In this document: positions 1-37,435 of the stretch, one piece after another | How positions within the stretch are numbered: the stretch's first letter is position 1 | Layout of the letters: every line of letters begins with the position of its first letter | DNA from: a virus | Length of the DNA stretch: 37,435 bases | Strand: one strand, 5' to 3' | IMG/VR virus record: IMGVR_UViG_3300046665_000756 | Coordinates: 1-37,435 of that record | Translations under genes and position numbers: made by a program | Notes under the pieces: model-generated | Told to the model about the DNA's origin: nothing | What the model saw: only the letters and a program-made list of their open reading frames with translations | Databases searched by the model: none

Positions 1-564
1 TCATGGCACCTGCTTATCAGATGCGACCTTCACTGCGTCGTAGGCTGCAGTACAGGCCTGCAGGCCAACGATGACGTCGTTCCTGGTCTGCCGCAGCCAT
101 TCAAGATCTGCTGCAACTCGTCCGTCGAGACTTGCGGTTGCTGGGCCGCTTGCCGGATCCAGGCCGGCAGCGGGCGCACTTTGATCGTGTCGGCCCGTAG
201 CAGCGTGGCAGGCCCCGGTAATGGCGACTGACAGCCGGCGACGGCCAGCAGTAAGGTCAGACTGCAGTGCAGCCGAATTCGCTTGTTCATGGGTGAGCTC
301 CGTTTGAAGTTTGGCGAGGCTGTTCATTGCGCCGTCGAGGTTGGCCTGGGCGTTGCGGACGCGCGCGTTCGCGTCGTCGAGTGCTACCCTTGCCTGCCGA
401 TCGCGCTCGACGTCGATCTTGACGCGCCGCGCCGCCTCGATGGCGATGCCGGTGTCGATGAGATGGCCGCGGTACCAGTGGACGGCGCCGGCCGAGAGCA
501 AACAGAGCACCATAATGGCGACCCAGCGCGGAATGCCGAGGCGCAGGAGGATGGCGGCGATCAC
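1..564 (-). CDS. Rz: Rz-like inner-membrane spanin (i-spanin)
   Basis: 187 residues. A membrane segment lies at about residues 13-31, followed by a long charged alpha-helical stretch rich in Ala, Asp and Arg (about 40-110), as expected for a periplasmic spanin coiled coil. The architecture resembles the DUF2514/Rz group. It would pair with the nested Rz1 lipoprotein to fuse the inner and outer membranes at the last step of lysis. The start overlaps the end of the DUF6527 gene by 4 bp (ATGA). The stop codon is exactly the first three bases of the window, so the gene is complete. Confidence 0.85.
   Translation of the reverse strand: MIAAILLRLGIPRWVAIMVLCLLSAGAVHWYRGHLIDTGIAIEAARRVKIDVERDRQARVALDDANARVRNAQANLDGAMNSLAKLQTELTHEQANSAALQSDLTAGRRRLSVAITGACHAATGRHDQSAPAAGLDPASGPATASLDGRVAADLEWLRQTRNDVIVGLQACTAAYDAVKVASDKQVP
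30..290 (-). CDS. Rz1: Rz1-like outer-membrane spanin lipoprotein nested in Rz
   Basis: 86 residues, entirely embedded in the Rz gene in another frame. The N-terminus has basic residues, then a hydrophobic run and the lipobox LAVAGC with Cys20 as the predicted lipidated residue. The mature part is Pro-rich, as is usual for Rz1. A GGAG ribosome-binding site sits 7 bases before the ATG. Known biology: Rz1 is an outer-membrane lipoprotein that contacts Rz across the periplasm. The nested layout plus the lipobox makes this call firm. Confidence 0.85.
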   Translation of the reverse strand: MNKRIRLHCSLTLLLAVAGCQSPLPGPATLLRADTIKVRPLPAWIRQAAQQPQVSTDELQQILNGCGRPGTTSSLACRPVLQPTTQ

Positions 565-869
565 GAGACAGCCCAGTGCTCGGGCCAGTTCGGCAGATCG
601 ACCGTCTGCCCAGCCAATGCGTGCTCGCTGTCGGTCAAAAACTGGATCCGGCCATCAGTGACAAACGAATGGCAAAGCGGCTCATCAGGGGCGCCGCGAT
701 CCATGTTGACGCCGACGGATGGCGTGAACGTCGGTCGCTCAGCATCGCCGTTATACCCCCATGCGCCAGCTCCTTTTACCCCGACAGCGTGCGGTCGTTC
801 GCAACCTGGGCAAAAGAACAGCGTGTAGCCGCTATCGCCCATCCATAATTTTGAGCTGACTTTTTTCAT
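561..869 (-). CDS. DUF6527 family phage protein
   Basis: 102 residues. A FCPGC motif near residue 20 (CxxC) and a later WxxNG...PTFTPS block match small phage proteins that typically lie between the endolysin and Rz genes. The function is unknown; relatives are sometimes mislabelled as ammonia monooxygenase, a name with no support here. The Cys pair with nearby His could bind a metal. The gene overlaps the endolysin stop upstream and the Rz start downstream by 4 bp each, so it is translationally coupled within the lysis cassette. Confidence 0.7.
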   Translation of the reverse strand: MKKVSSKLWMGDSGYTLFFCPGCERPHAVGVKGAGAWGYNGDAERPTFTPSVGVNMDRGAPDEPLCHSFVTDGRIQFLTDSEHALAGQTVDLPNWPEHWAVS

Positions 870-1357
870 TTCATTCCTCTCATGCAGAGTTCCCGCTCAC
901 GTTCGCGGCGCTTAGTCAGTCCCGTAACTTCCCGGCCGCCAGCATGGTTCCACATCAACAGCGCGTTGCAGGCGCCAATCATGTTGCCCGCGTTCGCGCG
1001 CCGCGCCATGCTCGATCCACAGAACGCCGGCACGCCGATGTTGAAAGCCGCGTCGACGAATGCCACCTTCTGGCCGTCCGTGAGGCGATCCATCGGCACG
1101 CACTTCGCGATCCCGGCAGCGTGCCGCTCCAGGTCGCGGTCTAGCTGCGCGTCGCACTCAGCCGGCGTGTACGTCTTGCCGGCCTGGGCGTTTTCCGTCG
1201 CGCCATCGCAGTACGTCAGTACGCCGCCGATGTCGCGGTAGGTCTTGAGGACACGGCCCTCTTGCACCGGCGTGAACGCCAGCAGCGCAGCCGCAGCGAT
1301 GGTGCCGACGACGGCCAACAGGCCGCGCCGCGGCGTCTTGATCTGTTCAGCCGCCAT
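866..1357 (-). CDS. SAR endolysin, T4-type lysozyme (GH24)
   Basis: 163 residues. The glycoside hydrolase 24 catalytic triad is visible with exact family spacing: Glu33, Asp42 and Thr48 (E-x8-D-x5-T). It would cleave the glycan strands of peptidoglycan. Residues 12-28 form a weakly hydrophobic Ala/Gly-rich segment preceded by Arg-Arg, typical of a signal-anchor-release domain. The enzyme is therefore probably exported by Sec, held inactive at the membrane and released when the membrane is depolarised. Several cysteines could form activating disulfides. It follows the second membrane protein by one base. Confidence 0.88.
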   Translation of the reverse strand: MAAEQIKTPRRGLLAVVGTIAAAALLAFTPVQEGRVLKTYRDIGGVLTYCDGATENAQAGKTYTPAECDAQLDRDLERHAAGIAKCVPMDRLTDGQKVAFVDAAFNIGVPAFCGSSMARRANAGNMIGACNALLMWNHAGGREVTGLTKRRERERELCMRGMK

Positions 1358-1358
1358 G

Positions 1359-1613
1359 TCACCCGCCTCTGGCTTTCTTCGTGAGCAGCGCCTCGACCTG
1401 CAGCCAGCCGCGGTACACCTGCAGCGCGAACTTGATGCCGACGATCGTCAGGCCCACGTAGCGAAAGGTATTGGCGCCCAGGTGCGGGGCCAGGGTCGGC
1501 ATCCAGCCCTCAACGGCAGCAATGATCTGATCGGCGAACGGGTACAGGACCAGCAGCACGGCCCAGATGTACTTGCCTACCAACTGCAGGCCTGCTTTGA
1601 CCCGGGCCATCAT
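1359..1613 (-). CDS. Small two-helix membrane protein, candidate antiholin or second holin
   Basis: 84 residues with two predicted membrane helices, about residues 14-32 and 50-68, and a basic C-terminal tail (LTKKARGG). I chose the ATG at 1613 because it overlaps the holin stop by 4 bp (ATGA); the longer frame reading into the upstream gene is a shadow. Its position between the holin and the SAR endolysin suggests a role in lysis timing or membrane permeabilisation. The exact role cannot be read from the sequence. Confidence 0.7.
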   Translation of the reverse strand: MMARVKAGLQLVGKYIWAVLLVLYPFADQIIAAVEGWMPTLAPHLGANTFRYVGLTIVGIKFALQVYRGWLQVEALLTKKARGG

Positions 1614-1813
1614 TGCTTGACTCCCAGTTGCGCATCGAGCGCGCGCTCTTCGCGGCGATCCTTGCGGGCCATGTAGACGACGTTCGCCGCACACGTGATC
1701 AGTGCCGTGACAATGCCGGCGATGATGCCCCACTGGGTCAGGGTCAGGGATGCGACAATTGCGACGACGGCGCCGGCGTAGCTGCCCGCTTCGGGCGCGG
1801 TTACTTGGGTCAT
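1610..1813 (-). CDS. Class II phage holin
   Basis: 67 residues with two hydrophobic helices (about 12-26 and 29-48) and a highly charged C-terminus containing ARKDRREER. Size and topology fit a class II holin that forms lesions or depolarises the inner membrane at a set time, here triggering the SAR endolysin. The start overlaps the end of the papain-like hydrolase gene by 4 bp, and the stop overlaps the start of the next membrane gene. Family assignment is by topology and position. Confidence 0.75.
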   Translation of the reverse strand: MTQVTAPEAGSYAGAVVAIVASLTLTQWGIIAGIVTALITCAANVVYMARKDRREERALDAQLGVKQ

Positions 1814-2295
1814 GTTTGCCTTTCGATGGGCGTAAAAAAACCCGCGGGAGCGGGTTGAGTGAGGAATGTGAGGGCCGCATGCAGCGTCCCGGGATCGAAG
1901 CGCGCCGGATCCGGCATACCCAGTGCAGCGGCGACCGCCTCGCTACAAAACCACTTCCGCTTGTCGTCACCGACAGGCGAGAACACGAAATGCACGTTTC
2001 CGAGCAGGTCGTAAGCATCGCCTTCGTGACCGTCGAACCACTGAATCGCCGGCAACGCCAAATGGTCAGGCAAGTCGACGAAGTCCCAGAGCGCCGGGTC
2101 GAACGTGAACCACTTGAACCGCACGCCGCCGTCCATATACGACGCCGACGCTGCCTGGCTGCCGTCGGACGGGCCGCCATCGAAGAAGATCAACTCGACG
2201 TGCGAGTACGGGCTACGCGTCCACCAGCGCACCAGGCGGTTATAAACACCCGGCATTCCGGCGTGCGTGCCTTTGTAGAAGGCGGCCCGCATCAC
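1810..2295 (-). CDS. Permuted papain-like (NlpC/P60-related) hydrolase
   Basis: 161 residues. A His32 motif (SPYSHVEL) near the N-terminus and a Cys117 motif (WFCSEA) near the C-terminus, with a YDLLG block between them, are the order seen in circularly permuted papain-like amidases (YebB/YiiX-like). Such enzymes cleave amide or ester bonds. In phages they may trim peptidoglycan peptides or act during tail or lysis steps. The gene sits between the fibre genes and the holin and overlaps both neighbours. Substrate unknown; fold call moderately sure. Confidence 0.65.
   Translation of the reverse strand: MMRAAFYKGTHAGMPGVYNRLVRWWTRSPYSHVELIFFDGGPSDGSQAASASYMDGGVRFKWFTFDPALWDFVDLPDHLALPAIQWFDGHEGDAYDLLGNVHFVFSPVGDDKRKWFCSEAVAAALGMPDPARFDPGTLHAALTFLTQPAPAGFFTPIERQT
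1834..1856 (-). terminator. Intrinsic terminator-like hairpin inside a coding sequence
   Basis: Seven-base-pair GC-rich stem AACCCGC/GCGGGTT with a 4-base loop (1839-1856), followed on the minus strand by a run of seven T. It lies within the last codons of the papain-like hydrolase gene, where the run encodes Phe-Phe, just before the holin. It could attenuate expression of the lysis cassette unless transcription is antiterminated or translating ribosomes prevent folding. Confidence 0.6.
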
Positions 2296-2795
2296 AGCCC
2301 CGCGGCGGTGACGAACAGCGCATCCATCTGTTCGGCGTTCAGGCCGATCGCGTGGCCGATCTCAACGACCAACGGCCGTGAGCGCTCGAACTCGAGCGAG
2401 TCTTCCCACTCGATCTGCGCCAACCGCATTTTCTGCTTGCCTTCAGGTGTACCGTCATCGAGCGCCGCGATAGCCAACGGCACGTCATCCAACAGGCCAG
2501 CCAGCAAAAGAGCCTGACGCGCTTGGCGCCGCGTGACCTTTTGCGGCACGATCGAAGCCGCCGGCGGCACGAGCACTACCATTTCGACGCCGTCACGCGC
2601 CCCATTGGCGTGAAAATGAACCCAGTCGCCTGCGATAACTTCGTCCACCGGAATCATGCGCGCGACGTGCTCGCCCGGTGGCACCTGCAGAAAGCAGCCG
2701 TCGAGAGTACCATCGTCCAGATAGGTCACGTACCGCATGGGCTGCGGGTCGGGAATTGCCGACGGGGCCGGCTGTTCAATGATTTCATCCATCAC
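2292..2795 (-). CDS. Tail fibre assembly / chaperone-like protein
   Basis: 167 residues. The N-terminal half is short and variable. The C-terminal half has the helical pattern QARQALLLAGLLDD...WEDSLEFER...AIGLNAEQMDALF, which recurs in small proteins encoded just after tail fibre genes (XkdW-like or fibre assembly proteins). Such proteins help the fibre fold or trimerise. The ATG overlaps the fibre gene stop by 4 bp. The functional call rests mainly on this position and on the C-terminal motif. Confidence 0.6.
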   Translation of the reverse strand: MMDEIIEQPAPSAIPDPQPMRYVTYLDDGTLDGCFLQVPPGEHVARMIPVDEVIAGDWVHFHANGARDGVEMVVLVPPAASIVPQKVTRRQARQALLLAGLLDDVPLAIAALDDGTPEGKQKMRLAQIEWEDSLEFERSRPLVVEIGHAIGLNAEQMDALFVTAAGL

Positions 2796-3775
2796 GCAAG
2801 CTTTTCAAAAAAGAGTTCGGAATAAATTTCGCTGAAACCGGAGGATGTCGGGTTCCCCAGACTGCCAGACGTGGAACCTACCCAATGGCGCAGCTCGAGC
2901 GTCGCTGAAGCACTCAGCACAAATTCGCTACGAACCCATGACCTCGACTGACTGCCGTTATCACCTTCGGATGAGCCGAGCACGAGAACAGCGGGGGTCG
3001 TAACGTTGTAGAGGTAAGCGCGATGCGAGCCCACGCCATATGCTGGAGCATTGCCTTCGACCCGATATGTGCCAGCCGGAAGTGTCACTTGGTTGGATGC
3101 CAGAGAAGCGCCGGCACCGATGGTATTGCGAGCGACAGTGTTCAACGTACGAACATTGGTGCCGTTTAAAGGCGAGCCATTCGACGTACCTGCAGCTTTC
3201 GTGTCGTTGACGTGCATGATTCCGGTGACGAGAGAACCGGCCGAACCCGTGTCACCCTTATCGCCCGTACGCTGAAAGAACAGCATGACTGGATCGGTAT
3301 CGCTGAACGGGTTAGCAGCACTCCCCCCTCTATTTACGACAGAAACGTTCACGTACCCGGTCATCTGAGTCATACCAGTAACGTTGAACGTCAACCACTT
3401 CGAGGGGTCACCGATCTTTTGCAGGCGGATAGTTCCCGTGACGGTGCTCGACGATGCGACGAAGTCGTTTAGCAACCCAAGCACATCGATTCCCGCCGAG
3501 CTTGACGTGTCCAGTCGCAACACCGTGGCGGCATTCTGCGTGGCGTTATTCAGACGCATATTGCCCGTACCTGGATCGATATCGCCCGTGCCGTAGAGCA
3601 ACTTGTATGGGATCGAATACGCACCGCCAGCGGCAAGGGTATTTAGTCCGGCCACAAGAGCGACAAGCTCGCTCACAAAATTGATAAGCCAAGTAATGAA
3701 CGCGTCGACGCGCGCGGCGAAGGTTGTACGATCGCCCCGCTGAGGCGCAACCGGTGGTGGCGTGAGTAGTGCCAT
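2792..3775 (-). CDS. Tail fibre protein
   Basis: 327 residues. I chose the ATG at 3775, which overlaps the upstream stop by 4 bp; the extra 41 residues of the open frame are shadow. The N-terminal about 60 residues contain a hydrophobic helix that could anchor the fibre to the tail. A short collagen-like GDKGDTGSAGS segment sits near the middle. The C-terminal part is beta-rich and ends in SEIYSELFFEKLA, as in receptor-binding tip domains. It probably determines host attachment. No enzymatic motif was seen. Confidence 0.75.
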   Translation of the reverse strand: MALLTPPPVAPQRGDRTTFAARVDAFITWLINFVSELVALVAGLNTLAAGGAYSIPYKLLYGTGDIDPGTGNMRLNNATQNAATVLRLDTSSSAGIDVLGLLNDFVASSSTVTGTIRLQKIGDPSKWLTFNVTGMTQMTGYVNVSVVNRGGSAANPFSDTDPVMLFFQRTGDKGDTGSAGSLVTGIMHVNDTKAAGTSNGSPLNGTNVRTLNTVARNTIGAGASLASNQVTLPAGTYRVEGNAPAYGVGSHRAYLYNVTTPAVLVLGSSEGDNGSQSRSWVRSEFVLSASATLELRHWVGSTSGSLGNPTSSGFSEIYSELFFEKLA

Positions 3776-4695
3776 CAGATGAGTCCTTGTACAGAGAGAG
3801 AGAGTTGGCAGTAATTTGCGCCGTCGAATGACACTTCGCCACTGCCCAGGCCAAAAACGCGAAGCGCACCGTACTCCTGGCCATCGGAGGCGATCCAAAC
3901 CGCCGGAACGTCGAGCAGGCCCTGAATCAGGTCGGTGACCGTATTCGCCTCGGAAAGGTCGAGAAGCGCCGAAGCGGACATGTCCTTCGCACTCTTTCGC
4001 CGCTTGATCGAAGCGCGCCCAAAGTCGTCGGTCTTGATGTAGCTGAACGTCTTCGGCTTGGCCTTGGCGCCGCGCTGGGTTCGACCCAGTGCGCGAAGGT
4101 CACCCACCGCCAGGACACCGCACTTCACGGTGCCTCCCGTGGACGTAAGCACTACCGTCAACTCGGCGTCGTTGTACTGGTCGATGTAGCTGGACAGGAA
4201 GTCTGTCAGCGGCTTGAAGCGGTCGAAAAAGTACTCGTCGTAGTCGGCCGGCTGGGAGCCCTCCAGCGGGCCCGAGTAGCTGTAGATGACCACTCCGCCC
4301 GGGGCATCCTTTACCGTGATGCTGATCGACGACGCATCCAGGCCAGCCAAATACAGTCCGTTGAAGCTCCCCGGGCGCATGACCACCGTCAGCGGCGAGG
4401 CGGCAACCGTTTGGGTGCTCACCTCGCCGTCGAGCATAGCCCACCGGTTTGTCGGCCCAACATCGAGCCAATAAACCGTTGCTCCAGCCTGGTTGTCGAT
4501 GACTGTCGGATCCTTGTTGGAGTGCGCCGTCACGCACTCATAAATGCGGTGCGTAACGGTACTGATGCAGCGAGTACCAGCCGTGTAGTTGGTACTGCTG
4601 CCCCATGCTGTGTAGTCGGTCTCCGGAACCGTGCTACTGATAAGGATCGAGCTGTCAACGGTCACAGGTGAGAGAACACTCAATGTTGCCGCCAT
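3775..4695 (-). CDS. Tail tip / distal tail structural protein
   Basis: 306 residues. Residues about 25-70 have a Trp/Tyr/Cys-rich pattern resembling carbohydrate-binding segments of phage tail proteins (TAWGSSTNYTAGTRCIS). The rest looks like an all-beta structural protein. It directly follows the tape measure with a 4-bp overlap and precedes the fibre. This placement suggests that it closes the distal end of the tail tube and carries the fibre, replacing the several lambda-type tip proteins that are missing. The role is inferred from context. Confidence 0.55.
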   Translation of the reverse strand: MAATLSVLSPVTVDSSILISSTVPETDYTAWGSSTNYTAGTRCISTVTHRIYECVTAHSNKDPTVIDNQAGATVYWLDVGPTNRWAMLDGEVSTQTVAASPLTVVMRPGSFNGLYLAGLDASSISITVKDAPGGVVIYSYSGPLEGSQPADYDEYFFDRFKPLTDFLSSYIDQYNDAELTVVLTSTGGTVKCGVLAVGDLRALGRTQRGAKAKPKTFSYIKTDDFGRASIKRRKSAKDMSASALLDLSEANTVTDLIQGLLDVPAVWIASDGQEYGALRVFGLGSGEVSFDGANYCQLSLSVQGLI

Positions 4696-7600
4696 CAGGT
4701 CACCTCCACCAGCATCGGGCCGCCACCACCTGTCGATTGCTCGAACATGTCTTTATGCTCCTTCGTGTTAGTCGCAATGCGATCCAGCGCCGCCTGCTGC
4801 TGTGCGACCGTCTCGCGCAACGCCCTGATCTCCGCAGCCAGCGCCTCGTTGTTGCTCGAAGGGCTGGCCAGCCGCGCCATGAGCGCCCGGTTATCGGCCG
4901 CAGGGATGATCCGCTCGCCCTTATGGATGAACGCCGGCATGTCCTCCGGAACGGAGTTCGTACCGACCGCGAACGGGTGCAGGTGCTTCTTGTACTCGTC
5001 GCTATTCATGATCGCGTCACGAATTGAGTCGAGCGTAGAGCCACCCGCGATAGCGTTCTGCCAGTACTCAAGGCCCGCCTGATCCGCGGGACGGCCAAGC
5101 AACTGCTGGTACATGTTCGCAATGCTGGACGTAGCGCCGACGATCGGATTCGCCTGCGCGCCCGTGATCGCGGTTTGCAGACCAGACATCGCCTGAGCCA
5201 AGGTCAGTGTTGCTATCGACTGGCCTTTCAGCAAGTCGATCTGCTCCTGGCCCTGGGCTACCATGTCGTCCAGACGAGTCAGCTGGGCCTGCAATGCGTC
5301 GAGCGACTGCTGCTCGACCGACAGTGAGTTGTCCGTGATATCGGCCAGTTGCGAGAGATCGTTCTGCGTCTGGTACAGATCCCGCAGGTAGTCCGCGTAG
5401 CTGCTGAACTGGTCGGAAGCATCCTGCGTCACCGCGGCGAGCGCCTTTTGCAGGCTGTCCGCCGTCGGCAGCGCGCCACCCGCTTTCGCGATCGCCAGCG
5501 CCGCACGGATCTGCGCCTGGGCACTTGCCCGCTCGGCCGCCTTCTGGTCCGGGGACTTCAGGCTGTCGAGCGTGCTGCGCAGCGCCTGCGACAGGGTTTG
5601 GAGCTTCGCAACTGCCGCTGTCTGGGCCGTGACACTGGCCTGGACGGCGGTTTTCTCACGCGCGACGACCTTCTGCAGCGCGGAGAACGCGTTGTCCACG
5701 CCACCGAGCAGCGTCGAGGCCGAATCTTTCATGGCCTGCAGCGCGGCGGCGGCTTTGCTCACCGCATCCGTTGCCGATACGGTTTCCGTGTGAACTTGAG
5801 CGAACGCCTCGGACAGCGCAAGCAATGACGTGAGTTGCTTGCCGCCGGCTTCGGTCGCTGCGGCGCCCGAATCGATCAAGCTGTTGACCAACGCCTTGAA
5901 CTCGTCACGCGTTGCCGGAATGGTGTCGAGGCCCAGGCTCGCGAGTGCCTTGTCCAGCGCTTCCGCCACCGGCTTGATCCGCTCGGCATCCGTCAGGAAG
6001 TTCTGGTTGAAGAACGACGCTTCAGAGCTCAGCGTCGACAGCCCCCCAGCCAGCTCAATCAGGTTCTCACGCGCTTTCGCCGACTCGAAACCCGTCGCAC
6101 CGAACAGCACAGAGGCCGATCGACCTAGAAGTTGCGCGACCCGATCGGTTCCCTTGAAGTCGCCCGCCAGGCGCTCGAGCGTTGCCGACGCCGCCTCGCC
6201 GGATTTCGCGAAGTCAGCCAGATTCGGCACGAGCTTGTTGGCGATCTCGTCCCCGATGTCGGCGAAGAAGTCGGTGATTGCCTGCGCGTCTTTCGTTGCA
6301 TCGCCGGTCAGCGCAAGGTCGAAGGTTTTGCTATACGTCGAGATCCAGTCAGCCGACACGCCCAGCGAAGAGGCAAAGCCGGACGAAGCCGTTTCGATTG
6401 ACCGCAAGCCTTGTGTGAACTGCTTGACCATTGCATCGGTCAGCGCCTTCGTGTCGGTCCCGTCCTTATCTGACCGGAACCACCCGCCATCCTGATGCCA
6501 CTTGGCGTAACTCTGACCGGTCAGGTCTGTAGCACTCAACGTTCCGCTTATCCCTTGAGCCGTTACATCTTTGGAGCCCATGCCGAAAGCGCGATTTATC
6601 AACCCGCCGACTAGGCCGCCTCCGATCGCCCATGGGCTCAGGAGCGTGTTCCAGTTGACGAAGGCGCGGTTGTTATCGGTGACCCCATATTTGCCCGAGA
6701 TCGAGTTGCCCAGCTCTCGGCCAATCGCGACCCCGGCCAAATAGGCACTGGCGGTGCTTGCGGCCGTCCCGAAACCTGTCGCCGCAGCGCCGTTGCCCGC
6801 GATCCCAGTCGATAAGTCATAGTTCGGCGCCGCACTTTCAAACATGCCGCTCAGCCCGGTCTTGTCGAAACCTGCCTGAACTGCATTCGCTACAGAAGTA
6901 CTGATGCCTTCGAAACCGTCATTCGTCAGCTTGTACAGGCCCGACGCCACTTGGGCGGCACTGATTGCGCTATTAGCACCGCCTGCACCGCTGTTGGCGG
7001 CCACACCATACCCGTTCGGCTGGCTCGCGATCTCGCCGGCGATGGCCGCCTGGCCGACGCCGAGGTAGTTGCCGACCAGCTGCACGATGATCGGTCGCGC
7101 GAACATCTTGTAGATCTGGTCCGCAACCGACGTCTTGAACGTGGTCACGAGCGACTTCGTGAACGACTGCCAGCCGGCGTTGCCGTTGTTCAGCATGTCG
7201 GCGAAGCCCTGCTGGAACACCTGGCCGTACTGGTCGACGGCTTGCTTCCAGTTGTCGTACCGCTGCTGCTTCTCAGCGCCGTCGAGCACGGCGGCCGCGC
7301 GCTCGCGAATCGCCGCTGCCTCCGCCCGGATGCTTGCCGCGCGTTCGCCCGTCAAGTCCCAGCCCTCGGCAACAACGGCCTTAGCTTCCTTCTGCGCAGC
7401 GATGTCGAGCAGGCGCGACGCTGTGAGGGCCGCGATCTGCTTCTGGCTCAGCCCGATCTGCTCGTTATAGTCCAGCTGCGCACGAGTCTGATCCTCCTGA
7501 CTCTTCCGCTCGGCTTGCTCCTTCTCGATCACGTCGGCAGCGCTGTTGACGGCCTGGCGGTAGCGGCGCTGCTCTGCCGCGAACAGGTCGTTCGACAGCT

Positions 7601-9434
7601 GGATCGCACGACTCTTGCGCTGCTCATCCAGCACGCTGATCTGGCCTTCCAGATCAGTCTGCTCCTTGACGCTGTTCGCCTTCCGCTTCGTCAGGTCGAG
7701 CTCGGCTTCCAGCAGGACGCGCTTCCGGTCGAATGCAGCCAACTCGGTCCTTACCGTCGCGTTGATGGCCTCCTCGTCTGTCATACTGCCGGCGGCGCGC
7801 GCGGCTGAGATCCGGGCCAGTTCGCGCTGCTCGATCACGTCGGCGACCTGGTCGCGGCGCTTCATGGCCGCGATATTGGAATCGATGCCGGCGTTGAAGA
7901 TGTCCGCATACGACTTGCGAATATCGGCGACACGCTTTTCGATTTCTACCGACGACAGGTTTGCGGCGGCACCCTCGTTGCGCGCCTTCGTGACGTCACG
8001 CTCCAGTTGCGCTTGACGGGTCAAGTACTGATCGCCGTCCTTCATCCACTGCTTGCGGGCGTCATCGACCTTCTGGGCATCGGCTTCTGCCTTCGCCCGT
8101 GCCTTCTCGGCATCCGCGCGATCCCGAATAGCATTGATCGCGCGTTTGTTGGCGTCGAGCTGCGCATCGTATGCGGCAACGTCAGCAGCAAGGCCGCGTG
8201 CCTGCGCACGCGCCTTGCTTGCCTCAAGACCGTCGCGCTCCTTCAGCAGCGCGTTTATCTTCTCCATATTGCTGGCCTCGCGGCCGCCGGCGAAGTCGAC
8301 CACGGCGTTCGCCGCGTCCGACGCGTACATCTTCAGGCCGAGCCAGGCTTTCTCCCAGCTGTTGAGCGTGGCGAGCACCTTATCCTTCTGTTCCTGCACG
8401 CCGGCCGCATACGCCTGCTGGGCCACATTCGCCGCCTCAGTCGCTTTGCCCTGATCCTGCAGGGCCTTCACCTGCGCGTATGTCGACGCGCTGATGAAGT
8501 GGTACTTATCATCGATCGCGTTCAGGGCCTGGAGCGGCGACTTGCCGAGTTTTTCGAACTCGCCGACCGTCTCCTCGACGCTGCGACCAAGGACGCGTTG
8601 CGCGTCGACGGCCAGAACGGCGAACTTCTGCAGGCTCTCGGCCGGTACCTGGGCCGTTTGCACGAGCTGCGCCAGCGCGTCGGCGGCCTCGCGCGAGCCC
8701 GAGATCGCCGCCACGTTGCGGCGCATGTCCTCGAGCTGGCTGGACGTCGCACCGGCCGCGTTGCCGCTCAAGATGAGCGCGCGCCTGAATCCTTCTGCCT
8801 CGTCGGCACCCGACTTGTACGCGAGGGCCAGCACGCCGACGGCACCGGCGGCGACCGTGTACGGGTTCACCAGGCCGAGGATGTACCCGCCCAGCGCGCG
8901 AGCAGCGGTGCCGGTGCTGCCGAACTGGTCGCGCAGCTGGCCGCCTTGCTGCAGAAGCACCGTCAGCGGCTGCTGGCCGCCCTGCAACGCCGTCACGATG
9001 TCCGTGAACTGCGCCGGCACCGTGCGCATCGCCGCGGAGATCTGCGCGGCTGACGCCCCGGCCGACGCGCCTGTGCGCGCCTGCGCCTGCTCCACCGCGC
9101 GCAGCTGGGCGATGTACGGCGATAGCACGCTCGGGTCGACGCCGCGCTGGCGCGCCAGCAGTTCGTAGTACGCGGCCGTCTGGCGTCCGCCGGCCTCCAT
9201 TGCGGTCGTCGTGCGCTGGATAGCCGCGATGATGTTGCGCTGCGCAGCGTCGACGTTGCGCGACGCGGTCGACGCGCCGGCACCGACGTTGCCGACGGCA
9301 CGCTCGGCGCGGTCGCCGGCCTGGGCCACCTGCTGCGCCATCGTGCTGGCCTGCTGGCCGATCTCGGTGAACCCGGCGCGCGTGCGGGTCGTGTCCACCT
9401 CGGCGACAAGCTGTACGCGGCGTTCTTCGGTCAT
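4695..9434 (-). CDS. Tail tape measure protein
   Basis: 1579 residues, the longest gene in the window. It has an N-terminal tape-measure domain (about 1-300), long Ala/Lys/Glu/Arg-rich coiled coils (about 380-720), and a Gly/Ala-rich central hydrophobic region (about 760-950) likely to cross the host membrane. A second helical part follows. Residues about 1437-1486 match a DUF4214-like block (LLGRPADQAGLEYWQ). The C-terminus has the usual PEDMPAFIHKGERIIP motif. It sets tail length and helps eject DNA. The ATG at 9434 keeps a 4-bp overlap at its far end with the tip gene. Confidence 0.92.
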   Translation of the reverse strand: MTEERRVQLVAEVDTTRTRAGFTEIGQQASTMAQQVAQAGDRAERAVGNVGAGASTASRNVDAAQRNIIAAIQRTTTAMEAGGRQTAAYYELLARQRGVDPSVLSPYIAQLRAVEQAQARTGASAGASAAQISAAMRTVPAQFTDIVTALQGGQQPLTVLLQQGGQLRDQFGSTGTAARALGGYILGLVNPYTVAAGAVGVLALAYKSGADEAEGFRRALILSGNAAGATSSQLEDMRRNVAAISGSREAADALAQLVQTAQVPAESLQKFAVLAVDAQRVLGRSVEETVGEFEKLGKSPLQALNAIDDKYHFISASTYAQVKALQDQGKATEAANVAQQAYAAGVQEQKDKVLATLNSWEKAWLGLKMYASDAANAVVDFAGGREASNMEKINALLKERDGLEASKARAQARGLAADVAAYDAQLDANKRAINAIRDRADAEKARAKAEADAQKVDDARKQWMKDGDQYLTRQAQLERDVTKARNEGAAANLSSVEIEKRVADIRKSYADIFNAGIDSNIAAMKRRDQVADVIEQRELARISAARAAGSMTDEEAINATVRTELAAFDRKRVLLEAELDLTKRKANSVKEQTDLEGQISVLDEQRKSRAIQLSNDLFAAEQRRYRQAVNSAADVIEKEQAERKSQEDQTRAQLDYNEQIGLSQKQIAALTASRLLDIAAQKEAKAVVAEGWDLTGERAASIRAEAAAIRERAAAVLDGAEKQQRYDNWKQAVDQYGQVFQQGFADMLNNGNAGWQSFTKSLVTTFKTSVADQIYKMFARPIIVQLVGNYLGVGQAAIAGEIASQPNGYGVAANSGAGGANSAISAAQVASGLYKLTNDGFEGISTSVANAVQAGFDKTGLSGMFESAAPNYDLSTGIAGNGAAATGFGTAASTASAYLAGVAIGRELGNSISGKYGVTDNNRAFVNWNTLLSPWAIGGGLVGGLINRAFGMGSKDVTAQGISGTLSATDLTGQSYAKWHQDGGWFRSDKDGTDTKALTDAMVKQFTQGLRSIETASSGFASSLGVSADWISTYSKTFDLALTGDATKDAQAITDFFADIGDEIANKLVPNLADFAKSGEAASATLERLAGDFKGTDRVAQLLGRSASVLFGATGFESAKARENLIELAGGLSTLSSEASFFNQNFLTDAERIKPVAEALDKALASLGLDTIPATRDEFKALVNSLIDSGAAATEAGGKQLTSLLALSEAFAQVHTETVSATDAVSKAAAALQAMKDSASTLLGGVDNAFSALQKVVAREKTAVQASVTAQTAAVAKLQTLSQALRSTLDSLKSPDQKAAERASAQAQIRAALAIAKAGGALPTADSLQKALAAVTQDASDQFSSYADYLRDLYQTQNDLSQLADITDNSLSVEQQSLDALQAQLTRLDDMVAQGQEQIDLLKGQSIATLTLAQAMSGLQTAITGAQANPIVGATSSIANMYQQLLGRPADQAGLEYWQNAIAGGSTLDSIRDAIMNSDEYKKHLHPFAVGTNSVPEDMPAFIHKGERIIPAADNRALMARLASPSSNNEALAAEIRALRETVAQQQAALDRIATNTKEHKDMFEQSTGGGGPMLVEVT

Positions 9435-9446
9435 TCATGCACCCGT

Positions 9447-9468
9447 AAAAAGAGCCGCGTTGAGCGGC
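9447..9468 (-). terminator. Weak terminator-like hairpin before the tape measure gene
   Basis: A 5-bp stem GCCGC/GCGGC (9454-9468) followed on the minus strand by TCTTTTT. It lies in the short gap between the 58-residue membrane protein and the tape measure gene. The stem is short, so this is a candidate only, but it belongs to a recurring series in the late operon. Confidence 0.4.
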
Positions 9469-9492
9469 GGTATCGTTGTTCTTGCGTATCGG

Positions 9493-9669
9493 TTAGTGGA
9501 GCAACGGCATCAGCGAACCGACCGCGGAAGCGATCTTGTCGAATGCTGCGGCCAGCACATAAACGCCGACCGAAAACATGACCCACTTGCTGTGTGGTAT
9601 ATCCATCTTGAGACCCTTCAACCATTCGATGGCCAGCTTCATTCGCGGCCGGTTGGTGCTATCATTCAT
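9493..9669 (-). CDS. Small single-helix membrane protein (58 residues)
   Basis: The frame from 9669 to the TAA at 9493 encodes 58 residues. A basic amphipathic N-terminal half (MKLAIEWLKGLKMD) is followed by one membrane helix (about residues 29-50, WVMFSVGVYVLAAAFDKIA). It lies between the tail chaperone and the tape measure. No strong Shine-Dalgarno sequence is visible, although the hairpin gaps on both sides leave it as an isolated coding block. No known family is recognised. A small membrane or tail-associated role is possible. Confidence 0.5.
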   Translation of the reverse strand: MNDSTNRPRMKLAIEWLKGLKMDIPHSKWVMFSVGVYVLAAAFDKIASAVGSLMPLLH

Positions 9670-9703
9670 TCCATGTTCTTTCGTAGGTCAGTACGGAGGA
9701 AAT

Positions 9704-9740
9704 AAAAAGGCCCTGAACGTTTCCCGCGTCAGGGCCTTTT
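9704..9740. terminator. Strong bidirectional terminator-like hairpin
   Basis: Perfect 12-bp inverted repeat AAAAGGCCCTGA/TCAGGGCCTTTT (9705-9716 and 9729-9740) with a 12-base loop, flanked by A and T runs. It follows the tail chaperone genes on the minus strand and precedes the small membrane gene. It looks like an efficient terminator within the late operon, so read-through or antitermination seems needed for tape measure expression. Confidence 0.75.
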
Positions 9741-9772
9741 GCTTATCTATTGTGATGCTGCGAGGACGTGCC

Positions 9773-10518
9773 TCAATCTCTTGCACTCATCGCCTCCAGC
9801 GCGGCGAATTCCATCGTCCGGATATCCGCCTCGAGCTCGTCGTACTCGTCGGGCTCCAGGCGCATCCGGTCCATCTTGCGAAACAGGGTGTTGTAGTCGA
9901 GTCCAGTCGGGCCCACGGGGCCCACGCGCCACTGCGTGCGAATTTCGGCGAACAGGAAGTAGGCGCGCTGGTTCTCAGGCCAGACTTCGACGTCGTCGCC
10001 CGCGTAGTCCCCCAGCGTCAGGCCGAGGTTCTCCATCTTCGCGATGTCGTCCTTGCTCGGCGGCGCGGTGAACATCGCGCGGGCGATCTCGATCAGTTTC
10101 CCAGGCGACCCTCGGCGATCGCGGCGCGGTAATCGCTCACGATCGCATTGACGGCCGCCGGCAGTTCGTCGACCAGTTGCTGGGCTGATACCTTGTCGAA
10201 CGGGACATCGAGGTTCCAGCCGTCGACGGCGTCCATCAGAAAGCGGACGTTGAAGGTGTTCTGGCGCGCGGTGATTTCCACCAGCGTCGGGTCGGCGACC
10301 CTCTCGCCCGCGTTGAGCGCGGCGAGCACGCGCGCGGCGTCGGCATCGGCAGTGGCCTTGATCTCGGTCTGCAGGTTGTCCATGAAGGCCGCGAACTCCG
10401 TGCGGGTGCGGTACTTGAACTGCACTTCGATGATGCCGGCGTCTTCGCCGGGCATCGGGAACGAGACGACGCGTTTGAACGAAGCCGGGCGCTTGCCCAA
10501 GACGATTTTCTTTGCCAT
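9773..10518 (-). CDS. Tail assembly chaperone frameshift fusion (gpGT-like, DUF1799 extension)
   Basis: A product of about 248 residues made by a -1 shift at GGGAAAC (10096-10102). The first 141 residues equal the short G-like chaperone. Translation then continues with LIEIARAMFTAPPSK into a 107-residue extension of the DUF1799 type (pattern WPENQRAYFLF...QWRVG). In lambda-like tails the G and GT proteins coat the tape measure and recruit tail tube subunits. The reading frames and slippery heptamer are seen directly; the shift itself is inferred. An internal ATG at 10075 could give the extension alone. Confidence 0.78.
10093..10518 (-). CDS. Tail assembly chaperone, short form (gpG-like)
   Basis: 141 residues ending in GRLGN and a TGA at 10093-10095, immediately after the slippery heptamer. 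The protein is acidic and helical in its second half. It lies between the tail tube gene and the tape measure gene, the normal place for the chaperone. It probably binds the tape measure protein during tail assembly. The short form should be the major product, with the fusion made at low frequency. Confidence 0.78.
   Translation of the reverse strand: MAKKIVLGKRPASFKRVVSFPMPGEDAGIIEVQFKYRTRTEFAAFMDNLQTEIKATADADAARVLAALNAGERVADPTLVEITARQNTFNVRFLMDAVDGWNLDVPFDKVSAQQLVDELPAAVNAIVSDYRAAIAEGRLGN
10096..10102 (-). other. Programmed -1 ribosomal frameshift slippery site
   Basis: On the minus strand the codons CTG GGA AAC place the heptamer G GGA AAC in the X XXY YYZ phase, directly before the TGA of the short chaperone. 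The -1 frame reads on for 107 codons into a DUF1799-type extension. The lambda G/T site is the near-identical GGGAAAG. Confidence 0.82.
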
Positions 10519-10541
10519 GGTTGTTGTCTTTCAGGGTAGGG

Positions 10542-10569
10542 AAAAAGACCGCGAGGAGCGACCCCGCGG
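10542..10569 (-). terminator. Weak terminator-like hairpin between tail tube and chaperone genes
   Basis: Stem CCGCG/CGCGG (10549-10553 and 10565-10569) followed on the minus strand by TCTTTTT. It sits in the gap between the tail tube stop and the chaperone start. The 5-bp stem with an 11-base loop is weak, so this is only a candidate. Confidence 0.35.
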
Positions 10570-10615
10570 CGAAAGGCCGACGCCGTTTCATACCGCGCCG
10601 GCTGGCAACACGGGA

Positions 10616-11266
10616 TTACGACGCGTAGCGGACGACCTTGCCAGTCAGTGCCAAGCCGGCCTTGACGGCCATCGCCTGGCCCTTCGTCTGCGACGGGTTC
10701 TCGTTGAACGAAACGTAGCCCGAGTACAGCAGGATGTTACCGGTGGCCGGGAGTACGCATTTCAACGCTGCAACCTTCATCGAGTTGGACGCGGTACGCA
10801 ACACGGCGTTGTGCGGCTGGGCCATGTCGTCGACGATGGACATGTTCAGCGTCGTCGCTGCGAAGCCGTCCGGCAGGCTAATCTCGGTGTCGCTGTCCAT
10901 CAGCTGCACCGACGCGTATTTCGCGTCGCCGCCTGACACATCGCAGCTCAGCACCTGCACGATCGGCACCCAGCTCGTGATCTTGCGCAGGGAGCCGATG
11001 CCGGCCCCCGTCGGGAACTGGGTCGTGTCCGTGGTGTCGAAACCTTCGAGCGTCACGGACGTGGAGGCGGCGGTTTTCACGCGGAAGACGCGGCCCGTGG
11101 CCTTGCTCCAACCGCTGGTGAACTCGACGTAGTCGCCGACGGCGTAGGTATTGGTCGCCGTGGTCAGCACGCACTCCGCGGCGTTGGACGCGGCGCTGAC
11201 GTTGATCGAGGCGGCGTACACGGATGCTATCGCGTACGAGATGTTGTTCGGGAGTTGGAACGCCAT
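10616..11266 (-). CDS. Major tail tube protein
   Basis: 216 residues, beta-rich with many Thr, Ser, Val and Gly, no membrane segment and no enzyme motif. It is encoded just before the tail assembly chaperone and after the tail completion proteins, the standard place for the tube subunit of long flexible tails. It should stack as hexameric rings around the tape measure. Its gene is isolated by hairpins on both sides, which may adjust its dosage relative to the head genes. Confidence 0.8.
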   Translation of the reverse strand: MAFQLPNNISYAIASVYAASINVSAASNAAECVLTTATNTYAVGDYVEFTSGWSKATGRVFRVKTAASTSVTLEGFDTTDTTQFPTGAGIGSLRKITSWVPIVQVLSCDVSGGDAKYASVQLMDSDTEISLPDGFAATTLNMSIVDDMAQPHNAVLRTASNSMKVAALKCVLPATGNILLYSGYVSFNENPSQTKGQAMAVKAGLALTGKVVRYAS

Positions 11267-11282
11267 TACAGGGCCTTTCAGG

Positions 11283-11305
11283 AAAAAAAGCCCGATGACC
11301 GGGCT
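11283..11305 (-). terminator. Terminator-like hairpin upstream of tail tube gene (proximal)
   Basis: Stem AGCCCG/CGGGCT (11289-11294 and 11300-11305) with a 5-base loop and a run of seven T on the minus strand. It lies 17 bases before the tail tube start codon. A second hairpin lies just upstream of it. Confidence 0.6.
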
Positions 11306-11326
11306 GTTGCGCCCTTTCGGGCAATG

Positions 11327-11356
11327 AAAAAGCCGCCCGGATCTCTCGGGGCGGCT
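11327..11356 (-). terminator. Terminator-like hairpin upstream of tail tube gene (distal)
   Basis: An 8-bp stem AGCCGCCC/GGGCGGCT (11331-11338 and 11349-11356) followed by five T on the minus strand. It directly follows the DUF3168 gene, so two tandem terminator-like structures separate the head-tail connector genes from the tail tube gene. Confidence 0.65.
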
Positions 11357-11377
11357 CGGTTTATCGTTTGCGAGTGC

Positions 11378-11731
11378 CTACCGATCGGCCCAGATGGAGA
11401 AGTCCTGGCGGGAGCAGTACCGCTCCATGTCAGGATCCGCATCGGACGCGGCAGCACCAGATGGCCGCACCTGGAACACGGCGGCCGTGATCAATGCGAG
11501 CTCGATCTGCTTGATCAGGTCTTTCGCCTCCGCACGGCGATCGCTCCACACGTTCACCTGGATGAGCGCGTTTTCCTGCGACGGCACCGCGTTGTCGACA
11601 AACTCGACGGCGTCGCCGCCGATCTGCTGCCACGTCACGTACGGCCGCGCGGTGTCCGTCGGCGCAAAGTCCGGGAACGTGCGCGGGCAGATCGCCTTCA
11701 GCAGCACGACAAGCTTTTCCTCGAGCGTCAT
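11378..11731 (-). CDS. Tail completion / terminator protein (DUF3168 family)
   Basis: 117 residues. The pattern RPYVTWQQIGG, then QVNVWSDRRAEAKDLIKQIE and a C-terminal DFSIWADR, is the signature of DUF3168 proteins (gp17-like tail terminators). These cap the head-proximal end of the tail tube and allow joining to the head. The start overlaps the preceding gp10-like gene by 4 bp. Two terminator-like hairpins follow. Confidence 0.8.
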   Translation of the reverse strand: MTLEEKLVVLLKAICPRTFPDFAPTDTARPYVTWQQIGGDAVEFVDNAVPSQENALIQVNVWSDRRAEAKDLIKQIELALITAAVFQVRPSGAAASDADPDMERYCSRQDFSIWADR

Positions 11732-12249
11732 TGGATCAACCTCTGCAACATGTCCGCTGCGGCTTGCGCCGCCTGTGGAAATTTCACTTCCGCCCGGCGC
11801 ACGAACGACCTCGCGGGCACCTGGCGGGGCGCCGGCAACGGCACGTAATAGGCGTCCTTCACGGCCTGCGACGCGCCGCGGCCCGGCTTGCGCTTGCCGC
11901 GCGCCTCCGGCCGCACCGCCGTGTAGAAGTTGCCGTCGCGGCCGACGTAGGTCACGTACCGCTGGATATGCCCGAGCTCGACCAGGTGGCCGTGCGGCGC
12001 CTTGCGCACGTTCCAGCTGACGTGATACGTCGCGTGCCCCGCACCGCTGTTCGTCTGCGAGTACACCTGATAGATGCTCTGGGCCAGCTTGCCCGTTTTG
12101 GCCGGGATAGCGGCGACGTTCCGGCGCACCTCGTCGTAGAGCACCTGAGCCGCCGCCTGCGCGGCTGGCCGGACCGCCGCCTCAGCCGCGTCGCCCATTT
12201 CCTCGAGCATTCCGTACACACTGGCCATATCGACGGACAGCATGCTCAT
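11728..12249 (-). CDS. HK97 gp10-like head-tail connection protein
   Basis: 173 residues. An N-terminal helical part (about 10-50) leads to KTGKLAQSIYQVYS and a later basic KRKPGRGAS loop, followed by PARSFVRRAEVKF. This matches the HK97 gp10 family of minor structural proteins at the head-tail junction. Both ends overlap neighbours by 4 bp. The alternative start at the second Met changes only two residues. Confidence 0.78.
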   Translation of the reverse strand: MSMLSVDMASVYGMLEEMGDAAEAAVRPAAQAAAQVLYDEVRRNVAAIPAKTGKLAQSIYQVYSQTNSGAGHATYHVSWNVRKAPHGHLVELGHIQRYVTYVGRDGNFYTAVRPEARGKRKPGRGASQAVKDAYYVPLPAPRQVPARSFVRRAEVKFPQAAQAAADMLQRLIQ

Positions 12250-12548
12250 TGCGCGCGCTCGCAGACCAGGAACATGAACTGGGGATCGCGATCCGGCAGC
12301 GGCGGGCCCTTGACCTCATATTCTTCGCCGCTGTAGCGCACGCGCCAGGCGGCGTCGACGTCCCTGCGCGCGCGGATTCTGATCGACGCGCGTTTCACGG
12401 CGACGTCGGCGCCGGCGCGCAGCACCTCGGCGCCGGTCTGGAAGCGCACGTCCGCCCATACGGTGGCGACGTCGATCCAGTCCACGACCGGCTGGCCGAC
12501 ACCGTCCTCGCCCGGCTCGCGCCGCAGCAGTGTGATGCGATGGTTCAT
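12246..12548 (-). CDS. Head closure (head-tail joining) protein
   Basis: 100 residues from the ATG at 12548, which overlaps the upstream connector stop by 4 bp. The pattern starts MNHRITLLRRE and ends with WRVRYSGEEYEVKG, as in SPP1 gp16/lambda FII-like head closure proteins with a small beta barrel. It probably seals the connector after DNA packaging and provides the tail docking surface. The longer open frame upstream is an overlap with the connector gene and is not used. Confidence 0.75.
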   Translation of the reverse strand: MNHRITLLRREPGEDGVGQPVVDWIDVATVWADVRFQTGAEVLRAGADVAVKRASIRIRARRDVDAAWRVRYSGEEYEVKGPPLPDRDPQFMFLVCERAQ

Positions 12549-13105
12549 GCGTAGACTTTCAGGCCGTCGAGCAGCCGTTCGAAGTTTTCTGACTTGATGT
12601 TCGCCTGCGGCGCGAACTGCTGTTGCACGCACGCCAGGATGTATCCCTTCGCCTCGTCCGGTACCGCCGTGTCGTCGGGCCCATACCCGCACGTGTACTG
12701 CACCTCGACGGCATTGATCCGCACGGCCGTGGCCGGCCAGGCACGTCCCGGCGCCGGGACGACGTAGCCCGGGGCGCTTTCCGTGTCGAGCATGTAGCCC
12801 TGCGGGTCCAGCACCTGCTGCACGCCGGCGGCGTCGTAGAACTTGACGTGCACGACGCTGGTGAGCGGCGGCTTGGGAAGCCGGATCGCGGCCGGGAAAG
12901 CGTCGAGCGTGACACGCCACGTCTGCGTCACGAACGCGCGGCCGATGATGTGCTCGGCATCGCGCGTGTACGTGCGCACGGCGAGCGCGATGTCGGCGTC
13001 CAGCGCGGACGTGCCGTCAGCGTCGACGTCGACCCGGGCGGCCCGGCGCGCCGCATCCATCGACACCGCCAGCGCACCCGGCGGCGTGATCAATCGTGAG
13101 GTCAT
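12545..13105 (-). CDS. Head-tail connector (gp6-like adaptor)
   Basis: 186 residues from the ATG at 13105. The N-terminal helices are followed by RTYTRDAEHIIGRAFVTQTW and PKPPLTSVVHVKFYD. A C-terminal YTCGYGPDD...VPDEAKGYILACVQQQF is characteristic of gp6-like adaptor proteins. It should form the ring that binds the portal and extends it toward the tail. It overlaps both neighbours by 4 bp. Confidence 0.82.
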   Translation of the reverse strand: MTSRLITPPGALAVSMDAARRAARVDVDADGTSALDADIALAVRTYTRDAEHIIGRAFVTQTWRVTLDAFPAAIRLPKPPLTSVVHVKFYDAAGVQQVLDPQGYMLDTESAPGYVVPAPGRAWPATAVRINAVEVQYTCGYGPDDTAVPDEAKGYILACVQQQFAPQANIKSENFERLLDGLKVYA

Positions 13106-14559
13106 CGGAAATTCCTTTGCGTTGCGGCCAGCCGCGCCGGGCCGGCCTCGTTCGGCCTGGCCGCGCCCGTTGCGGACGGCCGGGCTTCGTTGTAATGCTG
13201 CTGCGGAGCGTACCCGGCGCCCACCGGCGCGCGGGCGTACGAGACCTGGGCGCTGTAGCGCAGTTGCGCGTCGACGCCAGCCAGGACGAAGGCCCCTGCA
13301 TCCGCAAGCATGCGGCGACCTGCCAGCAGTGACGCCTCGGTGCCAGACCAGGCGAACGCGGCCGACGTCGCGGACAGTCGCCGCCACGCCAGCACCCCGA
13401 CCACAGCAGCCGTCAGCGCGAACGTGCCGACCGTCGCCGTCAGCGTGTACGTCGGCCCGCTCGGCCCTTGCACGGGCGTGTAGGCCATCTGCACGCTGCC
13501 AGGCGAGAGCGTGAAGGTCCCTGTTTGCGCCGGGAGCCGCCGCGCGACGATGAGCGGCGCAGTTTTACCGGCCATGCCGAAGGCGCCGACGCTCGCCGCG
13601 ATCTTGCGTGCGGCCGCGATCGATGCTGATGTGCCGGACATTGTGAAACCGCCGACGTCACCCGATAGGCGCCGCGACACTCGCAGGTTCCCCGGGGTCC
13701 AACCCGACGTCAGTGCGCCGACAGCTGTAACCAGACGGCGCGCTGCGATCAGCGCCGCTTGGGAAGCCAACCACGCGAAAGCGCCGGACGCGGCCTGGAG
13801 CACGTACGCAGCCAATGGGGCACGCGGCACCCACAGGCGCCGCGACAACGGCTTGAACAGCTGCCAAGGGTTATCGGCCAATGATTGCATTTCTGCATCC
13901 GTTAGCGTACGAGCCCATGCGGCCACCATCGATAGAGCACCGGTAGCCCATCCAGCATCGCCAGCCCAACGCGCGCCGACGTACACCGTGCCATTCAGCG
14001 CGGTCAAATTTGTCGGTGTGTTCGTCGTTACCTGTCCGTTCTGAAAGACGGCCGTCCTTATCGGAGAGGCAGTTGCGCCGATGGTAAAGCCCCGCGTAAG
14101 TTCGGCGAGACTCATTGCCACCGGCGACGTTGCCACTCCAGTCGTACCCGCGCTAGTGTTGAACGGAATAAACTCGGCCTTGCCGTTAGCAATGCGGAAC
14201 TGAAATTTCCGGGTTGCGTTGTTATCGCAGTCCAGCGCAATCTGCGTAACGGCGTTTGACGTAGCCGAGCCGACGGCAAACAGGCTGTAATTTGTGCCGG
14301 TCAGCCCCGGAACACTCAGGTTGTATGCGCGACTGGACGTCGACGCGGATCGCGCGCCGGCGCCCAAAATCGTATTTACTTGCGTCGCCGCTACGTAAGG
14401 GACCAGCGTCTGGCCGCTCGCGCAATAACCATAGGCGGCCTCCGCGTGAGAGAACGCGAGCACCATATCTCGCGTGATCGGGTTGCTCCAGTCGATGAGA
14501 AGCGCTTCGCCCGGCTGCGGCTGTATGGTCCGAACTCGCTTACCGACAAGCGCGGCCAT
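13102..14559 (-). CDS. LamG-like structural protein with 22-residue repeats
   Basis: 485 residues from the ATG at 14559. The N-terminal half (about 40-240) resembles a concanavalin/LamG beta-sandwich, with the typical VYVGARWAG...GALSMVAAWARTL ending. Residues about 252-436 hold eight imperfect repeats of about 22 residues with consensus A-x-x-G-x-F-x-x-x-G-x-x-A-x-L-x-x-x-R-R-L. The last about 50 residues are Pro/Ala/Arg-rich. It lies among head genes, so it may decorate the capsid or neck and bind carbohydrate. The role is inferred. Confidence 0.65.
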   Translation of the reverse strand: MAALVGKRVRTIQPQPGEALLIDWSNPITRDMVLAFSHAEAAYGYCASGQTLVPYVAATQVNTILGAGARSASTSSRAYNLSVPGLTGTNYSLFAVGSATSNAVTQIALDCDNNATRKFQFRIANGKAEFIPFNTSAGTTGVATSPVAMSLAELTRGFTIGATASPIRTAVFQNGQVTTNTPTNLTALNGTVYVGARWAGDAGWATGALSMVAAWARTLTDAEMQSLADNPWQLFKPLSRRLWVPRAPLAAYVLQAASGAFAWLASQAALIAARRLVTAVGALTSGWTPGNLRVSRRLSGDVGGFTMSGTSASIAAARKIAASVGAFGMAGKTAPLIVARRLPAQTGTFTLSPGSVQMAYTPVQGPSGPTYTLTATVGTFALTAAVVGVLAWRRLSATSAAFAWSGTEASLLAGRRMLADAGAFVLAGVDAQLRYSAQVSYARAPVGAGYAPQQHYNEARPSATGAARPNEAGPARLAATQRNFR

Positions 14560-15032
14560 TACGTGTACTGCGCCGCTGCTGCAAGCGCCTTCAACGTCCA
14601 GTTCGCCGCCATCGTCTGGCCGGACCGGTTGAGGATGTAGACGTTGTACAGCACCGGCATCAGGTCGACCATGGCCGACTGGAACAGCGCGTTCGTGTTG
14701 GCCGTCGGCGTCTTCGCGGCCACAAACGAGCCAGCCCGCATGGTGAACGGAATGTAGCTCGCCCCGGCAGTAGTGTCCACGTCGGGGAAGCTCGTGCCGT
14801 CGAGGGCCGGCACGAGATACAGGTCCGCAATCGTGGTACCGGCCGCGATGCCGGTCACCGTCGCCCATTGCGCGGTCAGCGAGAACAGCGCCATAAACAG
14901 GTCGGCGGCGTTGCCGCTTGCGCGGCAGTCCAGCTGCGTGCTCACCAGACCAGCAGAGCCGGTTGTCAGCGCGGCACCGGCGCTGGTCAGCGAGACGATC
15001 GCCTGCTCTTTCGTAAGGATGCTTCCTGCCAT
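14559..15032 (-). CDS. Phage structural protein, unknown function
   Basis: 157 residues from the ATG at 15032; the upstream part of the open frame overlaps another gene and is not used. The sequence is rich in Ala, Thr and Ser and likely beta-structured (SYIPFTMRAG, MVDLMPVLYNVYILN). It precedes the LamG-like protein with a TAATG overlap, suggesting coupled synthesis and possibly a shared complex. No family is recognised with certainty. Confidence 0.6.
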   Translation of the reverse strand: MAGSILTKEQAIVSLTSAGAALTTGSAGLVSTQLDCRASGNAADLFMALFSLTAQWATVTGIAAGTTIADLYLVPALDGTSFPDVDTTAGASYIPFTMRAGSFVAAKTPTANTNALFQSAMVDLMPVLYNVYILNRSGQTMAANWTLKALAAAAQYT

Positions 15033-15034
15033 GG

Positions 15035-15490
15035 TCAAGCCTTCAATGCGTCGATGATGTCGCGCGCGCTGGGCGCGGGAATGCCGATTTTGTCGGCCCG
15101 GCTGGCGGGCGCCTGCGCCAGGGCGTAGAGCGCGTCCACTTCCTGCTGCGTGGCGACGCCGTGCTGCACCCACATGGCGAGCATGAACTGCAGGTCTGGG
15201 TCCTCGATATGGATCGGGTCGCCGCAGGCGAATGAATCGCGGATCACCAGACACGAGGCGCGGCAGGCATGCTCCGCGTCGTTGCTGGCGTCCACGATCC
15301 GGGCGTATGGCCCCCTCGCGGCCCATGCCTTAGCAGTCGTCGTGCGCAGCGGCCCAGTCATCGTCGCGATCGGGGCCGTGATCAGCTCGACGACGCGCGA
15401 GGGGTCGTCCGGGAGGAACCGGGCGTAGCCACGGCCGGCCGGGTCGTCCGTCAGCTCGGCGCGCAGCGCTGCTTGCTGTTCAGGGGTCAT
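15035..15490 (-). CDS. Conserved phage protein in the head region, unknown function
   Basis: 151 residues if the ATG at 15490 is used; a TTG two codons earlier overlaps the upstream stop and is an alternative. The N-terminus (MTPEQQAALRAELTDDPAGRGY) is typical of small phage head-region proteins, and two Cys residues (HACRASCLVI) lie in the middle. The remainder is helical. It probably has a structural or assembly role. No enzymatic motif was seen. Confidence 0.6.
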   Translation of the reverse strand: MTPEQQAALRAELTDDPAGRGYARFLPDDPSRVVELITAPIATMTGPLRTTTAKAWAARGPYARIVDASNDAEHACRASCLVIRDSFACGDPIHIEDPDLQFMLAMWVQHGVATQQEVDALYALAQAPASRADKIGIPAPSARDIIDALKA

Positions 15491-15492
15491 GG

Positions 15493-15906
15493 TCAACCCA
15501 GGGTGAAAGCGCCGTTCGCCTGATCGAAGTCGATCAGGATGGTCTCGGTGTCGTTGAGCGTGATGCTCGATCCGTAGTCGTAGAACCCGATTAGGTCACC
15601 GTTCGCGGCGGTGGCGTTCGCGAGCACGGCGTAGCGGAACGGGCCGACGGTGCCGCCGGCGGCTGTCAGCGTCAGGTCGGCAAGCACCTGCTTGAGAGTC
15701 CCGCCGGTCTGCGTCGACGACGTCGTCGTCACGTTGCGCGACGAGCAGTTCGTGTAGCTGATCTGCGCGATGTCCGCCGTCACCGCCGTGGTGGCCGCGT
15801 TCGGCGCCGTGTTCGTCAGCAGGATCACCAGCTGATCGGTCGCCAGGTTGTGTTTCTTCTTCGCGAGCGCATCGACGAACGCGTTGACTTTCTGGAATGC
15901 GGCCAT
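15493..15906 (-). CDS. Small beta-rich virion-type protein, unknown
   Basis: 137 residues. The start has an AGAGG ribosome-binding site. An N-terminal basic helix ([11 protein letters not shown]) precedes a Thr/Ser/Ala-rich beta-structured body with [14 protein letters not shown]. The composition and position downstream of the capsid suggest a capsid decoration or minor head protein. No known family is recognised. Confidence 0.6.
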
Positions 15907-15916
15907 TGGCTGCCTC

Positions 15917-16102
15917 TCATTGTTCGGCGAGCCGCTCAGCGATGAACGCCAGCAGCTCGTTGTCGGGCTTGCCGACTATGTCTTCGGGGAAGATCGCCAC
16001 CGATCCGCCACGTGTTTTGCGGCGGATGACGACCATGAACACGCTCGGGTCCGCAGCCTGGGTCCGCTCGCTGGCGAGCAGGGCCGCGGTCTCGGGGCTC
16101 AT
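15917..16102 (-). CDS. Small phage protein (61 residues), unknown
   Basis: 61 residues, with an N-terminal [20 protein letters not shown] followed by a basic [10 protein letters not shown] segment and an acidic helical end. It lies between two other small genes after the capsid gene with tight spacing, so it is likely co-translated. No strong ribosome-binding site and no domain are recognised. Confidence 0.5.
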
Positions 16103-16108
16103 GGTGGA

Positions 16109-16288
16109 TTACTCGATGACCGCTTCGAGTTTTTCCGGAGCGATCGATTCCGCGTAGGCCACGCCATCCGGATCCGAGTCGACCGTGCCGGCCAGCGCCT
16201 TCACCTGCTTCGGGTCCAGCTGAATCACATCGTTGCATTTGCCGAGGTCGCAATCGACCAGCACGCGCACTTTCACTTTTTCTGCCAT
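16109..16288 (-). CDS. Small acidic phage protein (59 residues)
   Basis: I chose the ATG at 16288 because a GGAG site sits 6 bases before it; a GTG four codons upstream is the longer alternative but would overlap this site. The protein begins MAEKVKVRVLVDCDLGKCND, with two Cys in a short beta hairpin, and ends in an acidic helix. Similar small proteins follow HK97-type capsid genes in proteobacterial phages. Function unknown. Confidence 0.6.
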   Translation of the reverse strand: MAEKVKVRVLVDCDLGKCNDVIQLDPKQVKALAGTVDSDPDGVAYAESIAPEKLEAVIE

Positions 16289-16336
16289 GTTGTTCTCCAC
16301 ATTGGCGGCCGGCGCCAGGCTGGCCGCCGGTTACGA

Positions 16337-17545
16337 TCAGGTTGCCGAGTGCTGGAAGGTCTTGACGGCACCGGTGTCCAGCAGGTTGCCGCCGGCACGC
16401 GCCCAGGCCAGGAAGCCGATCTGGCCCTTGCTCAGATAGGCCGAGTCTTCGAAACGGAACAGGGTCAGTTCCATAGCGTCTCGGATCATGTACTCGTCCA
16501 GCTTGCCGAACGCGGCGGACTTGGCGTTCGCCGCGGGTGCCGGCATGTGGTTGTTGATCTGCGCCGAGTAGCCCAGCAGCTCGTCGGCCAGGCCAGCGGA
16601 GATGCCAGCTTCGTACGACGGCGCCCAGATCGGGCGGTTCTGGCTGTCCTTCAGCTTGCGGACGACCTTGCGGAACGACTGCGAGAACATCCACTTGCGG
16701 TTCTGGTAGCCCTCGTCGATCGATTCGACCAGGTCGACCAGGTCGTCGTAGGTCACGGTCGTCGTGGTACCGGTGGCGCCCACCTTGCCGACCGAAGCGG
16801 CCGCCGTGATGCCGAACGGCTCGCCCGTGCCCGTGCCGACCGTGAACTTGCGGTTCTGGATGCGGCCGACACGGTCGCGCACGCGCTTGTTGATCATCGC
16901 GATGATGTCGATGGTGGTGTCCTGCACCAGTTCCAGCGGGATGGCGATCGACTTCGAACCGAACTTGAACGTGTTCAGGCCGACGGTACCGAACGACGGG
17001 TCGGCAGCGGCTGCGGTCTGGTTCTCGGCAACGATCTCACCTTCTTCACCGGTGCCATCGCTGGTCGGATAGGACAGCGGCGCGCCGTTGGCGGTGACCA
17101 GGCGGCCGGCGACCTGGCGCATGCCGGCGTAGGTCGCGATCGCGTCGATCAGTTCCTTGGCGATCTCGCTCTGGACGGTGTAGCCGCCCTGGGCCGGCGT
17201 CGTGGTTCCCATCGTATTGCGGACTTGCTGCAATTCTTCACGGGTCAACGCGGTCGGACCTTCGCGCAGCAGCTTGGCGAACAGGACGCGGCCCTTCGCC
17301 TCGTCTTTGTTGGCCGGACCACGGCGGAACTGCTCGACGTCGTTGTTGCCCTTCTCGACTTCGAGGGCCATCACCTGCTCGATCGCGGCAATCTCGGCGT
17401 CGATCGCGACGATCTTTTCGGAGCGCGCGTCGAATTGCGTTTGGTCGTCCTTCGACCAGACGCGGTCGCCCTTTTGTTCCAGCTGGTTACGGGCTTCGCG
17501 GGCGAGTTGCTGACGCTGCTCGCGCAAGTCTTGAATGGATTTCAT
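16337..17545 (-). CDS. Major capsid protein, HK97 type
   Basis: 402 residues. The first about 80 residues are a charged coiled coil (the delta domain used as an internal scaffold). The HK97 fold follows, with TPAQGGYTVQSEIAKELI, the E-loop and P-domain region, and RKWMFSQSFRKVVRKLKDSQNR. It forms the icosahedral shell; the protease gene upstream should remove the N-terminal part. An AAAGGA ribosome-binding site precedes the ATG. A terminator-like hairpin separates it from the protease, which may allow separate control of capsid dosage. Confidence 0.95.
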   Translation of the reverse strand: MKSIQDLREQRQQLAREARNQLEQKGDRVWSKDDQTQFDARSEKIVAIDAEIAAIEQVMALEVEKGNNDVEQFRRGPANKDEAKGRVLFAKLLREGPTALTREELQQVRNTMGTTTPAQGGYTVQSEIAKELIDAIATYAGMRQVAGRLVTANGAPLSYPTSDGTGEEGEIVAENQTAAAADPSFGTVGLNTFKFGSKSIAIPLELVQDTTIDIIAMINKRVRDRVGRIQNRKFTVGTGTGEPFGITAAASVGKVGATGTTTTVTYDDLVDLVESIDEGYQNRKWMFSQSFRKVVRKLKDSQNRPIWAPSYEAGISAGLADELLGYSAQINNHMPAPAANAKSAAFGKLDEYMIRDAMELTLFRFEDSAYLSKGQIGFLAWARAGGNLLDTGAVKTFQHSAT

Positions 17546-17568
17546 CCGTTTTCCTTTGTGACAGACGT

Positions 17569-17590
17569 AAAAAAAGCCGCTCGAGGCGGC
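17569..17590 (-). terminator. Terminator-like hairpin between protease and capsid genes
   Basis: Stem GCCGC/GCGGC (17576-17580 and 17586-17590) with a 5-base loop, followed on the minus strand by seven T and then ACG. It lies between the protease stop and the capsid ribosome-binding site. The same GCGGC-T7-ACG arrangement recurs elsewhere in the operon. Confidence 0.6.
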
Positions 17591-17612
17591 CGGTGTGGAT
17601 TGCGCGAGCGCG

Positions 17613-18305
17613 CTATCCGAGTTCGTGCAAGCGCAACCGGTTCAGGTTGCGCTGTCGCAGTGCTTCCCACTGCACGGTATCGTCTGGCGGCGCGATCTTC
17701 GGCGCGTTCTTGTACGCCGACAGATCCCAGGTTGCTTTCGCCTGTGCCGTCTCCGCGACCGTGTCGGCAAATCCATACTCGACCGCTTGATCGGCCGTGA
17801 ACCAGGTCTCTGCGGCCATCCAGGCTGTCAGCTGATCGCGTGCCTGGCCGGTCTTTCGCTCGTAATCGTCGAGGATCGTGCCGTCGATCTTATCGAGCAG
17901 GTCTGCGGTCTGCAGCAGATCCGCCTTGTTCCCATAGGCCATGGTCCACGCGTTGTGAATCATGTACAGCGCACCTTTGGCGATCGTGACCGAGGCGCAG
18001 GCCGCAGTGACATATGTCGCCGCACTGGCTGCCACGCCTTCGATGATCGCGTGCACGTCGCCGTGTTGCGCGATCGCCGCCGCCATGGCCCGACCGTCGA
18101 ACACGTCACCGCCGGGCGAGTTCACGCGCAGCGTCACCTTCGTCCCTGCCATACCCGCAAGCGCCTTATTGAAGTCGCTCGCACTTACACCCCAGTACGG
18201 GTCGATCACGTCGTACAGGAACAGCGTGTTCGGCGCGTCCTCGGCCGAGATGCGCGCCGGTTCACGCCGCGCGTTGTTGCGGATCAGTTGCACCAGCTGC
18301 TTCAT
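17613..18305 (-). CDS. ClpP-like prohead protease
   Basis: 230 residues from the ATG at 18305, which has an AAAGGG site upstream; a longer start at 18371 lies deep within the portal gene and is less likely. A ClpP/crotonase-type serine protease fold is visible: SPGGDVFDG (about 63-71), catalytic Ser94 in GVAASAATYV and His117 in YMIHNAW. It should mature the procapsid by cutting the capsid delta domain. The gene overlaps the end of the portal gene by 44 bp. Confidence 0.9.
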   Translation of the reverse strand: MKQLVQLIRNNARREPARISAEDAPNTLFLYDVIDPYWGVSASDFNKALAGMAGTKVTLRVNSPGGDVFDGRAMAAAIAQHGDVHAIIEGVAASAATYVTAACASVTIAKGALYMIHNAWTMAYGNKADLLQTADLLDKIDGTILDDYERKTGQARDQLTAWMAAETWFTADQAVEYGFADTVAETAQAKATWDLSAYKNAPKIAPPDDTVQWEALRQRNLNRLRLHELG

Positions 18306-19539
18306 CGTTTTTCCCTTTACCTGCGGTGTTTTGCCCACTATTCGGGCTGAAAAGCTTGTCTCCGCCTTCAATCGGCGGCAAATTCTTCGATTTTCGGATC
18401 TCGTTGATGGTCATCCATCCTGGGCCCTGGGATCCCCCGACCGCCTGACGGTTGTACTCGCCCTCGGCCTTTGAGTCGCCAGCGAGCAGCGCCTCCATCT
18501 TGTGCTCGACGAACGGCGACGCCCGCCGGAACAGCTTGCGGTTCAGCTCCTGCCGGATCCGCGTGATGTACGGCTGCAGCGAAAATTTCAGGAAGCCGAT
18601 CGTCATCTGCTCGACGCCGGAGCCCCACGAACTGGTCGTTTCCTGCGCGCCGATCATGTGCGGCGGGACGCCGAACGCGCGCGCGATGTCGATCACCTGG
18701 AACTTGCGCGACTCAAGCAACTGGGCATCGTCGGCCGTCATGCTCATTTCCTTGATCTCAAGGCCCTGTGTGAGCACCATCGGCGCCCCGGCATTTCCGG
18801 CGCCGGCATACTTGCGCTTGTACTCGTTCCGCAGCTGCTCGACCTGGTCGTCGTTCATACGACCTGCAGACTTGATCACGTGCTTCGGCGCGGCACCGTT
18901 CGCGTAAAAGCTTGCCGAGAACGTGTCCGCCGCCAATGCAACACCGATCGACTGGAATGCGGCCCACTGGATCACGGACATGCTGCGCGTACCGTTGAAG
19001 CCAAAGCCCGGGAAGTGGAGCATGTCGTCCTGATGCACCGGCCGCGTCGACGAGTTTTCGTCCGTCACGGAATAGACGAGCGAATCGCCGGCCCTGACCA
19101 CCGAAACCAGATCGGGATGGTGCGGACGCAGGGCACGGACTTCCGCGCCACTGCGCACGATCTCGACGAACCCGTCGCCACGCAGGCAAATCGACTGAAT
19201 CACCCACTCCCACATCGAGGCGGCAGTCCAGCTCTCGATGGGCTGCTCGTTCAGCAGCCACCATAGATCCGGCCGTATCGCCGCGCGCCCGCTGTCGGTT
19301 TCGCGGATCACGCCAATCGGAATCGACGCCAGCGCACCGGCCAGCAGCCGCACCGAGGCATACACGGCGGACACCCGCATTGCGGTATCCGGCGTCACCG
19401 GGAACCCTGACGCCGACGGCGCGCCACCGAGGACGGCCACGACCTGCGGGTCACTCGACCGCACGACGGTCGCTGCGTCCTGCGGGCGCTGTGCGCCGAA
19501 GCCAAGCGCGAAGGCGAATTTCTTGATTGGGTTCATCAT
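18262..19539 (-). CDS. Portal protein, HK97 type
   Basis: 425 residues starting at the ATG pair at 19539/19536, where the start overlaps the TerL stop. Typical HK97 portal motifs are seen: PVTPDTAMRVSAVYASVRLL, then RGDGFVEIVR and ARAFGVPPHMIGA near residue 300. It forms the dodecameric DNA channel at one capsid vertex and docks the terminase and connector. The C-terminal tail is Gly/Asn/Lys-rich and overlaps the protease gene. Confidence 0.92.
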   Translation of the reverse strand: MMNPIKKFAFALGFGAQRPQDAATVVRSSDPQVVAVLGGAPSASGFPVTPDTAMRVSAVYASVRLLAGALASIPIGVIRETDSGRAAIRPDLWWLLNEQPIESWTAASMWEWVIQSICLRGDGFVEIVRSGAEVRALRPHHPDLVSVVRAGDSLVYSVTDENSSTRPVHQDDMLHFPGFGFNGTRSMSVIQWAAFQSIGVALAADTFSASFYANGAAPKHVIKSAGRMNDDQVEQLRNEYKRKYAGAGNAGAPMVLTQGLEIKEMSMTADDAQLLESRKFQVIDIARAFGVPPHMIGAQETTSSWGSGVEQMTIGFLKFSLQPYITRIRQELNRKLFRRASPFVEHKMEALLAGDSKAEGEYNRQAVGGSQGPGWMTINEIRKSKNLPPIEGGDKLFSPNSGQNTAGKGKNDEAAGATDPQQRAA

Positions 19540-21212
19540 TACAGGGATACGAAACCTTGGTCGATTGCGCCGCTCTCGGGATTGAGCGACATGAGCGAAA
19601 CGGCGTTCAGCACGGCCATCAGCGGGTCGATCTTGGCCGACCCCGATGCCTGCTTCGTGATCAGCACCGCGTTCCCACGCGGCTCGATCTTGGCGTTGCC
19701 GACGCACCAGGCCATCAGCGGCCGCCCAGCGTGCACGAGCACACCCTCGGCGAGCTTGCGCTCGGCTGTCTTGATCGACCCCGTCATCTTCCAGCCCTGC
19801 GAGATGCCGACGATCTTTTCCTCCGGGATACCGGCCTCCAGCAGCCCGTCGAGAATGCCGCCCAGGCCGCTCGGGTCGACGCCGATCTTGTCCAGCTTGC
19901 CGGACGCCTCGATCTCGGCGACGTACGCCGCCACTTCCTCGACGTCCTCGCCCATCCGTTCGACGAGCGTCAGGTCGCCGTCGGCCGCGAAATCGCGGAA
20001 CCGCGACGCTTCCTGCTTGCGGCGCTCCAGCACCGAGGGGTGGGCCCAGGCGTGCGCCCACGTCAGCCAGCGGCGCGTCGTCGCGCAGCGGCCAATCGCA
20101 GCCAGGCCCAGCAAGTCGTCCAGGCCGCCGCCGTCGACGCCGACGTCGACCACCTCGGAACGGGCGATCAGGTCCGACAGGCTAAAGGCCGGGATGGCCT
20201 GCTGCTCCCAGAAGTCAGCGCCGGCCCAGCGATCGGACCGCAGGTTCAGGCCGATCTCGACGTTCAGGTGCTTCGACAGGAAGCCCCGCAGGGATTCCTC
20301 GCCACCCGCCTGCGCCTTGCGCAGTTCGCGCTCCAGAAACTCGGCGTCGACCGAGTAGCCGAGGTTCGGGTTCACGATGCCGAAGTTCTCCGGCTTCAGG
20401 TGCTCGCCGGCCTGGATCATCTCGTCCGGGAACTCGTACAGCACCGGCACGAAGCGCGGGTCGACGATCTTCCCGTCGCGCACGTCCCGCGCGTACTGCA
20501 GCTTCTGGCGGAACACGCCCGCTGGCGGCTCGTCGGACTGCGTCGTCAGGTAGATGACGAAGCCTTCCGGGCGCGACGCGAGGCCGCCGACGGCCTCCCG
20601 CAGCATGTTCTCGGCGTTCGGCTGTTTGCCGAACAGCCAGATCTCGTCGACCAGCGTGCCCACCGACTTCTTGCCGGCCGCCGTGTTGGCGTCGGCCGCG
20701 ATCACCTTCAACGTCGCGGATGTGCCGCGATGGGTGATCGTCTTGATGTGGGTCTGGACCTGCATCAGGTCCGCCAGGTCGTCGTCGTGCTTCACCATGT
20801 CACGGCTCGGCGCGAAGCTGTTTGCCGCGACTTCGAGCGTCGGCGCCAGGATCGTGAACTCGCCGGACATCCTCCAGTTCAGGATCAGGGCGGTCATCAT
20901 GATGCCGGCTGCGATGGTCGACTTCGAGTTCTTTTTCGGGATCAGGATGAACCACTCCGTGATTAGCCGGCGGCCTTCGGTGGGCGAGCCTTCGCGCGCG
21001 TCGTACGCGCCGAAGATCGAAGCCACCAGGTCGAATACCCACTGGTCGCACGCCTCGCCAAACGTCGGGCTGCCGGGCGCATCCGCGATCTTCAACTGCT
21101 GGAAGATCCCGACCGCCTCTTCGGCCTGATCGGGAAAGAGCGGCGACGGGATGATGGAACGGCCCGACTTCAGCCTGTCCTTCCAATCGGGACAGGCTGT
21201 CGACCATTCCAT
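19539..21212 (-). CDS. Terminase large subunit
   Basis: 557 residues. The N-terminal ATPase has a Walker-A-like IPKKNSKST (91-99) and Walker B LVDE (187-190). The C-terminal RNase-H-like nuclease has Asp359 in VGVDGGG and a second acidic motif in IGVDPSGLGG. The enzyme cuts concatemeric DNA and pumps it into the prohead. An AAGGAG site lies 6 bases before the ATG, just after the TerS stop. The length fits HK97-type large terminases. Confidence 0.94.
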   Translation of the reverse strand: MEWSTACPDWKDRLKSGRSIIPSPLFPDQAEEAVGIFQQLKIADAPGSPTFGEACDQWVFDLVASIFGAYDAREGSPTEGRRLITEWFILIPKKNSKSTIAAGIMMTALILNWRMSGEFTILAPTLEVAANSFAPSRDMVKHDDDLADLMQVQTHIKTITHRGTSATLKVIAADANTAAGKKSVGTLVDEIWLFGKQPNAENMLREAVGGLASRPEGFVIYLTTQSDEPPAGVFRQKLQYARDVRDGKIVDPRFVPVLYEFPDEMIQAGEHLKPENFGIVNPNLGYSVDAEFLERELRKAQAGGEESLRGFLSKHLNVEIGLNLRSDRWAGADFWEQQAIPAFSLSDLIARSEVVDVGVDGGGLDDLLGLAAIGRCATTRRWLTWAHAWAHPSVLERRKQEASRFRDFAADGDLTLVERMGEDVEEVAAYVAEIEASGKLDKIGVDPSGLGGILDGLLEAGIPEEKIVGISQGWKMTGSIKTAERKLAEGVLVHAGRPLMAWCVGNAKIEPRGNAVLITKQASGSAKIDPLMAVLNAVSLMSLNPESGAIDQGFVSL

Positions 21213-21221
21213 GACTTCTCC

Positions 21222-21689
21222 TTACTTCACCCGCTTGAGCCCGGGCGCCCTCGGCGTTGCAAATTTGTTGGCGGCCTGCTTCGCCGCGTCGGCCTGCGCG
21301 TCCTTCTTGCCGCCCTCGCCCTTCTTCTGGTGCTCGAACGGCATCAGCGCCTTCGCCGCCTCGACGCGCTGCCTGAGGTCGACCTTCGGCTCGTTCATCA
21401 CGGCCTTGAGGAACGCCTTCGGGTCCGAAAAGTTCACTAGGGCGGCCAGATCGAAAGGGGGTCGATGTGGTGCAGCGGACGCCGCCGGAGCCGACTTATC
21501 CACAGGCTTCTTCCGGCCCGCCTTTTTTTGTTCGGCGAGGTACTGCGCGATGTCCGGATCTTTAACAAGGCGCGACCCGGACTGCGCCGCCGTCGCCGGG
21601 CTGTATCCGGCGGCGATTGCCGCGTCTTTATTCGAGAGTCCGGCCAAAACGGCATCGGCGAACGCTCGCTTCTTGCCTGTTAAAGCCAT
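21222..21689 (-). CDS. Terminase small subunit
   Basis: 155 residues. The N-terminal part is a helix-turn-helix: AFADAVLAGLSNKDAAIAAGYS is the DNA-binding signature of phage small terminases. A Lys/Pro/Ala linker and an acidic-then-basic helical C-terminus follow. It recognises the packaging site and delivers DNA to the large subunit. A GGAGGG site precedes the ATG at 9 bases. It lies directly before TerL, with the TerL ribosome-binding site just after the stop. Confidence 0.85.
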   Translation of the reverse strand: MALTGKKRAFADAVLAGLSNKDAAIAAGYSPATAAQSGSRLVKDPDIAQYLAEQKKAGRKKPVDKSAPAASAAPHRPPFDLAALVNFSDPKAFLKAVMNEPKVDLRQRVEAAKALMPFEHQKKGEGGKKDAQADAAKQAANKFATPRAPGLKRVK

Positions 21690-21785
21690 TTAACAAAACC
21701 CTCCACGGGGGAAAAATTCTGCGGATGAGGAACTATGCGGTGTCGGAGGCAAAAAGCCCCAGACTTTCGACCCGCCCCTCCCCCA
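21690..21785 (-). other. Non-coding gap between HNH and TerS genes, candidate packaging region
   Basis: This 96-base gap is the only non-coding stretch between the HNH nuclease and TerS. In HNH-carrying cos phages the cohesive-end site usually lies near here. The sequence holds G-rich and C-rich tracts but no symmetric cut site that I can define. The call is by position only. Confidence 0.25.
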
Positions 21786-22103
21786 TCAGCCCCGCGCCCG
21801 CTCGGCGGCCTCGCGGGCCGTCTTCGCGTCGTGGCAGGGCTGGCAGAGCAGCTCCTTGTTCGCATCGTCGTCGCTGCCGCCCTTCCAGAGCGGCGTGATG
21901 TGGTCGACCGCCGAGCCGACTGCAACGTGGCCCTGCCGCTTGCACTCCTGGCAGAGGCCGCAGTCGCGCGTCCGGATCCGGTTTCGGTCCTGTACACCGG
22001 CCCAGCCACGCTTACGCGGGACGACGTTCTCTCGCTGCGGCGTCAGCACTGCCAACCGCGAGCCGACAGCCCGCAGGCGCGGCTTCAAGGTTGTGATCTT
22101 CAC
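21786..22103 (-). CDS. HNH endonuclease associated with packaging
   Basis: 105 residues if the GTG at 22103 is the start; it has a GGAG site 6 bases upstream and overlaps the previous stop by 4 bp (GTGA). Zinc-binding Cys51/Cys54 and Cys87/Cys90 surround the HNH core (Asp67-His68, Asn82, His91). In HK97 and many cos phages the equivalent HNH protein sits next to the terminase and is needed for specific DNA cleavage. The basic N-terminus would bind DNA. Confidence 0.85.
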   Translation of the reverse strand: MKITTLKPRLRAVGSRLAVLTPQRENVVPRKRGWAGVQDRNRIRTRDCGLCQECKRQGHVAVGSAVDHITPLWKGGSDDDANKELLCQPCHDAKTAREAAERARG

Positions 22104-22327
22104 TTGCGGCTCCTGTCGGGCACTGCGCGGGCCAGCTCGACGAGCGACTGACTCGGCCAGCCGTAACCCTTCGCGCACAGAAGCTGGATTGCCTCTTCGG
22201 CATCCGCCAGGCGCTGGCAAAAGCGATCGAGCACGGCGGTGTCGGCCTCCTTCGCCAAGATGGCCGGGCGCGTGCCTACCACGGCGCGGACCATCTGGTC
22301 ACGGTAGATCAGGTTCAAGTCTGGCAT
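22100..22327 (-). CDS. Small helical phage protein (75 residues)
   Basis: 75 residues from the ATG at 22327. The protein is helical, with ADTAVLDRFCQRLADAEEA followed by CAKGYGWPSQSLVELAR. The pattern is that of small phage proteins encoded just before the packaging genes; function unknown. The stop overlaps the GTG start of the HNH gene. The longer open frame upstream covers two other small genes and is rejected. Confidence 0.6.
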   Translation of the reverse strand: MPDLNLIYRDQMVRAVVGTRPAILAKEADTAVLDRFCQRLADAEEAIQLLCAKGYGWPSQSLVELARAVPDRSRK

Positions 22328-22416
22328 TCCGCTGCTCGCATTCGATCGATGATGGCGTCCTCGCGACGCACCTGCGCCATGAGGCGCATCCAGTACAGCT
22401 CGGCCTCGACGCTCAT
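22315..22416 (-). CDS. Micro-protein (33 residues) with consensus ribosome-binding site
   Basis: A frame from the ATG at 22416 to the TGA at 22315 encodes MSVEAELYWMRLMAQVRRED and 13 further residues. A perfect GGAGG lies 6 bases before the ATG, inside the last codons of the upstream gene. The gene overlaps the next start by 13 bases. It is probably a real, translated helical micro-protein of the packaging operon. Function unknown. Confidence 0.55.
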   Translation of the reverse strand: MSVEAELYWMRLMAQVRREDAIIDRMRAAECQT

Positions 22417-22418
22417 CG

Positions 22419-22613
22419 TCAGCCTCCGTCGCTACGCACGCGCACGCCGACGGAATCGTAGTAGGCATCGCGCGCTTTCAGTTCCATGCGCAGGTGCTGC
22501 AGCTCGGCCAGGATCAGAGCCAGCGTCTCCGCCGACGTCGACGCAGCCTGTGCTTGACGCGCAGTCAGTCCAGCAGCGACGCGCCGCGGCTTCGGTTTGT
22601 TCTCGATGCTCAT
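22419..22613 (-). CDS. First gene of the late operon, small basic protein (64 residues)
   Basis: 64 residues. The basic N-terminus (KPKPRRVAAGL) is followed by a helix (SAETLALILAELQHLRMELK). Its end carries the GGAGG site for the micro-protein downstream. It is the first leftward gene after the AT-rich moron island, so the late promoter or the end point of antitermination should lie just upstream, around 22614-22740. No clear sigma70 promoter is seen there. Function unknown. Confidence 0.6.
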   Translation of the reverse strand: MSIENKPKPRRVAAGLTARQAQAASTSAETLALILAELQHLRMELKARDAYYDSVGVRVRSDGG

Positions 22614-22636
22614 ATGGTCTCACGTAGATCTGTAAT

Positions 22637-22673
22637 AAAAAAAGGCCGCATGCGCGTTGTCGCGACAGGCGGC
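22637..22673 (-). terminator. Terminator-like hairpin upstream of the late operon
   Basis: Outer stem GCCGC/GCGGC (22645-22649 and 22669-22673) with an inner CGCG/CGCG hairpin, followed on the minus strand by CTTTTTTT. It lies only 24 bases before the first late gene. This is the expected place for a regulated terminator that a late antitermination factor would overcome. Confidence 0.5.
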
Positions 22674-22738
22674 GAAGGCTACCGAACTTAGGAAGGAATT
22701 ACGAAAGGCGAGGAACCCCAACTATGCGATTAACGCTT

Positions 22739-22813
22739 ACCATATCAAGGTGACCTAACTTGTTGCAAAGTTGGCTTCTACGGACTGCAATAATTAAGTC
22801 ACCGTGATATGGT
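22739..22813. repeat. 16-bp inverted repeat with central hairpin between the late operon and the HEPN moron
   Basis: Arms ACCATATCAAGGTGAC (22739-22754) and GTCACCGTGATATGGT (22798-22813) match at 15 of 16 positions as inverted copies, 43 bases apart. Between them lies a perfect small palindrome AACTT-N6-AAGTT (22757-22772). The region separates divergent transcription units and is AT-rich. It could be a double operator, a recombinase site or an RNA structure at the moron promoter. No other copy was seen in the window. Confidence 0.65.
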
Positions 22814-22881
22814 TACCGACTGCTTTTTACCAGCAAACCCGACAAGACCTGTCGAAATCAGATCTAACCTTTGGGAATTAC

Positions 22882-23619
22882 ATGAGTACGAAAAAAAGTG
22901 CGCGTAGAAGACTGGTTCAGGATATCGAACCTCACGACGCCGCCTGGACTGTTACCGATTATTTGGAATTGGGATACTACGATTACGTTGCCGCACGCGT
23001 TTTGCTGATCAACAACTTGCACATTCAAGGCCTTACACTAGCATCCACATGCATAGAAAAGTATCTAAAAGCGGTACTTGCAGTCCATAACAAAACTTGT
23101 AAAACGCATCTGGATGAGCCGGAATTCTTAGAGGTATTCGATCAACAAGGGATAGACATTTCCTACATCAGCAAAAGCTTTCTAGATTATCTAGGCCGAT
23201 CGTATAAATTTAGGTATATCGAACCGACATCACCGCCGGCGTCTGCCGTCGTCGAGCCATTGAAGTTACTTGCAGAGCTAGATTATTCAGTCAGCGTGTT
23301 CGAGGGGAGTTTTTCAGATCGCCTTGTTGAGTCACCTTATCGCTTAGCCGTTCAGTCAAATGATGAGCGGGTTTGGCAAAAAAATTACGTTCTTAACAAA
23401 ATCGATAAAACGGAATTCGTGTCGACACCATGCGATATGTACGCGACGATAATTGCACCAATGACAGAGATTGCGAAACTCACAGCACACAAATTCAAAT
23501 CGAAAAATAATTCGATCTTTGATTTCCCTAGAGCGAAAATCGTCCTACCAAATAGGCTAGAAATCGAATTCGCCTCGAGTGAAGAATGCATCTATTCGAC
23601 ATCTTCCATGGATCGCTAG
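22882..23619 (+). CDS. HEPN-like moron protein (AT-rich, opposite strand)
   Basis: 245 residues from the ATG at 22882; a GTG at 22804 is an earlier but less likely start because it lies in the inverted repeat. Residues about 31-78 have the HEPN-type helical pattern, with GYYDYVAARVLL and ASTCIEKYLKAVLAVHN. The usual RX4-6H RNase motif is not obvious, so catalysis is uncertain. The gene is clearly AT-richer than its neighbours, opposes the late operon and ends at its own terminator. These are marks of a lysogen-expressed moron, perhaps for superinfection exclusion. Confidence 0.6.
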   Translation: MSTKKSARRRLVQDIEPHDAAWTVTDYLELGYYDYVAARVLLINNLHIQGLTLASTCIEKYLKAVLAVHNKTCKTHLDEPEFLEVFDQQGIDISYISKSFLDYLGRSYKFRYIEPTSPPASAVVEPLKLLAELDYSVSVFEGSFSDRLVESPYRLAVQSNDERVWQKNYVLNKIDKTEFVSTPCDMYATIIAPMTEIAKLTAHKFKSKNNSIFDFPRAKIVLPNRLEIEFASSEECIYSTSSMDR

Positions 23620-23742
23620 CGGCAACACATCCGGCACTGTTTTCGGTGCCGGTTACAGCGTCCGGCGACGTGGCGCGCCCGGGGTGCGCTCGTCTGGTCT
23701 GGCCGACGCCAGATCGCGTTCGGTTTTCGCTGGATGTAAACG

Positions 23743-23776
23743 AAAAAAGCCCGCTCATCGGCGGGCTTTACTTTTT
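23743..23776. terminator. Bidirectional terminator between moron and early operon
   Basis: Perfect 7-bp stem AGCCCGC/GCGGGCT (23748-23754 and 23761-23767), flanked by A6 on the left and a T-rich run on the right. It separates the rightward HEPN-like gene from the leftward 142-residue gene that ends at 23810 and could stop both transcripts. Confidence 0.8.
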
Positions 23777-23809
23777 CCCGGACGTGCGAAACCGCCCAGT
23801 GACCGAACT

Positions 23810-24238
23810 CTACAAGAAATATATTCGCGTTGCAAGATTCTTTTTCAACTTCTCTTCGAGATCCTCACGCGCCTGGAGCAGCACAGCCTCGTAGTTCGAA
23901 CTCGAGAACCGCCATGAGGTCGCCAAGCCCTGGCTGCGGTAAATCGCCGCTCGCTGCAGCACAGTCAGGCTGTCGACCATCGCGTTGACGGCCTCACCCA
24001 TCTTGATGTCGGCGGCGCGCTGCGCATCGTGCACGTTGACGTCCGGCTCAGCCTCGCTGGCCAGCTTCATTCCGCCGATGCCCAGATCGCGGTCGTCGGT
24101 GCGCATGTAATCGAGCCAGCACGCCATCATCTGCACGTACGGATCAGGCTTCTGGAAAGTGGGTTTCGCCACCTCGTCACGACGCACGCGGCGGATGTTC
24201 GAGGTAGCAAAAATGCCGGGGATCGCGATGGTGGACAT
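23810..24238 (-). CDS. Last early-operon gene, candidate late transcription regulator
   Basis: 142 residues. The pattern MMACWLDYMRTDDRDLGIGG, then ADIKMGEAVNAMVDSLTVLQ and RAAIYRSQGLATSWRF, with a basic helical end, resembles small proteins encoded just before terminase genes, where Q-, RinA- or ArpU-type regulators occur. The C-terminal part could be a sigma-like or HTH region. An AGGAG site precedes the ATG and lies in the arm of an inverted repeat. The role as late activator or antiterminator is inferred from position, not from a clear domain. Confidence 0.5.
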   Translation of the reverse strand: MSTIAIPGIFATSNIRRVRRDEVAKPTFQKPDPYVQMMACWLDYMRTDDRDLGIGGMKLASEAEPDVNVHDAQRAADIKMGEAVNAMVDSLTVLQRAAIYRSQGLATSWRFSSSNYEAVLLQAREDLEEKLKKNLATRIYFL

Positions 24239-24246
24239 GGTCTTTC

Positions 24247-24289
24247 TCCTGTTGGGTTACAGGTCAAATTTTAGCCTGTGCCAACAGGA
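24247..24289 (-). promoter_or_regulatory. Inverted repeat around a TAAAAT box and over a ribosome-binding site
   Basis: Arms TCCTGTTGG...ACAGG (24247-24263) and CCTGT-G-CCAACAGGA (24275-24289) are inverted copies. A -10-like TAAAAT lies between them on the minus strand (24268-24273). The left arm includes the AGGAG site of the 142-residue gene. A transcript reading through from upstream could fold and hide the site. A transcript starting near the TAAAAT box could not. Confidence 0.5.
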
Positions 24290-24301
24290 AATTTCCGTCT
24301 A

Positions 24302-24580
24302 TCACTCTGAATTTTTTATACCGTTTTCGCCCTGTTGCATACTGGCCTCCTTCAATTCGCGCTGCTGCTCAACGAAGCGCTTGCGAGCCTGCCAACTCAC
24401 GACGTCGCGGCGGAACAAAACGCACTGCGTATCCCACTCGACGTAACGGGACGGCGCGCGGTCTTCGTTGTCAAAGCCATGGCAGCGGCCGAGGCCCAGC
24501 TCGGCGTACTGCGGCTCCACGTCCTTCAAGGTGAAGTGCTCGCAGAAGCCGCAGATGAAGTCGGGGTTCGAGCCGCGCAT
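24302..24580 (-). CDS. Cys-rich small phage protein, possible zinc-binding
   Basis: 92 residues. Cys10/Cys13 in ICGFCEHF, a later GLGRCHGF and a CVLF form four Cys/His positions suited to bind zinc. A basic helical C-terminus (QARKRFVEQQRELKEAS) follows. It is coupled to the previous gene by a 4-bp overlap. Similar small proteins occur in the early operons of proteobacterial phages without assigned function. DNA or RNA binding is possible. Confidence 0.55.
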   Translation of the reverse strand: MRGSNPDFICGFCEHFTLKDVEPQYAELGLGRCHGFDNEDRAPSRYVEWDTQCVLFRRDVVSWQARKRFVEQQRELKEASMQQGENGIKNSE

Positions 24581-24837
24581 CAGGGCCGATCCTTCGGGAC
24601 CCGCTCCCAGGCTTTGCCGTTGAAGCGGATCACGCCCTTCTTGCGCTGCGCCTGCAGGCGGCGGTCAATGATGCGGTAGGTTGGGGTCAGGCTACCCCAA
24701 CGATCTTGCACGCGGTGCGGCTCTGCCATCTCCCGCAGGCCACTCTTCACGCTGTCCAGTTTCATTAACGTGTCGTGGCCGTTGGAGATCAGGTCCAGTA
24801 GCGCGTTGTCGAATTCGGTGTAGTCGGGACGGTTCAT
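24580..24837 (-). CDS. Small phage protein with winged-helix-like C-terminus
   Basis: 85 residues. An AAGGAG site sits 9 bases before the ATG. The C-terminal half (TPTYRIIDRRLQAQRKKGVIRFNGKAWERV) has the helix-then-hairpin pattern of a small winged helix and is basic. It therefore probably binds DNA. It is the first gene after the second recombinase, following a 124-base gap that contains a GC-rich hairpin (24863-24884) without a T run. Confidence 0.55.
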   Translation of the reverse strand: MNRPDYTEFDNALLDLISNGHDTLMKLDSVKSGLREMAEPHRVQDRWGSLTPTYRIIDRRLQAQRKKGVIRFNGKAWERVPKDRP

Positions 24838-24961
24838 CTATCAGGCTCCTTTTCGTTATCGTGCCGCGCAGGTCGGCGCGCGGCTTACCGGCTCATCGAG
24901 CGCCCGGCTGGGCCAATATCCGATGACTGTAGATAATCTGCACTGCTTGGATTTACGGGCG

Positions 24962-26008
24962 CTATGCCGCGATGCGCGCCACTTTCGCGCCACCGAAACC
25001 CGCTTTTTCTCCGATCACGTCGGCAGCGCGCACCGCCGTGTCGAGGTTCTTTTCGAGGTACCCCATCGTGGTCGTGAAGCTCTTGTGCCGCATGACCTTT
25101 TGGATCGTCTGGATCGGCACGCCCTCTTCCGACAGCAGCGTGGCGAACGTGCCGCGCAGGCGGTGCGGCGTGATGCCCTTGATCGCGCACGCGGCGTTGG
25201 CGCGGCCCAGCACCTGGCGCGTGAACCCGGCGCCGTACGACTGGCCGCTCGCCTTCGTGACCACGAGCCCGTCCACCTGGCGCAGCGGCGTAAGGTAGTC
25301 GCGCAACCAGCGCGGCATTGGCACCGGCTCCGCTTCCCTGCCCTTCGTGATGCCCGGCGTGTACGTCGAGCGCTCCCAGTCGAACCACTCCCAGCGCGCG
25401 GTCAGCGTCTCGCCCTCGCGCAGGCCCAGCCCGAACATGAGGCGCACGGCCACAGCCTTCCCTGGCGCGCGCGGCGTCGCGGCGTCGACGGCATCGAAGA
25501 ACGTCCGGGCCACGTCCAGCGGCAGGAACGGGCGCGGCTTCTTCTGCACCTTGAGCATCGGCACGCGCCACGGCGACGCCGCGAGGATCCCACGCTTGAC
25601 GGCCCACATCGTCAGCAGCTTGAGCACACGCAGCCAGTGGTTGGCGGTGGCCGGCTTGCGGTCCTGCAGGTGCTCATTGCGCACGCGCTCGACGTCGCCC
25701 GTAGTGATCTCCCCGATGCGCTTCTCGCCCAGGTCATACATGTGCAGCCTGCGGAACGTCTCGACGCTGCGGATATGCGCGCTGCTCGCTATCGGCCGAT
25801 GCACGACGATCCAGTTGTGGGCCAGCTCGGAGAGCGTCGGCACCGGCTGGCCACCGTTGGCACGCACTACCGCTGCGTCGTACTCGCGACGCGCGATCTC
25901 TTCGGCCCGCGCCTTGCTGGTCAGGCGGGTGCTGCGCTGCACGCGTTCCTTCCCGACCTGGAAGCGGAAGTGCCAGACCCGCCCCTTCTTGAAGACGGTC
26001 GCGCTCAT
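24962..26008 (-). CDS. Second tyrosine recombinase, coupled to the DnaB helicase
   Basis: 348 residues from the ATG at 26008, which overlaps the helicase stop by 4 bp. All catalytic residues are present: Arg197 (GLREGE), Lys222, His282-x-x-Arg285 (PHRLRGT), His308 (MRHKS) and Tyr317 (TMGYLEK). An N-terminal arm-binding-type domain and a SAM-like core-binding domain (about 58-150) precede them. This position inside a replication operon is unusual for an integrase. It may resolve replication dimers or act at an alternative site. The prophage has another integrase at its right end. Confidence 0.88.
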   Translation of the reverse strand: MSATVFKKGRVWHFRFQVGKERVQRSTRLTSKARAEEIARREYDAAVVRANGGQPVPTLSELAHNWIVVHRPIASSAHIRSVETFRRLHMYDLGEKRIGEITTGDVERVRNEHLQDRKPATANHWLRVLKLLTMWAVKRGILAASPWRVPMLKVQKKPRPFLPLDVARTFFDAVDAATPRAPGKAVAVRLMFGLGLREGETLTARWEWFDWERSTYTPGITKGREAEPVPMPRWLRDYLTPLRQVDGLVVTKASGQSYGAGFTRQVLGRANAACAIKGITPHRLRGTFATLLSEEGVPIQTIQKVMRHKSFTTTMGYLEKNLDTAVRAADVIGEKAGFGGAKVARIAA

Positions 26009-27357
26009 AGGTGTGCCGCCAGTCCGCGGTTGCGGCGCTCGGCCGGCTTCGTCGGCGTCCAGCCGCGGGCAAGCGTTTCGAAACGAGTCTGCTCGCCGAT
26101 GTACGTCAGCGCGACACGACCAGGTGCGCCTTGTCGGCACAGTGCAACGTCGACTTCACACACACCAACGTCCGGGGTATCAGGGTTGTACACCTCGTCG
26201 CGGTACACAAAAATCACGGCATCGGCATCCTGCTCAATCGAACCCGAATCGCGCAGGTCAGATGGAATTGGCCGTTTGTTTGGGCGCTCCTCGAGCTTCC
26301 GGTTCAATTGGGACAGCAGGATGATGGCAATGTCCAGTTCCTTGGCCAGACCTTTCAGCCCGCGCGTGATACCTTCGATCTGCGTGTTCCGGTTGTCGCC
26401 GTCGCCTTCCATCAGCTGGAGGTAGTCGATGATCAGCAGCTTGAGGCCATGTTTCCTCTTGACGCTTTTCGCATCGAGGCGCACGTCGATGAGGCGTTGA
26501 CCGCCCTTGTCGTCGAGGTAGAGATTCATCGCCGCGATCTTGATCGACGCATGGGTGAGCCCGGCCCAATCGTCGTCCGCCATGTTCGATGGCTCCAGCA
26601 AATGCTGCAGCGGGATCCGCCCGAGATTCGCCAGATTGCGATCGTGGAGCTGAGACTTCGGCATCTCCATGGACTTTACGAGCACGGGATGTTTTTCCGC
26701 CACGTTGCAACCGATGTTGAGCGCGAGCGCAGTCTTGCCCATCTTCGGTCGCCCGGCGAGCACGATCAGGTCCCCACCACGAAGGCCGCCGCTGAGCTTC
26801 CCATCGAGATCGGGAAACCCGGTCGAGATCGCCTTACTTTTGCCCTCCATGCGGCGTTCGATCTCTTCGACGTGCGCGGCCAGCTCGTCGGCCGCGAGCA
26901 CGGGCTCGGTACGGGTGCGTGCCTGGGCCAGCTTTTCCAACTCGGACGTCGCACGGTCGACCATGTCGCCAGCGTCCTCGGGCGAATTGGCGGCGCCTTC
27001 CGCGACTTCACGAGCGAAGCGGATCAGGCCGCGCTTGATGGCCTTGTCGCGCACGATCGCTGCGTATCGTCCGACGTTTGCCGCTGAGGGCGTGTTTTGC
27101 GCCATTGAGTTCAGGTACGCCATGCAGTCGCCGACCTTGTCACGTAGGGCGTCGCCCAGCGAAATCACGTCGCAACTGCGTCCGGCCACCAGGTGACGCA
27201 TCAGCTCACGGAAGATCGTGGCATGGTCACCCAGGAAGAAATGCTCAGCGCGCAGATCACCGATGCGGTCGACCGCGTCGTTGTCGCGCAACAACGCACC
27301 GATGACGCTCTGCTCTGCCTCCAGGCTGTGTGGCGGCGATTTGATTTCGTTGCTCAT
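26005..27357 (-). CDS. Replicative DNA helicase, DnaB type
   Basis: 450 residues from the ATG at 27357. The N-terminal helical domain starts with PPHSLEAEQSVIGALL. The RecA-like domain has Walker A GRPKMGKT (202-209), Walker B LLIIDYLQLM (Asp311) and a QLNRKLEERPNKRPIPSDLRDSG region. It should unwind DNA 5'-3' as a hexamer at the phage origin. It overlaps the replication initiator-like gene upstream and the recombinase gene downstream by 4 bp each, which ties the three functions together. Confidence 0.93.
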   Translation of the reverse strand: MSNEIKSPPHSLEAEQSVIGALLRDNDAVDRIGDLRAEHFFLGDHATIFRELMRHLVAGRSCDVISLGDALRDKVGDCMAYLNSMAQNTPSAANVGRYAAIVRDKAIKRGLIRFAREVAEGAANSPEDAGDMVDRATSELEKLAQARTRTEPVLAADELAAHVEEIERRMEGKSKAISTGFPDLDGKLSGGLRGGDLIVLAGRPKMGKTALALNIGCNVAEKHPVLVKSMEMPKSQLHDRNLANLGRIPLQHLLEPSNMADDDWAGLTHASIKIAAMNLYLDDKGGQRLIDVRLDAKSVKRKHGLKLLIIDYLQLMEGDGDNRNTQIEGITRGLKGLAKELDIAIILLSQLNRKLEERPNKRPIPSDLRDSGSIEQDADAVIFVYRDEVYNPDTPDVGVCEVDVALCRQGAPGRVALTYIGEQTRFETLARGWTPTKPAERRNRGLAAHL

Positions 27358-28325
27358 GCTGCCTCTTTCGCTTCGTAGATTTTCTGGGCCTGTTTGCCCT
27401 GAGTAGTCAGGAAATACTGCCCGTTGGCGTCGATGGCCCACAGCTTCAGGTAGTTGCCCTCGATGTAGTTGCGGAAGGTCTGCCGCCAGTTCTTCTGGCG
27501 CCGCGCTTCCTTGACGCCACCTGGGCCAAAACGACGGCTGAACTCGATCCACGCGAGGGCAACGAAGTCATGCGGCAGGCCAGCCCCCTCGGTGTACTGC
27601 CAGAGCGGTGCGTAGTCGCGTAGCGGCCGCTCGCCCTTTGCCTTGCATTCGTCGAGGAAGGTCTGCAAGGCGATTCCCGCGGTCCGTTCCTTGGGCGCCG
27701 GGGAGCCCCCGTCAGGGGGTTTGGGGGTATTTATTATTTGTCCCTGTCCCTCTCCCTGTCCCTTGGATGGGTTTTCGCCGGGGACATCGCCACCTTGTCC
27801 CGAAGACTTTGCGCCGTTGTCCCTAGGGACAAACAGCGGTTGTCCCACGGGACATCCAGCCTCCACCCATGCATCAAAGTCAGGGAACGGCACATTGGCG
27901 CCGGGGTGTCGATCGTTGTGCTTCTTAATGCGCGCGCACTCAGTTTTGAGACGCTGTCGCAGCTTCGCCAGCCATGCCTCGTTCGCCTTCTCGGCGACGA
28001 CAGCGTGGTACAGGCGCCCATCGGCGCACTTCACCCAGCCGCGCAGTGCACCCTCCCGCACCTTCATCCACTCCTTCACGACACGGCCATAGCCTGCGTA
28101 CTGCGCGAGGACCTTGTCGTCGTCTGGAAGGCTCGCGGCCGGCACTTGATGCCACGACGCGCACCACAGCAGCACCGCGCAGCGGAACTCGTCGGCCTCG
28201 GCGGTCACGGCAAGGTCGCTGTCGCGCAGGCGCACGACGTCGAGCGGCATGAACGCGAAGTCACGGAGGTCGCAGTCAGTGGGAACCAGCGGCGCTGGTA
28301 ACGTCGGTTTGTTCGCAGTGCTCAA
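27354..28325 (-). CDS. Replication protein with DUF1376 domain
   Basis: 323 residues. The start is a TTG at 28325 with a GGAGGAG site 6 bases upstream, coupled to the preceding stop by TTGA. The N-terminal domain (FMPLDVVRLRDSDLAV...EFRCAVLLWCASWHQVP) is DUF1376, common in phage replication proteins. A Gly/Gln/Pro-rich linker (about 165-205) follows, then a helical C-terminal domain (PHDFVALAWIEFSRRFG). It probably binds the origin and loads the helicase. The linker-coding DNA carries the TGTCCC repeats. Confidence 0.8.
   Translation of the reverse strand: MSTANKPTLPAPLVPTDCDLRDFAFMPLDVVRLRDSDLAVTAEADEFRCAVLLWCASWHQVPAASLPDDDKVLAQYAGYGRVVKEWMKVREGALRGWVKCADGRLYHAVVAEKANEAWLAKLRQRLKTECARIKKHNDRHPGANVPFPDFDAWVEAGCPVGQPLFVPRDNGAKSSGQGGDVPGENPSKGQGEGQGQIINTPKPPDGGSPAPKERTAGIALQTFLDECKAKGERPLRDYAPLWQYTEGAGLPHDFVALAWIEFSRRFGPGGVKEARRQKNWRQTFRNYIEGNYLKLWAIDANGQYFLTTQGKQAQKIYEAKEAA
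27738..27854. repeat. TGTCCC repeat cluster, candidate replication origin
   Basis: Nine copies of TGTCCC or its complement GGGACA lie within 117 bp: direct at 27738, 27745, 27757, 27795, 27817 and 27840, inverted at 27781, 27826 and 27849. Two pairs form palindromes, one a perfect TTGTCCC-TA-GGGACAA (27817-27832). An AT-rich TATTTATTATT tract lies at the left edge (27729-27739). The cluster sits in the linker-coding part of the replication gene, as in the lambda origin within gene O. The origin function is inferred. Confidence 0.7.
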
Positions 28326-28696
28326 GATGCGCTCCTCCCTGGGCCAGAGCCGAACAACGCGGCCACAAGGGGATCTCGCTGATCGGTCGATGCACGAAGC
28401 AGGCGCGCAGCGCGCTCACGGCGTGCCGCTTGGATCCGCAGGCGCTCCTCATGCGTGCTGCGCGGCGCGGGGCCCGGCACCCAGACATGCGCAGCTCCTG
28501 GTCGCCCAAGTTCGTCCATTGAGATATGGTGCGCCCGGCCCGCTTCCTCCAGCTCGATCAGACGCTGGCGTACGACGGATTGGCCAACGTCCAGCGTCGC
28601 GCTGAGGTCGCGGACCGTTACGCCGTCAGGGGTAAGATTTTTTTCGATCTGTGCTTGAAGTTGCGCATATGTCTCGCGCGGGTGAAGGCGCGTCAT
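28322..28696 (-). CDS. Winged-helix DNA-binding protein
   Basis: 124 residues. The segment VTVRDLSATLDVGQSVVRQRLIELEEAGRAHHI is a helix-turn-helix with wing, as in small phage regulators that control replication genes. The C-terminus is Arg/Ala-rich. It overlaps the CII-like gene upstream and the DUF1376 gene downstream by 4 bp. It could act in replication initiation or in early gene regulation. The fold call is moderately sure and the role is unknown. Confidence 0.6.
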   Translation of the reverse strand: MTRLHPRETYAQLQAQIEKNLTPDGVTVRDLSATLDVGQSVVRQRLIELEEAGRAHHISMDELGRPGAAHVWVPGPAPRSTHEERLRIQAARRERAARLLRASTDQRDPLVAALFGSGPGRSAS

Positions 28697-29133
28697 TTTT
28701 CGGCCATCCCATCCAGTCGCGCGCGAAACTGCATGAAGAGGCGAAAAACGGAGAACATCGCTGCCTCGATGGTCTTCAACTCGTGGGGCTCCAGCCGGCC
28801 ATCAGCGAAGGCCTGGTGAACCTCTTGGCTGAACTCCCCGAACTGAGCAAGGATGCCCGTCATCGATTCGAAAACGCTGAGCTCTGAGGGAGCCTCCTCT
28901 TCGACCTTCGTCAGCGTGAAGCCGTGCTGCTCGGCCAGCGCGTGGAGAACCGAGTAGTCGCCGGTGAAGTCCATAGCGCGGGACGCGTCGTCCATCGTGA
29001 GCACGTTGGTCGTCGAGTTCGGATTTGCCTTGTTGCGCAGGATTCCGGTGTTGTAGCCCATGCGCTGCGCGAGCGCCTCTACGCCGCCCGGGTAGGAGTG
29101 CACGGTCTTGTGGAAGGCGTCTTTGTAGTTCAT
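28693..29133 (-). CDS. CII-like regulatory protein (Phage_CP76 family)
   Basis: 146 residues from the ATG at 29133, which has an AGG site 7 bases upstream. The N-terminal YPGGVEALAQRMGYNTGILRNKANPN, followed by LTMDDASRAMDFTGDYSVL, is the CP76/CII-like signature. These proteins bind DNA and influence the lysis-lysogeny choice. The C-terminal helices may drive oligomerisation. It is the second gene of the leftward early operon, after Cro. The longer frame upstream crosses the Cro gene and is not used. Confidence 0.78.
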   Translation of the reverse strand: MNYKDAFHKTVHSYPGGVEALAQRMGYNTGILRNKANPNSTTNVLTMDDASRAMDFTGDYSVLHALAEQHGFTLTKVEEEAPSELSVFESMTGILAQFGEFSQEVHQAFADGRLEPHELKTIEAAMFSVFRLFMQFRARLDGMAEK

Positions 29134-29188
29134 GTGGTAACCTGAAAAATTAATGAGGCACAGAAACGTTGGCCGAACGACAATCCGC

Positions 29189-29434
29189 TCACTGGTTGCG
29201 CGACGCGCCAGACACATCGGCAGTTGATAGCATGAAGCGGTCCGGATAGAGGATCTCCATCTCGCTAATCTCGTTGCCGAAATGTTGTGCGAGCTTCTCA
29301 GCCAATTCCGTTGACGCTTTTTGTTTCCCGTTTTCGACGCGGGACAGGTTGCCGGGGTCAATCGATACCGCACGGCTGACCTCGACGATGGTCTGGCCTT
29401 TGCGCTCACGAATTTGGCGAAGGGGTGATTTCAT
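29189..29434 (-). CDS. Cro-like repressor (XRE family HTH)
   Basis: 81 residues. The HTH lies at about residues 14-36 (TIVEVSRAVSIDPGNLSRVENG), and its recognition-helix motif GNLSRxE is shared with the CI protein encoded on the opposite strand. Both probably see the same TGCGT-N3-ACGCA operators. It is the first gene of the leftward early operon, 34 bases after the -10 box and next to an operator. Known role: a Cro-type protein shuts off repressor synthesis and favours lysis. Confidence 0.8.
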   Translation of the reverse strand: MKSPLRQIRERKGQTIVEVSRAVSIDPGNLSRVENGKQKASTELAEKLAQHFGNEISEMEILYPDRFMLSTADVSGASRNQ

Positions 29435-29455
29435 GTTGGGTCCGAAGGAAAAATT

Positions 29456-29468
29456 TGCGTGTGACGCA
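29456..29468. promoter_or_regulatory. Left operator for CI/Cro
   Basis: Perfect 13-bp palindrome TGCGT-GTG-ACGCA touching the leftward -10 box. A weaker copy, TGCGC-AAT-ACGCT, lies at 29490-29502 over the -35 box. Related sites occur at 31000 and 31033. Confidence 0.65.
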
Positions 29469-29496
29469 TATTACGATGCGCAGGAAATTTGCGCAA
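29468..29496 (-). promoter_or_regulatory. Leftward early promoter (Cro operon)
   Basis: On the minus strand TTGCGC (29491-29496) and TAATAT (29468-29473) are separated by exactly 17 bases. It points to the Cro-like gene and the whole replication operon. Operators overlap both boxes, so repression by CI is expected in the lysogen. Confidence 0.7.
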
Positions 29497-29499
29497 TAC
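29471..29499 (+). promoter_or_regulatory. Weak maintenance promoter for the CI repressor
   Basis: On the plus strand TTACGA (29471-29476) and CAATAC (29494-29499) are 17 bases apart, about 38 bases before the CI start codon. The match to consensus is weak, as expected for a maintenance promoter. It overlaps the leftward promoter. Confidence 0.35.
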
Positions 29500-29537
29500 G
29501 CTTTGCGTCTGCCGCAAGTTTGACCGACGATGCTCGG

Positions 29538-30248
29538 ATGACAATCGGCTCAACAATTCGTGCGCTTCGAAAAGAGCGCGGCCTAACGCTCAACCAGCTC
29601 GCGGCGGAAATTGGTAGCGACGTGGGTAACCTGTCGCGCCTGGAGCGCGATCAACAAGGTTACAGCGACCAGACCCTTGGCAGAATTGCGAAAGCCCTCA
29701 ACGTCCCAATGGCTGCCCTCTTCGCGGAAGACGAAGAGCAGCGAGCGCTGCTGATCAATCCGGAGCAAAAACGCGAGCTCCCGCTGGACACCTACTCTCC
29801 TGTCGAAGTCGTCGACATAGAGGATCCGCAATTGACCGTCATCCCAGAAGTGCGCCTGAGGCTGACTGCCGGCATCAGCGGGGTGGAAGTAGAGCCAGAA
29901 CCTTTCGACGGATCAAGAACCACTGTGCCGACCGATTGGCTGCTCAAACGCGGCTATCGCAGAGACAAACTGGTAGCGGTCCGGGTCCGCGGTGAGAGCA
30001 TGGAGCCAGCCCTTTACGAGGGCGATTTAGTAATCGTGAACCTTGCCGACACCAAGCTGGTGGCCGGAGAGGTATATGCCGTAAATTACGAAGGCGAGCC
30101 GGTCATTAAGCGCCTGATCCGTGATGCAGGCCAATGGTGGTTGACATCGGATCACCCCGACCAGCGGAAGCACTATCGCCGCCAATGCAGCGGGAGCGAA
30201 TGCATCATTGTTGGACGGGTTATCAAGAAGGAAAGCGAAAGAATTTGA
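29538..30248 (+). CDS. CI-type lysogeny repressor (HTH plus S24 LexA-like peptidase)
   Basis: 236 residues from the ATG at 29538, preceded by no clear ribosome-binding site (as for lambda CI); in-frame upstream starts run across the operators and are rejected. The HTH spans about residues 14-38. An Ala111-Gly112 pair is the likely self-cleavage site. The S24 domain has catalytic Ser154 (VRGESMEP) and Lys191 (VIKRL). RecA-stimulated self-cleavage should cause induction. It should repress both early promoters. The stop overlaps the next start (TGATG). Confidence 0.9.
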   Translation: MTIGSTIRALRKERGLTLNQLAAEIGSDVGNLSRLERDQQGYSDQTLGRIAKALNVPMAALFAEDEEQRALLINPEQKRELPLDTYSPVEVVDIEDPQLTVIPEVRLRLTAGISGVEVEPEPFDGSRTTVPTDWLLKRGYRRDKLVAVRVRGESMEPALYEGDLVIVNLADTKLVAGEVYAVNYEGEPVIKRLIRDAGQWWLTSDHPDQRKHYRRQCSGSECIIVGRVIKKESERI

Positions 30249-30529
30249 TGTTGTATTCGATTCAGCGCTTGCGCGGCGCCCGTATCGCAGTGGTACTGGT
30301 CGAGCGAAGGCAACTTGTACGCGAGCACAGCGATAGGCTAATAGCCGAGCTGCAGCTGCAGTTTCAATTCCCCGTCATGCTTGTGGCGGCAGACCATGGA
30401 GAGTGGGTCAACGCAAAGGCTGTTGCGCAGTTTGACGCCACACATCATCTTTATGATTTGCTCGCGGTGTGCGACGAAATTGAATGGTTCGAAGTACCTG
30501 CCCTGATTGAACCCGAGATTCCATTCTGA
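30248..30529 (+). CDS. Small protein coupled to the CI gene (93 residues)
   Basis: 93 residues from the ATG at 30248, overlapping the CI stop. The N-terminus is basic (LYSIQRLRGARIAVVLVERRQL). The middle is a beta/alpha pattern (FPVMLVAADHGEWVNAKAVA) and the end is acidic. No family is recognised. Because it is co-transcribed with the repressor it should be made in the lysogen, so a lysogenic conversion or immunity-related role is possible. Confidence 0.6.
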   Translation: MLYSIQRLRGARIAVVLVERRQLVREHSDRLIAELQLQFQFPVMLVAADHGEWVNAKAVAQFDATHHLYDLLAVCDEIEWFEVPALIEPEIPF

Positions 30530-30531
30530 CC

Positions 30532-30900
30532 ATGAAGTTAATCCATCGCCTCGTTTTCGCAGTAGTGCTGCCCGTTCAATTTATCGCAGTTGCTGCGCCA
30601 AAATCAAAGGTCACTCCTCCGGCCAAACCTGACCCGATCGCTGTCGCACATGAGCGGCTGAAAGACGTTCTGAAGGATCCAGAGTCCGCTCGTTTTCGTG
30701 GCGATTTCCGAGGCAAAGACGGGGCAATATGCGGCTTCGTAAACTCCAAGAATAGCTATGGAGGATACGTGGGCTTCCATCGATATGTTGTCCAGCCTGA
30801 CAATATCCTCATTGAGGGTGACGCGAGCCAGGCCTGGATGATGGACAGTCGCTGGCTCGACTACTGCGCAGATTTCGAACCGACACCTGCCTCGCCGTAG
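30532..30900 (+). CDS. Secreted moron protein (122 residues)
   Basis: A Sec signal peptide is visible: basic start MKLIHR, hydrophobic core to about residue 20 and an AVAA cleavage region. The mature protein has LKDPESARFRGDFRGKDGAI, then CGFVNSKNSYGGYVGFHRY and a late Cys. The two cysteines may form a disulfide. This pattern recurs in small proteins of prophages and proteobacterial genomes of unknown role. It follows the CI and 93-residue genes by two bases and ends before a strong terminator, so it is probably expressed in the lysogen and acts in the periplasm. Confidence 0.65.
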   Translation: MKLIHRLVFAVVLPVQFIAVAAPKSKVTPPAKPDPIAVAHERLKDVLKDPESARFRGDFRGKDGAICGFVNSKNSYGGYVGFHRYVVQPDNILIEGDASQAWMMDSRWLDYCADFEPTPASP

Positions 30901-30922
30901 CGCAAACCGTCTCAACTTCATG

Positions 30923-30948
30923 AACCCGCCGATGAGCGGGTTTTTTTT
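30923..30948 (+). terminator. Intrinsic terminator of the lysogeny transcript
   Basis: Perfect 7-bp stem AACCCGC/GCGGGTT (30923-30929 and 30936-30942) with a 6-base loop, followed by eight T. It closes the CI, 93-residue and secreted-protein transcript and insulates the rightward early promoter. Confidence 0.85.
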
Positions 30949-30999
30949 CGTCCCGAATTTTTCCCTAGATTCCCGTCCAGTTTTCGATTAGTACAAATT

Positions 31000-31012
31000 T
31001 GCGCTTGACGCA
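31000..31012. promoter_or_regulatory. Right operator 1 for CI/Cro
   Basis: TGCGC-TTG-ACGCA, nine of ten half-site bases matching the TGCGT-N3-ACGCA palindrome. It overlaps the -35 box TTGACG. It sits in a 22-base block (from 30995) that matches the block at 29451 at 20 of 22 positions. Confidence 0.6.
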
Positions 31013-31033
31013 TATTTTCCTCATGCGTAATAT
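31005..31033 (+). promoter_or_regulatory. Rightward early promoter
   Basis: TTGACG (31005-31010) and TAATAT (31028-31033) are separated by exactly 17 bases, a near-consensus sigma70 promoter. It lies 40 bases before the first small gene of the rightward operon and is overlapped by operators on both sides. Confidence 0.8.
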
Positions 31034-31045
31034 GCGTTTTACGCA
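31033..31045. promoter_or_regulatory. Right operator 2 for CI/Cro
   Basis: Perfect palindrome TGCGT-TTT-ACGCA at the edge of the -10 box, with an imperfect overlapping half-site TGCGT at 31024. CI bound here would block the rightward promoter. Confidence 0.65.
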
Positions 31046-31072
31046 AACGATCATCAGGACAGAGGAAACGCG

Positions 31073-31219
31073 ATGGAATCCCATACCCACGACGCCGAGC
31101 ACGCCAAGCTGATTGCGTCGACCCGCTACACCCGGCACGACCTGGTCGTCGACGGCATCACGGCCTTGGCCGCGATTGTCATCATCGTCACCGTGCTGTT
31201 CAACCTGGGGAGCATCTGA
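31073..31219 (+). CDS. Small single-helix membrane protein (48 residues)
   Basis: 48 residues; an AGAGGA site lies 6 bases before the ATG. A His/charged N-terminus (MESHTHDAEHAKL) is followed by one membrane helix (about residues 25-47, ITALAAIVIIVTVLFNL). It is the first gene after the rightward early promoter. Early single-helix phage proteins often interfere with host functions or exclusion, but no such role can be shown here. Confidence 0.6.
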   Translation: MESHTHDAEHAKLIASTRYTRHDLVVDGITALAAIVIIVTVLFNLGSI

Positions 31220-31221
31220 CC

Positions 31222-31368
31222 ATGCGCCCCTACCTCGTCACTGCGCGCACGGCATCCGGCGCCGAGCAGTTCACGCACTTCGCTGAATCGAGCGGCCGCG
31301 CCGCCGAGGACGTGGCAGGCATGTACGAAGAGCCGTGCAGCGTCACCGTCATGCCGGGAGCTCGCTGA
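31222..31368 (+). CDS. Small early protein (48 residues)
   Basis: 48 residues, MRPYLVTARTASGAEQFTHF continuing to a TGA at 31366-31368. The pattern suggests a short beta-alpha-beta fold. It starts 2 bases after the previous stop and overlaps the next start (TGATG). Size and spacing support a real gene. Function unknown. Confidence 0.55.
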   Translation: MRPYLVTARTASGAEQFTHFAESSGRAAEDVAGMYEEPCSVTVMPGAR

Positions 31369-31490
31369 TGGACTTCTCGATCCGCCCGCGCGGCCCGGAA
31401 GACGCACCCGATCCCTCCCCTGACCAGTCCCAAGACGCCGCGGCGCCTGTACCGGACCAGCAATCGGAGACCTGCAATGGCAACCGCTAA
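31368..31490 (+). CDS. Small Pro/Asp/Gln-rich early protein (40 residues)
   Basis: 40 residues beginning MDFSIRPRGPEDAPDPSPDQ and ending in TAA at 31490. It is probably disordered. It overlaps the previous stop and extends 14 bases into the next gene. It also carries the GGAG site of the next gene, so it could serve mainly as a coupling leader. Moderate confidence. Confidence 0.4.
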   Translation: MDFSIRPRGPEDAPDPSPDQSQDAAAPVPDQQSETCNGNR

Positions 31491-31686
31491 GACGATCCGC
31501 GACGTCATGCTGCGAGCCGCCGACGGCGCGGTGCGCGACTGCCCGGAAGACCTGAACGAGCGCGCTCGCATGTTCGCCGCCCGCCTGTGCGGCCTGATGA
31601 CCGCACACGGCGACGCAGCGATCGAATCCGCCCTCAGCCGCGTGCTGGGCATCGAAGCGCCGCGCCCGGCCGCCGACGGAGCCTGA
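31477..31686 (+). CDS. Small helical early protein (69 residues)
   Basis: 69 residues; GGAG lies 7 bases before the ATG. The sequence is helical (TIRDVMLRAADGAVRD, then LNERARMFAARLCGLMTAHG). No family is recognised. It belongs to the string of small genes of the rightward early operon. Function unknown. Confidence 0.55.
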   Translation: MATAKTIRDVMLRAADGAVRDCPEDLNERARMFAARLCGLMTAHGDAAIESALSRVLGIEAPRPAADGA

Positions 31687-31687
31687 C

Positions 31688-31876
31688 ATGGTCCGCGCCG
31701 AACCCGACCGCGCTGCGCTGGAGATCGCGCACCGCATGCTGCGCGTCACCGCCTCACTCGACGACATGCTCAAGAACCCCGCCCTTCAGGTAGTTCTGAA
31801 GGCGGTCGCGCGCCGGCACATGCAGCGCCGCGCGCGGCCCGACATCAAGAAGCTGCAGTCCAACGATAACGACTAA
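31688..31876 (+). CDS. Small basic early protein (62 residues)
   Basis: 62 residues, starting one base after the previous stop. Two helices (ALEIAHRMLRVTASLDDML and LKAVARRHMQRRARPDIKK) are joined by a short turn, with a strongly basic C-terminal half that may bind nucleic acid. Function unknown. Confidence 0.55.
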   Translation: MVRAEPDRAALEIAHRMLRVTASLDDMLKNPALQVVLKAVARRHMQRRARPDIKKLQSNDND

Positions 31877-31899
31877 CCCTACAACCAATAAGGAATGCC

Positions 31900-32601
31900 A
31901 TGAACGAACTGAAAACCGCGATCGCCGCTGCCTTCGATAAGGTCGTCGCGACGGGTGCTATTGAGCAGGCAATCGAAAAGCAGTTGACCGAAACCATCAG
32001 CGGTGTCATCCGCGACCAGCTGCGCAGCTACAGCGACATCGGCAAGGCTATCGAGGCCCAGGTCAAGGCATCGCTCAACATCGGCACAATGGAACTTCCC
32101 TCGTACGCCGACCTGATCGGCAAAATCGTGCGACGCCAGGTTGAAGCCGGCATGCAGAACGAAGCAACGCGCCACCTCGAGAAGAACATTGCCGAACTCT
32201 TGGCGCCAGCACCCGCCGAGATCACGCTCGAGCAGCTGATTGAAGACTTCATCGAGCACCGCCTGGAGCATTCCGGCGACGATATCCGTGGCGACAGTTT
32301 CACCCTGATTATCGAACATTCGGAAGGCTCGACAGACGGGTACAAGCACATTCACATCGATCCAGAGCGCGGCACACGCAAGTACAGCTGTGCGATTCAG
32401 CTCGACGTCACACCGAGCGGCGAAGTGTACGGCCTGAAGCTCGGCGGCCGCGACCTGAAAGATCAGCTCTTCGTCGGCCCGCTCTACGACTTCGAACGCA
32501 AGCTGTTCCAGTTGTTCACGGCCAAGAGCAAGCTGATCGTGTCGGATGACGCTGACGCAAGCGACTTCGACACGTCCTATCCGTATCACGGCGACGATTA
32601 A
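31900..32601 (+). CDS. Early protein of unknown function (233 residues)
   Basis: 233 residues; an AAGGA site precedes the ATG. The N-terminal about 110 residues are helical and acidic, with many Glu/Lys (IEQAIEKQLTETISGVIRDQ). The C-terminal half is beta-rich (SFTLIIEHSEGSTDGYKHIH) and ends acidic. The two-part layout suggests an oligomerising helical domain plus a globular domain. No known family is recognised. It is the largest uncharacterised gene of the rightward operon. Confidence 0.6.
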   Translation: MNELKTAIAAAFDKVVATGAIEQAIEKQLTETISGVIRDQLRSYSDIGKAIEAQVKASLNIGTMELPSYADLIGKIVRRQVEAGMQNEATRHLEKNIAELLAPAPAEITLEQLIEDFIEHRLEHSGDDIRGDSFTLIIEHSEGSTDGYKHIHIDPERGTRKYSCAIQLDVTPSGEVYGLKLGGRDLKDQLFVGPLYDFERKLFQLFTAKSKLIVSDDADASDFDTSYPYHGDD

Positions 32602-32619
32602 ATCAGATCCGTCTTCGCT

Positions 32620-32871
32620 ATGGATCCGACCCGCATCCAGTTCCGCCAGCAGGAACGCCGGTTGGTCGATGACGACGACAACCGTGGCCTCAACTGCCAC
32701 GGCTGTCTGTTCAACCGCCAGCCCGCGCGCGTGTGCCGGGCGGCAGCCGAGGAAGCAGCAAAGCGCGGCCTACGCGACTGCGACGCCGTCGACCAGTTCG
32801 GCGAGGTCGTAATTTATGTGGCCACGGACGTAGACCCCAGGCAAATGGATTTAATAGGAGAACAAGCTTGA
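32620..32871 (+). CDS. Small Cys-containing early protein (83 residues)
   Basis: 83 residues. NCHGCLFNRQPARVCRAAAE and a later RDC give four Cys and one His, suited to bind zinc. Its stop is coupled to the TTG start of the methyltransferase gene (TTGA). A role with the methyltransferase is possible because of this coupling, but the function is unknown. Confidence 0.5.
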   Translation: MDPTRIQFRQQERRLVDDDDNRGLNCHGCLFNRQPARVCRAAAEEAAKRGLRDCDAVDQFGEVVIYVATDVDPRQMDLIGEQA

Positions 32872-34769
32872 AGCGCGACGCATTCACAATGCAGCTCGAC
32901 CTCGGCCATGAGCTGATCATCGACAATTTCGCCGGCGGCGGTGGCACAAGCACTGGCCTGGAGGCTGCGTTCGGCCGCCCGGTCGACATCGCGATCAACC
33001 ACGATCCGGAAGCGCTGGCCATGCACGCCATGAACCATCCGCACACGAAGCACCTTTGCGAAAGCGTTTGGGAGGTCGACCCGATCGCCGTCACGCGCAA
33101 CCAGCCTGTCGCGCTCGTCTGGCTGTCGCCCGACTGCAAGCACTTCAGCAAGGCGAAAGGCGGCGCGCCGGTCGAGAAGCGCATCCGCGGCCTCGCCTGG
33201 GTCGCGCTGCGCTGGGCCGCGAAGTGCAAGCCGCGCGTGATCATGCTGGAGAACGTCGAGGAGTTCAAGACGTGGGGGCCACTGATCCAGAAGCTGGTCC
33301 GGTACCGCGACAAGGAAACGGGCGAGCACGTCGAAGAACTGAAATGGATGCCTGACCCAGCGCGACGCGGCAAGACGTTCGACAGCTTCGTCCGCCAGCT
33401 GCGCGCGCACGGCTACCACGTCGAGTGGCGCGAGCTGCGTGCGTGCGACTTCGGCGCGCCGACGATCCGGAAGCGCTTTTTCCTGGTCGCGCGCCGCGAC
33501 GGCCTGCCGATTCGCTGGCCCGCGCCGACGCATGGCGTGCCGGATTCCCGCGGCGTGCTGGCCGGCCTGCTGCAGCCGCATCGCACGGCCGCCGAGTGCA
33601 TCGACTGGTCGCTGCCGTGCCCGAGCATCTTCGAGCGCAAGCGCCCGCTGGCGGACGCCACGTTGCGCCGCATCGCGAAGGGCATCATGCGGTACGTCGT
33701 CGAGGCCGAGAAGCCGTTCATCGTTGGGGCGGGTGGCCCGGCCTACGCCGGCAAGCCGACATCGGCCGAGCAGCCCTTCGGGACGTTGACAACGGAGAAT
33801 CATCGGGCCGTGGTGATGCCCACGCTGGTACAGACCGGCTACGGCGAGCGCGATGGACAAGCGCCGCGCGCGCTCGACATCGAGAAGCCTCTCGGCACGG
33901 TCGTCAGCGGCGGCAAACACGCCCTCGTCAGCGCGTTCCTGAACGAGCATGCCAACGCGAGCAACCAGCGCGTGATGTCGGCGGACGCGCCGCTGCGCAC
34001 GATCTGCGCACAGGTGAAGGGAGGGCATTTCAGCATGGTGTCGGCTCACCTGACGAAGTTCCGCTCGGGCTCGACCGGTAGCGAACTCGCCGAGCCGGTA
34101 CCGACCATCACAGCCGGGCCGAAGGAGAACCCAGCGGGTGCACCGCACGCGCTCGGCCTCGTCACGGCGTTCATGGCCCAGCACAACAAGGAACGGACCG
34201 GCGTCAAGGCAGGCCGCCCGGTTGACGCCCCGGTTTCGACGCTGACCGCGTCCGGCTCGCAGCAATCCATCGTGACGTCGACGCTGGTGAAGCTGCGCGG
34301 CACGAGCAGCACGGCCGCCGTCGACGAGCCGCTGCACACGGTCAGTGCCGGGGGGCAGCATCACGCGGAGGTGCGCGCTTTCCTCGTGAAGTACTACGGC
34401 GCCGATCAGGACCCGCGCCTCGAGGAACCGCTGCACACGGTGACGACGAAGGACCGCTTCGGCCTGGTCACGATCCAGGGCGTGGATTACGAGATCGTCG
34501 ACATCGGCCTCCGCATGCTGGCGCCGCACGAGCTGTACCTGGCGCAGGGCTTCCCGGCCGACTACGTCATCGAGGAGATCCCGGACCCGGCCCTGCTGTT
34601 CGCCGACGGCGTGCAGGCTGCGGCTGACCCGCTGAAGTTGCCGCGCGTACCACTGACGAAGTCTGCTCAAGTGCGCATGTGCGGCAACAGCGTGTGCCCG
34701 CCGGTGTCCGAGGCGCTGATCCGCGCGAACTTCGTACATGAGCAGCAGATTGCCCTGGCCGCCGCATGA
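32868..34769 (+). CDS. Orphan C5 cytosine DNA methyltransferase with repeated insert
   Basis: 633 residues if the TTG at 32868 is the start (GGAG 7 bases upstream, coupled to the previous stop); an ATG at 32889 gives 626. Motif I NFAGGGGTSTGLEAAF, motif IV SPDCKHFS with catalytic Cys90, motif VI ENV (128-130) and motif VIII RKRFFLVARR are clear. QGFPADYVI and MCGNSVCPPV near the end are the final motifs. Between motifs VIII and IX lie about seven repeats of roughly 35 residues with a P-x-x-T-x-[TS] core. No restriction enzyme is adjacent, so it probably shields phage DNA. Confidence 0.9.
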   Translation: MKRDAFTMQLDLGHELIIDNFAGGGGTSTGLEAAFGRPVDIAINHDPEALAMHAMNHPHTKHLCESVWEVDPIAVTRNQPVALVWLSPDCKHFSKAKGGAPVEKRIRGLAWVALRWAAKCKPRVIMLENVEEFKTWGPLIQKLVRYRDKETGEHVEELKWMPDPARRGKTFDSFVRQLRAHGYHVEWRELRACDFGAPTIRKRFFLVARRDGLPIRWPAPTHGVPDSRGVLAGLLQPHRTAAECIDWSLPCPSIFERKRPLADATLRRIAKGIMRYVVEAEKPFIVGAGGPAYAGKPTSAEQPFGTLTTENHRAVVMPTLVQTGYGERDGQAPRALDIEKPLGTVVSGGKHALVSAFLNEHANASNQRVMSADAPLRTICAQVKGGHFSMVSAHLTKFRSGSTGSELAEPVPTITAGPKENPAGAPHALGLVTAFMAQHNKERTGVKAGRPVDAPVSTLTASGSQQSIVTSTLVKLRGTSSTAAVDEPLHTVSAGGQHHAEVRAFLVKYYGADQDPRLEEPLHTVTTKDRFGLVTIQGVDYEIVDIGLRMLAPHELYLAQGFPADYVIEEIPDPALLFADGVQAAADPLKLPRVPLTKSAQVRMCGNSVCPPVSEALIRANFVHEQQIALAAA

Positions 34770-34960
34770 CAGCCACATTCGAACAGACGCGCGCCCTCTT
34801 CGGCAGCGACGAGCAGATGGCGCGTGCGCTGTTCGAGCAGGTCGCGATCATGCGCATTGACCTGCAACTGCAGCAGCAACTGCGGCACCGCGCCGAAGAG
34901 AAGCTGCGCCAGGCCCAAATTCAGATGAGAACGCACCACACCCGACAAGGAACGAGATGA
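34766..34960 (+). CDS. Small coiled-coil protein (64 residues)
   Basis: 64 residues, coupled by ATGA overlaps to the methyltransferase before and the exonuclease after. The sequence is helical and Gln/Arg-rich (LQLQQQLRHRAEEKLRQAQ), a likely coiled coil. It may serve as an oligomerising partner for one of its neighbours. No family is recognised. Confidence 0.5.
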   Translation: MTATFEQTRALFGSDEQMARALFEQVAIMRIDLQLQQQLRHRAEEKLRQAQIQMRTHHTRQGTR

Positions 34961-35784
34961 GCACTGATACCAAAAACGAAAACCACCGCAAGGACGACGT
35001 GCGGCCGGCGGGCACGCTGACGTGGGCCGACACAGCGCCCTCCGGCGTCCAGCTGGCCGACGTCATGATCGACACCGAAACGCTAGGCACGACGCCGGGC
35101 TCCGTTATCCTGAGCATCGGTGCCGTGATGTTCGGCCCGGCCGGGCTGGGCGACGAGTTCTACGCGCCGATCTCGCTCGCATCGTGCACGGCGGCCGGCT
35201 TGACGATCGACCCGGGCACGGTGGCGTGGTGGATGAAGCAGAGCGACGCCGCACGCGCCGCGGCGTTCCGCGACGATGCCGAGCCGCTACCGGTCGTGCT
35301 CGAGCAATTCACGGCCTGGCTCAACCTGGTCGAGGCGGAGCGGCCTTGGGCCCAGGGCGCAAACTTTGACCCGCCGCTGCTCGAAGCCGCGTACCGGGCG
35401 TGCGGAATGACGCCGCCGTGGAAGTTCTGGGCTGTGCGCGATACCCGCACGCTGTACGAGTTGGCCGACGTGAAGGTCGACCGCGCGCGCGGTACGCACC
35501 ACAACGCCCTCGACGACGCGCGGGCCCAGGCTGAGGCCGCCGTGGTCGCGCTGCAGCGTCTACATAACGTGCGCGGCCCGGGCAGCGCGAGCGACCAGAC
35601 AGCCGCTCACGATGAAAGGGATGCGAAGGATGCGGCGCGGTATCGCTGGCTGCGCCACCCTGACCCGCAGCCGCATCGTGGACTCGACGTGCTGGACGAT
35701 GATCACAACATCATTGAAGGCAAAACGCTGGACGCTGCCATCGACGCCGCCATGTCCCAATCCAAGACGCAGGGGGCGGCATGA
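34957..35784 (+). CDS. DnaQ-like 3'-5' exonuclease with C-terminal phage module
   Basis: 275 residues; AAGGA precedes the ATG. Exonuclease motif I is IDTET (Asp39, Glu41), motif II GANFDPPL (Asp138) and motif III HHNALDDA (His182, Asp186/187), as in Rv2179c-like exonucleases. It should degrade DNA or RNA ends, helping recombination, replication or nucleotide recycling. Residues about 215-275 (RYRWLRHP... LDAAIDAAM) are a separate small module often seen in phage proteins. It overlaps both neighbours by 4 bp. Confidence 0.82.
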   Translation: MSTDTKNENHRKDDVRPAGTLTWADTAPSGVQLADVMIDTETLGTTPGSVILSIGAVMFGPAGLGDEFYAPISLASCTAAGLTIDPGTVAWWMKQSDAARAAAFRDDAEPLPVVLEQFTAWLNLVEAERPWAQGANFDPPLLEAAYRACGMTPPWKFWAVRDTRTLYELADVKVDRARGTHHNALDDARAQAEAAVVALQRLHNVRGPGSASDQTAAHDERDAKDAARYRWLRHPDPQPHRGLDVLDDDHNIIEGKTLDAAIDAAMSQSKTQGAA

Positions 35785-36125
35785 TCCCGGCAATGACCGA
35801 CCCGCTCGGCAAGCACTGGCGCCAGCCGGCCGACATCAGCGAGGCACCTATGGACGACACGCATGTGTTGCTCACGCCGCGCCAGGTTGCCAGCTTGTCC
35901 GACTATTCGCGCAGCTACCCGTCCGGCACCTACGACGGGAAGTGCTGGAAGCGAGAGGGCGAGGACGACGACGGCACCGCCTTCTGGTATCTGTGCTGGT
36001 ATCAGCCGCATCACACGCCCGGCAAGATCGGCATCGGTTTCCGCATCATCTTGGAAGTCGACGACCGCGCAGCCCAGGCGGCATCGCACGACACAAATGG
36101 AGGAAGTGATGAGCGCAATGTTTGA
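35781..36125 (+). CDS. Early protein of unknown function (114 residues)
   Basis: 114 residues from the ATG at 35781, coupled to the exonuclease; an ATG four codons later is possible. The centre is Tyr/Trp/Gly-rich (SDYSRSYPSGTYDGKCWKRE, then FWYLCWYQPHHTPGKIGIGF) and likely a beta barrel, followed by an acidic tail. Similar small proteins occur near phage exonucleases. The end overlaps the DUF4224 start by 17 bases. Confidence 0.5.
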   Translation: MIPAMTDPLGKHWRQPADISEAPMDDTHVLLTPRQVASLSDYSRSYPSGTYDGKCWKREGEDDDGTAFWYLCWYQPHHTPGKIGIGFRIILEVDDRAAQAASHDTNGGSDERNV

Positions 36126-36366
36126 ATTGCAGCTGCCGTCGGAAACGTTGAGCTCAGACGAGGTGGCGGAGATTTCCGGTTGCAGCCGTAAGGGCGACCA
36201 GATCGACTGGCTGTCGCAAAATGGCTGGGTGTTTATCCGGAACCGCGCTGGCGAGCCGAAAGTCGGCCGCCTGTACGCGCGCCTGAAGCTGGCCGGGATC
36301 AACCCGGCCCTGCTCGCGGCTCCCGAAACGACCGGCTGGCAACCCGATTTTTCCAAGGTTCGATAA
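36109..36366 (+). CDS. DUF4224 protein, candidate excisionase partner of the integrase
   Basis: 85 residues from the ATG at 36109, which has a GGAGG site 5 bases upstream. The pattern LSSDEVAEISGCSRKGDQIDWLSQNGW, then PKVGRLYARLKL, is DUF4224. These proteins commonly precede phage integrases and resemble AlpA/excisionase winged helices. It probably binds att DNA and steers integration versus excision. It ends 10 bases before the integrase. The longer upstream frame is a shadow. Confidence 0.75.
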   Translation: MSAMFELQLPSETLSSDEVAEISGCSRKGDQIDWLSQNGWVFIRNRAGEPKVGRLYARLKLAGINPALLAAPETTGWQPDFSKVR

Positions 36367-36376
36367 CAGGTAAGAA

Positions 36377-37435
36377 ATGCGACCGAAAACCAGCGGCAGG
36401 AAGCTGCCGCCGCGCATGCTCGCGCGAACGAGAACGCTCAAGTCAGGCAAGACGTGGACTGGGTACTACTACAACGGCCGGGATCCGGACGGCAAACGCG
36501 TCGAGATCCCGCTCGGTACCGACCTGGCCGCGGCGAAAAGGAAGTGGGCCGAGCTGGAGTGCGTCGAGACGCCCCCGGATGCGTCGCTGATGAAATACGC
36601 GTTCGACCAGTACATACGCGACATTCTGCCGAAGAAAAAGCCGTCAACCCAGCGCGAGAACATGCTCTGTCTGTCGCAGCTGCGCCCAGTGTTCGACAGC
36701 GCTCCGATAGACGCCATCCGGCCGCAGGACGTCGCGCGCTACCGCGACGCCAGGTCGGCGCCGGTCCGGGCGAACCGCGAGATCGCGCTGCTCTCGCACG
36801 TTTTCAACATGGCGCGCGAATGGGGTTTCACGCAGCGTGACAACCCATGCCGGGGAGTGCGCAAGAACAAAGAAACGCCGCGCGACTATTATGCGGAAGC
36901 AGACGTGTGGGACGCGGTCTACAAGGCCGGGAGCGAGGCGCTGCGCGATGCGATGGACCTGAGCTACCTGTCGGGACAGCGGCCGGCGGACGTGCTGAAG
37001 ATGAGCCGGCACGACATCCGCAACGACGAACTACACGTGCGGCAGAATAAAACGCGGCACGCGCTGCGGATCCGACTCAGGATCGACGACGTGCTCACGG
37101 AGCTCGGCGCGTGCGTAGAGCGCCTGCAGGCGCGTCCGGTAAAGTCGATGAGCGGGGAACTCGTGTGCACGGAAGTTGGCCAGCCGCTCACAATGAAAAT
37201 GCTGCGCGACAGATTCGAGGCCGCGCGCACGGCCGCAGGCGACCAGGCCAAGAAGGTGGGCAAGGCCGAGCTGGCGGAGCGCATCAAGGCGTTCCAGTTC
37301 CGCGATATCCGGCCGAAGGCGGCGAGCGAAATCACCAGCCTGGAAGACGCGAGCAAGCTGCTGGGGCACACGGACAAGCAGATCACGCAGAAGGTTTACC
37401 GCAGGGTTGGCGAGGTCGTGAAGCCGACGAAATGA
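36377..37435 (+). CDS. int: Prophage integrase (tyrosine recombinase)
   Basis: 352 residues. An arm-binding domain (about 14-65, GKTWTGYYYNGRDPDGKR) and a core-binding domain (about 70-165) precede the catalytic domain with Arg202 (SGQRPADV), Lys225, Arg312, His331 (LLGHTDKQ) and Tyr341. Box II is FRDIRPK, so the usual first His is replaced by Arg309, a variant seen in some phage integrases. It ends exactly at the window edge. The attachment site should lie just after it. The DUF4224 gene upstream supports its role as the main integrase. Confidence 0.93.
   Translation: MRPKTSGRKLPPRMLARTRTLKSGKTWTGYYYNGRDPDGKRVEIPLGTDLAAAKRKWAELECVETPPDASLMKYAFDQYIRDILPKKKPSTQRENMLCLSQLRPVFDSAPIDAIRPQDVARYRDARSAPVRANREIALLSHVFNMAREWGFTQRDNPCRGVRKNKETPRDYYAEADVWDAVYKAGSEALRDAMDLSYLSGQRPADVLKMSRHDIRNDELHVRQNKTRHALRIRLRIDDVLTELGACVERLQARPVKSMSGELVCTEVGQPLTMKMLRDRFEAARTAAGDQAKKVGKAELAERIKAFQFRDIRPKAASEITSLEDASKLLGHTDKQITQKVYRRVGEVVKPTK

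Follow-up and report, generated by a model that had tools for sequence, protein, structure and literature searches.

A HEPN-domain cargo gene lies antisense in the late-operon leader of a temperate phage

The phage sequence analysed here carries, in the leader of its late operon, an inserted gene for a HEPN-domain protein that runs against the direction of the late genes. HEPN is a fold found in many anti-phage RNases. Comparison with related phages in which the same site is empty indicates that the gene is almost certainly horizontally acquired cargo (a moron), and the HEPN fold can be assigned to its product with high confidence. The best explanation, an abortive-infection-type HEPN effector expressed in the lysogen and placed antisense in the late-operon leader, is in our judgement evenly balanced between right and wrong. 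The HEPN moron itself is ordinary; the small family to which it belongs is new, and the site that it occupies is of interest.

The DNA examined, hereafter the window, is the whole 37,435-bp stretch of virus record IMGVR_UViG_3300046665_000756. An integrase, an HNH endonuclease and both terminase subunits (TerS and TerL) were recognised among its proteins. It represents a temperate phage belonging to soil bacteria, and since relatives of its conserved 142-residue protein p142 are present in Massilia genomes, its host is probably Massilia-like. All conserved neighbours of the HEPN gene (integrase, p92, p142, p64, p122, HNH, TerS and TerL) are encoded on the minus strand. The HEPN gene, P0001, occupies positions 22882–23619 of the plus strand (ATG at 22882, stop at 23619), in agreement with the 245-residue opposite-strand gene of a first-pass annotation; a GTG at 22804, inside one arm of an inverted repeat, is a possible alternative start. 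The AT-richness claimed relative to the neighbours was also borne out: the GC content is 0.434 against a mean of 0.630 ± 0.047 for segments of 738 bp, only 10 of 3670 such segments reach a value as low, and no other part of the 37,435 bp is richer in AT. A promoter scan of the plus strand gave no convincing candidate for the gene (best 8/12).

Gapped alignment with L006, L008, L009 and L011, relatives with an empty site, delimits the inserted segment to positions 22677–23646 (edges ± about 30 bp), a size of about 970 bp. The spacing between p142 (23810–24238, minus strand), through which the related loci were found, and p64 (22419–22613, minus strand), the nearest conserved gene past the insertion, is about 260 bp in L006, L008 and L009 versus 1,197 bp in the window. 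Empty-site comparison and base composition together support the status of foreign cargo. The interval 22620–23776, originally assigned to the moron island, does contain the gene and the insert; as the insert covers only about 22677–23646, however, that interval also takes in two terminators and a conserved RNA element that are ancestral to the phage.

The ancestral order on the late (minus) strand is promoter, terminator 1, RNA block, terminator 2 and p64. The predicted late promoter, TTGCAA-N17-TAGAGT, lies at the end of p142 (23807–23835, minus strand), where it is partly constrained by coding; of the p142 loci scanned, only the two most distant ones lack it. It reads antisense through the HEPN gene. 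Terminator 1, a bidirectional stem at 23746–23769 that comes after p142 on the late strand, had been taken for the HEPN gene's own terminator. The stem is real, but comparison with empty-site relatives shows that it is kept in phages without the gene and is thus not its own; the HEPN transcript may end there as well. Terminator 2, a terminator-like stem with a T-run (22636–22673, minus strand), precedes the late genes. The insert sits between the structured RNA element and terminator 2 and leaves the former undamaged.

The window protein itself scores 15.8 bits (E 0.016) against the Pfam HEPN family PF05168, a weak match below the curated cut-off of 22 bits. Its homologues in L053 and L024 also fall below it (21.6 and 20.3 bits), and those in L041 (32.6 bits) and a Hymenobacter plasmid (43.2 bits for a composite in which both frames of a frameshifted copy were read together) lie above. 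The family profile, searched against the PDB, matched the HEPN protein 1wol with an E-value of 0.0075. An AlphaFold (AF2) model built from 11 sequences has pLDDT values of 75–92 over residues 11–110, low values beyond residue 147 and values below 50 in the C-terminal part; the alignments behind this model and behind the conservation analysis are shallow. The predicted helices of the HEPN fold span about residues 17–147, followed by an uncharacterised C-terminal part (148–245). In a Foldseek search with this model the best five PDB matches were all HEPN proteins (probability 0.98–1.00), led by AF0298 (2hsb; probability 1.00, TM 0.71 by target length) at modest E-values (0.03); sacsin HEPN was also among the matches, and an earlier run with a three-sequence model additionally matched AbiV chains. 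HEPN matches were thus obtained through homologue profiles as well as through the AF2 model, so that the domain recognised in the first-pass annotation does not fail for want of a match. Its extent, given there as residues 31–78, has to be enlarged to about 17–147. The protein is probably of the HEPN-T type.

The closest homologue, a full-length intact frame in L053, is 38% identical over residues 1–236, and the C-terminal stretch of about 160 residues, previously described as matching nothing, is covered by this alignment up to residue 236. L053 is a related phage whose p142 is 68% identical to that of the window. Its HEPN gene is likewise on the opposite strand and AT-rich (GC 0.42 vs. 0.62) and adjoins p142, but on the other side, with p92 as its second neighbour. 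In a 44-kb phage, represented by two identical contig stretches (L041/L042), a homologue opposes the surrounding ORFs. A further one, in a prophage-like element of a Burkholderiaceae genome (L024/L035; integrase, endolysin, DNA methylase), adjoins a DUF4145 gene and is the one full-length member found in genome samples of 394 (family), 369 (class) and 398 (phylum). Searched directly, the single protein matched nothing among phages or viral contigs and only one plasmid, weakly; the family is rare within the samples searched. HEPN proteins of about 270 residues from Burkholderiales (L022, L025–L031, L034) were excluded because their similarity is limited to the HEPN part. The frameshifted Hymenobacter copy (L032 14941–15661, plasmid NZ_CP141187.1) has a Fic gene on one side and a recombinase on the other. 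Such a small and scattered family, with one member frameshifted, could point to cargo that is neutral or decaying and serves no function at present; the window and L053 frames are, however, intact and full-length, and their motifs are invariant at 38% identity, so we hold neutrality to be hardly probable. Separately, two Burkholderiaceae genomes have, close to prophage lysis genes, a HEPN gene adjoining a phage DNA adenine methylase (L022 5505–6419 and L035 5875–7285), and a Massilia aurea prophage with p142 has another, different HEPN gene beside its lysis genes and methylase.

The canonical RX4-6H motif at the end of helix 3 is absent from the window protein, as already noted in the first-pass annotation, and from its homologues. 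The four closest intact proteins share the invariant residues D34, Y35, A37, A38, R39, E59, K60 and K63, as well as H76, Y108, R111 and Y112. H76 is placed between helices 47–68 and 98–109, R111 lies at the end of the third helix, and E59/K63 form an Ex3K motif. An alternative-His class of HEPN proteins (AF0298/AbiV) was described by Anantharaman et al. 2013, who also found an Ex3[KR] motif to be common (PMC3710099). The features of the alternative site, a His between helices 2 and 3 and a conserved basic residue, are both found here, and the family, matched by sequence position, fits this class. An RX4XY reading (R106...Y112) was rejected because position 106 varies to K or H in the homologues. 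The invariance of H76, R111 and E59xxxK63 suggests a retained active site, and we tentatively propose, with slightly less than even confidence, that catalysis proceeds through H76 and R111. A HEPN domain that lacks the canonical motif can nevertheless be non-catalytic and may only bind RNA (PMC3710099). The lack of RX4-6H throughout the family and the Foldseek match to sacsin HEPN would accord with an RNA- or nucleotide-binding regulator of phage or host gene expression, in the manner of MtlR and sacsin HEPN domains; given the invariant H76, R111 and E59xxxK63 and the toxin-type genes found at the same site, we regard this as rather unlikely.

Among known proteins, the AF0298-type HEPN-T group (PF05168; 2hsb, 1ufb, 1wol, 1o3u) shares with the window protein the fold, the EK..K helix, the conserved His between helices 2 and 3, the RY ending helix 3 and the absence of RX4-6H (PMC3710099). 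The window protein differs in having about 100 extra C-terminal residues, in its carriage by phages and mobile elements and in its score under the Pfam cut-off. AbiV, a Lactococcus abortive infection protein (9bj6/9bj7), resembles it in the fold match obtained with the three-sequence model and in having its alternative conserved His at the corresponding position (PMC3710099). However, identity in the structural alignments is about 11–15%, the match is weak with the better, 11-sequence model, and AbiV is described as a two-component system, whereas here there is a single gene. The family adds a small phage-borne branch to the alternative-active-site type, for most members of which catalysis is a proposal.

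As judged from the loci compared, the site between p142 and the packaging genes is an accessory-gene hotspot at which toxin and HEPN cargo recurs antisense. HicA/HicB pairs lie antisense to the late genes in six distinct contigs (L016 1378–2116; L078 6246–6932; L082 7007–7726, identical to L103; L083 10089–10821; L098 2887–3566; L099 9868–10545), and so do a ParE-like toxin (L104 6100–6351), an MtlR-type HEPN protein whose R-NHFA-H motif looks canonical (L007 1262–1783, minus strand) and an orphan protein of 213 residues (L005 1356–1997, minus strand). Small ORFs opposite the late genes occur in L004 and others. A few relatives have same-strand cargo, namely orphan proteins of 154–184 residues in L061 (4952–5503, plus strand) and L081; a Pfam scan of the orphans of L005 and L061 gave no match above the cut-off. 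The late-leader site of L017 holds a tRNA gene (4991–5079) with a second tRNA-like sequence nearby. The comparison thus points, in uncultured and Massilia-type phages, to a site for accessory genes at which toxin and HEPN genes are found repeatedly on the strand opposite the late operon.

By association, the toxin-type genes at this site speak for the HEPN gene being toxin-like or defensive, and its fold class also makes defence plausible; we assign such a role a moderate probability. The HicAB pairs in relatives might also suggest a member of an addiction-type or HEPN/MNT toxin–antitoxin system whose partner is elsewhere or lost. The insert has one gene, though, and its neighbours are conserved phage genes with no adjacent MNT nucleotidyltransferase recognised, nor was a nucleotidyltransferase seen beside the L053, L024 and L041 homologues in the ORFs read; an addiction module is accordingly quite improbable.

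The strong inverted repeat reported before the gene was confirmed. Repeat search and folding place its 25-nt arms, 84% complementary, at 22734–22758 and 22794–22818; no better long, spaced repeat occurs in the window, its RNA folding has z = -6.0 (reached in 0/200 shuffles), and the hairpin lies 64 nt upstream of the gene. The sequence ATTACATG around the start codon is common to the window and L053 genes. The repeat is absent 5' of the L053 homologue, whose leader folds like its shuffles (z -0.3), which shows that the HEPN gene can do without it. One possibility is an operator pair flanking a weak promoter-like TTGCAA-N17-TGCAAT; nothing pointed to the operator being shared with another part of the window, in which the single additional match is no more than expected by chance. 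An integron attC reading was discarded, as inspection by eye found no matching core sites. The hairpin also invites comparison with phage-encoded AbiF, a toxic protein of the HEPN family (PMC3710099) that is neutralised by an associated RNA and, like the window gene, is phage cargo closely preceded by a structured sequence (PMC12373285). An RNA antitoxin of this kind is very improbable here: the hairpin is not kept in front of the 38% homologue, neither an abiF-motif nor any other Rfam match was found for it, and it may instead be an operator.

According to the abortive-infection proposal, the HEPN gene would be transcribed from its own promoter in the lysogen and its product would limit incoming phages by cleaving or binding RNA; catalysis, if any, would involve H76 and R111 with E59/K63, the arrangement proposed for AF0298/AbiV. 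PADLOC gave no match for the HEPN gene in the window. Superinfection exclusion in the strict sense of a surface or entry block, one of the roles first suggested, found no support. A 126-aa HEPN gene in the variable region of the Thermus phages IN93 and Tsatsa has been proposed as a defence gene (PMC11437467); its setting, accessory and variable DNA in a temperate phage, is alike, although site, host and protein size all differ.

After induction, late transcription would cross the HEPN gene antisense and could lower its expression, thereby avoiding self-harm. Such silencing is on the unlikely side, and since the predicted late promoter comes only after the L053 copy, silencing by that promoter cannot be general in the family. 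Its logic is comparable to that of Tha, a HEPN defence protein of an S. aureus prophage in which antisense transcription contributes mildly and the inhibitor protein Ith is the main factor (PMC11087260). Both are prophage-encoded HEPN proteins in an antisense arrangement, whereas the HEPN domain of Tha is C-terminal with R-X4-H, that of the window protein is N-terminal with the alternative motif, and no counterpart of the overlapping antisense inhibitor gene Ith was seen in the window. If the antisense arrangement matters, it would offer prophages a simple and general route to carrying defence without self-harm. A wider view, in which the late leader of the present group of Massilia-type phages is a dedicated switch of promoter, two terminators and a new RNA, with antisense toxin or HEPN defence genes shut off by late transcription, is speculative and rather unlikely.

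The structured RNA element itself (23648–23712, minus strand) comprises four helices with covarying pairs. Across 18 sequences 98.8% of the cells pair and four pairs are changed on both sides; 0/500 shuffles reach the observed covariation, and slid controls are 27–39% paired. The element, about 65–75 nt long, is present in the window, L003–L017, L053, L058 and L069, and its pattern matches 33 viral-contig stretches, many of them outside the p142 set. It has no match in Rfam, which makes this covarying RNA a candidate new phage motif, and it may be more novel than the HEPN gene itself. Its placement behind a promoter, with a terminator on either side, suggests an antitermination or regulatory role in the late leader. 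The position of p142 suggests a late regulator; it was not named an antiterminator because profile searches gave no meaningful match. In L003, L010, L014 and L017 a further conserved block, GTAGAAGCGCGACGA...TTCCGGAG..., which appears to be non-coding, lies 5' of the RNA element.
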